A DNA stretch of 50,303 bases from Haloferax larsenii JCM 13917 (GCF_000336955.1 NZ_AOLI01000020.1:1-50303); one strand, 5' to 3'; positions 1 through 50,303 are shown, counted from the stretch's first letter. Notes: generated by a model not told the origin, from the letters alone. Translations and numbers: made by a program.

Positions 1-15
1 GTGTATAAGAGACAG
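1..15 (+). other. Tn5/Nextera mosaic-end adapter remnant
   Basis: The first 15 bases, GTGTATAAGAGACAG, match the 3' part of the Tn5 mosaic end used in tagmentation libraries. They join directly to an open transporter reading frame at base 16. This is almost certainly untrimmed adapter at a contig edge and not genomic DNA. Coding calls reaching base 1 should be cut back to base 16. Confidence 0.93.
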
Positions 16-195
16 GACCGGAACGGCGGCAAGACCGAGTTCGACGGTGGTGTACTCGCTGAGCCAGATGGAGACGAAGATGGGAATCGACAGTTCGTAG
101 GTGTGGACCATCCCGTGAGCGAGCATCACCAGTGCGACGATTGCGCGGTCGTTGCGATTCACACGCTCTCGCACGGGTCCGACACGGATAATCAT
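16..195 (-). CDS. MFS transporter, N-terminal fragment (truncated by contig edge)
   Basis: Sixty codons are visible, starting at an ATG at 195 and running off the contig. The product begins with a short Arg-rich segment followed by a hydrophobic helix containing LVMLAHGMVHTYELSIPIF (about residues 17-36). It then reads into a polar turn with WLSEYTTVELG and a second helix. This layout and the conserved His/Gly-rich first helix are typical of haloarchaeal major facilitator superfamily transporters, which are polytopic secondary carriers in the cytoplasmic membrane. The substrate cannot be read from this fragment. The rest of the gene lies outside the window because the adapter interrupts it, so the truncation is technical. 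The family call is a recognition from memory of similar N-termini. Confidence 0.6.
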
Positions 196-355
196 GTGGA
201 GTTGCGGCAGTTCGCGCGACACCTGCGACTTGGGGTGCGTGTGAGAACGTCACAGAACCATCAATTGGGTGTTCGAGGAGCGTTCACGACCGGGCTATAT
301 CAGAAACTGATATTCTCAGCAGTAATCTACCTCGACGTTGTCTGGCGATTATTTT

Positions 356-370
356 CTCATAAGTTATGAG
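356..370. promoter_or_regulatory. Perfect 7-1-7 inverted repeat in AT-rich promoter region
   Basis: CTCATAA G TTATGAG is a perfect dyad lying 85 bases upstream of the small membrane protein gene that starts at 455. It sits in an AT-rich stretch (about 290-455) between that gene and the divergent transporter gene. It could be a regulator site. A TATA-like CTATACCA at 421-428 lies about 30 nt before the 455 start, suggesting a leaderless message. Confidence 0.35.
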
Positions 371-454
371 GATGTGATATCGAAGTCATGGGGAGAATAT
401 CAATCATCTATGGGAAAGAACTATACCACTTACGTCCGTATACTAATGTATATT

Positions 455-715
455 ATGACCGGATATTACGACTACATTCTTGGGCTCATCCCACTCGCGC
501 TCGTTGGAATCACCGGCTCCCTCGTCGTGGTTGGCTTACAGCTGACCGCGGCGGTTCCGATGGCCGCTGGTGTCGCAGCGTTGCTGACTGGCCACGCCCT
601 CTTCGTGAATGGTCCGTCCGCGCCCACCCCAGTCCGACGACACACCGACCACGCAAGCCACGCCGCTCGCGCGAGTCGCGCAGAATCCGGTCCCGCTGTT
701 CTCGACGCAGACTAA
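455..715 (+). CDS. Small two-helix membrane protein, haloarchaeal conserved
   Basis: The 86-residue product starts MTGYYDYILGLIP. It has two predicted membrane helices (about residues 8-28 and 32-51) joined by a very short turn, then a 35-residue tail rich in Ala, His and Arg that is likely cytoplasmic. I recall similar small proteins with this N-terminus in many haloarchaea, all without a known function. The open frame extends upstream to 338, but those residues are polar and AT-rich in codon use. I chose the ATG at 455 because hydrophobic, GC-biased coding begins there and a TATA-like element lies about 30 nt upstream. It stands alone between a divergent transporter and the cyclodeaminase-family gene. 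Confidence 0.65.
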   Translation: MTGYYDYILGLIPLALVGITGSLVVVGLQLTAAVPMAAGVAALLTGHALFVNGPSAPTPVRRHTDHASHAARASRAESGPAVLDAD

Positions 716-787
716 TTTCACACGCCGTGCTGACCGACCACCGGGTCGGCCCGCAGGGTTTTGGCCGCAGGCCACGTCTCGCCGAAC

Positions 788-1786
788 ATGACAGAGACGT
801 TGTTCCTCACGAGCGACGACGTGAACGGTCTGGCGACGCCTGCCGAATACGTCGACGCCGTCCGCGACGGGTATCGACAACGCGGTGAGGGCGCTCCCGC
901 CGAACCGCGAACGAAGCTTCTCAACCGCGACCCGCCGGGGATGTTCACCACCTACGCAGCGGTCCTTCCCGAGACGGGTGCGATGGGTGGCTACATGTAC
1001 TCCGCCGGATTCGGCGCGGAAGACGCGTGGTTCATGACGCCGCTTTTCGACGCCGACTCCGGCGAACCGCTCGCTCTCCTCGACGGCGCGAGCATGAACC
1101 CGTTCAAGACCGGCGCAGCGGGCGGAGTCGCGGTCGATGCGCTCGCCCGCGATGACGCCACCTCGGTCGCACTCATCGGAAGCGGCGCGCAGGCCCGCGG
1201 CCAGTTACGGGCAGTCGCCGCAGTTCGTGACCTCGACTCCGTGTGGGTGTACTCGCCCACCAAAGAGAGCCGTGAGTCGTTCGCCGGAGAGCTGGACCGC
1301 CGACTCGACGCCAGCGTCGCCGCCGTCGCCTCCAGCGCCGCCGCAGTCGAGGGCGCGGATATCGTCATCACCGCGACCACCGCGAGCGACCCGGTCTTCG
1401 ATGGCGACGTGCTCGAACCCGGGACGCACGTCACCGCGATGGGACAGTACCACCCGAACAAGCGCGAACTCGACGCGACGACCATCGAGCGCGCGACCTA
1501 CGTCCCCGACCTGCGCGAGCGAGCGACGATGGACGCCGGGTCGTTCCTCGCCGCACTGGACGCAGGCGTCGTGGACGAAGACCACATCCACGCCGAACTG
1601 GGCGAGGTCGTCGCCGGCCGGGCCACGGGCCGAACCGACGACGACGAGATTACCGTCTTCGACAGCGGCGGCACGGGAATCGAGACGGTCGCTGCCGCGT
1701 ACCTGTTGTACGAGAAAGCCGCCGAGGAAGGACTCGGAACGACAATCGAGTTCTCACCCGCGAGTGAATCGCTCACCGGACACTGA
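788..1786 (+). CDS. Ornithine cyclodeaminase / mu-crystallin family protein (possible alanine dehydrogenase)
   Basis: The 332-residue protein has the family layout. An N-terminal substrate lobe carries a RTKLL segment (residues 41-45) that supplies basic substrate-binding residues. An inter-lobe FKTGAAGG motif lies near 106-113. A Rossmann NAD(P)-binding loop GSGAQA lies at 131-136, followed by the second strand and an acidic tail. Family members include ornithine cyclodeaminase, archaeal alanine dehydrogenase, ketimine reductase and mu-crystallin-like reductases; the exact substrate cannot be assigned here. The ATG at 788 is preferred over an in-frame start at 761 because family homology begins at MTETLFLTSDDV. 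The last codons lie inside a 27-nt direct repeat that places a second in-frame stop 27 nt after the first. The next gene is convergent. Confidence 0.85.
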   Translation: MTETLFLTSDDVNGLATPAEYVDAVRDGYRQRGEGAPAEPRTKLLNRDPPGMFTTYAAVLPETGAMGGYMYSAGFGAEDAWFMTPLFDADSGEPLALLDGASMNPFKTGAAGGVAVDALARDDATSVALIGSGAQARGQLRAVAAVRDLDSVWVYSPTKESRESFAGELDRRLDASVAAVASSAAAVEGADIVITATTASDPVFDGDVLEPGTHVTAMGQYHPNKRELDATTIERATYVPDLRERATMDAGSFLAALDAGVVDEDHIHAELGEVVAGRATGRTDDDEITVFDSGGTGIETVAAAYLLYEKAAEEGLGTTIEFSPASESLTGH

Positions 1787-1825
1787 GTGAGTCGCCAACT
1801 CACCGGACACTGAGTGAATCGCCAC
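1772..1825 (+). repeat. Two 27-nt tandem units spanning the stop codon of the cyclodeaminase-family gene
   Basis: Unit 1 is 1772-1798 and unit 2 is 1799-1825; they match at 25 of 27 positions. Each contains CTCACCGGACACTGA, so the gene's TGA at 1784-1786 recurs in the same frame at 1811-1813. A partial earlier copy, GAGTGAATCG, lies at 1762-1771 inside the coding region. The period is exactly nine codons although unit 2 is untranslated. Confidence 0.9.
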
Positions 1826-1874
1826 TGGGTGCGACGAATCGTCGCCGTCTCGCAGCCAAAAGAGGTGGGTGGTG

Positions 1875-2195
1875 CTACAGTTGCGCGAGAACGGCTAGGA
1901 AGACGATACTCAAGCAGGAGAGCCCACCCATGGCCAGACCGAATCGGACCCATCTCACAGGCTCCTCATCGTAGACCGATGGGTCGCTGTTTCCGCCGAG
2001 TTCGGCACTGTACGCCGCAGTTTGTACGTGCGACTCCGCACCGAACACGAGGGCAGTACAGAGTACTCCGACGCCGAGTGCGACAAGCAGAAACAATTCG
2101 ACCGGCAGGACTCCCAAACCATTGAGAGCGAAGCCGACGGCTACGAGCAACGATGGAGCGAGAACCCCGTCTCTGAGGATGGCTTTTCGCCTCAT
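1875..2195 (-). CDS. Hypothetical three-helix membrane protein
   Basis: The 106-residue product starts MRRKAILRDGV, a basic cytoplasmic N-terminus. It has two adjacent membrane helices (about 13-31 and 33-53), a polar loop of about 30 residues rich in Ser, Asp and Glu, and a third helix (about 86-105) at the C-terminus. I do not recognise the family. The frame stays open to 2216; I chose the ATG at 2195 because the basic start of the membrane protein begins there. It is convergent with the cyclodeaminase-family gene, and the two are separated by the 27-nt duplication. Coding bias is ordinary for the window. Confidence 0.5.
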   Translation of the reverse strand: MRRKAILRDGVLAPSLLVAVGFALNGLGVLPVELFLLVALGVGVLCTALVFGAESHVQTAAYSAELGGNSDPSVYDEEPVRWVRFGLAMGGLSCLSIVFLAVLAQL

Positions 2196-2293
2196 CAGCG
2201 TCTCCCAGCAGTGCATGCTTTTTCAGTATATTTGACCACTTTTGCTGTCATATACGGACCAGATTTGAACTGATTGACAATAATCCTTGTGAC

Positions 2294-2312
2294 TTTTTGA
2301 CAGATTCAAAAA
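2294..2312. terminator. A/T hairpin, probable bidirectional terminator
   Basis: TTTTTGA, a five-base loop CAGAT, then TCAAAAA form a perfect 7-bp stem. Six A residues on the plus strand (2308-2313) read as U6 on the minus strand, downstream of the membrane protein gene that ends at 2397. The U-tract fits archaeal termination. Confidence 0.5.
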
Positions 2313-2396
2313 ATAGTACCTGCTGACGAGGTACCGATGCTATACCGGTCGTCGCGTAGTTCGTTGGGGCCGCCAGCGAGGACTCAGTAAACTGCC

Positions 2397-2834
2397 TCAC
2401 ACTGATGCTCTCGCGATGCGCTCGACAGCAGCGACGACAGCAGGAAGGAGCGACAGCGACCCGGTTGCGACCACGGTGGGGACGAGAACGCCCACCCAAA
2501 ACGTCTCGAAGTGGACCTGTGCGGCCGCACCGAGGAGGGAGGTTCCGCCGACCACGAGACTGTAGTATGCGGACCGAACGGGGAGCGTAGAGAGGTGCCC
2601 GGGCCGCGGCCACGACCCAGTCGGGACGTACTCGCCTCTGAAGGTACCGACCGCCAGCGAACTCACTCCGAGGGCCGTCAGCCCCGATAGCGAGACTGCC
2701 TCGTGCGGCGTCGCGGCCAAGAGCATCCAGAGTGTCGGGATGACCAGCACCGACACTTCCCAGGCGGCGAAAAACACCTGGTCGAGCCACCTATCGACTC
2801 GCTTTATGGTCTTCGGTATCGTACCCCAAGCCAC
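2397..2834 (-). CDS. Hypothetical four-helix membrane protein
   Basis: The 145-residue protein has a basic/aromatic start (MAWGTIPKTIKRVDRWLD), then four predicted hydrophobic helices at about 22-40, 46-63, 88-105 and 110-135, with a short tail. Nothing in it suggests a catalytic motif or metal site, and I do not recognise the family. It follows pelA's 3' end convergently placed on the same strand, with a 61-nt gap to the pelA stop. An A/T-rich hairpin terminator lies downstream. A coding call is supported by high GC at third positions and alternating helix/loop composition. Confidence 0.5.
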   Translation of the reverse strand: MAWGTIPKTIKRVDRWLDQVFFAAWEVSVLVIPTLWMLLAATPHEAVSLSGLTALGVSSLAVGTFRGEYVPTGSWPRPGHLSTLPVRSAYYSLVVGGTSLLGAAAQVHFETFWVGVLVPTVVATGSLSLLPAVVAAVERIARASV

Positions 2835-2895
2835 GCTAGGACTTAGGCTTCGAGGGCTAAACGGTTACTCAAGCGAAGGTGAACGCGAGCGCAGA

Positions 2896-3966
2896 CTACT
2901 GCAGCCGATACCGGAGAATCGCGGCGATGCCGCCGAGGTTCTTCAGTTGCTCGCCGGGTTGGAACTCGGCGGAAAAGACCGTCACCTCGCCGCCTTTCTG
3001 CTCGACGGAGTCGATGATGTCGTTCACGTCGATGTCCCAGTCGCCTTCGCCCTGTCGTTCGGCACGGAGGCGCGAGTCGAGAAGCAACAGGTGTTCGATA
3101 GCTCCGTAGTCGGAGGCTTCGGCGACCTGTTCGACCCCGTAGGCGGCTTTCGCGCCCGTCGAGATGTTCTCCATCAACTGGTCGATGAGGTTCGCCTCTT
3201 CGGCGATTCGCGTCTGCTTTTGTACGTCGTCGACCGCGCCGCGTTTGAGTACCTCGTGGACGCCGCGGTCGCCGACACCAGCGGTGTCGACAGTGGTGAC
3301 GATGGTTTCGGCGACTTCGGGATGGTTGTCCTCGAAGTAGTCCATCGCGTCGTTCTTCGTAAAGCCCGGCCCCGCGAGGATGATGGCGTCCACGTCGAGA
3401 TGTGAGAGTGCAGAGCCGAGTTCGTCGAACAACTCGGAGCGGGGGCGGGCGTATTCGCCCTTGCCGGTCGGTTTGGTGAGCGACGCGTACTCCTCGGTCC
3501 CGTACTGGGCGACGGTGTGGATGTAGGCCGCGCCTTCCTCGACCGTCGCGATGGCCACGTCAGGGTTCTCGGCGGCTTCTTCGGCCGTCTCGATGCGGTC
3601 TATCTGGTCGGCCTTGAAGTGCTTCTCGATGGTTATCTCGGCGCGTTCTTCGACGTTGAGCGTGTGGTGGTGGCCGAGTTGGTCCTCGCGGGAACACGAG
3701 GTGATGACGCCGCCGACGCGAAGTCGATTGGCGAAGCGCGCGAACTCGATGTCCTCGACTTCGATAGTGACGTGGAGGTGCTCGCGCTCGCCGCCGGTGT
3801 CACGCATCTGGTCGTCGTCGCGCTGGATGCGGCGGGTCGTGTCGCCGGAGACCAAATCGCCCGGTTCGAGGACGTACGAGAGGTGCCAGAGGTCGTCGAC
3901 GTTCTCGGGGACGAGCGTGATTCGCTCGCGCCCCTCTTCGCCCCGACCGCGGCTCGAAATGCGCAT
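2896..3966 (-). CDS. pelA: mRNA surveillance protein Pelota (Dom34/PelA)
   Basis: The 356-residue protein has the three-domain Pelota build. It has an Lsm-like N-terminal domain starting MRISSRG and containing [12 protein letters not shown], which corresponds to the decoding-site loop. A central eRF1_2 domain follows (about 130-250, with [17 protein letters not shown]), and then an eRF1_3 domain (about 255-356, ending [12 protein letters not shown]). Pelota binds stalled ribosomes with an aEF1A-type GTPase and promotes subunit splitting with ABCE1. It lacks the GGQ peptide-release loop of aRF1, as expected. It lies near rqcH, another ribosome-rescue gene about 1.8 kb away on the same strand, so the area holds both the splitting and tailing arms of rescue. 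The start ATG at 3966 matches the family N-terminus. Confidence 0.95.
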
Positions 3967-4012
3967 ATACGTCGCGTCGTCGCGGAACGGAAAAGAGTCC
4001 TGCTATCGCGGG

Positions 4013-4702
4013 TTACCAGTTAGACTGCATTCCGAGACCGTCCGCGAAGCCGCGTGCCCAGAGGTAGTACGTCGTGACCTGCACGTAAAACAGGACGAGG
4101 AAGCCGACGAGGATAATTGAGAGCAGACTACCAAGCGTCCCGAGAACGACGGAAACGGCGATTACGAGCAGCCACGCGATAGCGTACTCTCTGGTGAGCG
4201 CGCCTTTGAGAATCGTCTGAACGTCGAACCCGGAACGGAGAGAGCCGTTGATAGCGAAGTTCACACCCGCGGCCGGGATGAGGAGTCCGACGATAAGTAC
4301 GATGCCGAAGACGAGTAGCCCACCGACGAGACCGAGGATGCCGAGACCGAGACCACCCGCTGAGCTCGGAGCCGCACCGGGTGCGGATGTCGCCTCAGTG
4401 ACGAAGACCGACCCAACGCCGAGAACCGCGGAAAACGCAACAATAGGGAGAAACGAAACGAGTGACCACACGAACGTCACGACGAACAGTTTCAGCCCAT
4501 CCACGAACAGGCCGCCCCAATCGGTGAACGAGGGGGCAGCCTCGTCGCCGCGGGCAGCCGCTTGCATGGCCCGGACGAAATATCCTTGCAGGATAAACAG
4601 AGGGATAACGAGAACCGAGAGAACAGCGAGGACACCGCCGATAATTGTCGTTGCGACCCAGTCGTCACTTCGCTTGAGAAACCTCAATGCGTCGGAGAGC
4701 AT
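4013..4702 (-). CDS. DUF4013 family membrane protein (copy 1)
   Basis: The 229-residue protein starts MLSDALRFLKRSDDWVATT, then has several hydrophobic segments. A long first helix is followed by a RAMQAAARGDEAAPSFTDWG loop, which is the DUF4013 hallmark: a conserved GDE..P.F.dWg turn before the next helix. Later helices include a glycine-rich one and a C-terminal Tyr-rich segment. DUF4013 proteins are polytopic membrane proteins of unknown function, frequent in haloarchaea and often in multiple copies. Its paralogue is directly upstream on the same strand, 66 nt away. A TATA-like GAATATCTAAG near 4730 suggests its own leaderless message. Confidence 0.8.
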   Translation of the reverse strand: MLSDALRFLKRSDDWVATTIIGGVLAVLSVLVIPLFILQGYFVRAMQAAARGDEAAPSFTDWGGLFVDGLKLFVVTFVWSLVSFLPIVAFSAVLGVGSVFVTEATSAPGAAPSSAGGLGLGILGLVGGLLVFGIVLIVGLLIPAAGVNFAINGSLRSGFDVQTILKGALTREYAIAWLLVIAVSVVLGTLGSLLSIILVGFLVLFYVQVTTYYLWARGFADGLGMQSNW

Positions 4703-4768
4703 GACGTCGTGGGGTCGTGTCCCTACCGGCTTAGATATTCCGTCGCAAAAGAAGGTCAGGTCGGCAGC

Positions 4769-5491
4769 TCAGACGGCCGGTTGCTCGCCCGGAGTCTCGC
4801 CTTCGTCCATCATCTCGACGTCGTGGAGTTCGCCCCACGTCGTGCCGATGATGTAGTAGGCGGCCACTGCGGCGTAGAACGTCACGAACGGGCCGAGCAG
4901 GAAGCTGGCCAACTGTCCCAAGAGTGGGATGACGTTCAGCACGCTGAGGGCCAAGGACGCCGCGAACAGGACGGCGAAGGCCATGAGCCACGCAGTCGCG
5001 TACTTTCCTGACATCAGGATTGGCCGGAGCGTCCCGAAGTCGAACGCCGCACCGATGCGGTCGGTCTCGGCGTAGTTCGACAGCGCCGCCGGGATGACGT
5101 ATGCGGCGAAGAGTCCGAGAACGAACGCGATCAGGAGGCCGACGAGGGCGACGATGCCCCCGAAGATGCCTGCCGTCTGCGAGCCGTTACCGGCGACTGC
5201 GCCCATGAATCCTGCGAAGCCGAAGACACCGGCGATGATGGCAGGAATCAGCCCGTAGACGAGTGCGATAGCGAACCCTTTCAGGCCGTCTATCGTCATG
5301 TCACCCCACTCGTCGAATACGGGTGGTTCTTCGTCGCCGTGCATCGTCGCACGAATAACCCGTAGCAGGTATCCGATGACGACGAACGTCGGGACGATAA
5401 GGAAGCTCAACAGGCCGAGGACTCCGCCGATGAGGACTGTTCTGACCCAGCCGTCATCGTTACGCGGATAATTGATGGATTCTGATAACAT
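4769..5491 (-). CDS. DUF4013 family membrane protein (copy 2)
   Basis: The 240-residue protein is a clear paralogue of the neighbouring gene. It shares the start MLS...(D/N)DDGWV, the first hydrophobic segment with a VLGLLSFLIVP core, and the loop MHGDEEPPVFDEWGDMTIDG. Membrane helices and a Tyr-rich final segment (FYAAVAAYYIIG) follow. A short acidic tail (ELHDVEMMDEGETPGEQPAV) is absent from copy 1. The two are diverged well beyond recent duplication, so the pair may form a hetero-oligomer or may simply be a tandem expansion. Function is unknown. Upstream is a 230-base gap to the rqcH stop containing no recognisable gene. Confidence 0.8.
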   Translation of the reverse strand: MLSESINYPRNDDGWVRTVLIGGVLGLLSFLIVPTFVVIGYLLRVIRATMHGDEEPPVFDEWGDMTIDGLKGFAIALVYGLIPAIIAGVFGFAGFMGAVAGNGSQTAGIFGGIVALVGLLIAFVLGLFAAYVIPAALSNYAETDRIGAAFDFGTLRPILMSGKYATAWLMAFAVLFAASLALSVLNVIPLLGQLASFLLGPFVTFYAAVAAYYIIGTTWGELHDVEMMDEGETPGEQPAV

Positions 5492-5721
5492 CGGTAATCA
5501 CCAAGCGCCGCCACCCACCCACGAGTCTGATATCGACTGTCTGAGCCAGTCTCTCGCGACTGCGCTGGCGTTGCCAGTCTGTACCGACTGCTCTGCATTG
5601 GGCTATTGCATGCGCTCGGGGGAACGTTACGACGAGAAAGTATATAATCTTGTACCAGATTCCGAGAGATAATTGTCAATTACGCCTGAACGACGGCGTC
5701 GCTCCGCTGTCTGCGGCCGTC

Positions 5722-7830
5722 TCAGTCGTCGACGATGTCGCTTCCGCCCGGCGGGAGGAACTCTTGGATGAGGTCGGGGGATGCGACTTTCCGGACGAAC
5801 GACGTGTCGGCGAAGCGTTCGCGCAGTCGCCGGTAGCACAGTTTCGCGGCGTCGTTTTGGGCGTACTGCCCCGGTTTGAGTCTGAGCATCGTCTCGGCGC
5901 GCGTCTCGATGGCCGACGGCGGCCCGCCCACGACTCGCGTCTCCGGTTCGCACTGGATGCCGACGGCGACTTCGGCCGCAACGTCGTTGTAGTAGGTTCG
6001 GTCGCCGCGGATGACGAAGCTCCCTTTTTCGATGTACTCACCCGACTCGGGTGTCTTCGACACCTGCGACGGTTCGACCATGTACGCGTCGTCGGCGAAG
6101 CGACCGTCTTTCCAAATAGAGGAGTACGAGACGGCGAACTGCGCGGCCTCGTGCAGCGACGACTCGGGGAAGTCGACTTCCTTCGCGGGTTCACTGGGTC
6201 CGGTCGCCTTCAACAGCGTGACTGGCCCCCCACGCGCCTGCGTGTGGAAGAACCGGTCGTGCTTGTCCATGTACTTCTTGACGAGCGCCTCGTTTTGGTC
6301 GGCGTTGCGGCCGCCGACGACGAGGTAGCCGTCCGAAGTGTGGAACCACCGGAACTGCTCGTACCAGTAGTCGGTCGATTTGACGGGGACCGACTGCAGC
6401 GAGAGCCAGTCTGTCTCTTCTTGTTCCTCCTCGTCTTCCGCGTCGTCTTCGTCGTCGTCGGCCTCCCACTCGTCGCGGCGTCGTTTTACTTCCTCCAGTT
6501 CTTCGCGGGTGTCTTCGATGGCAGCGAGCGCACCCTCTTTTTTCTCTTGGATGCGCTTGGCCTCGGTGTAGAGGCGGTCGGCGTTCTTCTCGACGCCCAT
6601 CGACACGTCGAGGGTGATGGTGGAGTCGTCGAGTTCGATGGTGACAGTTCCCTCCGCGCCGTCGACGTTTGTCACCGCCTCGGCGGCCGGGATGCCCTGT
6701 TCGGCACCGGCGTCGAGTTTCTCGGCGATGTCGTCCCACGGGACGCCCTCCTCGCGCGCGTCTCGAACCGTCGAGAGGACGTCGTCGACGAGGTCGTAGT
6801 TGGCGTAGAGCAGTTCCGCGCGCTCGCGCTCGGCGGCCGCACGCTCGTCGAAGCCCTCGATAGCACCTTCCTGCTGCTCGATGATGCGCTCTTGTTTGGC
6901 GATTTGCGCCTCGAAGTCGGGGCGGTTCGACCCGACGTCCTGTTGCTCGTCGGCGGTGAGGTCGAGACGGAAGAAGTACTCGTCGAGCGCCTCGTTGAAC
7001 GAGTCGTAGGCTTCCTCGTCGAGGCCGTCGTTCTGGTGTTCGCGAAGCGGGAAGGGCGTCACGTCCACGACGTTTTCGTCGTCGTCGAGGTAGAGACGCG
7101 GGTCGAACTCACCGGCACGAACTTGCTCGCGGAGGTCTACGATGGCGTCGAAGACAGCGTCGTAGTCCTCTTCGGTCGCGTCCGAGATGTCGAGCGTCTT
7201 GTCGACACCTGCGCGCGTACACAACTCTTCGGCGTACAGACCGCCGAGGTTGAGCTGTGTGGCGAGTGTCCGAACGATGTCGGTGTCGGACTCGTCCATG
7301 TTTCGGCCGAGCGCGTCGCGACTGACCGAAAGCGGGTCCAGTCGGGAGGCAGGATACTCGTACTGCGAACCGGGGGCGACCGTCCGCGACTTGAGACGAA
7401 CGGTCTCCAGACTGCGGACGACTTCGCCCGTCTCGTCGAGGACGGAGATGTTCCCCTGCCCGAACAGTTCGACGACGATTTTGGTGTTCTCGTCGCCGCG
7501 TTCGAACGTGAACGTGAGGATGCGGTCGAAGTCGTACTGCTCGACGCCCGCGAAGTCGGCCCCGCTGAGGCGGTTCCGCAGCATCATCGCGAAGTTCGGC
7601 GGTCGACCGGGCGCGTCGGGGACGTGCTCCTGTGCGGCGAGGTGGGCGCGCTTGATGTCGCCCACTTCGACGAGGAGTTCGAGTCGCCCGCGGTCGAAAT
7701 CCCGCATCTTGAGGCGAAGCAGGTCGTCCCCGTAGAGGTATGCCTTGTCGACTTTCGCTCCCTCGTACCGGTTCAGTTCGGTGACGAGGGCCGCGAGGTC
7801 GACGCTCGTGAGTTCCCGCTTCGGGTCCAT
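5722..7830 (-). CDS. rqcH: Ribosome rescue protein RqcH (NFACT family)
   Basis: The 702-residue protein starts with the NFACT-N fold (MDPKRELTSVDLAALVTELN). It carries the conserved Asp-Arg pair at about 102-103 (QYDFDRILTF), which RqcH needs for C-terminal tailing. A helix-rich middle region follows, with a coiled coil about 300-450, then a very acidic stretch (about 455-480, Asp/Glu runs). The NFACT-R domain (YWYEQFRWFHTSDGYLVVGG and following, about 490-620) comes next. RqcH binds split 50S subunits carrying peptidyl-tRNA and adds Ala-type tails to mark nascent chains. The protein is longer than bacterial RqcH because of the acidic insert, which fits a salt-in cytoplasm. A perfect hairpin stands immediately before the ATG. 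The opposite strand is open for over 750 codons but is a shadow. Confidence 0.92.
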   Translation of the reverse strand: MDPKRELTSVDLAALVTELNRYEGAKVDKAYLYGDDLLRLKMRDFDRGRLELLVEVGDIKRAHLAAQEHVPDAPGRPPNFAMMLRNRLSGADFAGVEQYDFDRILTFTFERGDENTKIVVELFGQGNISVLDETGEVVRSLETVRLKSRTVAPGSQYEYPASRLDPLSVSRDALGRNMDESDTDIVRTLATQLNLGGLYAEELCTRAGVDKTLDISDATEEDYDAVFDAIVDLREQVRAGEFDPRLYLDDDENVVDVTPFPLREHQNDGLDEEAYDSFNEALDEYFFRLDLTADEQQDVGSNRPDFEAQIAKQERIIEQQEGAIEGFDERAAAERERAELLYANYDLVDDVLSTVRDAREEGVPWDDIAEKLDAGAEQGIPAAEAVTNVDGAEGTVTIELDDSTITLDVSMGVEKNADRLYTEAKRIQEKKEGALAAIEDTREELEEVKRRRDEWEADDDEDDAEDEEEQEETDWLSLQSVPVKSTDYWYEQFRWFHTSDGYLVVGGRNADQNEALVKKYMDKHDRFFHTQARGGPVTLLKATGPSEPAKEVDFPESSLHEAAQFAVSYSSIWKDGRFADDAYMVEPSQVSKTPESGEYIEKGSFVIRGDRTYYNDVAAEVAVGIQCEPETRVVGGPPSAIETRAETMLRLKPGQYAQNDAAKLCYRRLRERFADTSFVRKVASPDLIQEFLPPGGSDIVDD

Positions 7831-7833
7831 GGA

Positions 7834-7852
7834 CTCGCCTTTTCGCGGCGAG
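7834..7852 (-). promoter_or_regulatory. Hairpin directly upstream of rqcH start
   Basis: CTCGCC, a seven-base spacer and GGCGAG form a perfect 6-bp stem ending three bases before the rqcH ATG (7830). In the rqcH message this would fold at the translation start; as DNA it could be an operator. There is no experimental support. Confidence 0.35.
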
Positions 7853-7909
7853 GGAAAAGGGATGTCGTTTCGGCAGGTGCACGAAAGGGGGAAAGCACTT
7901 GTAGACCAA

Positions 7910-7923
7910 CCGAAACGTTTCGG
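7910..7923. promoter_or_regulatory. Perfect 14-bp palindrome CCGAAACGTTTCGG
   Basis: The palindrome ends three bases before the ATG at 7927. A half site, CGTTTCGG, recurs at 7866-7873 in the same intergenic region. A site touching the start codon would block transcription start of a leaderless or short-leader message, as dimeric archaeal repressors do. The cognate regulator is unknown. Confidence 0.5.
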
Positions 7924-7926
7924 GTG

Positions 7927-9258
7927 ATGACCCTCCGCCGAATCTTTCTCGCCCTCCTCGTCGTCAGCGCCGTCCTTCCGGCGGTTGTTGGGCCGACAAC
8001 CGCCAGTCGACCGCCTGTTCCGGTCTGCGGTGTCTGTAGCGGTCCATTCGAGAACGTCGCCGCAGATGCCGGTGTCGACCTCACTATCGAATCGAGCGAC
8101 CTACACATTCGAGTCGACGAATCCGGAACCGGCCACTGGACGGCCCGGATGAGGATAAACGACGACGCCGCAGCGACATTCCGAGACGACCCAGTTCTTC
8201 TCGATACCGTCGTCCGGCAAGTGTACGAGGGTGACGGCTATTTCGTCGCTGAGCCTCACGACCTCACGGCGCGGATGGACGGAGACACCGCCGTCGTCAC
8301 CTTCGACGTTCCTGACATGGCACACCGCAGTGTCGGCAACACGCTTCTCGTCGATTATTTCAACGCCGAGGGACACACGCGGTGGGTCAGCCTCGACACC
8401 GACCGACTCACCGTCAGTGGGCCAGCGGGAACCGTCTTAGTCAACGACCCACCGGAAGCGAGTACAGAGGATGGAAACGCGACGTGGAGCACAGAAAACG
8501 GGGACTACCAGTCTATCGACCGAGAGACGTATCTCGCCTTCGGCCCCGACAGGGGAGTTTCGTCTCTGGCCGCCGCACAGGTCAGTATCGCCGCAGATTC
8601 GGCTCCGTACCTCCTCTCCGACTTGTTGTACAGTGCCTTCGTCCCGACGCTTCTGATGCTGTTCGGCGTTCTCGCGGTCCAACGATACACGCGCCGATAC
8701 GACGCGACTGTCGATTCCTGCCGGACGCTTGCTAGCATCGTCGCCGGACTCGGTGTCGCGTGGATGTCCGGCCTCGTCGCCCTCGGGATGTTTAGTGGAG
8801 GACTTAGTGCGGTTTCGTGGACCCTCGGTCTCCAATTCGTCGCGTTCGGTGTCGTCGCTCTGCAACGCCCAGAGGCGTTCACGTTCCGGCGTCTCGTCGC
8901 CGCGACCGTCGGCCCGCCAGTCGTCGTTGCGGCGGCCATCTCGATGGCGGCTCCCGTCTCCGAACTTTGGTCCGTTCCGAGCGGTATTTCGTTCGGAGTG
9001 ACGGTTGCACTGTTCCTTCCGTTTGGGTACGCTGCACGGCGAGGTATGGGGACGCGTCTCTTTACCCTTGCAATCGTCGCCGCACCGACCGTATTCGTTA
9101 TCCCGGCGCTCCCTATCGGTGGGTTCGGACCGGTCATCATGATGGTGCTTCTCGTCGGGTGGACACTTCTCACGCTCGCCGTGGGGGCGCTCGTCTACCG
9201 CTTGGGGTGGGCACTGGGAGGCGGTGGAGGGTCTGACCCCTCCGCAACGGTCAGGTAG
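7927..9258 (+). CDS. Secreted-domain plus membrane-domain protein, unknown function
   Basis: The 443-residue protein has an N-terminal Sec-type signal (basic MTLRRIF, hydrophobic core to about residue 24, Ala-Ser before about 28). An extracellular domain of about 200 residues follows, rich in beta-type sequence, with a C-x2-C pair (VCGVCSGPF) near its start. After about residue 235 there are six or so hydrophobic helices and a Gly-rich, Ser/Asp-rich tail. I do not recognise the family; the build resembles a haloarchaeal sensor or envelope protein. The ATG at 7927 is chosen because the preceding 759 open codons are antisense to rqcH. A perfect palindrome lies 3 nt upstream, suggesting repression. 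A GNAT gene follows 21 nt downstream, perhaps co-transcribed. Confidence 0.65.
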   Translation: MTLRRIFLALLVVSAVLPAVVGPTTASRPPVPVCGVCSGPFENVAADAGVDLTIESSDLHIRVDESGTGHWTARMRINDDAAATFRDDPVLLDTVVRQVYEGDGYFVAEPHDLTARMDGDTAVVTFDVPDMAHRSVGNTLLVDYFNAEGHTRWVSLDTDRLTVSGPAGTVLVNDPPEASTEDGNATWSTENGDYQSIDRETYLAFGPDRGVSSLAAAQVSIAADSAPYLLSDLLYSAFVPTLLMLFGVLAVQRYTRRYDATVDSCRTLASIVAGLGVAWMSGLVALGMFSGGLSAVSWTLGLQFVAFGVVALQRPEAFTFRRLVAATVGPPVVVAAAISMAAPVSELWSVPSGISFGVTVALFLPFGYAARRGMGTRLFTLAIVAAPTVFVIPALPIGGFGPVIMMVLLVGWTLLTLAVGALVYRLGWALGGGGGSDPSATVR

Positions 9259-9279
9259 TCGCCCGAAGAATCACCGAGT

Positions 9280-9723
9280 ATGACCGAAACGGAAGTCCGC
9301 GTCGCGACCACCGCCGACGAACTCGAAGACGCGTTCTCGGTCCGAAAGACCGTCTTCGTCGACGAACAGGATGTAGACGAGGAACTGGAGTGGGACGAGT
9401 ACGACGAGTCAGATTCGGACGCCGTCCACTTCGTCGGCTACCGAGACGGCGAGCCAGTCGGTGCGGCGCGCCTCCGAGAAGCAGAAGCAGGTGTCGGGAA
9501 GGTCGAACGCGTCGCCGTTCTCGAATCGGCTCGTGGCGAAGGCTGGGGACGCCGGTTGATGGAGGCACTCGAAATCGAAGCCGAAAATCAGGGGTTCGAC
9601 AAACTCGTCCTCCACGGCCAGACTTCCGCGGAAGGGTTCTACCACGGACTCGACTACGAAACCACCAGTGACGTGTTCGACGAGGCTGGAATCCCGCACG
9701 TGAAGATGGCGAAAGAACTCTGA
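9280..9723 (+). CDS. GNAT family N-acetyltransferase
   Basis: The 147-residue protein matches the small GNAT fold. It has an N-terminal strand and helix with SVRKTVFVDEQDVDEELEWD, as in the ElaA/YjcF-like branch, then VGAARLRE before the acetyl-CoA strand KVERVAVLESARG. The pyrophosphate loop is RGEGWGRRLM (about residues 78-87). HGQTSAEGFYHGLDYETTSD near the end carries the F-Y-x-x-x-G-(F/L/Y) GNAT signature. It should transfer acetyl from acetyl-CoA to an amine; the acceptor is unknown. It starts 21 nt after the preceding membrane protein gene on the same strand and probably shares its transcript. Confidence 0.85.
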   Translation: MTETEVRVATTADELEDAFSVRKTVFVDEQDVDEELEWDEYDESDSDAVHFVGYRDGEPVGAARLREAEAGVGKVERVAVLESARGEGWGRRLMEALEIEAENQGFDKLVLHGQTSAEGFYHGLDYETTSDVFDEAGIPHVKMAKEL

Positions 9724-9797
9724 GCGACGTTCTCTCTCCGACTTATGACAATAAACCTATATTAGTGAAAAATTAGTTTTGATAATTGGGCAGCTAC

Positions 9798-9822
9798 CTA
9801 TATACTGTCGGTCACACGTGAC
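9798..9822 (+). promoter_or_regulatory. TATA box and 5-2-5 inverted repeat upstream of transducer
   Basis: CTATATA at 9798-9804 is centred 28 nt before the ATG at 9829, so transcription should begin at or near the start codon. Between them GTCAC AC GTGAC (9811-9822) is a perfect 5-2-5 dyad that could bind a repressor. The preceding 70 bases are AT-rich. Confidence 0.55.
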
Positions 9823-9828
9823 TGAACC

Positions 9829-11340
9829 ATGCTCAGCGCGCTTTCGTCACTCGTTGTGGGGGCAGTTTCGAGTTCTGAACCGCAAGAACGCGGTAACGGC
9901 TCGGCGTCAGACGGTAGAAATACCGTTCTAGACGCATTACCAATGCCGATATTCGTTCTCGATGGTGATGGAGTCGTCACCGAATGGAACGAGACGGCGG
10001 CCGCGGTACTCCAGATACCAAGAGAAGAGGTCGTCGGAATCTCCGAATCTGAGGCGGCTGAATTCGTCTCGTACGAGGACGAGGGGGCCGCCAAAACGCT
10101 CGCAGGGAAAGTACTTGAGACTCCGAGGAGTGTCGACGAGGAATACGACGTGGTTCGCAAGGAAACGCCCGCAGGAATCGTCTACATCGACGAGCGGACG
10201 ATGGAAAACGGGGCCGGAGAGACCGTCCACACCTCGTTCAAGGCGATTCCAATCTTCGACGACGACGGAGACCTCGATGCAGTCATCGAAATAGTCCAAG
10301 ACAAGAGTGAGCAGGTTCGACGACGGGAAGCACTCCAAGACCTCGTTTCAGAAGTGACGGAGACGCTCGTCGCACTCGGTGATGGAAATCTGAGCGCGCG
10401 GGTCGATTACGACCTCGACGCAGCACGGCACGTCGACGACGAACTCCTGCGTATCCTCGACGAAGTCAACCAGATGGCAGACCGGTTCGAAGGTCTCGTC
10501 GGCGACGTGGAGGTCCACGCCTCCGAACTCACGTCGAACGTCTCCAGCGCCGAGTCCGCTGCCAGAGAGATTGCATCGCAGGCCGACGAACAGCGGACTG
10601 AAGTCTCCTCTGTGCGCGACGAGATGGAGTCGTTCAGCGCGACGATGGAAGAAGTCGCCGCGAGTTCGACCGAGGTCGCACAGGCATCCTCGCGCGCCCG
10701 CAACAACATCGAATCGTCGCTCGAATCGACCAAGGAGACCCAGCAGGTCACCGACGAAGTGAAACGTCGGAGCGACAACCTCGTCGACACCGTCGCGGAC
10801 CTCGAAGACGAGATGGCCGAAATCGAGGAAGTCGCGGCTGTCATCTCCGACATCGCCGACCGAACCAACATCCTCGCGCTCAACGCCAACATCGAGGCCG
10901 CCCGCGCGGGCGAAGCGGGCGAAGGCTTCGCCGTCGTCGCTGGCGAGGTGAAATCGCTCGCCGACGAGACGCAGTCGCACACCGAGCGCATCGCCGACCG
11001 TATCACCGCCATCCAAGAGCGCGCGACGAAGACGGTCGACCTGGTCGAAGAGACCCACGAAGACGTGCTCGAAGCCGACGAAGCGATGTCTGAGACGGTC
11101 GATTCGCTGAGCGACGCGACCGAAGACGTTGCGGAGGCGACCGACGGAATCACCGAACTCTCGCGGGCCGCCGACGACCAAGCCGACGCCGTCGAGACCG
11201 TCACGGCGACTCTCGAAGACGTCAACAGCGGTGCACAGGAGATAACGGATATCTCGGAGGACATCGTCGAGGTGACCGACGAACAGCGCGCGGCCGCCGA
11301 CGCCCTCGCCCAGAACCTCGACCAGTTCGACGCCCAGTAA
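9829..11340 (+). CDS. Soluble PAS-domain methyl-accepting chemotaxis transducer (Htr-type)
   Basis: The 503-residue protein has no convincing membrane segment. A PAS domain covers about 30-160 (VLDALPMPIFVLDGDGVVTEWNETAA through an acidic FDDDGDLDAVIEIVQD). A short linker leads to a long coiled-coil signalling domain. Its hairpin tip [20 protein letters not shown] (about 346-365) is the conserved CheA/CheW contact of methyl-accepting proteins. Glu/Gln/Ala-rich heptads with candidate methylation pairs flank it. It should sense a cytoplasmic small molecule, redox state or light-linked signal through PAS and steer CheA activity; the ligand is unknown. A TATA box with an overlapping dyad lies just upstream, pointing to a leaderless single-gene transcript. 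The mscS gene is convergent, 35 nt away. Confidence 0.88.
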   Translation: MLSALSSLVVGAVSSSEPQERGNGSASDGRNTVLDALPMPIFVLDGDGVVTEWNETAAAVLQIPREEVVGISESEAAEFVSYEDEGAAKTLAGKVLETPRSVDEEYDVVRKETPAGIVYIDERTMENGAGETVHTSFKAIPIFDDDGDLDAVIEIVQDKSEQVRRREALQDLVSEVTETLVALGDGNLSARVDYDLDAARHVDDELLRILDEVNQMADRFEGLVGDVEVHASELTSNVSSAESAAREIASQADEQRTEVSSVRDEMESFSATMEEVAASSTEVAQASSRARNNIESSLESTKETQQVTDEVKRRSDNLVDTVADLEDEMAEIEEVAAVISDIADRTNILALNANIEAARAGEAGEGFAVVAGEVKSLADETQSHTERIADRITAIQERATKTVDLVEETHEDVLEADEAMSETVDSLSDATEDVAEATDGITELSRAADDQADAVETVTATLEDVNSGAQEITDISEDIVEVTDEQRAAADALAQNLDQFDAQ

Positions 11341-11375
11341 GCCGGCAAGTTCGGTGTCGGCGCGGAGTGAGCCAG

Positions 11376-12608
11376 TCAGTCGTTCGAGGGCGACGACGCC
11401 GACTGGGACTCCATCGGTTCCGTCTTCGGCCCTTCACCCCGAATTTTGAATCCCGACGCCTCTTCGCGAGCGAGCAGTTCCCGCTGCGGGTACGGAATCT
11501 TGATACCCTCGTGGTCGAACGCGCTCTTGATATTTCTGAGCACCTCGGCCTTGGCGCGCATCCGGCGCGGTGCCGAGGGGTTCGTAATCCAAAAGAGAAC
11601 CTGGAGACCGATAGACGAGTCGCCGAACGTCGTCGGCATCACCTGCGGTTCCGGAACCGATTCGACGAACTGGAGGTCCGTGAGCGCGTCTTTCGCGACT
11701 TCCTCGGCGTGTTTGATGTCGGCTTCGTAGTCGATGCCGACGTTCAGCCTGAGACGAAGCCGGTTTCGCTTCGTTCGGTTGGTAATCTTCGCGTTCGTCA
11801 CGCGGTCGTTCGGGAACACGACCGTCTCGCCGTCGGCGTTGCTCAGACGCGTGTTGATGATGGTGATGTCGGTGACGATACCCTCGGCGTCGTCGATTTC
11901 CACCCAGTCGCCGAGTTCGAACGGCCGCGAGAACATGAGGACGAACCCCGCGATGAGCGAGCCGAGCGTCTGACGGGCGGCCATACCGACGACGATGCCG
12001 AGGAACCCGGCACCGACGAGGAGGCCGCCGATTTCGAACTGCCAAACCGTCAGGGTCGCCATCCCGACTGCGAGGAGGACCACGACCTGCAACACGCGGA
12101 AGACGATGCCCTGCTGGTGGGCGTTGATGTGGTCGACCGAGTTCGCGTATGATTCGAGTCTGTCTTCGAGGACGTTCGTGCCGACGAACGCACCGGCGAG
12201 GAGGAGGACTGTCGTCACGAGTTTGGCGACGTTCGGAAGTGCCGCTGCGATGATATCCGCGACGGTGATTGCTGCGGCGTCGTAACCCCAAAGCAGCAAC
12301 AGCGAGAGTCCGACGCCGAGGAAGATTGTGAGTTGGAGCGTCCTGACGAGTACCGTCGCCGGGAACATCCACGCCACGTCGTGGACCGCATCGGGGACTC
12401 TCGGATGTTCGAGCACCCGTTTGTGGAGCTCCGTGGCCGCCCGCGAGACGACTCGCGGGGCGAGATACAGCGCCAGCCCCAGCGCCAGCGTCACTATCGC
12501 CGCGGAGATGCCGATTCGTTCTTCGGTCGAGACGAACTGCGCCAGCGTGGACCGAAGGTTCTCGACCCATGACACGATTCCCCCGCCCGTCCCCAGCGGC
12601 TCAGCCAT
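11376..12608 (-). CDS. MscS family mechanosensitive channel
   Basis: The 410-residue protein has five hydrophobic segments (about 32-50, 84-107, 113-145, 168-190, 193-226). The last is the Gly/Ala-rich pore helix reading GLLVGAGFLGIVVGMAARQT. Next comes the signature LMFSRPFELGDWVEID of the MscS beta domain (about 224-240) and the family segment VTDITIINTRLSNADG-VVFPND. A C-terminal alpha/beta domain and a disordered Ser/Glu tail finish it. MscS channels open on membrane tension and release solutes during hypo-osmotic shock, a clear need in a halophile. It is longer than the E. coli protein by two N-terminal helices. The ATG at 12608 gives a short amphipathic leader. Confidence 0.9.
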   Translation of the reverse strand: MAEPLGTGGGIVSWVENLRSTLAQFVSTEERIGISAAIVTLALGLALYLAPRVVSRAATELHKRVLEHPRVPDAVHDVAWMFPATVLVRTLQLTIFLGVGLSLLLLWGYDAAAITVADIIAAALPNVAKLVTTVLLLAGAFVGTNVLEDRLESYANSVDHINAHQQGIVFRVLQVVVLLAVGMATLTVWQFEIGGLLVGAGFLGIVVGMAARQTLGSLIAGFVLMFSRPFELGDWVEIDDAEGIVTDITIINTRLSNADGETVVFPNDRVTNAKITNRTKRNRLRLRLNVGIDYEADIKHAEEVAKDALTDLQFVESVPEPQVMPTTFGDSSIGLQVLFWITNPSAPRRMRAKAEVLRNIKSAFDHEGIKIPYPQRELLAREEASGFKIRGEGPKTEPMESQSASSPSND

Positions 12609-12730
12609 ACTACCGTGTACTTGGGCGAGAAAATGAAAAGCGTGGCGGAGGAGAATCAGTGGTGAGAACGAGGGAAGCCCTGACGCCTCGCGGTTGTGGC
12701 GTGAGTTGCAACTGCTGAAATTGAACTTGG

Positions 12731-12736
12731 AAAAAA
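12731..12736 (-). terminator. U6 tract downstream of elp3
   Basis: Six A residues on the plus strand read as TTTTTT on the minus strand, 49 bases after the elp3 stop and beyond the 19-nt repeat array. An oligo-U run of this kind is a plausible archaeal terminator. Confidence 0.45.
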
Positions 12737-12746
12737 CCGCCTGCCC

Positions 12747-12803
12747 CTACAACCGCTTCGACACTCTACAGCCGCTGCGGCACTCTACAACCGCTTCGAC
12801 ACG
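12747..12803 (-). repeat. Three 19-nt tandem units spanning the elp3 stop
   Basis: Units are 12747-12765, 12766-12784 and 12785-12803. The outer two match at 18 of 19 positions and the middle one differs from the first at three. Each carries CTACA, which is a TAG stop on the minus strand. Since 19 is not a multiple of three, the three TAGs fall in all three reading frames after Elp3. Confidence 0.92.
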
Positions 12804-14443
12804 TATGGTCCGTCTTGATAGTACCCAAGCTTCTGCTTGTAGTACTGCCGCACTCCGATACCGGAGATGACCGAAATCTTGTCGAAGCCAGCGTCGTGGG
12901 CGAGTTCCTCGGCGTGGGCGAGCAGTTTGCGACCGTAGCCTTTGTGCTGCCAGTCGCCCTCGCCGCCGATGCCCACCTCAGAGCCGTAGACGTGGAGTTC
13001 GCGGACGAGCGCCGAGTTCTGGAGTTCGCGGCGTACCGGGTTGCCGGGGAACCGAAGCCGACAGAAGCCGATGAGGAGGTCCTCGACGGGGTCTTCGAAC
13101 GAGATGAAGTGTTCCGTGCCGCCCGCAACCTCGTAAGTCATCACGTCGAGTTCGACGCGCTCTGGGTCGGGGTCGGCCTCGTTCATCCCGACTTCGCGGG
13201 CGCGGATATCGCGCGTGACGATGCCTTTCTCTTCGGCGCGCTGGGCGGCGAGTTGCCGGAGGTTAGACTTCCAGACACCGGCGTCGATGAAGTCCGCGGG
13301 GATGTCGCGCTGGACGCGCTGGAGTCGGGTGTACTTCGGAATCATGCCCATGACCTCGGAGACGACCTCGGCGGCCTCCTCGTTGTCCAGCGGTTCGTAC
13401 TCGTCGCGCCGCCACATGTCGTAGGTGATGGTGTCGCGGACGACGAGTGTCGGGTAAATCTTGAGGTAGTCCGGCCGCCAGTCCGAGTTCTCGAACAGTT
13501 GGCGGAAGTCCTCGATACACATCTCTTTCGTCATCCCCGGCTGGCCGGGCATCATGTGGAAGCCGACCTTGAACGCCGAATCGCGCAGGCGACGATTGGC
13601 GTCGATAGACGCTTGGACGCCGTGGCCGCGGTGCATCTCGCGGTTGATGCGCTCGTAGGTGGTCTGGACGCCGACTTCGACCTTCGTCGCACCCAAATCG
13701 AGCATCCGGTCGATTTGCTCGGGGTCACACCAGTCGGGCTTCGTCTCGAAGGTCGTCCCAATGTTGCGAATGTCGGCCGTCTCGTTTTCGGCGATGACGT
13801 CCTCGACGTACTTGAACTCGACATCCTCCGGGTCGGGTGCGAACGACTGGTCCTCGGCGGGTTCCGGCTCTTTGTCGAGGTCGTAGTCGTTCATCGCTTC
13901 GAGCGCGCGCTTGACGAACCACTCCTGATAGTCGTGGCTCCGGGCGGTCATCGTCCCACCCATGAGGATGAGTTCGACCTTGTCCACCGGGTGGCCGATG
14001 TGTCGAAGCTGTTCGAGACGGAGCGTGACCTGCCCGTAGGGGTCGTAGTCGTTCTGGACGCCGCGGGCGGCCGCGGGCTCGTGGCCCGTGTACGACTGCG
14101 ACGACGAGAACTCGCTGGCCGGGCCGCCGGGACAGTAGAGACACTTCCCGTGCGGGCACATGTGCGGCGAGGTCATGATTGCAACCGGCGAGACGCCCGA
14201 AGCGGTCCGAACGGGCTTTCGACGGACGACTTCTTTGACCTCTTCGCGGCGGTCCTTGGGGGCGTATTGCAGAATCTCGGCGTTCTTCGGCACCTTCGGT
14301 GAGGAGTGTTCCGAGCAGGCGTCGAGCTTGGCCGATTCGAGGTCGTCGCGGTCGATTTCGCCCGCGAGGATGCGCTCGACGAGCGCCTCGCAGGTCCGCT
14401 CGAACGCCTCGGACTCGGTTTCGGTCTCGGCGCTCACGGACAC
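12785..14443 (-). CDS. elp3: Elp3-type tRNA uridine-34 radical SAM/acetyltransferase
   Basis: The 552-residue protein shows the archaeal Elp3 order. An N-terminal tRNA-binding segment is rich in basic residues (VRRKPVRTASGVSPVAIMT). A radical-SAM cluster motif C-x4-C-x2-C lies at 96, 101 and 104 (CPHGKCLYCPGG), followed by the SAM barrel including GGTMTARSHDYQEWF and GVQTTYERINREMHRGHG. A C-terminal GNAT domain runs from about 395 to the end, with GEGDWQHKGYGRKLL as its acetyl-CoA loop. Elp3 uses acetyl-CoA and SAM to build 5-carboxymethyl-uridine at the wobble base. Archaea need no other Elongator subunit. Its stop codon lies in the third unit of a 19-nt tandem array, so the C-terminal residues SKRL are part of the duplicated sequence. 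Confidence 0.95.
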   Translation of the reverse strand: MSVSAETETESEAFERTCEALVERILAGEIDRDDLESAKLDACSEHSSPKVPKNAEILQYAPKDRREEVKEVVRRKPVRTASGVSPVAIMTSPHMCPHGKCLYCPGGPASEFSSSQSYTGHEPAAARGVQNDYDPYGQVTLRLEQLRHIGHPVDKVELILMGGTMTARSHDYQEWFVKRALEAMNDYDLDKEPEPAEDQSFAPDPEDVEFKYVEDVIAENETADIRNIGTTFETKPDWCDPEQIDRMLDLGATKVEVGVQTTYERINREMHRGHGVQASIDANRRLRDSAFKVGFHMMPGQPGMTKEMCIEDFRQLFENSDWRPDYLKIYPTLVVRDTITYDMWRRDEYEPLDNEEAAEVVSEVMGMIPKYTRLQRVQRDIPADFIDAGVWKSNLRQLAAQRAEEKGIVTRDIRAREVGMNEADPDPERVELDVMTYEVAGGTEHFISFEDPVEDLLIGFCRLRFPGNPVRRELQNSALVRELHVYGSEVGIGGEGDWQHKGYGRKLLAHAEELAHDAGFDKISVISGIGVRQYYKQKLGYYQDGPYVSKRL

Positions 14444-14575
14444 ACCTCCCGGGTGGCGACGTGGTGACGGCTCATGGGCGCGAATCGGGTCGTTTCGTGG
14501 ATAAGCGTGTCGCTCGGGAGCGTCGAAGTCGCGGTCCTCCGTCGAGAACGAACGAGGAGGAGTCTGGATTGGCGC

Positions 14576-16759
14576 TTAGAACTGGTCGGCAGCGGCTTCG
14601 AGGACGGCTTCGAGCGCCTCGTCGCGCGCGCCGGTCAGGAACTCGATGCGGCCTTCGCGGATGCCCGCAGCGGCGAGACCCGCGGCGGGAGCCTTCTCGG
14701 CGGCCGCCTCGACGACGGCGCGGAGGTCGAGGTGACCCGTGCTGCGAACGTAGAGTTCGTCGGTGCCGAGAACGACCGTCACGAACTTGTCACCCTCGCG
14801 GTTGCGGCGGTGGAGTTCGTCGGCGAGGAGGCTCGTCGGCGGGAAGTCGAATCGGTGGCTGTAGGCGTCGGCGTCGAGGACGGCGGCGGAGATGTCCTCC
14901 ACGTCGCGGAATTCGATGTTCGCCTGCGCCGTCTCGACTTCGTCTTCGAGCTTGATGCGGAACTGCTCGGAGACGTGGCCGGCGAGACCCTCGTCGGCGT
15001 CGAACAGCAGGTCGGCGATGAGTTCGCGCTTGTCCTGGTACGACTGGTAGTACGCTTCGAGGGCGACTGCTTCGCGGAGTTCGCGGACGCGGTCGGCGTC
15101 GAAGCCGTGGTCGGCGGCGAGGTCGAGATACTGCTCGGGGCAGTGCTCCCAGTAGCTCACCGCGGGGAGGTGCGACACGTCGTCGCGGACCTCTTCGTTG
15201 ACGGCGACGGCGAGCGTCGAGGCGAGCGCGCCGACCGAGAGGTCGTTCGCGTCGGAGCCTTCGCGGGCGGGGTTGACGAGCACGTCAACTTCGCCTGCGA
15301 CTTCCTCGTCTGCGGGCGCGGCGTCGACGACGACGCGCTCGGCACCGTAGACGCCGAGGAGACCGAGCCCGTCGAGGGACTCGCTCGTCGAACCCGCGCC
15401 GAGAAGGAGCACGAGCGGGAGCTTCTCGTCGTGACGGTCGCGGTCTTCGAGCATGCGCGAGACGTCGTTCGTCGCGGCGTCCATGCCGTAGACGGCCTCT
15501 TCGAGCGGACGGCGAGTGAAGTAGTGGTACTCGGCGTCGTCACGCGGGTGCTCCGAGCGAATGAGGGGGAGCACGGCACGCTCGACGGCGGCACCGGCGA
15601 CGTAGCCGTCTGCGGTGGCCGTGTGACGAACGACGATTGGGCGCGATTCGAGGACGGCGCGGCGAATCGCTTCGGCGGCGTCGAGCAGCGACTTGCCGAC
15701 GGCGGCGACCGGTTCGTGGGATGCGAGCGGTGCGACGGCGTCCGGGCGCGCCTCGTCGGAGAGGGCGTCGGCCAGACGCTGCTGTACCGTCTCGGCCTCG
15801 TTTGCGTCGAAGACGTGGAGGTCTTCGGTCTCGATTTGGAGTTCGCCGCGGCGGCGTTCGACCTCGCCGTCGATGCGGACGAAGTCGCCCACGTCGACTT
15901 CGGGGTAGGCGCGGACGCCCGCTTCGACGAAGGCGGCGCAGTCGGCGACAGCCGTCTCGTCGCGGAGTTCGAAGACGGTCGGGCCGCCGGTCTGGCGGAC
16001 GCTGACGATTTCGCCTTCGACGCGGACGTCTTCGCCGACGTGGTCGTCGATGTCTTCGAGGACAGTGCGCTCGCGTTCCACTTCGGCTTCGTCGGCTGCT
16101 TCGGGTTCGGCCTCGGCGACTTCCGTGGCTGCTTCCTGCTCGGTCGTCTCGGTTGCTGCGACGGTGCCGACCACGTCAGCAGCGGTAGGCGTACTGTCTT
16201 CGTCGACTGGCTCGGTGGCCGATTCATCGGTGGCCGATTCGACCTCGGTCGTTTCGGAGGTCTCGGCCTCGGCAGCGTCGGAAACGTCGGCTTCGGATGC
16301 CTCAGATTCGGCTTCCGTCTTGCTTTCGGAGGTTGCACCAGCGGGTCGCGTCCGGTTGCCCGACTGCGGGCGCTTCTTGATGGGCTTCGGGCCGCTGTCG
16401 TCGCGCTCGCTTTCGACGGGCTGGCCGTCGGCGTCGCCGTCGGGGTCGTGGATGCGAGCGCCGCGGAACTCAGACTCGGTCTCGCGAATCGACCACGCGA
16501 GGTCGACGTTACCGTTGTCGCGGACGTTCTTCACCTGAACGAACACGTCGTCGCCGGGCTCCCAATCGAGCGTTTCGAGGCGGCGGTCGAGTTCGCTACG
16601 GTGCAGTAAACCAGTGACATTGGCTGCGAGGTCGACGAAGACACCGAAGTCGGCGTAGCCGTCGACGGTGCCTTTGTAAAATCGGCCGGGGACGAGCTGG
16701 TGGGGGCTATTGCCCCGGAACTCGAACCAGACGTCCTCCTCGTGCGTAATCCAATCCAT
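14576..16759 (-). CDS. S1/OB-fold DHH (RecJ-like) family protein with degenerate active site
   Basis: The 727-residue protein starts MDWITHEEDVWFEF at an ATG; a TTG 12 nt upstream is also in frame, but a TATA-like TTTTAGTA 25 nt before the ATG favours it. An S1 RNA-binding domain comes first (about 20-92, GTVDGYADFGVFVDLAANVT), then an acidic Glu/Ala/Thr-rich linker (about 105-230). An OB fold follows (about 240-320, RVEGEIVSVRQTGGPTVFEL), and then a DHH/RecJ-like catalytic region. The first motif reads HTATADGYVAG where an Asp is expected, and the DHH position reads DAAPADEE. The metal-binding residues are therefore missing, while downstream LVNPAREG..ND is kept. Haloarchaea encode several RecJ-like paralogues; this resembles the S1-containing one. 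I infer a binding or scaffolding role in nucleic-acid metabolism, in the manner of Cdc45. Confidence 0.8.
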   Translation of the reverse strand: MDWITHEEDVWFEFRGNSPHQLVPGRFYKGTVDGYADFGVFVDLAANVTGLLHRSELDRRLETLDWEPGDDVFVQVKNVRDNGNVDLAWSIRETESEFRGARIHDPDGDADGQPVESERDDSGPKPIKKRPQSGNRTRPAGATSESKTEAESEASEADVSDAAEAETSETTEVESATDESATEPVDEDSTPTAADVVGTVAATETTEQEAATEVAEAEPEAADEAEVERERTVLEDIDDHVGEDVRVEGEIVSVRQTGGPTVFELRDETAVADCAAFVEAGVRAYPEVDVGDFVRIDGEVERRRGELQIETEDLHVFDANEAETVQQRLADALSDEARPDAVAPLASHEPVAAVGKSLLDAAEAIRRAVLESRPIVVRHTATADGYVAGAAVERAVLPLIRSEHPRDDAEYHYFTRRPLEEAVYGMDAATNDVSRMLEDRDRHDEKLPLVLLLGAGSTSESLDGLGLLGVYGAERVVVDAAPADEEVAGEVDVLVNPAREGSDANDLSVGALASTLAVAVNEEVRDDVSHLPAVSYWEHCPEQYLDLAADHGFDADRVRELREAVALEAYYQSYQDKRELIADLLFDADEGLAGHVSEQFRIKLEDEVETAQANIEFRDVEDISAAVLDADAYSHRFDFPPTSLLADELHRRNREGDKFVTVVLGTDELYVRSTGHLDLRAVVEAAAEKAPAAGLAAAGIREGRIEFLTGARDEALEAVLEAAADQF

Positions 16760-16780
16760 TGCGTTGAGCAAACAACCCCT

Positions 16781-16788
16781 TACTAAAA
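16781..16788 (-). promoter_or_regulatory. TATA-like box for RecJ-like gene
   Basis: TACTAAAA on the plus strand reads TTTTAGTA on the minus strand and is centred about 25 nt before the ATG at 16759. This supports a leaderless start there over the upstream TTG at 16771. Confidence 0.45.
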
Positions 16789-16858
16789 CGATTGTCGAAA
16801 AACGCTCGGGAGATACATACGCGCGTATCCGGGTCGTTCGACGAGCGAACCGAGACGT

Positions 16859-17461
16859 TCAGAGGACCAAAACGCCGTTGAGAAGGGCCGAGAGCGCCCG
16901 GAAGCCACCGAACGCGTATCCGAACACTACGCCGGACGGGACGGCAGTCGCGACGAGCGCCTTCGAAAGTGACGTTTGGTGTACCACACTGATACCAATC
17001 GCGAGAAGCCCCGCACCGTAGAGTGCGCACACCGTCTGCACGGCCGGAACTGGAATGCCCGCCAGCGCGCAGGGTGCGGCGGCGTAGGCGATGACCTGCA
17101 CCGTCTCGCTCACACCTGCGCGGCGAGAGAGAAGCGGGATGAGAAGCGCCGTCTGAATCGCCGCGGTGAGGTGGAGAAGCAGCGGCGCGACGAAGAGCGC
17201 GACGACGAGGAGTGCGACGATAGCCGAGACGGCGGCCCCACCCTCGATGGCGGGAATCGTCGACGGGGTGAGCACGAACTGCAGTCCCTGATAGACGAGC
17301 GCGACGGCAATCGCAAAGACCAGTCCCGGGGCTTGGTCGCCGGGTGCGACACCGTCTTGGAAGAACTTCCGGGGACGGGCGAGCACGGCGACCCACGCGT
17401 TGAGGAGACCGACGACACCTCGTTCACGTCCCTCTGCGGGGACTTCGACCCAAGTAGTCAC
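16859..17461 (-). CDS. Yip1 domain membrane protein
   Basis: The 200-residue product starts VTTWVEVPAEGRERGVVG at a GTG and reads into ARPRKFFQDGVAPGDQAPGL, the Yip1-type N-terminal signature in haloarchaea. About five hydrophobic helices follow (about 45-65, 75-110, 120-150, 155-175, 178-198). The segment QTALLIPLLSRRAGVSETVQVIAYA matches the Yip1 core. Yip1 proteins are membrane proteins of undefined prokaryotic function. An upstream ATG at 17503 would give 14 more residues and overlap the thymidine kinase gene by 34 nt. I prefer the GTG because it lies 8 nt after that gene's stop and matches the expected family start MTTW. It is likely co-transcribed with tdk. Confidence 0.7.
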   Translation of the reverse strand: MTTWVEVPAEGRERGVVGLLNAWVAVLARPRKFFQDGVAPGDQAPGLVFAIAVALVYQGLQFVLTPSTIPAIEGGAAVSAIVALLVVALFVAPLLLHLTAAIQTALLIPLLSRRAGVSETVQVIAYAAAPCALAGIPVPAVQTVCALYGAGLLAIGISVVHQTSLSKALVATAVPSGVVFGYAFGGFRALSALLNGVLVL

Positions 17462-17469
17462 ACTAGCCT

Positions 17470-18057
17470 CTAGTTCCGCCGGAGCGTATGACAGTTCCGG
17501 CACCGCGCCTCGTAGGACTCTTCGGCACCGACGAGGATAGTCGGGTCGTCTACGTGGGCGGGTTCGCCGTCGATAAGTCGCTGGTTGCGCGTCGCGGGCT
17601 CACCGCAGACGGTGCAGATTGCCTGTAGCTTGTCGACGTACTCCGCGAGTGCCATCAGTTGCGGCAGCGGTTCGAACGGTTCGCCCCGGAACGTCTGGTC
17701 TGTGCCCGAAACGAGAACGCGCTTGCCGTCCGCGGCCAACTGCTCGCAGACACCCACCAACTCGGTCGAAAAGAAGTTCGCCTCGTCGATGGCGACGACG
17801 TCTTCGCCGTTCAGTTGCTCGTGAATCTTCCAGACACCGTCGCCCTCCGACGGGACGACGCTCGCGTCCCACGACCGACCGACGTGTGACCCGACGGTCG
17901 TCTCCCCGTATCGGTCGTCGAGTTCGGGCTTGAACACGGCGACCTCCTGTCCGGCGATTTCCGCGCGACGGAGTCGCCGGAGCAACTCCTCCGTCTTCCC
18001 CGAAAACATCGACCCCGAGATGACTTCGATCCACCCGCTTTGCGTGATGGCGTGCAT
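17470..18057 (-). CDS. tdk: Thymidine kinase
   Basis: The 195-residue protein is a type II thymidine kinase. It has a P-loop GSMFSGKT at 15-22, the Walker B/catalytic pair DEANFF at 91-96 with Glu92 as the general base, and [11 protein letters not shown] near 118-128. A zinc site is formed by C148, C151, C186 and C189 across the lasso loop. The enzyme phosphorylates thymidine to dTMP with ATP in the salvage pathway. Length and motif order are normal for the family. The Yip1 gene follows 8 nt downstream on the same strand. Upstream is a 248-base divergent region shared with the secreted beta-helix protein. Confidence 0.96.
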
Positions 18058-18305
18058 ACTACGACAGGGAGACGAGGAGGGTCAAAACGATTGTTCATCT
18101 GCCGCGACCGTCTCCGCGGTACGAACAGCTTAAATCACAGACAATGTCTTGCTGGCGTCGTTCGTCCGGCGCTGAAGTTTGCAGATACCTACTCGAACGT
18201 TACCTGGGGATTTGTGAAATTCTTCCAGTACATAACAATCTGGTGACACGGTCACTGGAAACACGGTCGCGGTTGCCGAGATGAGCACCGCGATGGAGCA
18301 CAACA

Positions 18306-19670
18306 ATGACAGACGACAACATCACCCTCTCTCGGCGGACCCTCCTCGGTGGGATGGCGGGCATCGGGCTCGCGGCAGGTGCGCTCGGGACAGGAACGTA
18401 CGCGTTGCTGAGTGACACAGAATCCAGTGCCGACAACACGATTACGGCCGGAACGCTGAACCTGAAGGTCGACGGCCAAAACAGCGTCTCGGAGACTATC
18501 AACATCAGTTCGGCCGGCTCAGGGTCCTCCGGAAGCGGAACGGCCACGCTGAGCAATACCGGGTCGACGCACGGGAAGCTCGGCTTTGGCATCGAGAACG
18601 TCGAAAACTTCGAAGGCGCGAATCCCGAGTCGGAGTCGGGAGATACGAGCAACCCCGGCGAACTCGACCAGTACGTCTGGGTCGAAGTCGGTGTGATACA
18701 AAACGGCGTGAAGGTTCCGGGAGTCGGTCCGGCACCGCTGTCGGTACTCGACGACCTCTCGCGGATGACTGGCAGCATCCTCCGTGCCGGTTCCACCGCA
18801 ACCATGTACATCGACTGGATGGTGCCCGACCTCGGCAACGACGCCCAAGGCGACAGAGCCGAGTTCGACGTCGTCATCGATATCGAAGAACGGCCAGTCT
18901 GGAGTGCAGACACCGTAGTCACGAGCGGTGATTCGATTCAGGCAGCTATCGACGCGGCCTCATCTGGGGACGTCATCGAGGTTCGGAACGGGACGTACAC
19001 TGGCGACCTCGTCATCGACAAGCCGCTCACGCTCCTCTCGAAGAACGGCGCTGAGTACACGAAAATCGTCGGCGACGGAAGCACCGAACCGGGTGGAGCC
19101 CCGAACGTCGTCGTCAACGTCACAAGCTCTGACGTGACGGTCGAAGGGTTCACCATCGACGGACTGGCCTCGACGCAAGGTGCACTGGACATCGCGGCGA
19201 CGCTGTCCAACGTCTCCGTCATCTGTAATCGCCTCATCGGAAACGGTGGCAACAACCTCGGGACGCTCCAACCCGGCGACTACAGCGATATCGAGGTTGC
19301 GAGGAACGTCTTCGACGGCGCACCGAGCCTCATGGCCTACATCAACGGTGCCGCATCCGGCGGGACACAGAGCCAGAACATCACTGTCGTCGACAACTAC
19401 TTCGGCGGCGAAATCGACAGCGGGAGCAAGCTCACGATGGGCTTCGAGGCCGACGGCGGCGAAATCGCTCGAAACATGTTCCTGACGGATATCTCCGGCG
19501 CGCCGTACGCCCAACTCGAACTCTTCGGGTCGAGCACGACAATCGAAGACAACCTGTTCGAGGTTCCCGCGGGCGGCGTGGGCATCCGCGACGGGAATTC
19601 GACCTACAACAACACGACGCTCCGCAACGACAACGCCTTCTTCGGTGACGGAACCGACGTGCAGGGGTAG
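18306..19670 (+). CDS. Secreted TasA-like / beta-helix fusion protein
   Basis: The 454-residue protein starts with a twin-Arg-like signal (LSRRTLLGG at 8-16, hydrophobic to about 34) and continues ALLSDTESSADNTITAGTL. This is the motif of SipW-dependent TasA/camelysin-type secreted proteins. The first ~195 residues look like the TasA-type beta domain. From about 203 (VVTSGDSIQAAIDAASSGDV) it has the opening of a NosD/right-handed parallel beta-helix, with repeated Asn/Val ladders to the C-terminus (IVGDG, FTIDG, CNRLIGNGGNN, ARNVFDG, VVDNYFGG, ARNMFL, IEDNLF). It is probably an extracellular fibre or surface-binding protein. No SipW-type peptidase gene is beside it. The 18058-18305 spacer upstream contains two GACACGGTC-like repeats and a CTTAAATC TATA-like element. 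Confidence 0.75.
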   Translation: MTDDNITLSRRTLLGGMAGIGLAAGALGTGTYALLSDTESSADNTITAGTLNLKVDGQNSVSETINISSAGSGSSGSGTATLSNTGSTHGKLGFGIENVENFEGANPESESGDTSNPGELDQYVWVEVGVIQNGVKVPGVGPAPLSVLDDLSRMTGSILRAGSTATMYIDWMVPDLGNDAQGDRAEFDVVIDIEERPVWSADTVVTSGDSIQAAIDAASSGDVIEVRNGTYTGDLVIDKPLTLLSKNGAEYTKIVGDGSTEPGGAPNVVVNVTSSDVTVEGFTIDGLASTQGALDIAATLSNVSVICNRLIGNGGNNLGTLQPGDYSDIEVARNVFDGAPSLMAYINGAASGGTQSQNITVVDNYFGGEIDSGSKLTMGFEADGGEIARNMFLTDISGAPYAQLELFGSSTTIEDNLFEVPAGGVGIRDGNSTYNNTTLRNDNAFFGDGTDVQG

Positions 19671-19745
19671 TTGTCGCCTGCACCCCGTCGCTTCTTTTTC
19701 GTCGTCGCCGCTAGCGTCTCAGTGGTAGTCGCCGACTCCTCAGAG

Positions 19746-20324
19746 TTAGTCGTCGCCGCCGACGTTTTCTGTACTCTCGAACGTCGCCGGTTCGGGTTCG
19801 ATATTCGCGTAGTTGACCGCGTCACGTCCCAGTCGCTCGACGCGCTCAACGAGGTCCTCGTCGAGGAGTTCGTCGCCATCGAAGGCAGAGGAGACGCTCG
19901 GAACCGCGGCTTGGTGCGGGAGCACCCACGCGTTCAGCGCGCGACAGACAGAGCGCAGATGTTCGAGCGCCGTAACCGGGAACGACCCACCGGCGACGGC
20001 GAGGACGCCGACGGTCTTCTCACTGAACTCGTCGAATCCGCAGTAGTCGAGAGCGTTCTTGAGGACGCCGGAGAACGACCCGTGGTAGACGGGCGTGCCG
20101 AGGAGGACGGCGTCCGCCTCGTCGACGATGCGAATGAGTTCGGCCGAGTCGCCCTGCTCGTCGAGGTCGGCGTTCAGCGGCGGCAGGTCGAACTCTCGCA
20201 GGTCCACGAGTTCGGTCGTCGCACCCGCGGATTCGGCACCGTCGAGGGCGTACTGGAGGGCGAAACGAGTGTAACTGTGGTCTCGGAGGCTGCCAGCGAT
20301 GGCGACCACGTGTGTCTGCGTCAT
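19746..20324 (-). CDS. NAD(P)H-dependent FMN reductase family protein
   Basis: The 192-residue flavodoxin-fold protein starts MTQTHVVAIAGSLRDHSYT. Its GSLR-x-S FMN phosphate loop is at about 11-17, an EFDLPPLNADLDEQGDS segment follows, and the flavin-binding GTPVYHGSFSGVLKNALDY lies at about 76-94. A second conserved stretch KTVGVLAVAGG appears near 104-114. The last 25 residues are acidic and disordered. Members reduce FMN, quinones, chromate or azo dyes with NAD(P)H. The ATG at 20324 is favoured because a TATA-like TTTTTATC is centred about 26 nt upstream; the longer frame to 20531 crosses the divergent DsrE gene. Expression is probably co-controlled with that gene through the intervening dyad. 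Confidence 0.85.
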   Translation of the reverse strand: MTQTHVVAIAGSLRDHSYTRFALQYALDGAESAGATTELVDLREFDLPPLNADLDEQGDSAELIRIVDEADAVLLGTPVYHGSFSGVLKNALDYCGFDEFSEKTVGVLAVAGGSFPVTALEHLRSVCRALNAWVLPHQAAVPSVSSAFDGDELLDEDLVERVERLGRDAVNYANIEPEPATFESTENVGGDD

Positions 20325-20344
20325 ACTATCTGTCAACAGTGGTG

Positions 20345-20380
20345 GGATAAAAACAGCGTCGGCATGCGGCGCTGCGCCGC
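20345..20380. promoter_or_regulatory. Shared promoter region with perfect 7-3-7 hairpin
   Basis: GGATAAAAAC at 20345-20354 reads as a TATA box on the minus strand for the FMN reductase. TGCGGCG CTG CGCCGCA at 20364-20380 is a perfect dyad between the two divergent genes (starts at 20324 minus and 20422 plus). Either an operator or a GC-rich hairpin is possible. Confidence 0.45.
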
Positions 20381-20421
20381 ACAGGCGTAACAGAGACGCC
20401 GCTGGCCGACGAATGTGGCGT

Positions 20422-20763
20422 ATGAACGTCATCCTCCACATCTCGAGTGGCGACGTCCACGACTGGAAACACGCGCTCTCGAACGCGCGGAACCTCCTCG
20501 CCGACGAGACAGTCGAGACAGATGCAGTCACGTTTCTCGCGAATGGCGACGCAGTTCACCTCCTCGTCGAGGGGACGCCCGTCCGCGGCAGAGTCGAAGC
20601 ACTGCTCGAAGACGGTGTCCGCTGTTGTGCGTGTCGGAACTCGCTTCAGAACCGAGATATCGAACCGAGTTCGCTCGTCGACGAGGTTGTTGCGGTACCG
20701 TCCGGTGTCGGTGAACTCGCAACGCGACAGGCGGCAGGTGACGTGTACCTAAAAGTACCGTGA
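20422..20763 (+). CDS. DsrE/DsrF-like family protein
   Basis: The 113-residue protein begins MNVILHISSGDVHDWKHALSNA, the DsrE-type first strand and helix. AVTFLANGDAVHLLVEG follows, then RVEALLEDGVRCCACRNSL with cysteines at 68, 69 and 71. The last of these sits in the position of the sulfur-carrying Cys of DsrE/TusD proteins. Family members relay persulfide sulfur or bind small thiols, but many archaeal ones have no assigned role. The ATG at 20422 is chosen because the upstream frame overlaps the divergent FMN reductase promoter. Being divergent from a flavin reductase suggests a shared redox or sulfur stress response; that is inference. Confidence 0.72.
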   Translation: MNVILHISSGDVHDWKHALSNARNLLADETVETDAVTFLANGDAVHLLVEGTPVRGRVEALLEDGVRCCACRNSLQNRDIEPSSLVDEVVAVPSGVGELATRQAAGDVYLKVP

Positions 20764-20775
20764 GAGAAGCAAGAA

Positions 20776-21267
20776 CTACTCAGATGGACAGCGAACGTTC
20801 GGGTTGAAATTGGCAAGCACGCCGTTCGGGTTGCCTTTCCAGACCCACGCGTGAAGCGAGTGTGGAACTTCTCCGTGTGGCGGGTGTGATTCGTGACCGA
20901 AGAGCGTGAACGGTTCCGTAGACAGATATTCGACCGCGACGAGGTGGCGTTTGCCACCCCGTTGTTCGTACACCAGTACCTCGGGCTCCAAGTGGTCGAC
21001 GTTGTCGTCGACGAGTCCGAAGTTCACGTAGTGGTACCCCATCGCGCCGTCTCCGTTTGGATTCGACACACAGTGGTTGTCGGTCATATACCCGTCGGCA
21101 ATCGCCGTCCGGACATCGTGATACTTCCTCGTGGCCCGTCTGACCTCCGCCAACTGTTTCCGTGCCTCCGAGTGTTCGGAGTGGGCGGACGCCAGTCCGG
21201 ACCCGGCGACGACTGCGCCGCTCGCTCCGAGCATTCGGAGTAGCGACCGTCTCGTTAGCTGTGACAT
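20776..21267 (-). CDS. Tat-exported protein of unknown function
   Basis: The 163-residue protein has a twin-arginine signal (LTRRSLLRMLGASGAVVAG, cleavage after about 28). The mature part includes DGYMTDNHCVSNPNGDGAMG, YHYVNFGLVDD, LEPEVLVYEQRGGKRHLVAVEY, and a His-rich HESHPPHGEVPHSLHAWVW near the end. It finishes with GNPNGVLANFNPNVRC. The GAMGYHYVN, PEVLVYE and NPNGVLANFNP segments match a secreted family I recall in bacteria as well as haloarchaea, with no known function. Conserved His and Asp residues suggest metal binding. Export by Tat implies folding or cofactor loading before secretion. It ends 12 nt from the convergent DsrE gene. A 7-bp inverted repeat overlaps its start codon. Confidence 0.7.
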   Translation of the reverse strand: MSQLTRRSLLRMLGASGAVVAGSGLASAHSEHSEARKQLAEVRRATRKYHDVRTAIADGYMTDNHCVSNPNGDGAMGYHYVNFGLVDDNVDHLEPEVLVYEQRGGKRHLVAVEYLSTEPFTLFGHESHPPHGEVPHSLHAWVWKGNPNGVLANFNPNVRCPSE

Positions 21268-21290
21268 TGCACGCTACGATTGTGTGCAAT
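21266..21290 (-). promoter_or_regulatory. Inverted repeat overlapping start of Tat-exported protein
   Basis: ATTGCAC and GTGCAAT form a perfect 7-bp dyad separated by 11 bases. The left arm overlaps the gene's ATG at 21267-21265. It could be an operator or an RNA fold over the start. Confidence 0.4.
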
Positions 21291-21375
21291 ATCGCATTGT
21301 TATGTCACTCATACTCCGGATTTGGAGCAATAACATCGTATTAACCGTACTGTAGCAACAACACCCGCTGTGAGA

Positions 21376-21394
21376 GCACTCGTGGGGCGAGTGC
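21376..21394. terminator. Strong GC hairpin after histidine kinase gene
   Basis: GCACTCG, loop TGGGG, CGAGTGC form a perfect 7-bp stem, 32 bases past the stop of the PAS histidine kinase at 21426. No U-tract follows on the minus strand; on the plus strand CGTTTT follows. It may end or stabilise the kinase transcript. Confidence 0.4.
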
Positions 21395-21425
21395 CGTTTT
21401 CGAAGGCCGTTCGATATCCGACTTC

Positions 21426-22895
21426 TCAGCCGTTTCTCGCCGCCGGAAGTTTGAGCGTCACGACGGTTCCCGTCGGGTCGTTCGCTTCGATGGAGATGCT
21501 CCCACCCAATCTCACGAGCAGCCAATTGACCATCCAGAGGCCCATCCCGTGGCCGTGCATCAGCGGCTCCTCGAAGCCTCGCTTGAGGACTTCCTGTTCT
21601 ACGTTGGGAATTCCCGGTCCGGTGTCTGCCACGGTGATTTCGACGCGGTCGCCCGTTCCTTTTGAAACCGTGATTTCGACGGAGTGGGCGTGGTTTTGGG
21701 AGTGGTGTATCGCGTTTTCGAGGAGTTCGTTGAGCGCCAGTTTGAGTGACTCTGCGTCCCCGCGCACGCTCACGTCGCTTCCTTCGACCTGCACTGACGC
21801 CGAAGAGTACTGAGCCTCGAACGCCGAGGCAACCCGCTTTACCAAGGGCAATACCGGCACGTCGTTCATTGGCGGATTGCGTTCGAGGATGCGACTCAAC
21901 CGACGTGCTTGCTCCGCAATCTCAGCCAACTGCTCGGCGTTTCGTTTAATCTTCGACGCTCGGGACTGCGCCTCGGCGACGGAGAACGGCACCTCCTCGA
22001 CTGGGAGTTCGTCGTTCTGTTCGAGCGTGTCGAGGTCCTCGCGAAGTAAATCGGCGTTCCCCATCACGACACCGAGTGAATTCCGGATATTGTGTCTGAG
22101 GATGCGATTCAACACCATGAGGCGTTGGTCGCGAATCTTCCGCTCGGTGACGTCGCGAATCACACCTCGGAGAATCTTGCTGTCTCCGCGTTGGGTCCGT
22201 TCCCCTCGGCAGTTGACCCACCGCTCGCGCCCCTCGGCAGTAATCAACCGAATTTCGACGTTGTACGGCTCTCCGGACTCTCGACACTCCTCGATTGCCT
22301 GTTCGAGAATCGGTCTGTCGTTCGGGTGGTAAAAACTGAGTGCCTCGCCAAGTGACGGTTCGTATTCGGGAGACACGTCGTGTATGCGTTTCGTGCCGTC
22401 AGTCCAGAGCAGTTCGTTCGTTTCGAGATTCAGTTCCCACCCACCGATATCGGAAATCGTCTCCGCTTCTTCGACGTGTTCGCCGAGGCGGGGGAACGCT
22501 TGCTCTCGCTGCACTCGGTCGGTCACGTCCTTACTGACACCAACCACTCGCGTCGGGGTTCCTGAATCGTCGTATTCGACGACACCTTTCGCCCGAACCC
22601 AACAAACCTCGTCCCTGACGAGACGAAATTCGGTCAAGTAGGTTCCCGTCTCTCCGAGTGCTGTCTCTAACGCGTCGATGACCTCGGATTGGTCTGCGGG
22701 ATGGATATGACGCAGAAGCTCTCTGAAATCACCGATATCTCCGAACGTCGTCTGTGACGGTGGGTACAGGGAGATAGCGTCCGATGCGAGGTCCCACACC
22801 CAGATGACGGTGTCAGTAATCTGTAGCGCATATTCGACAATCGAGTGTTCGTCTTCCCACTGATTGTCGAGCGCCCCGTCATCGAATGGGTCCAT
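21426..22895 (-). CDS. PAS-PAS histidine kinase, cytoplasmic
   Basis: The 489-residue protein has no membrane helix. PAS 1 covers about 20-130 (YALQITDTVIWVWDL to VGVSKDVTDRV) and PAS 2 about 148-252 (SDIGGWELNLETNELLW to GVIRDVTERK). Both end in the DVTxR PAC signature. The dimerisation domain carries the phospho-acceptor His at 268 in LRHNIRNSL, the haloarchaeal H-box. The ATPase domain has the N-box LNELLENAIHHS, G1 DTGPGIP and G2 GHGMGLW. It should autophosphorylate in response to a soluble, flavin or haem-type signal. No receiver gene is adjacent, so the partner is elsewhere or shared. The 138 bases upstream contain two direct copies of ACAACCAA on the minus strand. Confidence 0.88.
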   Translation of the reverse strand: MDPFDDGALDNQWEDEHSIVEYALQITDTVIWVWDLASDAISLYPPSQTTFGDIGDFRELLRHIHPADQSEVIDALETALGETGTYLTEFRLVRDEVCWVRAKGVVEYDDSGTPTRVVGVSKDVTDRVQREQAFPRLGEHVEEAETISDIGGWELNLETNELLWTDGTKRIHDVSPEYEPSLGEALSFYHPNDRPILEQAIEECRESGEPYNVEIRLITAEGRERWVNCRGERTQRGDSKILRGVIRDVTERKIRDQRLMVLNRILRHNIRNSLGVVMGNADLLREDLDTLEQNDELPVEEVPFSVAEAQSRASKIKRNAEQLAEIAEQARRLSRILERNPPMNDVPVLPLVKRVASAFEAQYSSASVQVEGSDVSVRGDAESLKLALNELLENAIHHSQNHAHSVEITVSKGTGDRVEITVADTGPGIPNVEQEVLKRGFEEPLMHGHGMGLWMVNWLLVRLGGSISIEANDPTGTVVTLKLPAARNG

Positions 22896-23033
22896 ATTGA
22901 TACGTCATCAGTGAACGTATTCAATTTGGTTGTCAGAAATTGGTTGTAATCCACGCTACTCAGAACCCGTAAGAATCCCGACAGGTTCCATCAAACTCGA
23001 ATCGTGACCGACCAGAAGGAAACTGGACGGCAG

Positions 23034-23951
23034 TTATCGCTTGAGCGATGCGACGGCTCCACTGTCGCCGTCTTCGAAGTCCACGAGGCCGTCGTCGGAG
23101 AGGTCTTCGAGGAGTCCCTGTAGCCAGTCGCGTCCGTGGTCGCCGCCGTAGTCGACTCGGACTCGTGGGCCGAGTTCGTCAAGCGTCAACTCGTCGTACT
23201 CGCCGAGAACGCGGACGACTCGCCCGCGGAACTGGCGTCTACTTCCTTCGAAACTCGGCTGGGTCGGCACGTCGGGCGCGGTGAAGTCACCCGTCTCGTA
23301 GGCGTGACAGAAACGTCGCCACGGACAACCCGATTCGTCGCAGGTCGGCGTCTTCCCGCAGGCGACGCCGCCGAGTTCCATGATGGCGTTGTTCCAGACT
23401 CTCGATTTTCCATCGGGCATGAGTTCCGCGGCAGCCACCTCGAACACCGAGTCGTCGTCCGGGACCGCGAAGGCGCGGTGGAGCACGCGTTTGACGTTGG
23501 TATCGACGACTGCATCCCCGTTGTTGAACGCGAACGAAGCCACTGCGTTGGCGGTGTACGGGCCGACACCCATGAGTTCGGAGAGTTCGTCGGGTGATTC
23601 CGGGAACGCGCCGTCGTAGTCGTCGCGGACCTGTTGGGCCGCCTCGTGGAGGTATTTCGCGCGGTTGTTGTAGCCGAGGCTGTGACTCGTCCAGAAGGCG
23701 ACCACGTCCGCGCGGTCGGCCGCTGCGAGGTCCTGTACCGTCGGCCACTCGTCGAGGAATGCCTCCCACGCCTCGACCACGCGGCCGAGTTGCGTCTGCT
23801 GGCTCATCACTTCCGAGACGAGAATCTCGTAGGCGTCTTCGGTCCGCCGCCACGGGAAGTCGCGGTGGTCGTCTTCGTACCACTCGACCAGCGCCGTGCG
23901 GACCGCCTCTCGGTCGAGGTCCGATGGGAGTGCGGACTCCTCGTCGCTCAT
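23034..23951 (-). CDS. mutY: A/G-specific adenine glycosylase MutY
   Basis: The 305-residue HhH-GPD protein has the catalytic Glu at 47 (SEVMSQQTQ), the hairpin LMGVGPYTANAVASFAF (about 127-143) and the catalytic Asp at 150 (VVDTNVKRVLHR). A four-Cys iron-sulfur site lies at C198, C204, C209 and C215. It removes adenine mispaired with 8-oxoguanine. The cysteine spacing is x5-x4-x5 where bacterial MutY has x6-x2-x5. The bacterial C-terminal NUDIX-like 8-oxoG recognition domain is not present as such; after the cluster there are only about 90 residues with a winged-helix look (EYDELTLDELGPRVRVD). The upstream gene is unrelated, and there is a 76-nt gap to the lipoprotein gene's end. Confidence 0.93.
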   Translation of the reverse strand: MSDEESALPSDLDREAVRTALVEWYEDDHRDFPWRRTEDAYEILVSEVMSQQTQLGRVVEAWEAFLDEWPTVQDLAAADRADVVAFWTSHSLGYNNRAKYLHEAAQQVRDDYDGAFPESPDELSELMGVGPYTANAVASFAFNNGDAVVDTNVKRVLHRAFAVPDDDSVFEVAAAELMPDGKSRVWNNAIMELGGVACGKTPTCDESGCPWRRFCHAYETGDFTAPDVPTQPSFEGSRRQFRGRVVRVLGEYDELTLDELGPRVRVDYGGDHGRDWLQGLLEDLSDDGLVDFEDGDSGAVASLKR

Positions 23952-24027
23952 CGACCCGGCTTAGGACGGGGTGCGTTTAGCCGTGGCGATGACGGCTGCC
24001 TGACTCGGGGGGCTCCAGCGTCGTCTC

Positions 24028-25044
24028 TTACTCGACCGAGACGATTGGACAGTTGACTGTGGCTGCCCCCGACGCGAGCTGTTCCGCGTCGGTGGCCGAG
24101 TTGAGGTCGGAGACGCTACCGAACTCGGCGTTGTCGTAGATGTTCACAAACCACAGCGGAGAGTAGGTCTGGTCGCCCGGAACCGTGGCCACGACGTTGT
24201 GGGTCTGGTCGCTTCCCTCCTCGGTCATGAATCCAGACGCGGGACCGCCGCCATCCTCGCCGGGGTTCACGTTGAACGCGACGTAGATTGGCGAGAGCGG
24301 GACGCTCCCGTCGTTCACACTGAGTGGTGCTTCAGTGAACTGGAAGTAGGAGACGACTTCGCCTTTGTACCAGCCCTCGACGAGCCCCGCGTCGCCGTCG
24401 TCGTAGCGCATAGACGCCGTGGAGCCGTCGGGGACGACCGGGCAATTGACGAGCGTCTCGGTCGCTTCCGTCTCGTATCCGGCGTCTCCGATGTCCGCCA
24501 GACTAGTCACCGTGTTAGCCTCGTACGATTCCGGGACGGTCACTTTGTGGACCTGCCAGAAGTCGTTGTAGCCCTCGTCGCCCGGAATCACGTCGATGAC
24601 GTTGAGTTGCCCGGAGACGGGCGTATCCTCGCCCTCACGGAAGAGGACGTAGATTGGAGCGGGAGTAGTCGTCTGGACGTCGAAGTTGTAGTATCGAACG
24701 ACCGAGCCGTCGGGGCCGAGTCCCTGCGTGATAAACGGCATCTGGTCGAAGTCGATTGCCTCGTCGGGGCCGGGTAGGCCGTTCTCGTCGGTCCGGACCA
24801 TCAACGTCCCGGCGGCCTCACTGAACCGGTCTATCGTCGCTCGCGGTGCCGACATCGGGTCAGTTGCCATCCCGTCGCCCGAGTCCATCCCGGTCGTCGG
24901 TTCCGTCATCGTTTCGTCGGCCATCGTCTCGTCACCGTCGCCGTCACTGTCGCCACCGGTGGTTCCGGTACATCCTGCGAGAAGCGTGGCTCCGCCGACG
25001 CCTGCCGCGACGAGGAACCGCCGTCGTGTGCTGTGAGTCGTCAT
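24028..25044 (-). CDS. Tat lipoprotein with two tandem copies of one domain
   Basis: The 338-residue protein has a twin-Arg signal (STRRRFLVAAGVGGATLLAGC) with a lipobox Cys at 25, so it is anchored to the membrane exterior. A Ser/Asp/Thr/Met-rich linker of about 50 residues follows. The rest consists of two related domains. Each has a GD-rich strand (VIPGDEGYNDFWQVHKV and TVPGDQTYSPLWFVNIY), a helix with a SLADI or SVSDL element, and an ending VNCPVV or VNCPIV. I do not recognise the fold; an internal duplication is evident by eye. The ATG at 25044 is chosen because the signal peptide begins there; the open frame to 25101 adds a poor N-terminus. Each domain has one Cys near its end, perhaps paired or metal-binding. 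Confidence 0.72.
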   Translation of the reverse strand: MTTHSTRRRFLVAAGVGGATLLAGCTGTTGGDSDGDGDETMADETMTEPTTGMDSGDGMATDPMSAPRATIDRFSEAAGTLMVRTDENGLPGPDEAIDFDQMPFITQGLGPDGSVVRYYNFDVQTTTPAPIYVLFREGEDTPVSGQLNVIDVIPGDEGYNDFWQVHKVTVPESYEANTVTSLADIGDAGYETEATETLVNCPVVPDGSTASMRYDDGDAGLVEGWYKGEVVSYFQFTEAPLSVNDGSVPLSPIYVAFNVNPGEDGGGPASGFMTEEGSDQTHNVVATVPGDQTYSPLWFVNIYDNAEFGSVSDLNSATDAEQLASGAATVNCPIVSVE

Positions 25045-25197
25045 CGTCGATTGAAGGGAGCCGCCGTCCGGGGATATTAGTTTTTTAACATCTGACCACA
25101 CTCTGTATTAAGTCACTACAAACTCTCTTTCGACTCTCTACCAAATTCGGACCTCGAATGCGTGTCGGCCTGCCATCTGCTCGGTCGAAACTCGTAT

Positions 25198-25222
25198 GCC
25201 CGTGACTGCCCGATGCACGGGC
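25198..25222 (+). promoter_or_regulatory. GC hairpin ending one base before a start codon
   Basis: GCCCGTG and CACGGGC form a perfect 7-bp stem with an 11-base loop, ending at 25222; the next gene's ATG is at 25224. As DNA it is an operator candidate; as RNA it would mask the start. Confidence 0.4.
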
Positions 25223-25223
25223 G

Positions 25224-25547
25224 ATGACGCTCGACGAACTCTCCGACGACGTGCAAGATGCCTACAGCGACCTCGGCAGCGACCTCGACGTGTCGCTGGA
25301 CCGTGAGACGCGCCACGAACTCGCGATGCTCGTCGCGCTTTTCGACCCCGAGGACACCGACGAACTCGTTCGGCGAGCGATTCACGTCCTCTTTCAGTCG
25401 TCGCTCGACCGCGGCCAACTGGACTTCCACCTCCGGCAGGGCTACGACGTCACCTACGACGAGTACCTCTCGGGGATGACCTACGAGGAGATGACCGGCC
25501 AGTCGCAGGCCCCGCCACGAGACGACGTCCGTCGCTACCAGATGTAA
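25224..25547 (+). CDS. Small acidic haloarchaeal protein, unknown function
   Basis: The 107-residue protein starts MTLDELSDDVQDAYSDLG and is predicted to be mostly helical. It has the middle segment RETRHELAMLVALFDPEDTDELVRRAIHVLF, then HLRQGYDVTYDEYLSGMTYEEMTG. It is acidic and lacks membrane or signal sequences. I recall similar short proteins conserved across haloarchaea but no function. The helix-loop pattern could form a DNA-binding or dimerisation module, but no clear helix-turn-helix is visible. The start is taken at 25224, just after a perfect hairpin. It is not in an obvious operon. Confidence 0.65.
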   Translation: MTLDELSDDVQDAYSDLGSDLDVSLDRETRHELAMLVALFDPEDTDELVRRAIHVLFQSSLDRGQLDFHLRQGYDVTYDEYLSGMTYEEMTGQSQAPPRDDVRRYQM

Positions 25548-25600
25548 CTGCGAGGAGACGACGCGACCGGCTGACGAGCAGCGTCTCCCACGCACTCGTT

Positions 25601-25615
25601 TGACGGTGACCGTCA
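25601..25615. terminator. Perfect 7-1-7 palindrome at convergent gene ends
   Basis: TGACGGT G ACCGTCA overlaps the stop (25613-25615) of the minus-strand gene and sits 54 bases after the plus-strand gene's stop. It is possibly a shared terminator hairpin or a binding site. No U-tract is evident. Confidence 0.35.
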
Positions 25616-26044
25616 GTGTGCTTCGAGTTCGACCGATACACCATCCCGTCTGACGTAGCGTGTCGGGTCGCCCGGAACGACATCGAAGGTTCGGAGACGA
25701 ATCACTAGTCGTTCGTCGCCGACCGTCGCCCGCAACACGACGCCCTCACCAGTCACGGCCACGTACGGCGGGGCCGCGACTGGCGGCGCTGGCATCGGTC
25801 GCCCCGTCGCAGTCACCGCGTCAGCGAGCGCACGAGGGAGTCTCGACAGCGCACCCGACCCATCGAGTGCCCGGGCGAACGGCGGCACGACGCTGTCACG
25901 GTCGGTCACCGAGTCGCCGTCCCACTCGGCGGCGACGGCGTCTGCGCACTGCCCGACGACGGTGATGAGTCGGTCGTGTTCGTCCTCCAGCACGCGCTCG
26001 GCGTCGTGGAGTGCGGCCGAGAGCGGAGTCGTCCCGTCTGTCAC
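25613..26044 (-). CDS. Conserved haloarchaeal hypothetical protein
   Basis: The 143-residue protein starts VTDGTTPLSAALHDAERV at a GTG and ends LRTFDVVPGDPTRYVRRDGV and VSVELEAH. It has a helical N-terminal half (VLEDEHDRLITVVGQCADAVAAEW) with one Cys, and a beta-rich C-terminal half (PPYVAVTGEGVVLRATVGDERLVIRL). I do not recognise a function. The frame could extend to a TTG at 26068. I chose the GTG because a TATA-like GGTTTTTATT (26067-26076) is centred about 28 nt upstream, fitting leaderless initiation. Confidence 0.58.
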   Translation of the reverse strand: MTDGTTPLSAALHDAERVLEDEHDRLITVVGQCADAVAAEWDGDSVTDRDSVVPPFARALDGSGALSRLPRALADAVTATGRPMPAPPVAAPPYVAVTGEGVVLRATVGDERLVIRLRTFDVVPGDPTRYVRRDGVSVELEAH

Positions 26045-26066
26045 AGGTCGTGCTGAGGCGGCATCC

Positions 26067-26076
26067 AATAAAAACC
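26067..26076 (-). promoter_or_regulatory. TATA-like box for hypothetical gene ending at 25613
   Basis: The minus strand reads GGTTTTTATT here, about 28 nt before the GTG at 26044. It decides the start against the TTG at 26068, which lies inside the box. Confidence 0.45.
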
Positions 26077-26155
26077 TCCGTACCGAGGAGCGAAGCCGAG
26101 GTCCGCGAGACGAATCGAGAAGCGAGAAGCAAGAAACGAGAGTGGTGGGAATGAG

Positions 26156-28447
26156 TTAGTCGTCTGCGGCTGGCGGCGCGTCGATAGGTTCCTCGGTCTC
26201 GTCAGGTATCGAGTGTTCTGTCTCACCGACGGACGCATCCAGTTCGGGGTCAACGACCGACGCATCTAGTTCAGCGTCACCAACCGACGTGTCCACGTCG
26301 AACTGTGCGAGCGCGTCGTCGAGGTCGGCCGCACTCTCGACGAGGTCGGTTGCGACCCCGGCGACTTCCTGCAATCTGGCGGCCTGCTCTTCGACGGCCG
26401 CGGAGACGCTTTCGGCCTCGCTCGTCGTCTCCTCGCCGATGCTGGCGACTTCGTCTGCCATCCCAAGTACTTCCTGTGTGGTTTCGGCCTGCTGGTCGGT
26501 CGCGTTGTCGATTTCGGCGACACTGTGGTGTGTCTCTTCGACGCGGTCGACGACGCCGTCGAGCGACGAGATCGCCTCTTCGACCGCCTCGGACTCGTCG
26601 GTCACGCGCTCTCGCATCTGGTCGATACGGTCGACGACGACGGCCCGCTGGTCTTGGAGGTCAGAGACGAGTTCCGCAATCGTCGCGGCGTACTCTTGGC
26701 TCTCCTCGGCGAGTTGCTTGACCTCCTCGGAGACGACGGCGAAGCCTTCGCCCGCTTCGCCCGCCCGTGCCGCCTCGATGGAGGCGTTGAGAGCGAGGAT
26801 GTTCGTCTGCTCGGCGAGACCGGAGATAACATCGGAGATAGATTCGATTTCGGCCAGTCGCTCGTCGAGGGCTTCGACCTCTTCGACCGTCTTGGCCGTC
26901 TCGTCGCGGATGTCGTCCATTCCGTCGAGCGCGGCGGAGGCAGCGTCGATACCAGTCTCGGTTCGGTCTGCGGTCTCGGCCGAAAGCGCCGCGAGGTCGC
27001 CCGCCGAGGCCGCGACCTGCTCGACCGACGCCGAGAGTTCGTCCATCTCGCCGGAGAGCGCGACGAGGTTGTCGGTCTGCTCTTCGGCCCCGCTGGAGAT
27101 TTGTTCGACCGAGCGCGCGACCTGGTCGGCGGCGTCTCTGACTTCGGCGGTCGCCTGCGCCACGTCGTTGCTGCGGGCCGTGACTTCGGTACCGAACTCG
27201 GCGACCGAGTCGACGGTCGATTCGACCGCGTCCATCATCTCGTTGTACGATTCGGCGACGACGCGCATATCCTGGCTGGTCGAGTCGGTCGGGAGACGAA
27301 CCGAGAGGTCGCCGTCCGCGGCGCGACCGATTCGCTCGCCGTAATCCTCGGCGTCAGCGCGTTGTTCGGCGAGGTCAGTCCGAAGTTGGTCGATGCCGGC
27401 GACGACGTCTCCGAGTTCGTCGGTTCGCCACGTCGGGAGGTCGACGTCGAGGTCGCCATCGCGGAGCCGGTCGACGCGACCGGAGAGTTGTTCGAGCGGT
27501 TTTGCGGTGTTCGCGTTGACGACCGCACCCAACCCGGCGAGCGTGACGACCGAGACGAAGACGAGTGCCGCGACGAGGAACCCGACAGTTCGGCCGAGCG
27601 AGTACGCGCTCGCGGTGGGGACGTGGACGAGGACGGCTATCTGTTCGCCAGCGGGGGCGTAGGCGACGAGGTGGCGCTCGTCGACGACGCTGTTCGCCGC
27701 GACAGTCTTCACGCCGCGGTTGCCTTCGAAGGCGGCGGCGAGAATTTCGAATTCCGAGGACGGGTAGTCGTCGCCGGCCAGCGAGCCAGTTCCTGCTTCG
27801 ACCGCGCCGTTCGTCGAGACGAGTGACGTGAAACTCCCTTCGGCGGGCGTCTCGAACGACTGCGTGAGGCCCGTGATGTCGGCTTCGACGACGATTGCGC
27901 GGTCTGCGAGACCCGGCACGGCGCTCACGAACGAGACGAGTTTGGTTCCGGGGCGTTCGTACACCTCGGTCGTCGCGGTTTGCTCGTGGTCAGCGACGGT
28001 CAGCGACCCGGTGACGAAATCGACGTCGTTCGGGATGGCGCTGCCGCCGCGGCGGACCTTCGACGAACTCGCGACGACCGTGTTCGTCTCGGTGTTGACG
28101 AAGTGAATCGCGTGGACGTCGTCGGGGAGCTTCGAGCGCTCTTTGGTGAAGAACTGCGATATCTCGTCGTGGTCGCCGGTCCAGAGAATTTCGTACTGCG
28201 AGAGCATCCGCGCCGACTGGGCGCGCTCGCGGAACCAACTCTGAGTCTGCTCGGCCTGCTGCCCGGCCGTGGCCTTCAGTTCTGCCTGTCTGTTTTCTGT
28301 TAATTCGTCCGAGACAGTGAGATATGTCACCCCACCTGCGACGGCCACGACGAGGACCGTCACCGCAAAGCCGAGAGCGAGTTTCCGCAGAAAACTGTCC
28401 CGAACTGTCGACGGCAACAGTCGGTCCAGTTGACGTGAGCGTTGCAT
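26156..28447 (-). CDS. Membrane methyl-accepting chemotaxis transducer (Htr-type)
   Basis: The 763-residue protein starts [19 protein letters not shown] at the ATG at 28447; a GTG four codons upstream is less likely. It has a first membrane helix (about 24-47), an extracellular Cache-like sensor of about 230 residues, and a second helix (about 283-308). Two HAMP-like segments and a long coiled-coil signalling domain follow, with hairpin [20 protein letters not shown]. The sensor contains a DADxxGL-like pocket region ([12 protein letters not shown]). It should bind an external attractant or repellent and control CheA. The last ~50 residues are acidic and contain nine-residue repeats encoded by a 27-nt tandem array (26223-26303). 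Such tails are disordered, and the repeats vary in copy number in other proteins. Confidence 0.9.
26223..26303 (-). repeat. Three 27-nt tandem units in the transducer C-terminal tail
   Basis: Units are 26223-26249, 26250-26276 and 26277-26303. The first two match at 22 of 27 positions. On the minus strand they encode the nine-residue repeats AELDASVVD and PELDASVGE, with a diverged earlier unit FDVDTSVGD. The array lies 67-147 bases before the stop. Confidence 0.88.
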
Positions 28448-28673
28448 GAGAGGATGCACCGGCGTCGGCGCGATAAGTGTCCTGCTGTGATTATTAAAAC
28501 CGAAAATAGAGGAACATATCGGTCGAGAGACTGTATCGAGACACGTACGCTATTTTCTCATATATAGTATCATTAAACAAACGGAGCGGAGTACGTTTTC
28601 GGTGCCGCGATGGGTCGGCGGCGCGACCGACGTTCCCGGACGCTTTTTGCCGCCGCCCGCCCCGAATACGCGT

Positions 28674-28937
28674 ATGGATCTTGCAGACATCGAGGAACTC
28701 ATCGAGTCGAACATCGAAGACGCCGACGCGACCGTCTCCCGTCCGCGGAGTTACGACGAGAATCACGAAGACGACCACTACGCCGCCGTCGTCATCTCGC
28801 CCGCGTTCGAGGGGAAGCCACTGGTCCAGCAGCACCAACTCGTCTACGACGCCCTCGGCGACCACATGACGACGGACATCCACGCGATGGAACTGAAGAC
28901 CTACACGCCCGAGGAGTACGAAGCGCTGGAAGAGTGA
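28674..28937 (+). CDS. BolA-like protein
   Basis: The 87-residue protein begins MDLADIEELIESNIEDADATV and has the small alpha-beta BolA layout. The conserved mid-segment HYAAVVISPAFEGKPLVQQHQLVYDALGDHM includes F-x-G-K/x-x-L-V-x-x-H-Q-x-V-Y, the helix that carries the invariant His. It ends in an acidic tail. BolA proteins partner with monothiol glutaredoxins or bind nucleic acid and influence iron-sulfur biogenesis and growth-phase genes. It lacks the extra N-terminal extension of larger BolA proteins. The start at 28674 is chosen because upstream codons are poorly biased and Pro/Arg-rich. It is alone on the plus strand between the transducer and the membrane protein gene. Confidence 0.8.
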   Translation: MDLADIEELIESNIEDADATVSRPRSYDENHEDDHYAAVVISPAFEGKPLVQQHQLVYDALGDHMTTDIHAMELKTYTPEEYEALEE

Positions 28938-28963
28938 GGCTAGAGAGGCGAACGCAAAAGTAT

Positions 28964-28979
28964 TGACACTAGAGTGTCA
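28964..28979. promoter_or_regulatory. Perfect palindrome TGACACTAGAGTGTCA
   Basis: The 16-bp dyad (7-2-7) lies 11 bases before the GTG start at 28990 and 26 bases after the BolA-like stop. Its perfection and position are typical of a dimeric repressor site. A TTG at 28963 would place it inside the coding region, which is less likely. Confidence 0.55.
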
Positions 28980-28989
28980 GGTAATACTC

Positions 28990-29253
28990 GTGGACAGGGC
29001 TGTGCTGTATCTGGTGTCGATGAGTATCGTCGGGGCGAGCCTCGCGCTTAACGGCCTTCAAACGCTCCGTGGTGGGTCGGTGAGCATCAGTGCCGGGCTG
29101 CTCGTTGTCGGTGGGGCCGGACTCGTCGTTTCGACCGGGTATCAGCTTGCGACCGGAAGCAGACCAGATCCCCTCCCCACGTGGACAGTGTGGGGCATGG
29201 TCCTCGCAGCAGCGTTGAGTATGGCTGGCATGGTCCTCGTCTTCTTGCCGTGA
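28990..29253 (+). CDS. Small three-helix membrane protein
   Basis: The 87-residue protein starts VDRAVLYLVSMSIVGASLALNG at a GTG. It has three hydrophobic helices (about 5-24, 32-52, 63-85) with short loops, and a polar stretch around residue 55-62 with PDPLP. Nothing suggests a catalytic role; a small membrane protein conserved in related haloarchaea is my best description. The GTG at 28990 is chosen over a TTG at 28963 because the intervening sequence is a perfect palindrome. Expression is likely controlled by that dyad. The next gene, the ABC ATPase, is convergent, 38 nt downstream. Confidence 0.6.
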   Translation: MDRAVLYLVSMSIVGASLALNGLQTLRGGSVSISAGLLVVGGAGLVVSTGYQLATGSRPDPLPTWTVWGMVLAAALSMAGMVLVFLP

Positions 29254-29291
29254 GCCCGCCACCCGGTGCGAAAAGAAGCGTTCGGCCCGAG

Positions 29292-30431
29292 CTACGCCTG
29301 CGGTTCAGGTTCCGCTAACTCGACAGACTCCAGCGACCGGTTTTTGAGTGCGTCACCGCTGGACGCGTCGAACAGGTGAACGGCGTCTTCGGGAATGTGG
29401 GCGTAGACGGTCTCGCCCGCCTCCACGCGGCGCATCCCGCCGACAGTCGCGACGAAGCGAGATTCGTCGCCGAAGTCGAGATAGACGGCGTTTTCGTTAC
29501 CCATCGGTTCGACCACGTCGACGGTCGTCTCGTAGGTGTGGTCGGCGCTGCCGTCGGCGACGAGTTCGACGTCTTCCGGGCGAATACCGAGCGTCACGTG
29601 GTCGCTTCCCGAGACGGCGTCCTCCGACTCGGGCGAAAGCGAGTAGGTGAACGAGTCGTCGGCGAGGGTGTCGCCGTGGACTTCCATCTGGAAGAAGTTC
29701 ATCGACGGTTCGCCGATAAAGCCCGCGACGAAGCGGTTCGCCGGACGGTGGTACGCTTCCAGCGGCGTGGCGACCTGCTGGAGTTCGCCGTCGTTGAGGA
29801 TGGCGATTCGGTCGCCCATCGTCATCGCCTCCGTCTGGTCGTGGGTGACGTAGACGGTGGTGACGCCGAGGTCCTCTTGGAGGCGCTGGAGTTCCGTCCG
29901 CATCTGCGAACGGAGCTTCGCGTCGAGGTTCGAAAGCGGCTCGTCCATCAGGAACACTTCGGGGTCGCGGACGATAGCGCGACCGAGCGCGACGCGCTGT
30001 TGCTGTCCGCCGGAGAGTTCGCCGGGCTTTCGACCGAGCAGGTCGTCGATGCCGAGCATCTCGGCGGTCTCTTCGACGAGCGAGTCGATTTCGGCGTCGG
30101 CCATGTCGGTCGATTCTTCGAGGCCGAATCGCATGTTCCCCCGAACCGACATGTGCGGGTAGAGCGCGTACGACTGGAACACCATCGCAATGTCCCGGTC
30201 GCGGGGCGGTTTGTTGTCCATGCGGTCGTCGCCGAGGCGAATCTGCCCCTCGGAGACGGTTTCTAAGCCGGCAATCATTCGGAGGGTCGTGGACTTGCCA
30301 CACCCCGATGGACCGACGAGGACGAGGAACTCCCCGTCTTCGATGGTCACCGAGGCGTCGTCGACGGCGACGACCTTCGAGCCGTCGTCGTCGAAGAACT
30401 TCGATACGTGGTCGAGCGTGAGGTCAGCCAT
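29292..30431 (-). CDS. Carbohydrate ABC transporter ATPase (MalK/UgpC type)
   Basis: The 379-residue protein has Walker A GPSGCGKST at 40-48, Q-loop VFQSYALYPHM, the signature LSGGQQQRVALGRA near 135-148, Walker B MDEPLSNLDAKLR near 156-168, and an H-loop YVTHDQTEAM. A C-terminal TOBE-type domain of about 130 residues (TLGIRPEDVELV and following) is typical of MalK/UgpC ATPases for sugars and glycerol-3-phosphate. It energises import by the two permeases and binding protein encoded upstream on the same strand. It is the last gene of that operon; a 90-nt spacer with decayed 27-nt repeats separates it from the MalG-type permease. Confidence 0.93.
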   Translation of the reverse strand: MADLTLDHVSKFFDDDGSKVVAVDDASVTIEDGEFLVLVGPSGCGKSTTLRMIAGLETVSEGQIRLGDDRMDNKPPRDRDIAMVFQSYALYPHMSVRGNMRFGLEESTDMADAEIDSLVEETAEMLGIDDLLGRKPGELSGGQQQRVALGRAIVRDPEVFLMDEPLSNLDAKLRSQMRTELQRLQEDLGVTTVYVTHDQTEAMTMGDRIAILNDGELQQVATPLEAYHRPANRFVAGFIGEPSMNFFQMEVHGDTLADDSFTYSLSPESEDAVSGSDHVTLGIRPEDVELVADGSADHTYETTVDVVEPMGNENAVYLDFGDESRFVATVGGMRRVEAGETVYAHIPEDAVHLFDASSGDALKNRSLESVELAEPEPQA

Positions 30432-30443
30432 GGGTCTGTGTTG

Positions 30444-30524
30444 GTGTCGTGGTGGTCGTCTGCGGTGCTACGCTGGAGTGGGAGGTCCGCGATGCGACGC
30501 TGAAATGGGTGGACGCGGCGTTCA
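30444..30524 (-). repeat. Decayed 27-nt tandem units after the MalG-type permease
   Basis: Three 27-nt blocks, 30498-30524 (starting with the TGA of the permease gene on the minus strand), 30471-30497 and 30444-30470, match their neighbours at about 15 of 27 positions, above what base composition suggests. The first 20 bases are better conserved in the outer pair nearest the gene. Evidence is weak but the period and position match other arrays. Confidence 0.4.
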
Positions 30525-31481
30525 TGCTTCGCCCGCGACCCCCTTGGCGAACTTGTCGCCGAACAGGATGTAGACGAGCAAGGTCGGCAGGGCGGCGACG
30601 AAGGCACCAGCCATCTGCGTGTTGAACGTCTGGATGATGCCACCCGTCAGTTCGTTGAGCGCGATGGTCGCCACCGCCGCGGGGCCGGACCCCGAGGGGA
30701 TGATGACCAGCGCGAACAGCAGGTCGTTCCAAATCTGCGTGAACTGGTAGATGAGCGTCACCGCGAACATCGGCGTCGAGAGCGGGAGCACGATACGTCG
30801 GTAGACGGTAAAGGCGCTCGCGCCGTCGAGGCGTGCGGCCTCCAGCATCTCCGTCGAGAGCTTCTTGTAGTAGCTCCGGAACAGAAGCGTCGTGATGGGA
30901 ATCCCGTACGCCGCGTGGGTGATGATGAGATTGATGATACTCGCGTAGTGCGGGTGCGTCGCGAGTTCCACCGTCCCGAGGACGGGCACCTGCACCGAAA
31001 ACAGCGTGATGTCGAGGACGGGCGCGAGCAACTCTTGTGTGTCGACGATGGCCCAGAGCCGCGACAGCGGAATCAACACGGCCTGGTACGGGATGAAGAT
31101 ACCCGCGATGAACAGCGTGACGACGCCGAGTTGGCCGCGCCACTCGAAGTTCGTGAGGCCGTAGGCCGCGAAGCTCCCGAGCAGGGCCGACAGAATCGTC
31201 GCCGGAACCGCGAGCATGATACTGTTCAGGATGGCCGACGCGAGCGTGTCGATGGCGACGCTGAAGGGTTCGAGCGTGAAGCCGTCGGCCGTCGGCGGCA
31301 CGAACGGCGGCGACGTGGCGAACTCGGCTTCGGTCTTCAGCGCGGTCATCAGCCCCGATTCGAGGGGCGAGAGGTAGAACGCCACGAGGCCGACGAGCGT
31401 CCCGTAGAGGACGACGCGAATCGGGTCGACCGCGTCGAAGTCGACGCCGAGTTGGTCGGCGATGTCGTCGCGGACGCTCAT
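30522..31481 (-). CDS. Carbohydrate ABC permease, MalG type
   Basis: The 319-residue protein has an N-terminal cytoplasmic segment (about 1-20), then six predicted membrane helices. The EAA loop EAARLDGASAFTVYRRIVLP lies at about 212-231, the contact to the ATPase. It belongs to the MalG/UgpE half of CUT1-type sugar importers. Its start overlaps the stop of the MalF-type gene by four bases (ATGA, 31478-31481), so the two permeases are translationally coupled. The large first external loop is the usual MalG pattern. Sugar specificity is not visible in the sequence. Confidence 0.92.
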   Translation of the reverse strand: MSVRDDIADQLGVDFDAVDPIRVVLYGTLVGLVAFYLSPLESGLMTALKTEAEFATSPPFVPPTADGFTLEPFSVAIDTLASAILNSIMLAVPATILSALLGSFAAYGLTNFEWRGQLGVVTLFIAGIFIPYQAVLIPLSRLWAIVDTQELLAPVLDITLFSVQVPVLGTVELATHPHYASIINLIITHAAYGIPITTLLFRSYYKKLSTEMLEAARLDGASAFTVYRRIVLPLSTPMFAVTLIYQFTQIWNDLLFALVIIPSGSGPAAVATIALNELTGGIIQTFNTQMAGAFVAALPTLLVYILFGDKFAKGVAGEA

Positions 31482-32560
31482 AGTTCACCCCGTCGGTACT
31501 CGCCGTAGAGATATGGTGCGACCACCGCCAGCGCCACGAGGAACAGAACCACGGCGATAGCAGAGCCGTAGGCCCACTCGTTCGCGGCGAACGCCTGTCG
31601 GTACATCATCGTCGAGAGGATGTCCGCGGTCGGTCCGGGGTTGTTCCCGAACATCACGTACAGGAAGTCGAACGCCTTGAGCGCGAACACCATCAGGACG
31701 ACGGCGGCGCTCACCGTGGAGGCGCGGAGTTGCGGGAGAATGACCCGGCGGTACATCCGCACCGTGGACGCGCCGTCGACCCGCGCGGCCTCGTACTGGT
31801 CGTCGGGAATCGCCCGCAACCCGGCGAGATACACGACCATCGCGTAGCCGCTGAACTGCCAGAGCAGCGCGAAGATGACGGCGAAGAGTTTGAACTGCAG
31901 CGTCTCGGGAACGAGCGGAATCGCACTGAGTGCGCCCAGTTCGACGCCGCCAGCGAGCCACTTCGACGCGAGGAAGTCGAGGCCGATTCCCCGCAGGAAG
32001 ACGTTGATAACGCCCGAATCGAAGTTGTACATCCACCGCCAGAACACCGCCGTCACGACGAACGACAGGCTGAACGGCAGGAGGTAGATGGTTCGGAACC
32101 AGTTCTCGAAGCGAATGCCGCGGTCGACGAGGATGGCGAGTCCGAGGCCACCGGCCAGCGAGAGTCCCGTAAACGAGACGAGGAGTACGAACGTGTTCCG
32201 CGTGGCGAGCCAGAACTGGCCGTCAGAGAGGGCGCGGCGGTACATCTCCAAGTCGAACGCCGTGGGGTCGTACGTCGGCAGTTGCAGCCCCGCGAAGTCG
32301 GTAAAGGAGATGATGACGTTCCAGCCGATAGCGCCGTAGACGAAAAAGCCCATCAGCAGGAACGGCGGGAGCCAAAACGGCGCAGAGCGAACCGCCTCGC
32401 TCTCGCGGAGCGACGACACCACCGACTCGATGTCGAACCCGTCGGAGGTGGGCGTGCCACCGTCGGCCCGGAGCGACGCGGCACCGTCAGCACGGGCCTC
32501 CGTCCCGCAGTCTCCGCTGCCGTCGCGGCCTAGGAGTCGCTTGAGGGTGTTGAGTAACAT
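31478..32560 (-). CDS. Carbohydrate ABC permease, MalF type
   Basis: The 360-residue protein has a long charged N-terminal extension (about 1-55) that contains two similar eight-residue segments, RADGAASL and RADGGTPT. Six membrane helices then follow, with the EAA loop EAARVDGASTVRMYRRVILP at about 256-275. It is the MalF/UgpA partner of a CUT1-type importer. The spacing to the binding-protein gene upstream is 27 nt, and the gene overlaps the MalG-type gene by four bases. The N-terminal extension is long for the family and could have a regulatory role. Confidence 0.92.
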   Translation of the reverse strand: MLLNTLKRLLGRDGSGDCGTEARADGAASLRADGGTPTSDGFDIESVVSSLRESEAVRSAPFWLPPFLLMGFFVYGAIGWNVIISFTDFAGLQLPTYDPTAFDLEMYRRALSDGQFWLATRNTFVLLVSFTGLSLAGGLGLAILVDRGIRFENWFRTIYLLPFSLSFVVTAVFWRWMYNFDSGVINVFLRGIGLDFLASKWLAGGVELGALSAIPLVPETLQFKLFAVIFALLWQFSGYAMVVYLAGLRAIPDDQYEAARVDGASTVRMYRRVILPQLRASTVSAAVVLMVFALKAFDFLYVMFGNNPGPTADILSTMMYRQAFAANEWAYGSAIAVVLFLVALAVVAPYLYGEYRRGEL

Positions 32561-32587
32561 GATGAAAGTTGGAAGGGAGGAAGTCGC

Positions 32588-33961
32588 CTATTCGAACGCG
32601 GCCTTCAGGTCGGCGTAGGCCGACTCGACGTCGTAGCCGGAGATGAACGACGACATGGCGTCACCGAAGCCGGTGAGGGCGTCGGGACTGACTGCGAGCC
32701 CGTGCTGAATCGACAGCGGCTGGGCGTCGGAGTTCGCGAAGTCGTCCATCTGGCTCTGCAGGAACGGACCGAAGGCGTCCTTCGGAACGTCGGTGCGTGG
32801 CGGGATGGAACCCTTCTTGGGGTTGAACCGCTTTTGCGCGTCGACGGAGCCGACGTAGCGGAGGAACTTCTTCGTCGCCTCGGGCGACGGGTTGTTCGCC
32901 GGGAAGGGGAACGAGTCCATGTTGAGCGCGTAGACGCCCTTCGTCCCCGGGAAGGGAACCTGGTTCCAGTGAGTCTCGTACTCGAAGCCGTCCTGTCCGC
33001 GGTACATCCCCGCAGCCCAGTCGCCTTGGTGGAAGAACGCCGCGTCGCCCTCGATGACCTTCGAGTTGGCGTCCTGCCACGAGATGGACCCGGCGTCGTT
33101 CGGGTAGTACTCGGAGTACTGCTTCACGATTTTGAGCGACTCTTTGACCGCCTCGGCGTTCGCTTCGACGTTACCCGCCGTGACGTCGGCGTACACGTCT
33201 GCACCGAACTCGCCGAGGAGCACCTGCGCCCAGAGCTGGCCGGTGGACCATGCAGACTTCGTCTGCTGGGCCATGCCGACGTAGCCCGCCTCCTCGACCT
33301 TCGCCATGGCATCGACGAGTGCGCTCGGCGAGTCGATGCTCGCTGGGTCGACGCCGGCGTCTTCGACGACTTCGACGTTGTAGAAGAGGTTGTTCAGTCG
33401 GTGGATGTTGAGGGGGACCGTGACGAACTCCCCTGCGGGCTTGGCTGCCTTCTTCGGCCCGTCAAGGTAGGCGTTCTTCATGTCGTTGTGACCCCACACC
33501 GACTCCTCGATGTCGGCCAGCTTGTCGGCGTCCGTGTACGGCTGCAGGTTCGCCCCCGGCCACGCCTGCCACGAACTCGGCGGGTCGTTGTTGAGGATGC
33601 GCTTTTTGATGACTGCGTGGAGGTTCTGTCCGGCACCACCAGCCACCGGGTTCTCCGTCACTTCGATGTCCGGATACTTCTCTTTGAAGCCCTCGAAGAG
33701 CGCCTGGATGGCGGCACCACCGTCGCCGCCGGTCCACCAGTGCTGCACTTCGAGTGCGTTGCCACCGGAACTCCCCTCGCCACCGCTTTCTGTCGTCTCC
33801 GAGTCGCCGGAACTTCCGCCGTCCGACTCGGTTGCCTCGGCGTCCGAATCGCCGTTGCCACCGCCGGTACACCCGGCCAGAAGCGCCGCACTGCCCGCTC
33901 CTCCTGCTACTTTCAGATACGTGCGTCGAGAGAGTCCGTCTGTGTCTGGTGTATCAGTCAT
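32588..33961 (-). CDS. Sugar-type ABC transporter substrate-binding lipoprotein
   Basis: The 457-residue protein has a twin-Arg signal (LSRRTYLKVAGGAG) and lipobox Cys at 31 (LAGCTG), then a Ser/Glu/Gly linker of about 40 residues that tethers the domain above the membrane. The mature domain (from VQHWWTGGDGGAAIQALFEGF) is a class-I solute-binding protein of the MalE/UgpB type with aromatic residues suited to sugar stacking. It delivers substrate to the MalF/MalG/MalK proteins encoded next. It heads the operon; the start at 33961 follows an AT-rich promoter with a TATA-like box and an AACCGT/ACGGTT dyad. Substrate is unknown; sugars or sugar derivatives are likeliest. Confidence 0.92.
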   Translation of the reverse strand: MTDTPDTDGLSRRTYLKVAGGAGSAALLAGCTGGGNGDSDAEATESDGGSSGDSETTESGGEGSSGGNALEVQHWWTGGDGGAAIQALFEGFKEKYPDIEVTENPVAGGAGQNLHAVIKKRILNNDPPSSWQAWPGANLQPYTDADKLADIEESVWGHNDMKNAYLDGPKKAAKPAGEFVTVPLNIHRLNNLFYNVEVVEDAGVDPASIDSPSALVDAMAKVEEAGYVGMAQQTKSAWSTGQLWAQVLLGEFGADVYADVTAGNVEANAEAVKESLKIVKQYSEYYPNDAGSISWQDANSKVIEGDAAFFHQGDWAAGMYRGQDGFEYETHWNQVPFPGTKGVYALNMDSFPFPANNPSPEATKKFLRYVGSVDAQKRFNPKKGSIPPRTDVPKDAFGPFLQSQMDDFANSDAQPLSIQHGLAVSPDALTGFGDAMSSFISGYDVESAYADLKAAFE

Positions 33962-33969
33962 GATTTTTG

Positions 33970-34016
33970 AACCGTGACAGCTCTACACATACGGTTTAGA
34001 TTCGGCTACTTAAATC
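33970..34016 (-). promoter_or_regulatory. Promoter and dyad for the sugar transporter operon
   Basis: On the minus strand GATTTAAGT (34008-34016) is a TATA-like box about 50 nt before the ATG at 33961, predicting a leader of roughly 25 nt. AACCGT (33970-33975) and ACGGTT (33991-33996) form a 6-bp dyad with a 15-base spacer across the predicted start of transcription, in a position where a sugar-responsive repressor could act. Confidence 0.5.
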
Positions 34017-34105
34017 TTTTTAAATTGTAATTCGTAACCGAGTAAATTTTCATGAGTAATTAATATTAGTTGGTGGAATCAGCAGATAGCGTCGCAGTAC
34101 GTTGA

Positions 34106-34180
34106 GAATAAATAATTATTCAGATATTAGTTAATTCTTCAATTTCGTGTGAACAGACGGCACAGACCAATGGATTTTAC
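34106..34180 (+). promoter_or_regulatory. AT-rich dyad and TATA box upstream of fumC
   Basis: GAATAA ATAA TTATTC (34106-34121) is a perfect 6-4-6 dyad in a very AT-rich divergent region (about 34010-34150). TGGATTTTAC at 34171-34180 is centred about 29 nt before the fumC ATG and predicts a leaderless message. Confidence 0.45.
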
Positions 34181-34205
34181 CTGACGCCGCGCGGACCGCC
34201 CACGC

Positions 34206-35615
34206 ATGGGTAACGACGAGTTCCGTATCGAGCAGGACAGTCTCGGGGAGATGGAGGTACCGGTCGACGCGTACTGGGGCGCACAGACCCAGCGCGCGGT
34301 CGAGAACTTCCCCATCTCGGGAATCACGTTCGGGCGACGCTTCGTGCGCGCGCTGGGCGTCGTCAAGAAGGCCGCCGCGCAGGCGAACCGTGACCTCGGC
34401 ATGATCGACGAGGACGTCGCCGAGGCAGTCGTCGCCGCGGCCGACGAAGTCATCGCGGGCGAACTCGACGACCAGTTCCCGGTCGACGTCTTCCAGACCG
34501 GTTCGGGCACGTCGTCGAACATGAACGTGAACGAGGTCATCGCCAACCGCGCCGCCGAAATCATGGGCAAGGAAATCGGCGACCGCGCCGTCCACCCGAA
34601 CGACCACGTCAACTTCGGCCAGTCTTCGAACGACGTCATCCCGACCGCGATGCACGTCTCGGCGCTCGAAGCGGTCGAGAAGGACCTCATCCCCGCACTG
34701 GAGACACTCGCCGACGCGCTCGCCGACAAGGAAGACGAGTTCGACGGCGTCGTCAAGACCGGCCGCACGCACCTGCAGGACGCGACGCCCGTCCGTCTCG
34801 GTCAGGAGTTCGGCGGCTACCGCACGCAGGTCGAAAAGGGCATCCAGCGCGTGCAGAACGTCCGCGACCACCTCGGCGAACTCGCACTCGGCGGCACCGC
34901 CGTCGGCACGGGACTGAACACCCACCCCGAGTTCCCCGCGAAGGCGGCCGAGTACATGTCCGAAGAGACCGGTGTCGAGTTCCGCGAGGCCGACAACCAC
35001 TTCGAGGCGCAGGCCGCCCACGACGCGATGTCCGAGGCACACGGCGCACTCCGCACGGTCGCTGGCTCACTCAACAAGATTGCCAACGACCTCCGCCTGC
35101 TCGCCTCCGGTCCCCGCAACGGACTCGGTGAACTCGAACAGCCGGAGAACCAGCCTGGCTCGTCTATCATGCCCGGCAAAATCAACCCCGTCGTCGCTGA
35201 GGCGGTCAATCAGGTCCACAAGCAGGTCGTCGGCAACGACGCCGCCGTCGCCGCCGGTGCCGCCGAGGGGCAAATCGACCTCAACCTCTACAAGCCCGTG
35301 CTCGCGCACAACTTCCTCGAATCGGCGAAACTCCTCGCGAACTCCTCGGAAGTGTTCGCCGAGCGCTTCGTCGCCAAACTCGAAGCCAACGAGGAACACT
35401 GCGCAGAGCAGGTCGAACAGTCCATGGCGCTCGCGACGGCACTCAACCCGGCTATCGGCTACGACAAAGCCTCCAAGGTCGCAAAGAAGGCACTCGCCGA
35501 AGATAAGACGGTCCGACAGGTCGCCGTCGACGAAGGCTACCTCACGGAAGCGGAAGCCGACGAGGTTCTCGACCCCGAGAAGATGACCCACCCGGGTATC
35601 CTCGGCGACGACTGA
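34206..35615 (+). CDS. fumC: Class II fumarate hydratase
   Basis: The 469-residue protein contains the fumarase/aspartase signature GSSIMPGKINPV at about 318-329. Upstream are TGSGTSSNMNVNEV (about 99-112) and HPNDHVNFGQSSND (about 132-145), with the catalytic TGRTHLQDATP near 184-194. It is a cofactor-free homotetramer that interconverts fumarate and malate in the citric acid cycle. Length and motif order match bacterial FumC. The ATG at 34206 begins MGNDEFRIEQDSLGEMEVP, the expected N-terminus, and a TATA-like box lies about 29 nt upstream. The gene stands alone. A U6 run follows the stop. Confidence 0.97.
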   Translation: MGNDEFRIEQDSLGEMEVPVDAYWGAQTQRAVENFPISGITFGRRFVRALGVVKKAAAQANRDLGMIDEDVAEAVVAAADEVIAGELDDQFPVDVFQTGSGTSSNMNVNEVIANRAAEIMGKEIGDRAVHPNDHVNFGQSSNDVIPTAMHVSALEAVEKDLIPALETLADALADKEDEFDGVVKTGRTHLQDATPVRLGQEFGGYRTQVEKGIQRVQNVRDHLGELALGGTAVGTGLNTHPEFPAKAAEYMSEETGVEFREADNHFEAQAAHDAMSEAHGALRTVAGSLNKIANDLRLLASGPRNGLGELEQPENQPGSSIMPGKINPVVAEAVNQVHKQVVGNDAAVAAGAAEGQIDLNLYKPVLAHNFLESAKLLANSSEVFAERFVAKLEANEEHCAEQVEQSMALATALNPAIGYDKASKVAKKALAEDKTVRQVAVDEGYLTEAEADEVLDPEKMTHPGILGDD

Positions 35616-35638
35616 GAACTCAATAGATTAGATTCTAG

Positions 35639-35644
35639 TTTTTT
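35639..35644 (+). terminator. U6 tract after fumC
   Basis: Six T residues start 24 bases past the fumC stop, followed by GATGTTTTA. This fits an oligo-U archaeal terminator. Confidence 0.55.
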
Positions 35645-35711
35645 GATGTTTTAGGAACAGCATAAATCACTATGTGAGTGGTTAGCATACCCTTCGTGGA
35701 GGACAAATACG

Positions 35712-35731
35712 AATCTAAACGGCGTTAGATT
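35712..35731. promoter_or_regulatory. Perfect 7-6-7 inverted repeat in AT-rich spacer
   Basis: AATCTAA ACGGCG TTAGATT is a perfect dyad 142 bases before the predicted start of the small zinc-ribbon gene. It may regulate that gene or be part of the fumC 3' region. The spacer 35616-35853 otherwise holds no gene I can support. Confidence 0.35.
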
Positions 35732-35853
35732 TACTCTGTATTTGGTCAACAATCACTACACAGCGCCGCCGTGACAATCGTCATCGAACAAGATTTTCAC
35801 AGGAAATCGCGAAAATCGGTATTTTCAAGCCTCAATTCTACGTCTATAGAGAT

Positions 35854-36018
35854 ATGCCCGGACTGCAACAGCAGCGGGCCCATGGGCGAGACATGTTGGA
35901 ATGTCGAGGTTGTGGGGCCGTCTTCGCGGAGGGGAGAGCGACAAACGATGGTTGGACATATATTTGCCCAGAGTGTGAGCAGGTCGAGGGCATAGGTCAG
36001 GGACTTCGCCGTCTCTGA
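35854..36018 (+). CDS. Small zinc-ribbon protein, possibly frameshifted
   Basis: The 54-residue frame from the ATG at 35854 (or 41 residues from the ATG at 35893) contains MLECRGCGAVFAEG and WTYICPECEQVEG, two C-x2-C knuckles 22 residues apart, as in haloarchaeal small zinc-finger proteins. In the adjacent frame just upstream (from a GTG at 35771) another knuckle, ICPDCNSSG, appears. The typical order CPxC then MLECxxCG suggests a single gene broken by a one-base shift near 35868-35882, in a C/G-rich CAGCAGCGGGCCC run. A sequencing error, a pseudogene, or a true short gene are all possible. Function: nucleic acid binding or protein contact, by analogy only. Confidence 0.5.
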   Translation: MPGLQQQRAHGRDMLECRGCGAVFAEGRATNDGWTYICPECEQVEGIGQGLRRL

Positions 36019-36064
36019 CGGCAGACTGATTCCTTTTTTAGTCCCGCGGTCACAGGGAGTACCA

Positions 36065-37933
36065 ATGAGCGAGTACGACTACGAGGACCTCGGACTCGTC
36101 GCGGGGCTGGAGATTCACCAGCAACTCGACACTGCGACGAAGCTGTTCTGTAGCTGTCCGACGGCACTTCGCGAGCCCGACGAAGCGGAACGGACGTTCA
36201 CGCGCTTCCTCCACCCGACGAAGAGTGAGCTCGGCGAACTCGACGAAGCCGCCCTCGAAGAGAGCCGTGTCGACCGCGAGTTCGAGTACCTCGCCTACGA
36301 CACGACCTGTCTGGTCGAAGAGGACGACGAACCGCCGCACGAACTCGACGTCGAGGCGCGAACCGTGGCGATGCAAATCGCCGAACTGCTCGACATGCAG
36401 GTGGTCGACCAGGCGCACGTGATGCGCAAACTCGTCATCGACGGCTCGAACACCTCCGGCTTCCAGCGCACCACGCTCGTCGCGCAGGACGGAGAAATCG
36501 AGACGAGCGAGGGTCCCGTCTCCATCGTCGACATCATGCTCGAAGAGGAGTCCGCCCAGCGCATCGAAGAGCGCGACGACGGCGTCCTCTTCAGCCTCGA
36601 CCGCCTCGGCATCCCGCTCGTCGAAATCGGAACCGGCCCGGACATCACCTCGCCCGAGCAGGCGCGCGAGGCGGCCGAGACCATCGGGATGCTCCTGCGC
36701 TCTACCGGCAAAGTAAAGCGCGGTCTCGGCACCATCCGCCAAGACGTCAACGTCTCCATCGAAGAGGGTGCGCGCGTCGAAATCAAGGGCGTACAGGCCC
36801 TCGACCAAATCGACGAAATCGTCCGCTCCGAAGTCGGCCGACAGGCCGAACTCATCGAGATTCGCGACGAACTGCAGTCCCGCGGGGCGTCCGTCGGCGA
36901 CGTGACCGACGTGACCGACGTGTTCGAAGACTCTGACTCCGGCGTCATCCGCGGCGCACTCGACTCCGGCGGGAAGGTCATGGGCGTCCGCCTCGCTGGC
37001 TTCGACGGCCTCGTCGGCCGCGAACTCCAGCCTGACCGCCGCCTCGGCACCGAGTTCTCCGACCACGCCAAGCGCCACGGCGCGGGCGGCATCTTCCACA
37101 CCGACGAACTCCCCGCCTACGGCGTCACCGAAGACGAAGTCGAGGCACTCCGCGATGCGGTCGATGCCGGTCCGGAGGACGCGGTCGCAATCGTCGCCGA
37201 CGACCCCGAAACCGCGGACCTCGCCATCGAAGCGGTCGCCGACCGCGCCGAAGTCGCTATCGAGGAAGTCCCCGAAGAGACCCGCGGTGCCAACGACGAC
37301 GGCACGACGCGCTACCTTCGCCCGCTTCCCGGTGCGGCCCGAATGTACCCCGAGACGGACGTCATCCCCGTCGACCTCGACCCCAGCGACGTGGAGACGC
37401 CCGAACTCCTCACCGAGAAGGTCGACCGGTATCAGGTCGAGTTCGGTCTCGACGCCGGACTCGCCGACCAAGTCGCCTACGGTCGCAAGATGCCGCTGTT
37501 CGAGCAAGCGGTCGATGAGGGCATCGACGCGACGTTCGCAGCGGGACTCCTCGAATCGACGCTCACCGAACTCCGCCGCGACGACGTCGCGGTCGAGAAC
37601 ATCACCGACGACCACCTGCTCGCCGTCATGCACCTCGTCGAAGACGGTGACCTCGCGAAAGAGGGTGTCAACGACGTACTCTCGACCATCGCGGAGAACC
37701 CGGACCTCTCTGCTGAGGAAGCGGTCGAAGAAGCAGGCCTCTCGGGCGTCTCCGAAGACGAAGTCCGCGAGGCAATCGCGGAAGTCGTCGAGCGTAACGC
37801 CGGACAGGTCGAAGAACAGGGGATGGGCGCGTTCTCCGCCCTCATGGGCGAAGCGATGGGCGCGCTCCGCGGCAAGGCCGACGGCGGCGTCGTGAGCGAC
37901 GTGCTCCGCGAAGAGATTCAAAAGCGGGCCTAA
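36065..37933 (+). CDS. gatE: Glu-tRNA(Gln) amidotransferase subunit E
   Basis: The 622-residue protein starts MSEYDYEDLGLVAGLEIHQQL and has the GatB/GatE kinase-like domain (GLEIHQQLDTATKLFCSC, GIPLVEIGTGPDI, KVKRGLGTIRQDVNVSI). An AspRS-type GAD insertion follows at about 270-400 (MGVRLAGFDGLVGREL, HGAGGIFHTDELPAYG). The helical and YqeY-like tail domains end it. The insertion and length identify GatE, not GatB. With GatD it turns Glu-tRNA(Gln) into Gln-tRNA(Gln) in archaea, activating glutamate with ATP. GatD is not adjacent here. A short GDVTDVTDVF duplication inside lies near residue 279. The start ATG at 36065 follows 46 nt after the zinc-ribbon stop. Confidence 0.97.
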   Translation: MSEYDYEDLGLVAGLEIHQQLDTATKLFCSCPTALREPDEAERTFTRFLHPTKSELGELDEAALEESRVDREFEYLAYDTTCLVEEDDEPPHELDVEARTVAMQIAELLDMQVVDQAHVMRKLVIDGSNTSGFQRTTLVAQDGEIETSEGPVSIVDIMLEEESAQRIEERDDGVLFSLDRLGIPLVEIGTGPDITSPEQAREAAETIGMLLRSTGKVKRGLGTIRQDVNVSIEEGARVEIKGVQALDQIDEIVRSEVGRQAELIEIRDELQSRGASVGDVTDVTDVFEDSDSGVIRGALDSGGKVMGVRLAGFDGLVGRELQPDRRLGTEFSDHAKRHGAGGIFHTDELPAYGVTEDEVEALRDAVDAGPEDAVAIVADDPETADLAIEAVADRAEVAIEEVPEETRGANDDGTTRYLRPLPGAARMYPETDVIPVDLDPSDVETPELLTEKVDRYQVEFGLDAGLADQVAYGRKMPLFEQAVDEGIDATFAAGLLESTLTELRRDDVAVENITDDHLLAVMHLVEDGDLAKEGVNDVLSTIAENPDLSAEEAVEEAGLSGVSEDEVREAIAEVVERNAGQVEEQGMGAFSALMGEAMGALRGKADGGVVSDVLREEIQKRA

Positions 37934-37966
37934 CGCTGGGGCCGCGCAGTCGTCTTTTTTCCGTCC

Positions 37967-38494
37967 TCACGTCATCGAGCGGTCGCCACCGCGAGCCGCC
38001 CGGTTCCAGAGCGTCCGGACGGCGTACTCGGTACCGGCCGCGAGGAAGAGGACGATGACGAGCACCGGTCCGAACAGGGCGAACATCCCGAGTGCGTCAG
38101 TCTCGCCGCGGACGTGCAGAAACGACCACCAGACGAGTTCGGTGACGCCGAACAGACCGACGAGCGGGACGAGGAGACCACGACTGGCGTACAACCGGGC
38201 CGCAGCGACGACGAACCCCGCGAGTACGGTGAACGAGAACGCGAGGAATCCAGTGGCCGCGACTGGGTCGTCGACGATTCCCGAGGGAAGCGCGTCGGTC
38301 GCAAGCCGAGCAACTGTCCAGACCGAGAGCGTTACGGTGGCATACCCGAAGCCAAGCAGTGCCAGCGGTCTCCAGTCGTGGGCGAGTCGTCTCCGGGTTG
38401 CGTACACCACGGCGACGACCACGAGACCGGTAACTGATGCGACGATGTGCGTCAACACTTGACTGCCGAGTACGGGGTCGGGTGTTCCGGGCAT
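37967..38494 (-). CDS. Hypothetical membrane protein next to M48 protease
   Basis: The 175-residue protein has five predicted helices (about 12-31, 42-61, 78-102, 108-126, 137-157) with Arg/Asp loops and a basic tail (RAARGGDRSMT). I do not recognise the family. It starts one base after the stop of the M48 peptidase gene on the same strand, so the two are probably co-transcribed and may work together. No catalytic motif is visible. The start MPGTPDPVLGSQV is taken at 38494 because coding bias begins there. Confidence 0.6.
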   Translation of the reverse strand: MPGTPDPVLGSQVLTHIVASVTGLVVVAVVYATRRRLAHDWRPLALLGFGYATVTLSVWTVARLATDALPSGIVDDPVAATGFLAFSFTVLAGFVVAAARLYASRGLLVPLVGLFGVTELVWWSFLHVRGETDALGMFALFGPVLVIVLFLAAGTEYAVRTLWNRAARGGDRSMT

Positions 38495-38495
38495 C

Positions 38496-39449
38496 TTACT
38501 TCACCTCGATGTGCGTCATCGACTCGTCGGCCATCGTTTGCAGGCGCTCTACGCGCTCGTCGGTCGCGGGATGGGTCGAAAGCAGGTCCGAGACGGGGTC
38601 GTCCACCTCGACTTCGCCGTAGACCCACAGCGGCGACATCCCCCATTTCGGGCGGGACGCACGCTCCAGTTTGCGCAGTGCTGACGCGAGGGCGAGCGGC
38701 TTTCCCGTCACCGCCGCGGCTCTGGCGTCGGCGGCGAATTCGCGCTTGCGTGACTGCGAGCGAACGAGAACCGTCAGTCCGAAGCCGAACGCGCCGACGA
38801 ACGTATCGAGGAGTCGCCGGAACCGTCCCGGAATCGTCTTGTCCCACTCGCGTGGCGTCCCGCGAATCCACGCGGTCCCCAGTGCAATACCGGTCGTCAG
38901 GAATGTCACCGGCGAGACGACGAAGAACCCGACGCCGACGGCGGTCTGGATGATGCTTGCGACGAGCGACTGGACGAGGCTGTCTTTTCGTTCGAGGTGG
39001 GCGAGTTCGTGCGCCAACAGCGCCTCGAACTCGTCGCCGTCGAGCAATCGAAACAGCGCCGCGTCGAGGACGACTACGTCGCGTCCGACCGGGTCGAGCG
39101 CCATCGCGTTCGGGGCCGCAAAGTGCGCCAGTTTCAGTGACGGCGGTGTGATTCCCATCTGGTCAGACAAGCGGTCGCGGAGGCGATGGACACTGGGTGC
39201 CTCCATCGGTGAGAGGTCACGGGCGTCGAGTTGACTGAGGAGTTGCACCGTCCCGAAGCGGAAACTCAGGTAGCCGAGTACGACCGCGATGCCGACACCG
39301 ACCAGCGCACCCGTCACGGGGTCGGGGCGGAGTCGCCACAGCGTCACCACTGCAAAGGCGCTGAGGGCGCTGAGCGTCAGGTAGAACACGAGGACGGTCA
39401 CTCCCACCAGAACCATCTGGAAGCGCGAGCGACCTGCGGGCGAGGCCAT
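38496..39449 (-). CDS. htpX: M48 family zinc metallopeptidase (HtpX-like)
   Basis: The 317-residue protein starts MASPAGRSRFQMVLVG at the ATG at 39449; a longer frame reaches 39533 but adds a polar stretch. Two N-terminal helices (about 12-32, 45-65) precede the catalytic segment with the zinc motif HELAH (about 147-151). Further helices follow (about 165-185, 205-225), and then REFAADARAAAV (about 231-242) supplies the third zinc ligand. HtpX proteases cleave damaged membrane proteins on the cytoplasmic side. It is followed by a membrane protein gene with a one-base gap. The layout of HtpX with two hairpins fits the family. Confidence 0.9.
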   Translation of the reverse strand: MASPAGRSRFQMVLVGVTVLVFYLTLSALSAFAVVTLWRLRPDPVTGALVGVGIAVVLGYLSFRFGTVQLLSQLDARDLSPMEAPSVHRLRDRLSDQMGITPPSLKLAHFAAPNAMALDPVGRDVVVLDAALFRLLDGDEFEALLAHELAHLERKDSLVQSLVASIIQTAVGVGFFVVSPVTFLTTGIALGTAWIRGTPREWDKTIPGRFRRLLDTFVGAFGFGLTVLVRSQSRKREFAADARAAAVTGKPLALASALRKLERASRPKWGMSPLWVYGEVEVDDPVSDLLSTHPATDERVERLQTMADESMTHIEVK

Positions 39450-39593
39450 CTCCTGTGGAGATACGGTGCCGACTTGCAAACGCTTGTCGGCAGCGTGGAC
39501 CCGCGAATGGGGAGATTCGAAAACCGTCGACATCGGCAGCAGTCTCGGGCCGACGACACAAGAGCTACACGATAGTGATGTGAATAAAGCAAC

Positions 39594-39968
39594 ATGTTTG
39601 AGTGGTTCTCGAATCGATTCACGGACCCGAGTGCGGTGGCGTTGGTGTTGGGACTCCGTTTTCTCACGTACGCGGCGTCCACGTGGCTGACCGCGGCAGC
39701 AGTCGGGCTTCGTTCCCGGCTGACGGCCCTCAGCGGTGGCTTGACGGTCGCCTCAATCGTGCTGACGGTTCTGATTCTGCACCCCGAGGGGCTTCCCAAT
39801 TCGACATCCCCCCTCGACATGCTCGTCCACCTGACGTTTCCCGTAATTGCGGGATACGCCGTCTACTCGAACCCATCGGACAGGCGCTGGGTCGGCGTGG
39901 CGCTCCTCGTGCTCTCGACGCTGTTTTTCTTCACGGTGTTGCTCGTCCTCTACGCAGACGGCCCGTGA
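39594..39968 (+). CDS. Small four-helix membrane protein
   Basis: The 124-residue protein starts MFEWFSNRFTDPSAVALVLG. It has four hydrophobic helices (about 15-37, 44-62, 73-90, 98-119) with charged loops (SNPSDRRW) and no obvious catalytic residues. I do not recognise a family; it is likely a haloarchaeal membrane protein. It runs divergently from htpX with a 144-base spacer, where CTCCTGTGGAG forms a short dyad. The MaoC gene follows 55 nt later on the same strand, and co-transcription is possible. Confidence 0.55.
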   Translation: MFEWFSNRFTDPSAVALVLGLRFLTYAASTWLTAAAVGLRSRLTALSGGLTVASIVLTVLILHPEGLPNSTSPLDMLVHLTFPVIAGYAVYSNPSDRRWVGVALLVLSTLFFFTVLLVLYADGP

Positions 39969-40023
39969 GATGCCGTGTTCGTACACCGCTACTTTCTCGA
40001 CACTGCCGTCCGAAGCGAGTGAT

Positions 40024-40479
40024 ATGCGATTCTTCGAAGACCTCTCGGTCGGCGACGTCTACGAATTCGGCGACTACGACGTTTCCAGAGACGAGATTCT
40101 GGAGTTCGCCGAACAGTACGACCCGCAGTGGTTCCATACCGACCCCGAGCGGGCGGAAGCCGAGTCGATGTACGGCGGCGTCATCGCCAGCGGGTGGCAC
40201 ACCACCGCGATGACGATGCGCCTCCTCGTGGACGGCTTCCTCAGCGACTCGGCGGCCCTCGGCGCGAAGGGCGTCGACGAACTCCGCTGGTGGAAACCGG
40301 TCTACCCCGGCGACACGCTCACCATAGAGAACGAAGTGCTGGAGCTGACGCCCGAGACGGACGACCGCGGACTCGCCGAAATTCGGACGACGACCTACGC
40401 GGAGCGCGAGTCGGGCGAGGTGGAGAAGGTCTGTTCGTTCGTCGGTCTCGTGATGTTCGTCCGGCGAGAATCGGAGTAA
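40024..40479 (+). CDS. MaoC-like hot-dog dehydratase
   Basis: The 151-residue protein starts MRFFEDLSVGDVYEFGDYDV and carries the (R)-hydratase motif with catalytic Asp33 and His38 (QYDPQWFHTDPE). GGVIASGWHTTAMTMRLLVDGF, the hot-dog helix segment, follows at about 51-72, then WWKPVYPGDTLTIENEV and LVMFVRRES. MaoC enzymes hydrate enoyl-CoA thioesters in fatty-acid or other acyl-CoA pathways. A single hot-dog domain of this length is typical. The ATG at 40024 is selected because the family N-terminus begins there; the upstream open frame overlaps the membrane gene. Confidence 0.87.
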   Translation: MRFFEDLSVGDVYEFGDYDVSRDEILEFAEQYDPQWFHTDPERAEAESMYGGVIASGWHTTAMTMRLLVDGFLSDSAALGAKGVDELRWWKPVYPGDTLTIENEVLELTPETDDRGLAEIRTTTYAERESGEVEKVCSFVGLVMFVRRESE

Positions 40480-40491
40480 TCCGGAGCGAGG

Positions 40492-41280
40492 TCAGTCGTC
40501 GTCGCGAAAGCGCTCGGGATTCCGAACCTGTTCTGCGGCGCGGCGAAGGACGCCCGTGAGCGTGGCCGCCTCGCGCTCTGTCGGGTGGGCGCGGCCGACG
40601 AGTCGGCGCATCATCTGCGACGTCTTCGCGCGCTTGTGCTCCCGGTAGTCGATGGCGTCGAGCAAGTCGTCGAAGAAGCGGTAGACGACGTCGATTTCGG
40701 CCTCGGAAGCGCGCTCTCGCTCCACGTCGGGAAGTTGTATCTCGCCGACGGTGAAACGACGGAGTTCGTACATGAGGATGGTCGCCGCCTGTCCGAGATT
40801 GAGGACAGGATAGCGGTGGTCTGCCGGGATACAGCACACCTCGTCGAGCATCCCGAGTTCCTCGTTGTCGAGACCGGTTCCCTCGCGGCCGAAGACGAGC
40901 GCGGTCTTTGTCTTCACCGACTCAAGCGAGTCGGCGACTTCGGCGGGCGTCTTGAACGGGTAGCGGACGTGCCGGGTCGAATCCTCGTGGGAGACGGCAG
41001 TCGTTCCGATGGTGTGGAACTCCTCGACGACTTCCTCTAAGGTCGTCTCGGTCGCGTTCGGGAGCACGTCCTCGCGGGCGTGGCCGGCGAATCCGTACGC
41101 CTCGCCGTCCGGGTCGAGCGGCGGTGGATTGACGAGACGGAGGTCGTAGATGCCGAAGTTCTTCATCGCCCGAGCGATGGTGCCGACGTTGCCGGGCGTC
41201 TCGGGTTCGACCACGACGACGACGAACTCGTGGTCCGAGTCGTCGCCAGCCGTCGGAGTCGAGGCTGCGTCGTCGCTCAT
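40492..41280 (-). CDS. trmJ: TrmJ-like tRNA 2'-O-methyltransferase (SPOUT)
   Basis: The 262-residue protein has an acidic N-terminal leader, then FVVVVVEPETPGNVGTIARAMKNFG (about 19-43). ALVFGREGTGLDNEELGMLDEVCCI follows, and the trefoil-knot SAM segment LNLGQAATILMYELRRF is near 160-176. These are the SpoU/TrmJ signatures. TrmJ methylates the 2'-hydroxyl of nucleotide 32 in tRNA. The C-terminal ~80 residues are helical and basic (YREHKRAKTSQMMRRLVGRAHPTEREAATLTGVLRR), a TrmJ dimerisation and tRNA-binding extension. The start overlaps the stop of the upstream Cys-rich protein gene by four bases (41277-41280), so the two are coupled. Confidence 0.9.
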   Translation of the reverse strand: MSDDAASTPTAGDDSDHEFVVVVVEPETPGNVGTIARAMKNFGIYDLRLVNPPPLDPDGEAYGFAGHAREDVLPNATETTLEEVVEEFHTIGTTAVSHEDSTRHVRYPFKTPAEVADSLESVKTKTALVFGREGTGLDNEELGMLDEVCCIPADHRYPVLNLGQAATILMYELRRFTVGEIQLPDVERERASEAEIDVVYRFFDDLLDAIDYREHKRAKTSQMMRRLVGRAHPTEREAATLTGVLRRAAEQVRNPERFRDDD

Positions 41281-41855
41281 TTGGTCGGGTAGTCGGTGTC
41301 GAGGTCGATGTCGTCGAGGTCGCCTTCTTCGAGGGGCGTCGAATCGTCGTCCTGCGGGCCGTACTCACGCAGGTTGATTCGTTCGCCCTCGAAGCCCTCT
41401 TCGAGACGGCGCTGAATCTCGGACGCGTCCGGCGGCGACGGCAGGTCGTCGGGGTCGGTCTCGACGTGTTCCATGCCCGCGTAGCCCTCCGGGGCGCGGC
41501 CGTCGTCTACGAACCACTCGTGGAAGGCGTCTGCGAAGATGTCGTCGCCCGCAAGTTCGCGGCCGCCCGCTTCGCGGAACCAGTAGAGGAAGTCCGGTTC
41601 GTGTTGGGAACACAGGAGCACTTCTTCGCCGGGTTCGCCGTAGACGATGGCTGCCTGCCGACACTGTTGAATCTCTTCGTCACCGTGGACGAGATAACAG
41701 GCGTCACACGGTTCTTCGACGAGTTTCACGAGTCGAACGAGGCGCTCGCGGGCGTCTTCGGGAATCTCGTCGAGCGGTTTGAACTCACCCTCTTCGGAGA
41801 ATATTTCGGACTCCTCGAATCGCCACCCTCGGAGTCCAACACTGACCTTCGCCAT
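41277..41855 (-). CDS. Haloarchaeal Cys-rich conserved protein, coupled to trmJ
   Basis: The 192-residue protein starts MAKVSVGLRGWRFEESEIFSEE. A cysteine group has the pattern C50-x2-C53, C65, C82, H85 (CDACYLVHGDEEIQQC, LLCSQHEPDF), suggesting one or two zinc or iron sites. An aromatic segment (FLYWFREAGG) comes next, and a long acidic tail ends DIDLDTDYPTK. I recall it only as a conserved haloarchaeal hypothetical. A four-base overlap with trmJ indicates linked translation, so a role in tRNA or RNA metabolism is plausible but unproven. Start 41855 is consistent with family N-termini. Confidence 0.7.
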   Translation of the reverse strand: MAKVSVGLRGWRFEESEIFSEEGEFKPLDEIPEDARERLVRLVKLVEEPCDACYLVHGDEEIQQCRQAAIVYGEPGEEVLLCSQHEPDFLYWFREAGGRELAGDDIFADAFHEWFVDDGRAPEGYAGMEHVETDPDDLPSPPDASEIQRRLEEGFEGERINLREYGPQDDDSTPLEEGDLDDIDLDTDYPTK

Positions 41856-41899
41856 AGGCCAGCGTTACCGAGCGACGGATAAAAAGAGCGTGATGCCGG

Positions 41900-42922
41900 T
41901 CACGACTTCGAGAGATACCCATCGAGCGTGTCGAGGTTCGCCGTGGCCATTCGCTCGGTCACGGGCACGTACCCAACTCGTGCGGGCACCGTCGACATGG
42001 ACTGTTGAAGGTAGTAGCGAACGAACGCGGCGACCTCGGGGCGCGACAGTTCGTCCGCAGCGACGTAGATGTACAACGGTCGAGAGAGCGCCCCGTAGGT
42101 ATCGCTCTTGGCGTGGTCCGGCGACGGCGACACGCATCCCGACCCTTCGTCGATGGAGACCGCTCGCACCGCGTCCTTGTTCTGGAGGTAGTACGCGAGG
42201 CCGAAGTATCCCATCGAGTACGTGGCGTCGCTGACGTTCCGGGCGATGACGTTGTCCTGTTCTGTCGTCTCGTGGTCGGTCCGCTGGTCGGTGTCGGACC
42301 CGAGGACGGTCTCACCGAAGTAATCGAACGTTCCCGAGGCGGTCGTCGGGCCGTAGAGGTCGAGCGGTCCGTCGGGCCACTCCGGTCGAACGTCACTCCA
42401 CGTCGTTGCACCGCCGACGCCCCAAATGTCGGCAAGTTCGTCCAGTGTGACGCAGTCTACCCAGTCGGCATCGGGGTTGACGACGACCGTGATGGCGTCG
42501 ATGGCGATTTGGAAGCCAATCGGCTCGACGCCTGCGCGCTCGCACGCGGCGACTTCGTCATCGGCGATTGCTCGACTCGCGTCGTTGATCGCGGTTCGGT
42601 CCGAACAGAAGAAGTCCGCAAATCCGCCGCCGGTCCCGGTCGATGTGACCGAGACCGTGACCTCGGAATGCTCCTTCATGAACGCGTTGCCGACGGCGAG
42701 TGTCAGCGGGTAGACGGTGCTGCTCCCAGCAATTCGGATGCGTCCAGAGAGGTTTTCTGGGGTCGCGGTCGCCGTGGACTCGTCTGCGGGCGTGCTTGCT
42801 TCGCCACCGAGACAGCCCGTGAGTGCGGTGAGTCCGAGAGAGCCAAGCGTTCCGAGGGCTGTCCGGCGATTGACGTGCGCTGTGCTTCGTGTCGAGGGGT
42901 CTGTGGGTGTCGAGTCAGTCAT
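41900..42922 (-). CDS. PstS-like phosphate-binding lipoprotein
   Basis: The 340-residue protein has a Tat-like signal (NRRTALGTLGSLGLTALTGC; lipobox Cys at 37) and a Ser/Thr linker. A PstS-type domain follows: RIRIAGSSTVYPLTLAVGNAF (about 60-80), SVTSTGTGGGFADFFCSDRTAINDASRAI (about 92-120), VDCVTLDELADIWG, and YGPTTASGTFDYF. GSST and STGTGGG are the phosphate-pocket motifs of PstS/SphX proteins. No pstC, pstA or pstB lies nearby. It follows a response regulator and a histidine kinase on the same strand at gaps of 25 and 46 nt. It may serve as an external sensor for that kinase instead of a transporter subunit; this is inference. Confidence 0.82.
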   Translation of the reverse strand: MTDSTPTDPSTRSTAHVNRRTALGTLGSLGLTALTGCLGGEASTPADESTATATPENLSGRIRIAGSSTVYPLTLAVGNAFMKEHSEVTVSVTSTGTGGGFADFFCSDRTAINDASRAIADDEVAACERAGVEPIGFQIAIDAITVVVNPDADWVDCVTLDELADIWGVGGATTWSDVRPEWPDGPLDLYGPTTASGTFDYFGETVLGSDTDQRTDHETTEQDNVIARNVSDATYSMGYFGLAYYLQNKDAVRAVSIDEGSGCVSPSPDHAKSDTYGALSRPLYIYVAADELSRPEVAAFVRYYLQQSMSTVPARVGYVPVTERMATANLDTLDGYLSKS

Positions 42923-42968
42923 TTTTGGCGGGCGAAGGTGTCACGTCCGATTGCTGCATGCGATGCGC

Positions 42969-44930
42969 TCATACGATGGAGGCTGCGCTCCCGACGTTCG
43001 ATTCGACGTCGGCCACGTCGGTGAACTCGAAGCGCGCGCCGCCGTCGGTGGCCGTCTCGATGCTGATGGTCCAGCCGTGGGCGTCGGCTACTTGTACGAC
43101 GATTGGGAGGCCGAATCCGGTGCCGCCGTTGGCACGGTTGGTCGTGTAGCCCGGTTCGAGAACCTCGTCTCGGTCCGCAGGGTCGATTCCGGGACCGTCG
43201 TCTTCGACGTAGAAGCCGTGTGTCTCAGAGAGCGCGCCGATTCGGACGCTCACGTCGTGTCCTCCGTGGTCGACCGCGTTCCGAAAGAGGTTCTCGAAGA
43301 CGTGGCCGGCGAGGTTCGGGTCGGCCGCGAATCGAAGCGAGTCGTCGACGGTGAGTGTCGCGTCCTTGGTATCGACGTGCGACCACGCCCGCTGGGCAAC
43401 GTCGTGTAACGTCACCGGAAGCGTGTCCTCGACCCGACTCTGGAGCGCGAGAACCAGCGCGTCGTCGATGATGGCGTCGATTCTGTCGAGCGACTCCAAA
43501 AGCGGGGCGACGTGGTCGCTCGCGACGTCTTTTTCGAGGAGTTCTGCGCGCCCAATCGCGACGTTGAGTGGGTTTCGAAGGTCGTGCGAGAGCACGTGTG
43601 AGACGGTCTTCAGTTGCTCGTTGCGCGCCTCGACTTCGTCCATCATCTCGTTGAACGACCGGCCGACGACCGCCATCGCCTCGCTTTCGTCGTCCGGGTC
43701 GATTCGTTCCGTGAGGTCGCCGTCGGCGCAGGCCTGCATCACCTGGGCGTAGGTCTCGGCGGTTCGTTCGAGATGTCGGCGGCGACGCTCGGAGGCCTCC
43801 TTTTCGGCCCACGCCTCTTCTCTGGCGTCTTCCGCCTCTCGTCGCGCTCGCTCGGCGGCGACTATCTGGTCACGGAGCGACGTGCGCATCACGTCGAACG
43901 CCTCGTAGAGGTCCCCAAACTCGTCTTCGCGGTCGCGCTCGATGGGGACGTCGAGGTTACCATCGCGGAGCGCAGTCGCTTTCGCGGCCAAGGTCTGCAC
44001 CGCGTCGACGGTGTCACGACCGATGGTAGCGGCGATGACGCCCGCACCGATGCCGACGACCAACAGCGTGGCGAGAATCTGCGTGAGGATGTCTGTCCGA
44101 AGCGCGTAGGCCGAGTCAGTCGGGACGCGAGACGTGACGACCCACGCGTGCGCATCGAGGTGCGCATAGCCGACCTCGGTCGAGGTTTCCTGCAGCGACA
44201 CACCCGAGAGGTACCCCGAGGAATCACCGTACTGCGACCCGTCTAGGCTGTCGGAACTCAGTATCCGTGATTCGTCTTCGGCGAGGACGACGGTTCCCTC
44301 GGGGTCGACGACGACGAACCGGCCGTCGGCGTTGTCGTGGAGGTGTGCTCTCGAGAGCGATTCGAGGTTCGCAACGGCGATGACTGCGCGGTTCGGTTCG
44401 GCGGGGATGGCCGTCGCAAAGAGAATGACCGGCGCGGCGTCCGGCGAGGGACGGAACGGGTCGGAGATAACCACGTCACCCTGCGTTCGTTGCGCCAGCG
44501 CGGTGAACTCCTGTCGGCCGTAGTACTTCGTCACCGACTGTGCCGAGGCGATGCTGGCACTCCCGGTGCCCGTGATGACGGTCTCGTTTTTCGTGTCGAT
44601 GTAGTAGGCCGCGTCGATGTCGCTGTCGCGTTCGACCACCGACCAGAGGTAGAGACTGATCTCGCGCTGGTCGCCCGACTGGAAGGCCGCAGACTCCGAG
44701 AGCGAACGCATCTGCACCTCCATTCGAGTGAGCCACTCATCGAGGTTCTGCGCTTGAATCTCGGCGTCCGCAACCATCTCTGTCCGCGTTTCGTCGCCGA
44801 TGACGTCGTTCGCGTGGACGTACGAGTACCCGCCGACGAGCGCAATCGCGAACGCCACGACGCCGAGGACGAGGACGAATTTGACAGCGTACCGCTGTCT
44901 CACGAACCGGGGAAGGAGACGCGATTTCAT
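42969..44930 (-). CDS. Cache-HAMP sensor histidine kinase
   Basis: The 653-residue protein starts MKSRLLPRFVRQRYAVKF at 44930 (a GTG one codon upstream is unlikely). It has a membrane helix (about 18-40), an extracellular dCache-like domain of about 230 residues, and a second helix (about 281-305). A HAMP domain, coiled coil and a second HAMP-like segment (QACADGDLTERIDPDDESEAM) follow. The HisKA H-box VSHVLSHDLRNPLNVAIG has the phospho-His near 446, and the HATPase has NLFRNAVDHG, DDGPGIDP and GTGFGLPIV. It should sense an external ligand. It sits 25 nt after the HalX response regulator gene and 46 nt before the PstS-like gene. Phosphate is a candidate signal only because of that neighbour. 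Confidence 0.9.
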   Translation of the reverse strand: MKSRLLPRFVRQRYAVKFVLVLGVVAFAIALVGGYSYVHANDVIGDETRTEMVADAEIQAQNLDEWLTRMEVQMRSLSESAAFQSGDQREISLYLWSVVERDSDIDAAYYIDTKNETVITGTGSASIASAQSVTKYYGRQEFTALAQRTQGDVVISDPFRPSPDAAPVILFATAIPAEPNRAVIAVANLESLSRAHLHDNADGRFVVVDPEGTVVLAEDESRILSSDSLDGSQYGDSSGYLSGVSLQETSTEVGYAHLDAHAWVVTSRVPTDSAYALRTDILTQILATLLVVGIGAGVIAATIGRDTVDAVQTLAAKATALRDGNLDVPIERDREDEFGDLYEAFDVMRTSLRDQIVAAERARREAEDAREEAWAEKEASERRRRHLERTAETYAQVMQACADGDLTERIDPDDESEAMAVVGRSFNEMMDEVEARNEQLKTVSHVLSHDLRNPLNVAIGRAELLEKDVASDHVAPLLESLDRIDAIIDDALVLALQSRVEDTLPVTLHDVAQRAWSHVDTKDATLTVDDSLRFAADPNLAGHVFENLFRNAVDHGGHDVSVRIGALSETHGFYVEDDGPGIDPADRDEVLEPGYTTNRANGGTGFGLPIVVQVADAHGWTISIETATDGGARFEFTDVADVESNVGSAASIV

Positions 44931-44955
44931 CACTAGACGGTTCCACGCGTCGTCA

Positions 44956-45522
44956 TCAGTGGCGCAGTACTACCTCGCCGAGTTCCTCGGTGAGAAGGTC
45001 GTCGCGGGCGGCGTCAGCACGCCGGCTGGCGGCACGGTACTCGGCTTTCAGTTCGGCGAATTCGTCCGACATCGAGAGTGAACTGCCGTCACAGGCCGCT
45101 TCGAGGACGGCTTTCTTCCGGGCCAACGCGAAGAACTCGCGGACGTGCTCGTCGTACGACCGCCGGGTGAGTAGGTCTCGAACGGTCGAGGTGAGGTCCT
45201 CACGCCCGACCGGTTTCACGAGATAATCGTCGAACGGCATCTCGACGATGTCAACGTCGGGTTCGACGCCAGTGACCATCACGACCGGGCAGTCGTATCC
45301 ACGAGCACGGAGTTCCTCCAGGACAGCCTCTCCGCTTCGGCCGGGCATCTCTCGGTCGAGCATGACGACGTCGACATCGTGTGCTTCGACGACCTGAAGC
45401 GCGTCGTCGCCACCCGCGGCGGTGTGCACGCTGTACTCGTCTCGTAACCACGCCTCGTAGAGTGCTGTCAAGGAAGGCTCGTCGTCGACGGTGAGTACCG
45501 TTGGGAGTTCATCGCCAGTCAT
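44956..45522 (-). CDS. HalX-type response regulator
   Basis: The 188-residue protein has a receiver domain (about 8-118) with acidic pocket DD at 13-14, phospho-Asp at 56 (VVMLDREMPG), Thr/Ser switch VMVTGVE near 82-86 and Lys103 (LVKPVGRED). A HalX domain (about 120-185, YDEHVREFFALARKKAVLEAACDG then a coiled helix) ends it. HalX is a haloarchaeal output module of unresolved function, possibly protein or DNA contact. It is the first gene of an apparent operon with the Cache-HAMP kinase (25-nt gap) and the PstS-like gene. A dyad lies directly upstream of the start. The phospho-partner is therefore very likely the adjacent kinase. Confidence 0.92.
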   Translation of the reverse strand: MTGDELPTVLTVDDEPSLTALYEAWLRDEYSVHTAAGGDDALQVVEAHDVDVVMLDREMPGRSGEAVLEELRARGYDCPVVMVTGVEPDVDIVEMPFDDYLVKPVGREDLTSTVRDLLTRRSYDEHVREFFALARKKAVLEAACDGSSLSMSDEFAELKAEYRAASRRADAARDDLLTEELGEVVLRH

Positions 45523-45531
45523 GAGGGTTCG

Positions 45532-45553
45532 TGGCGTCAGCCCACAGACGCCA
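45532..45553 (-). promoter_or_regulatory. 7-8-7 dyad immediately upstream of HalX regulator
   Basis: TGGCGTC and GACGCCA are perfect inverted arms with an 8-base spacer, ending 10 bases before the regulator's ATG at 45522. This is an operator-like position and could mediate autoregulation by the operon's own HalX regulator. Confidence 0.45.
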
Positions 45554-45625
45554 ACTTGTTTTCAAGCAGACCAGATAGTTACTAAGTGGTTGCTATGAGA
45601 ACTCAATAGGCCTCATGTGCACTGG

Positions 45626-45705
45626 CGAGACGGTTCTCACCCGGTCGGGACGGTACTCACTCGGCCGAGACGATGCTGGCCCGGACGAGACGATACCGAC
45701 GCAGT
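45626..45705. repeat. Four degenerate 20-nt tandem units
   Basis: Units start at 45626, 45646, 45666 and 45686, each beginning CGAGACG or CGGGACG. A 20-nt period is close to two helical turns, so identical faces would align for a DNA-binding protein. Units diverge most in their second half. The array lies between the divergent promoters of the regulator and mptE. Confidence 0.75.
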
Positions 45706-45910
45706 GTGTCACACGCGGCCGCAATCGTCCAATCGTCAGACCCTCGTCCGACGCTGACCGTTCGACTAAGAGAAAACTTATACCATCCGACTCTAAAACG
45801 GTCCTGTGGACGCCGGAAGGGCACGCGGGTAGGGGTACACGAGTGCCATTCCGGCCCATACAGTTACACTCCTGAGCCACAGCTATGATGTACGCAATCG
45901 AGCGACAGCG

Positions 45911-46588
45911 ATGAAATTCACCACGTGGAACCCGGTCTATCAGTCGATTTTGGACGACCTCGGATACGACCGCGAGGGAGACGAGCGCGCCCGCGACGTT
46001 CTCGCATCGCTCGCGACCCCGTTCGACCGCGACCGACTGGACTGGACCGGCCAAACCGTCGCTATCTGCGGTGCAGCCCCGAGACTCGACGACGACCTCG
46101 ACCGCCTCGAGGGTGCTGACGCCGTCGTCGCCGCCTCGACTGCCGCCGACGTGGTGCGCGAGGCAGGCTTCGACCTCGATTTGATGGTGACGGACGTAGA
46201 CAAAAATCCCGAGACTGCGGTCGAATTGACTGAATCCGGGACGCCCGTGGCTGTCGCTGCCCACGGCGATAACATCCCGGCCCTCCGCGAGTGGGTGCCG
46301 AAGTTCGACGTTGACCACGTCCTCCCGACGACGCAGGCCGAGCCAGTCGGTCCCGTCGTCAACTGGGGTGGGTTCACCGACGGCGACCGGGCGGCGTTCA
46401 TCGCCGACGAACTCGGAGCCGACGAACTGCGGTTTGCTGGCTGGGACTTCGACGACCCGACTGTCGACCCGGAGAAAGCGCGGAAGTTAGCGTGGGCCGA
46501 GCGACTGTTACGGTGGCTCGAACGGCGACGCGGCGACTCGTTTTCGATACTCGACGGGCGGCGAGAGAGCATCGACCCGCTGCCGTAG
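45911..46588 (+). CDS. mptE: 6-hydroxymethylpterin diphosphokinase MptE-like (DUF115)
   Basis: The 225-residue protein begins MKFTTWNPVYQSILDDLGY and has the DUF115/MptE segments: a VAICGAAPRLDDDLDRL loop near 49-65, ADAVVAASTAADVVREAG, then LDLMVTDVDKNPETAVE near 94-110. VAAHGDNIPALREWVPKF and an ending WGGFTDGDRAAFIADELGADELRFAGWDFD follow, with Asp and Gly-rich nucleotide loops. MptE is the archaeal enzyme that pyrophosphorylates 6-hydroxymethyl-7,8-dihydropterin in pterin/folate-type synthesis. Start ATG 45911 matches the family. The 27-nt repeats start three bases after its stop, belonging to the convergent gene. Confidence 0.82.
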   Translation: MKFTTWNPVYQSILDDLGYDREGDERARDVLASLATPFDRDRLDWTGQTVAICGAAPRLDDDLDRLEGADAVVAASTAADVVREAGFDLDLMVTDVDKNPETAVELTESGTPVAVAAHGDNIPALREWVPKFDVDHVLPTTQAEPVGPVVNWGGFTDGDRAAFIADELGADELRFAGWDFDDPTVDPEKARKLAWAERLLRWLERRRGDSFSILDGRRESIDPLP

Positions 46589-46590
46589 GA

Positions 46591-46698
46591 ACTCAGCTTG
46601 GTTGGTTCTGCATAGAGACTCAGCTTGGTTGGTTCTGTGTTGGGGTTCAGCTCGACGGGTTCTGTGCCGGGCCTCTGCTCGGTTCGGTCTCCGAGACC
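46591..46698 (-). repeat. Four 27-nt tandem units across the end of a zinc-ribbon protein gene
   Basis: Units start at 46591, 46618, 46645 and 46672. Units 1 and 2 share their first 21 positions; units 2 and 3 match at 19 of 27. On the minus strand TGA occupies the same place in units 3 (46647-46649, the real stop), 2 (46620-46622) and 1 (46593-46595), all in frame; in unit 4 the codon is AGA and is translated. The array spans the convergent gap to mptE. Confidence 0.93.
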
Positions 46699-47456
46699 CC
46701 GCTATCCGACCCTGACATCTCGGCGTCGAACAGTTCGGCGTCACATCCTCGGCAAGTCGCCGTGACGCGGTACGTGGTGTCGTTCGTCCGGACCTTCTCG
46801 ACGAACACGTCTCCGTCACACGTGGGACACTGCTGTAAACTCAGCCTGAGCGCCCCGAGGACGCGGTTTCGGTCCGGCGTGGAGAGCCGCCACCACGCGG
46901 GGTACTGTCGGCGGAACGTCGTGACGGCCGTCAGGTCGGCGACGAACGCGGCACGAGAGGTCCAGCGGCCGATTTCACCGTCGTCGAGGCGAGCGACTAA
47001 TCCGCGTTCGTCCCAGACGAGTTGGACACGCGAGTTGGAGACGCCGAGCAAGTCAGCCAGCGCGCCTTCGTCGTGTTCACGGTCGTCCATCTCGACCATG
47101 TTCGTTCGCCACTTCGACCGGAACTGCTCCGATAGCGACGGCGTCTTCGAGGACTCTGCGGAGAACACGTTGGCAGCGCGAAGCGACGCGGTGAGGTCGA
47201 CGCGACCATCGAGTGCGAGTGGTGTGGTCGATTCGGGCGCCGGAAGCCCCGGTGGGGCTGATTTGCGCCTATCTTGGTATGCAAACCCAAAGACGACGGC
47301 GGGTGGGAGAATGCCGAGGAACACTCCGAGCGGCTCCCAGACGAGCCACCCGAGAATCCCACAGAGGAGCGCGAGGACTACGAGTGGAACGAACTCGGCC
47401 GCCCGGAGCGGGGGCTGGAGAACGTCCAGTTCCACAGAAGGCTGACGCCCGGACAT
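46647..47456 (-). CDS. Membrane protein with C-terminal zinc ribbon, unknown function
   Basis: The 269-residue protein has an N-terminal hydrophobic pair (about 22-40 and 43-60), a linker (about 62-95) with Pro/Ser, and a soluble mixed domain (about 100-200) with WWRLSTPDRNRVLGALRL. A zinc ribbon has C210, C213, C235 and C238 (CPTCDGDV, CRGCDAEL), and an acidic/Ser tail ends TEPSRGPAQNPSS. I do not recognise the family. The last residues are encoded by unit 4 of the 27-nt repeats and share period with three units carrying in-frame stops. Convergent with mptE. Confidence 0.65.
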   Translation of the reverse strand: MSGRQPSVELDVLQPPLRAAEFVPLVVLALLCGILGWLVWEPLGVFLGILPPAVVFGFAYQDRRKSAPPGLPAPESTTPLALDGRVDLTASLRAANVFSAESSKTPSLSEQFRSKWRTNMVEMDDREHDEGALADLLGVSNSRVQLVWDERGLVARLDDGEIGRWTSRAAFVADLTAVTTFRRQYPAWWRLSTPDRNRVLGALRLSLQQCPTCDGDVFVEKVRTNDTTYRVTATCRGCDAELFDAEMSGSDSGVSETEPSRGPAQNPSS

Positions 47457-47736
47457 GTCAGCTACGAGGCTCTGTAGCCGTATAGGTATAGACCGCGTAC
47501 ACCAGATATCCAGAATATAAACGTGTGGTACACCCTGAAATCGGTGGATAACGTACTATTAGGAACGAATGTCAGATTACGTAGGTATTCTGGGATTATA
47601 CCATCTGGATACCGAATCACTACCTCGGCAGATGCACACTGTCGCACGCCGAGTAGGCCACCGTTTTTCTCGTTTGGAACTGCATACCACCACGACCGCC
47701 GACACATTCAGGTGCAGTCCGTCCTGAGGCGCGGAT
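47457..47736. other. AT-rich spacer between divergent genes (280 bases)
   Basis: The spacer separates the zinc-ribbon membrane protein gene (minus) from the photolyase gene (plus). It is clearly more AT-rich than the surroundings, with CAGATATCCAG and ATTATACC elements. I see no convincing gene; an 81-codon minus-strand frame here has poor codon bias and no motif. Confidence 0.5.
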
Positions 47737-49173
47737 ATGCAACTGCACTGGCACCGGCGGGACCTGCGAACTGCCGACAATCGCGGGCTCGCTACAGCCG
47801 CCGCGGAGGACGTCGTCGCTCCGCTGTTCGTGTTCGACGACGCAGTTCTCGAACACGCGGGGTCGCCTCGGGTCCGATACATGCTCGACGCCCTCGCCGA
47901 ACTCCGGGCGTCGTATCGTAGTCGAGGAAGTGACCTCCTCGTCGCTCGTGGCGACCCCCGGTCTCTCGTCCCCGCCGTTGCCGACGCGCTCGATTCCGAC
48001 CGAGTCGTCTGGAACGTCGATTACTCGGGACTCGCCAAAGAGCGGGACTCCGACGTGCGACTCGCACTCGACGAGGCGGGAACCGACCGCGAAACGGTTC
48101 ACGACGCCATTATCTTCCCGCCGGGCAGTATCACGACGAACGCAGGCGACCCCTACTCGGTGTACACCTACTTCTGGAAGAAGTGGCGCGACCGCGACAA
48201 ACCAGACCCGTTTCCTGACCCCGACGCGACCGACCTCGCCGACGCGGAGACCCTCGAATCGGCCGTCTCGTCGGTCGAGAACGTCACGGTCGGGTCGCTG
48301 CCGACGCTCTCCGACCTCGGGTTCGACGCCCCGGACGCCGACGTGATTTCCGCGGGAACCGAGGCGGCACGAGCCAGACTGGCTGACTTCTGTGAAGACG
48401 ACATCTACCGCTACGCTGATGACCGGGACTTTCCCGCACGCGGCGGGACGTCGCGCCTCTCGACGGACCTCAAGTTCGGGACGATTGGCGTCCGCGAGGT
48501 GCTCGCGAAGACAGCGGCCGCCCGAGAAGGCGTCGGTGGCGACCGCGACGAGTCGGTCGAGGAGTTCCAATCGCAACTCGCGTGGCGCGAGTTCTACACC
48601 CACGTCCTGTGGTTCAACCCGAGCGTCGTCTCCGAGAACTACAAAGAATACGAACACGATATCCAGTGGCGCGACGACCCCGAGGAGCTGACGGCGTGGA
48701 AATCTGGACACACCGGCTATCCCATCGTCGACGCCGGGATGCGTCAGCTTCGGGAAGAGGCGTACATGCACAACCGTGTTCGGATGATTGTCGCGTCGTT
48801 CCTGACGAAGGACCTGCTGTGCGACTGGCGACACGGCTACGCGCACTTCCGGGAGTATCTCTCGGACCACGACACCGCGAACGACAACGGCGGATGGCAG
48901 TGGGCCGCCTCGACGGGCACCGACGCCCAGCCGTACTTCCGCATCTTCAACCCGATGACGCAGGGCGAGCGCTACGACCCTGACGCCGAGTACATCAAGC
49001 AGTACGTCCCCGAACTGCGCGAGGCGAGCGCGAACGCCATCCACGAGTGGCACGAGTTGAGCGAGACGGAACGAAACCGAGTCGCGCCCGACTACCCTGC
49101 CCCAATCGTCGACCACGCCGAGCGACGGGAGATGGCGCTGTCGATGTTCGAGACGGCACGCGGCGACGACTGA
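47737..49173 (+). CDS. phrB: Class I CPD photolyase
   Basis: The 478-residue protein starts MQLHWHRRDLRTADNRGLATA, the photolyase alpha/beta domain. It continues with the FAD-binding helical domain: LAWREFYTHVLWFNP, WKSGHTGYPIVDAGMRQL, MHNRVRMIVASFLTKDLLCDWRHG, and SDHDTANDNGGWQWAASTGTDAQPYFRIFNP. These include the N-D-x-x-x-W signature of the Trp-relay and lesion pocket. It uses near-UV/blue light and FADH- to split cyclobutane pyrimidine dimers, important for a sun-exposed halophile. Length and motif order match class I photolyases. The start ATG at 47737 follows an AT-rich promoter. The PfpI gene follows 55 nt later. Confidence 0.95.
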   Translation: MQLHWHRRDLRTADNRGLATAAAEDVVAPLFVFDDAVLEHAGSPRVRYMLDALAELRASYRSRGSDLLVARGDPRSLVPAVADALDSDRVVWNVDYSGLAKERDSDVRLALDEAGTDRETVHDAIIFPPGSITTNAGDPYSVYTYFWKKWRDRDKPDPFPDPDATDLADAETLESAVSSVENVTVGSLPTLSDLGFDAPDADVISAGTEAARARLADFCEDDIYRYADDRDFPARGGTSRLSTDLKFGTIGVREVLAKTAAAREGVGGDRDESVEEFQSQLAWREFYTHVLWFNPSVVSENYKEYEHDIQWRDDPEELTAWKSGHTGYPIVDAGMRQLREEAYMHNRVRMIVASFLTKDLLCDWRHGYAHFREYLSDHDTANDNGGWQWAASTGTDAQPYFRIFNPMTQGERYDPDAEYIKQYVPELREASANAIHEWHELSETERNRVAPDYPAPIVDHAERREMALSMFETARGDD

Positions 49174-49228
49174 GTGGACCATCGCCGCAGCACGAACGGC
49201 TAACTCGGTTCGACCCGATTGTCGAGAT

Positions 49229-49834
49229 ATGCACGTCTCGATTCTCCTCTACGACGGCTTCGACGAACTCGACGCCGTCGCCCCGTTCGAAGTGTTCCAG
49301 AACGCCGGTGCATTCGGTGCGGACTGCACGGCGAGACTCGTCGCGCTCGACGACCGCGACACAGTCACCGCGAGTCACGGGATGCGCGTCGGAATCGACG
49401 GTATTCTCGACCCCGACGCAGACGACCCTGACCTTCTCGTCGTCCCCGGCGGCGGGTGGAACTCCCGCGCCGAAGAGAGCGCGTGGGCCGAAGCCGAGAA
49501 AGGCGACATTCCCGATGCGATTGCGACCCTTCACGAGTCGGGGACGACCGTCGCGGGCGTCTGTACCGGTGGGATGCTGCTCTCTCGCGCTGGAATCCTC
49601 GACGGGCGACCAGCGGTGACACACGGCGACGCGCTGGACGACCTCCGAGCCACCGATGCCGACGTGGTCTCGGCCCGCGTCGTCGACGACGGCGACGTGC
49701 TCACTGCTGGCGGCGTCACCTCCGGTCTCGACTTGTCGCTTCACGTGGTCGAACGCGAGTTCGGTGCCGACATCGCCAATCGGGTCGCACGGGAAATCGA
49801 ATACGAGCGACGAACGACTCCGTTCGAAGGCTGA
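49229..49834 (+). CDS. DJ-1/PfpI family protein
   Basis: The 201-residue protein starts MHVSILLYDGFDELDAVAPFEVF and has the nucleophile elbow VAGVCTGGMLLS with Cys112 (about 108-119). PDLLVVPGGGW and LTAGGVTSGLDLSLHVVEREFG, another DJ-1 superfamily hallmark, follow. It belongs to the glutamine amidotransferase-like class I branch near AraC-type or isonitrile hydratase/PfpI-like proteins. No DNA-binding domain is fused. Substrate is unknown: stress chaperone, deglycase or hydrolase are options. It follows the photolyase gene by 55 nt on the same strand and may share its light or stress induction. Confidence 0.82.
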   Translation: MHVSILLYDGFDELDAVAPFEVFQNAGAFGADCTARLVALDDRDTVTASHGMRVGIDGILDPDADDPDLLVVPGGGWNSRAEESAWAEAEKGDIPDAIATLHESGTTVAGVCTGGMLLSRAGILDGRPAVTHGDALDDLRATDADVVSARVVDDGDVLTAGGVTSGLDLSLHVVEREFGADIANRVAREIEYERRTTPFEG

Positions 49835-49864
49835 CAAGAACAGGTAGTCGACCCCAAAATCGGG

Positions 49865-49881
49865 CGAGAAAATACTTCTCG
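49865..49881 (+). terminator. 6-5-6 hairpin after DJ-1 gene
   Basis: CGAGAA AATAC TTCTCG is a perfect 6-bp stem, 30 bases after the DJ-1 gene's stop. It may terminate that transcript or regulate the downstream sod gene. Confidence 0.4.
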
Positions 49882-49978
49882 AAAGTCGGAAAATCACCAG
49901 ACTGCGACCGTGTATTCGTGCCTTATGGTAGCACACCACTCCTCAAGATTTAACATGTTTCCGTCCCACCCAAAGTAC

Positions 49979-49983
49979 GGAGG
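49979..49983 (+). promoter_or_regulatory. sod: Shine-Dalgarno for sod
   Basis: GGAGG (continuing TTATACATT) is nine nt before the ATG at 49993 and matches the archaeal anti-SD. It is unusual here since most starts in the window look leaderless, and it decides this start. An ATTTAACA near 49948-49955 is a possible TATA box. Confidence 0.65.
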
Positions 49984-49992
49984 TTATACATT

Positions 49993-50303
49993 ATGAGCTA
50001 CGAACTCGACCCGCTTCCGTACGAGTACGACGCGCTTGAACCACACATTTCCGAGCAGGTGCTGACGTGGCATCACGACACCCACCACCAGGGCTACGTC
50101 AACGGCTGGAATGCCGCTGAGGAGACGCTCGAAGCCAACCGCGAGGCTGGCGAGTTCGGCTCGTCCGCCGGCGCGCTCCGCAACGTCACCCACAACGGCT
50201 GTGGACACATTCTCCACGACCTCTTCTGGCAGAACATGTCGCCGGAAGGTGGCGACGAGCCTGCGGGTGCGCTCGCCGACCGCATCGCGGAGGACTTCGG
50301 CTC
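49993..50303 (+). CDS. sod: Superoxide dismutase (Mn/Fe), truncated by window
   Basis: About 103 codons are visible. MSYELDPLPYEYDALEPHIS is the family start, then VLTWHHDTHHQGYVNGWN with metal ligand His27, and HNGCGHILHDLFWQNM with the second ligand His at about 75. The remaining ligands, Asp and His, lie past the right edge. SODs convert superoxide to H2O2 and O2. Manganese is likeliest in haloarchaea, but metal choice is not decided by what is visible. A strong Shine-Dalgarno precedes the ATG. From memory, photolyase, DJ-1-like and sod adjacency is shared with Haloferax, a UV/oxidative-damage neighbourhood. Confidence 0.95.
   Translation, partial: MSYELDPLPYEYDALEPHISEQVLTWHHDTHHQGYVNGWNAAEETLEANREAGEFGSSAGALRNVTHNGCGHILHDLFWQNMSPEGGDEPAGALADRIAEDFG

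Follow-up and report, generated by a model that had tools for sequence, protein, structure and literature searches.

In the LuxP-LuxQ system of Vibrio, the kinase has a Cache fold, binds no ligand itself and serves as the docking partner of a binding protein, and in the PhoR-PhoB system with PstSCAB-PhoU, PstS-type phosphate binding is linked to a two-component system. The membrane receptor CtpL of Pseudomonas aeruginosa reads phosphate via loaded PstS on its extracytoplasmic domain; the KD of this domain for phosphate-loaded PstS is 3.7 uM (PMC4926252). In CuaDSR of Ruminiclostridium cellulolyticum, a dedicated second solute-binding lipoprotein is encoded together with the kinase and the regulator, and the transporter has a binding protein of its own (PMC10384115), and AioXSR of arsenite-oxidising bacteria is an operon of an oxyanion-binding protein, a kinase and a regulator (PMC7533571). 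Haloarchaeal binding proteins also signal through membrane receptors, as in the pairs BasB-BasT and CosB-CosT of Halobacterium, where BasB and CosB, as well as two more putative binding proteins, are reported to copurify with transducers (PMC3579733). Few archaeal two-component pathways are characterised according to surveys, in which HalX is without documented function (PMC6944256, PMC5847659).

We analysed one contig of Haloferax larsenii JCM 13917 (NZ_AOLI01000020.1, referred to as the window, the whole stretch of 50,303 nt), which encodes a PstS-like lipoprotein next to a histidine kinase and a HalX regulator. This locus differs from each of the systems above. PhoR needs the transporter and PhoU, whereas the operon module here encodes neither; CtpL is a chemoreceptor that uses the transporter's own PstS, whereas here a separate PstS copy is tied to a histidine kinase. 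CuaDSR is bacterial, binds cellobiose and has an AraC-type output, and AioXSR detects arsenite via cysteine and acts through a bacterial sigma-54 type regulator. LuxPQ has AI-2 as ligand, a hybrid kinase and a binding protein that is not PstS-like, and the output of BasB-BasT and CosB-CosT is taxis via CheA and not a HalX regulator. The binding-protein-dependent scheme is already known in bacteria, and what is new is its archaeal kinase form, in which a PstS-type receptor goes with a HalX output. In the open literature we found no binding-protein-dependent archaeal histidine kinase, and because most subscription papers lay outside this scope, this is no proof of priority.

Layout of the operon and its three products

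The first-pass annotation had described the three genes as one tight minus-strand operon, and all three ORFs were found at that place and on that strand (Table 1), in the order regulator, kinase and PstS-like lipoprotein. The gaps of 25 and 46 nt that it gave agree with a kinase start at ATG 44930, and the first gap shrinks to 22 nt if the kinase starts at GTG 44933. Upstream, 388 nt separate the operon from a divergent MptE-like gene. The next gene downstream has its own TATA-like promoter, which is kept alike in sites with and without the operon, and because the gene keeps this promoter even in operon-less species, the operon very probably ends at the PstS-like gene.

Table 1. Positions of the operon genes and of neighbouring elements in the window
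Feature	Position	Strand	Remarks
REC-HalX response regulator	44956..45522	-	188 aa; receiver-site residues present
Sensor histidine kinase, dCache-HAMP-HisKA-HATPase_c	42969..44933	-	profile matches and predicted fold
PstS-family (TIGR02136 / PF12849) binding protein	41900..42922	-	340 aa; Tat lipoprotein without transporter
Promoter block CTATTGAGnnYTCATAGCAACC	45588..45609	-	same in 8/8 triad-bearing genus species
Dyad TGGCGTC-tgtgggct-GACGCCA	45532..45553	-	kept only in H. elongans relative
Cassette boundary, 44 nt	41856..41899	-	pstS-like stop to next gene; TATA-like promoter TTTTTATCC

The regulator matches the Response_reg (2e-21) and HalX (8e-15) profiles, with the receiver domain preceding PF08663, and its receiver site is intact (D13/D14, D56, T84 and K103). 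It is not an OmpR/PhoB-type winged-helix protein, as the match to PhoB covers the receiver only and the C-terminal part is HalX. HVO_1357 of H. volcanii was considered as a counterpart and rejected; it is a different regulator, of REC-HalX-GAF-Bat type, in an unrelated neighbourhood.

The kinase has a first transmembrane helix at residues ∼13–41, an extracytoplasmic dCache region at ∼36–280, a second helix at ∼277–306 and a HAMP domain at 306–355, followed by the HisKA H-box SHDLRNP at residue 449 and a HATPase_c domain in which the N, G1 and G2 boxes are kept. The dCache_1 profile match is 1e-6, which lies under the Pfam cut-off. The model of the sensor (pLDDT 81) aligned to solved dCache domains with Z of ∼20, and this predicted structure confirmed that the two transmembrane helices enclose a double Cache fold. 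The structures aligned to it include 5ERE (Z 17.5); in 5ERE (Dret_0059), a solute-binding protein is naturally fused to a dCache domain within one chain (PMC8694187). The Cache domain of LuxQ is tabulated in the same source without bound ligand; LuxQ was absent among the best 50 structures matched to the kinase sensor, which carries no weight either way.

Binding-protein genes also lie beside other members of this sensor family. Among 17 other sensor relatives examined, eight have a neighbour that looks like a siderophore-type binding-protein gene, and Pfam confirmed five of these, as a raw count from few genera. At eight loci (L093, L095, L097–L101 and L104), MCP transducers with related dCache domains adjoin genes of Peripla_BP_2 type (siderophore/cobalamin), which suggests binding-protein-mediated taxis to metal chelates. 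In the source genome itself, an OpuAC-type gene overlaps a dCache-HAMP-MCP transducer by 4 nt (L108:5869-9002, contig C34); the sensor of this transducer is related to that of the kinase, and the pair resembles the CosB-CosT betaine taxis pair.

The PstS-like protein scores 247.8 bits (1e-73) against TIGR02136 and passes the curated cut-off of 206.6. It carries export signals, namely the twin-arginine motif NRRTALG and the lipobox LTGC with C37. Phosphate-pocket motifs had been noticed in it, and GSSTV, TGTGGG, ASR and SGT are indeed present. The closest solved structure is 4JWO, a possible phosphate-binding protein of Planctomyces (39% identity, TM 0.89 by target). Two species pairs that are better resolved gave dN/dS of 0.07–0.25 for all three genes, indicating purifying selection, and a third, very close pair gave 0.56 for the PstS-like gene with few changes.

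Linkage of the PstS-like protein and the kinase beyond the genus

The search of haloarchaeal genomes for the triad that the annotation had proposed gave a clear result. With a threshold of E<=1e-80, the kinase is present in exactly 10 of 170 genomes of the family, from three genera, and the matching PstS is adjacent in 10/10. The linked PstS has its ten best matches in the same 10 genomes, all of them adjoining the kinase, and the next 20 PstS loci fetched are beside pstC without exception. Of the ∼60 close PstS loci checked outside this linked group, all but three are beside pstC, and none is beside the operon's kinase. The three exceptions, L027 in G010 and extra genes of the genus in G005 and G008, have neither pstC nor the kinase as neighbour. 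In one genome of another genus (G321), gene order and synteny are the same, and the identities are 57% for the regulator, 57% for the kinase and 55% for PstS. In a third genus (G122, L090:4612-8112), the order is kinase, PstS and REC at a different locus, and the regulator there is REC-only, so the module can persist without HalX.

In a maximum likelihood tree of 58 PstS proteins, a single branch (support 100/97) separates all nine kinase-linked rows from the rest, and linkage to the kinase is exclusive to this clade; it requires one change, compared with a mean of 8.6 when shuffled. The nearest neighbour of this clade is transporter PstS. Because the kinase-linked proteins form one clade that is nearest to transporter PstS, the tree is most simply read as a transporter receptor that was recruited once to the operon's kinase and retained since.

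Transporter-type genes that stand away from pstC occur as well. In two operon-less species, a pstC-less PstS gene of the transporter clade is situated between apparent porphyrin-synthesis genes and a RecJ-like gene (L155:6546-7574 and L156:7016-8074). In G008 (L157:4505-11493, contig C27), an arsenic-type cluster with an ArsR-type regulator, an ArsP-type permease and an LMWPc/arsenate-reductase-like gene also contains a PstS-like gene but no pst permeases; possible roles are scavenging or sensing of arsenate or phosphate.

A candidate three-component system and its competitors

A binding-protein gene thus lies in one operon with a kinase and a regulator and without its own permease, and binding protein and kinase are linked in evolution past one genus. 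We consider that the PstS-like lipoprotein, the kinase and the HalX regulator probably form a three-component system. The lipoprotein would be exported by the Tat pathway and lipid-anchored outside the membrane, where it would bind a small oxyanion, most likely orthophosphate. Liganded or empty, it may then dock on the kinase at its extracytoplasmic dCache domain, and docking would shift the balance of autophosphorylation and phosphatase activity via HAMP. The phosphoryl group would pass to Asp56 of the REC-HalX regulator, which would control gene expression, its own promoter probably included because of the conserved promoter block upstream (Table 1). Given CtpL/PstS, the haloarchaeal copurifications, LuxQ, 5ERE and the pairs of neighbouring genes, the proposed mechanism is the established three-component scheme fitted with a PstS-type receptor. 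In the original proposal of a binding-protein-assisted two-component sensor, the assisted kinase is well supported in comparative genomics by the clade-specific PstS, the constant adjacency, the shuffled gene order in one genus and the transporters' possession of their own PstS; phosphate as the ligand is only plausible, since the motifs match and positions 114 and 193 differ.

A different role for the lipoprotein would be that of an accessory receptor for one of the genome's Pst transporters, co-expressed with an unrelated two-component system. Its membership of the PstS family and its transporter-like pocket motifs fit such a role, as do the transporter-type PstS genes without adjoining pstC in the genus (L155–L157), but the three pstC-less genes of the genus group with transporter PstS and not with the kinase-linked clade. 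The annotation was right that no PstCAB genes are nearby; the contig lacks PstC, so the protein is not encoded as a PstSCAB subunit, and the only PstC matches of the genome are on two other contigs. A full pstCAB set that uses this binding protein from elsewhere had been named as a result that would speak against the proposal; two complete pst operons exist, and each carries its own PstS, and thus the PstS-like protein is not needed for transport. Moreover, the kinase-linked proteins are a separate clade found only beside the operon's kinase in three genera, which has lost residues that are near-fixed in transporter PstS (N103, N130, E209 and G229) and has residues of its own, for example L75, G78, D114, A126 and R294. 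An accessory transport role is therefore quite unlikely.

The kinase might also sense on its own, because the solved dCache domains closest to its sensor are amino-acid receptors that bind small ligands directly; the PstS-like protein would then be a soluble sink, a negative regulator or a scavenger, and not a presenter. Against this, an RxWY-type signature, which marks the amino-acid pocket in dCache sensors, is absent from 28 sensor relatives in a comparison made at the level of their consensus. The two-component form of CuaSR is still weakly responsive without its binding protein (PMC10384115), in line with direct sensing, but the co-inheritance of a clade-specific PstS would be left unexplained, and we regard this alternative as unlikely.

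If the lipoprotein does act as the presenting subunit of the kinase, the question is which anion it presents. Like transporter PstS, the kinase-linked clade has (near-)invariant pocket motifs, and the protein agrees with both transporter PstS and 4JWO at every family motif residue; on this basis phosphate is slightly favoured as the ligand. The clade is nevertheless fixed differently at two positions by the pocket motifs, with N to D at 114 and mostly A to T at 193, and hence the ligand could have shifted. Presentation of another anion, such as arsenate, phosphonate, sulfate or a phosphate ester, by a system that is not a phosphate sensor is a possibility to be taken seriously although it has well under an even chance; the PstS-like gene in the ars cluster of a genus member (L157) points in the same direction, and the match of all family motif residues points against it.

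Taken furthest, the three-component reading describes an archaeal phosphate sensor wholly apart from transport, in which a former transporter PstS lost several transporter-specific residues and is now the receptor subunit of a kinase with HalX output. We put this forward tentatively, at somewhat less than even chance. If true, it would be an archaeal counterpart of PhoR that works without the Pst transporter or PhoU. The operon would show how a transporter receptor turned into part of a signalling system, with clade-specific residues open to testing. As a compact system it offers a concrete input (a phosphate-type receptor) and a concrete output (HalX), both testable, in a genus whose genetics are well developed.

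History in the genus and the promoter region

Among the 15 species that make up the genus here, eight have the triad and seven have none of the three genes. These close, naturally operon-less species are ready-made controls. The H. elongans relative is 94–97% identical, with 97% in the kinase. In the operon-less species, folP/mptE and the downstream gene pair border the empty site, and these flanks are the same in nearly all species. Five of the seven empty sites retain the final bases of the pstS-like gene, matching the version found in the nearest carriers; for example, G013 has TCTCGAACGCCTGA as in its sister G006, and G011, G002 and G004 have GCGGACGGCTGA as in G007 and G008. On the tree of the flanking genes, presence of the operon switches five times or more, and the simplest reading is that the operon is ancestral and was lost several times by deletion. 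Recent insertion in the carriers was rejected because the empty sites keep these pstS-like ends and because another genus (G321) has the operon at the same place. Joint loss of adjacent genes says little about a joint function, and the linkage beyond the genus is the stronger evidence.

A dyad near the start of the regulator gene had been suggested as its binding site. The dyad is real, with perfect 7-bp arms (TGGCGTC-N8-GACGCCA) 10–31 nt before the ATG, but the H. elongans relative is the one other genome that has the same sequence. In shuffles, perfect 7-bp arms around a loop of 3–14 nt are rare for a 60-nt leader (0.9%) and unremarkable over 200 nt (13%), and as RNA the dyad is an unexceptional leader hairpin (z of about -1.1 against shuffles). 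We rejected it as an operator, because it is not conserved past one near-identical species and the hairpin barely beats shuffles. The conserved promoter block is a better candidate than the dyad for an activator or autoregulatory site. It forms an imperfect inverted repeat directly upstream of the TATA-like CTTARTA and is absent from all seven empty sites. At up to three mismatches, five triad-bearing genomes contain only their own copy of the block and two triad-less genomes contain none, so that regulon targets sought by it in these seven genomes gave no candidate gene.

The flank beside mptE also varies. The other 13 species have the folP gene (DHPS) between mptE and the operon locus. It is missing here (45523-45910 of the window) and in the H. 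elongans relative, and the best folP homologue in both genomes is only 50% identical and located elsewhere.
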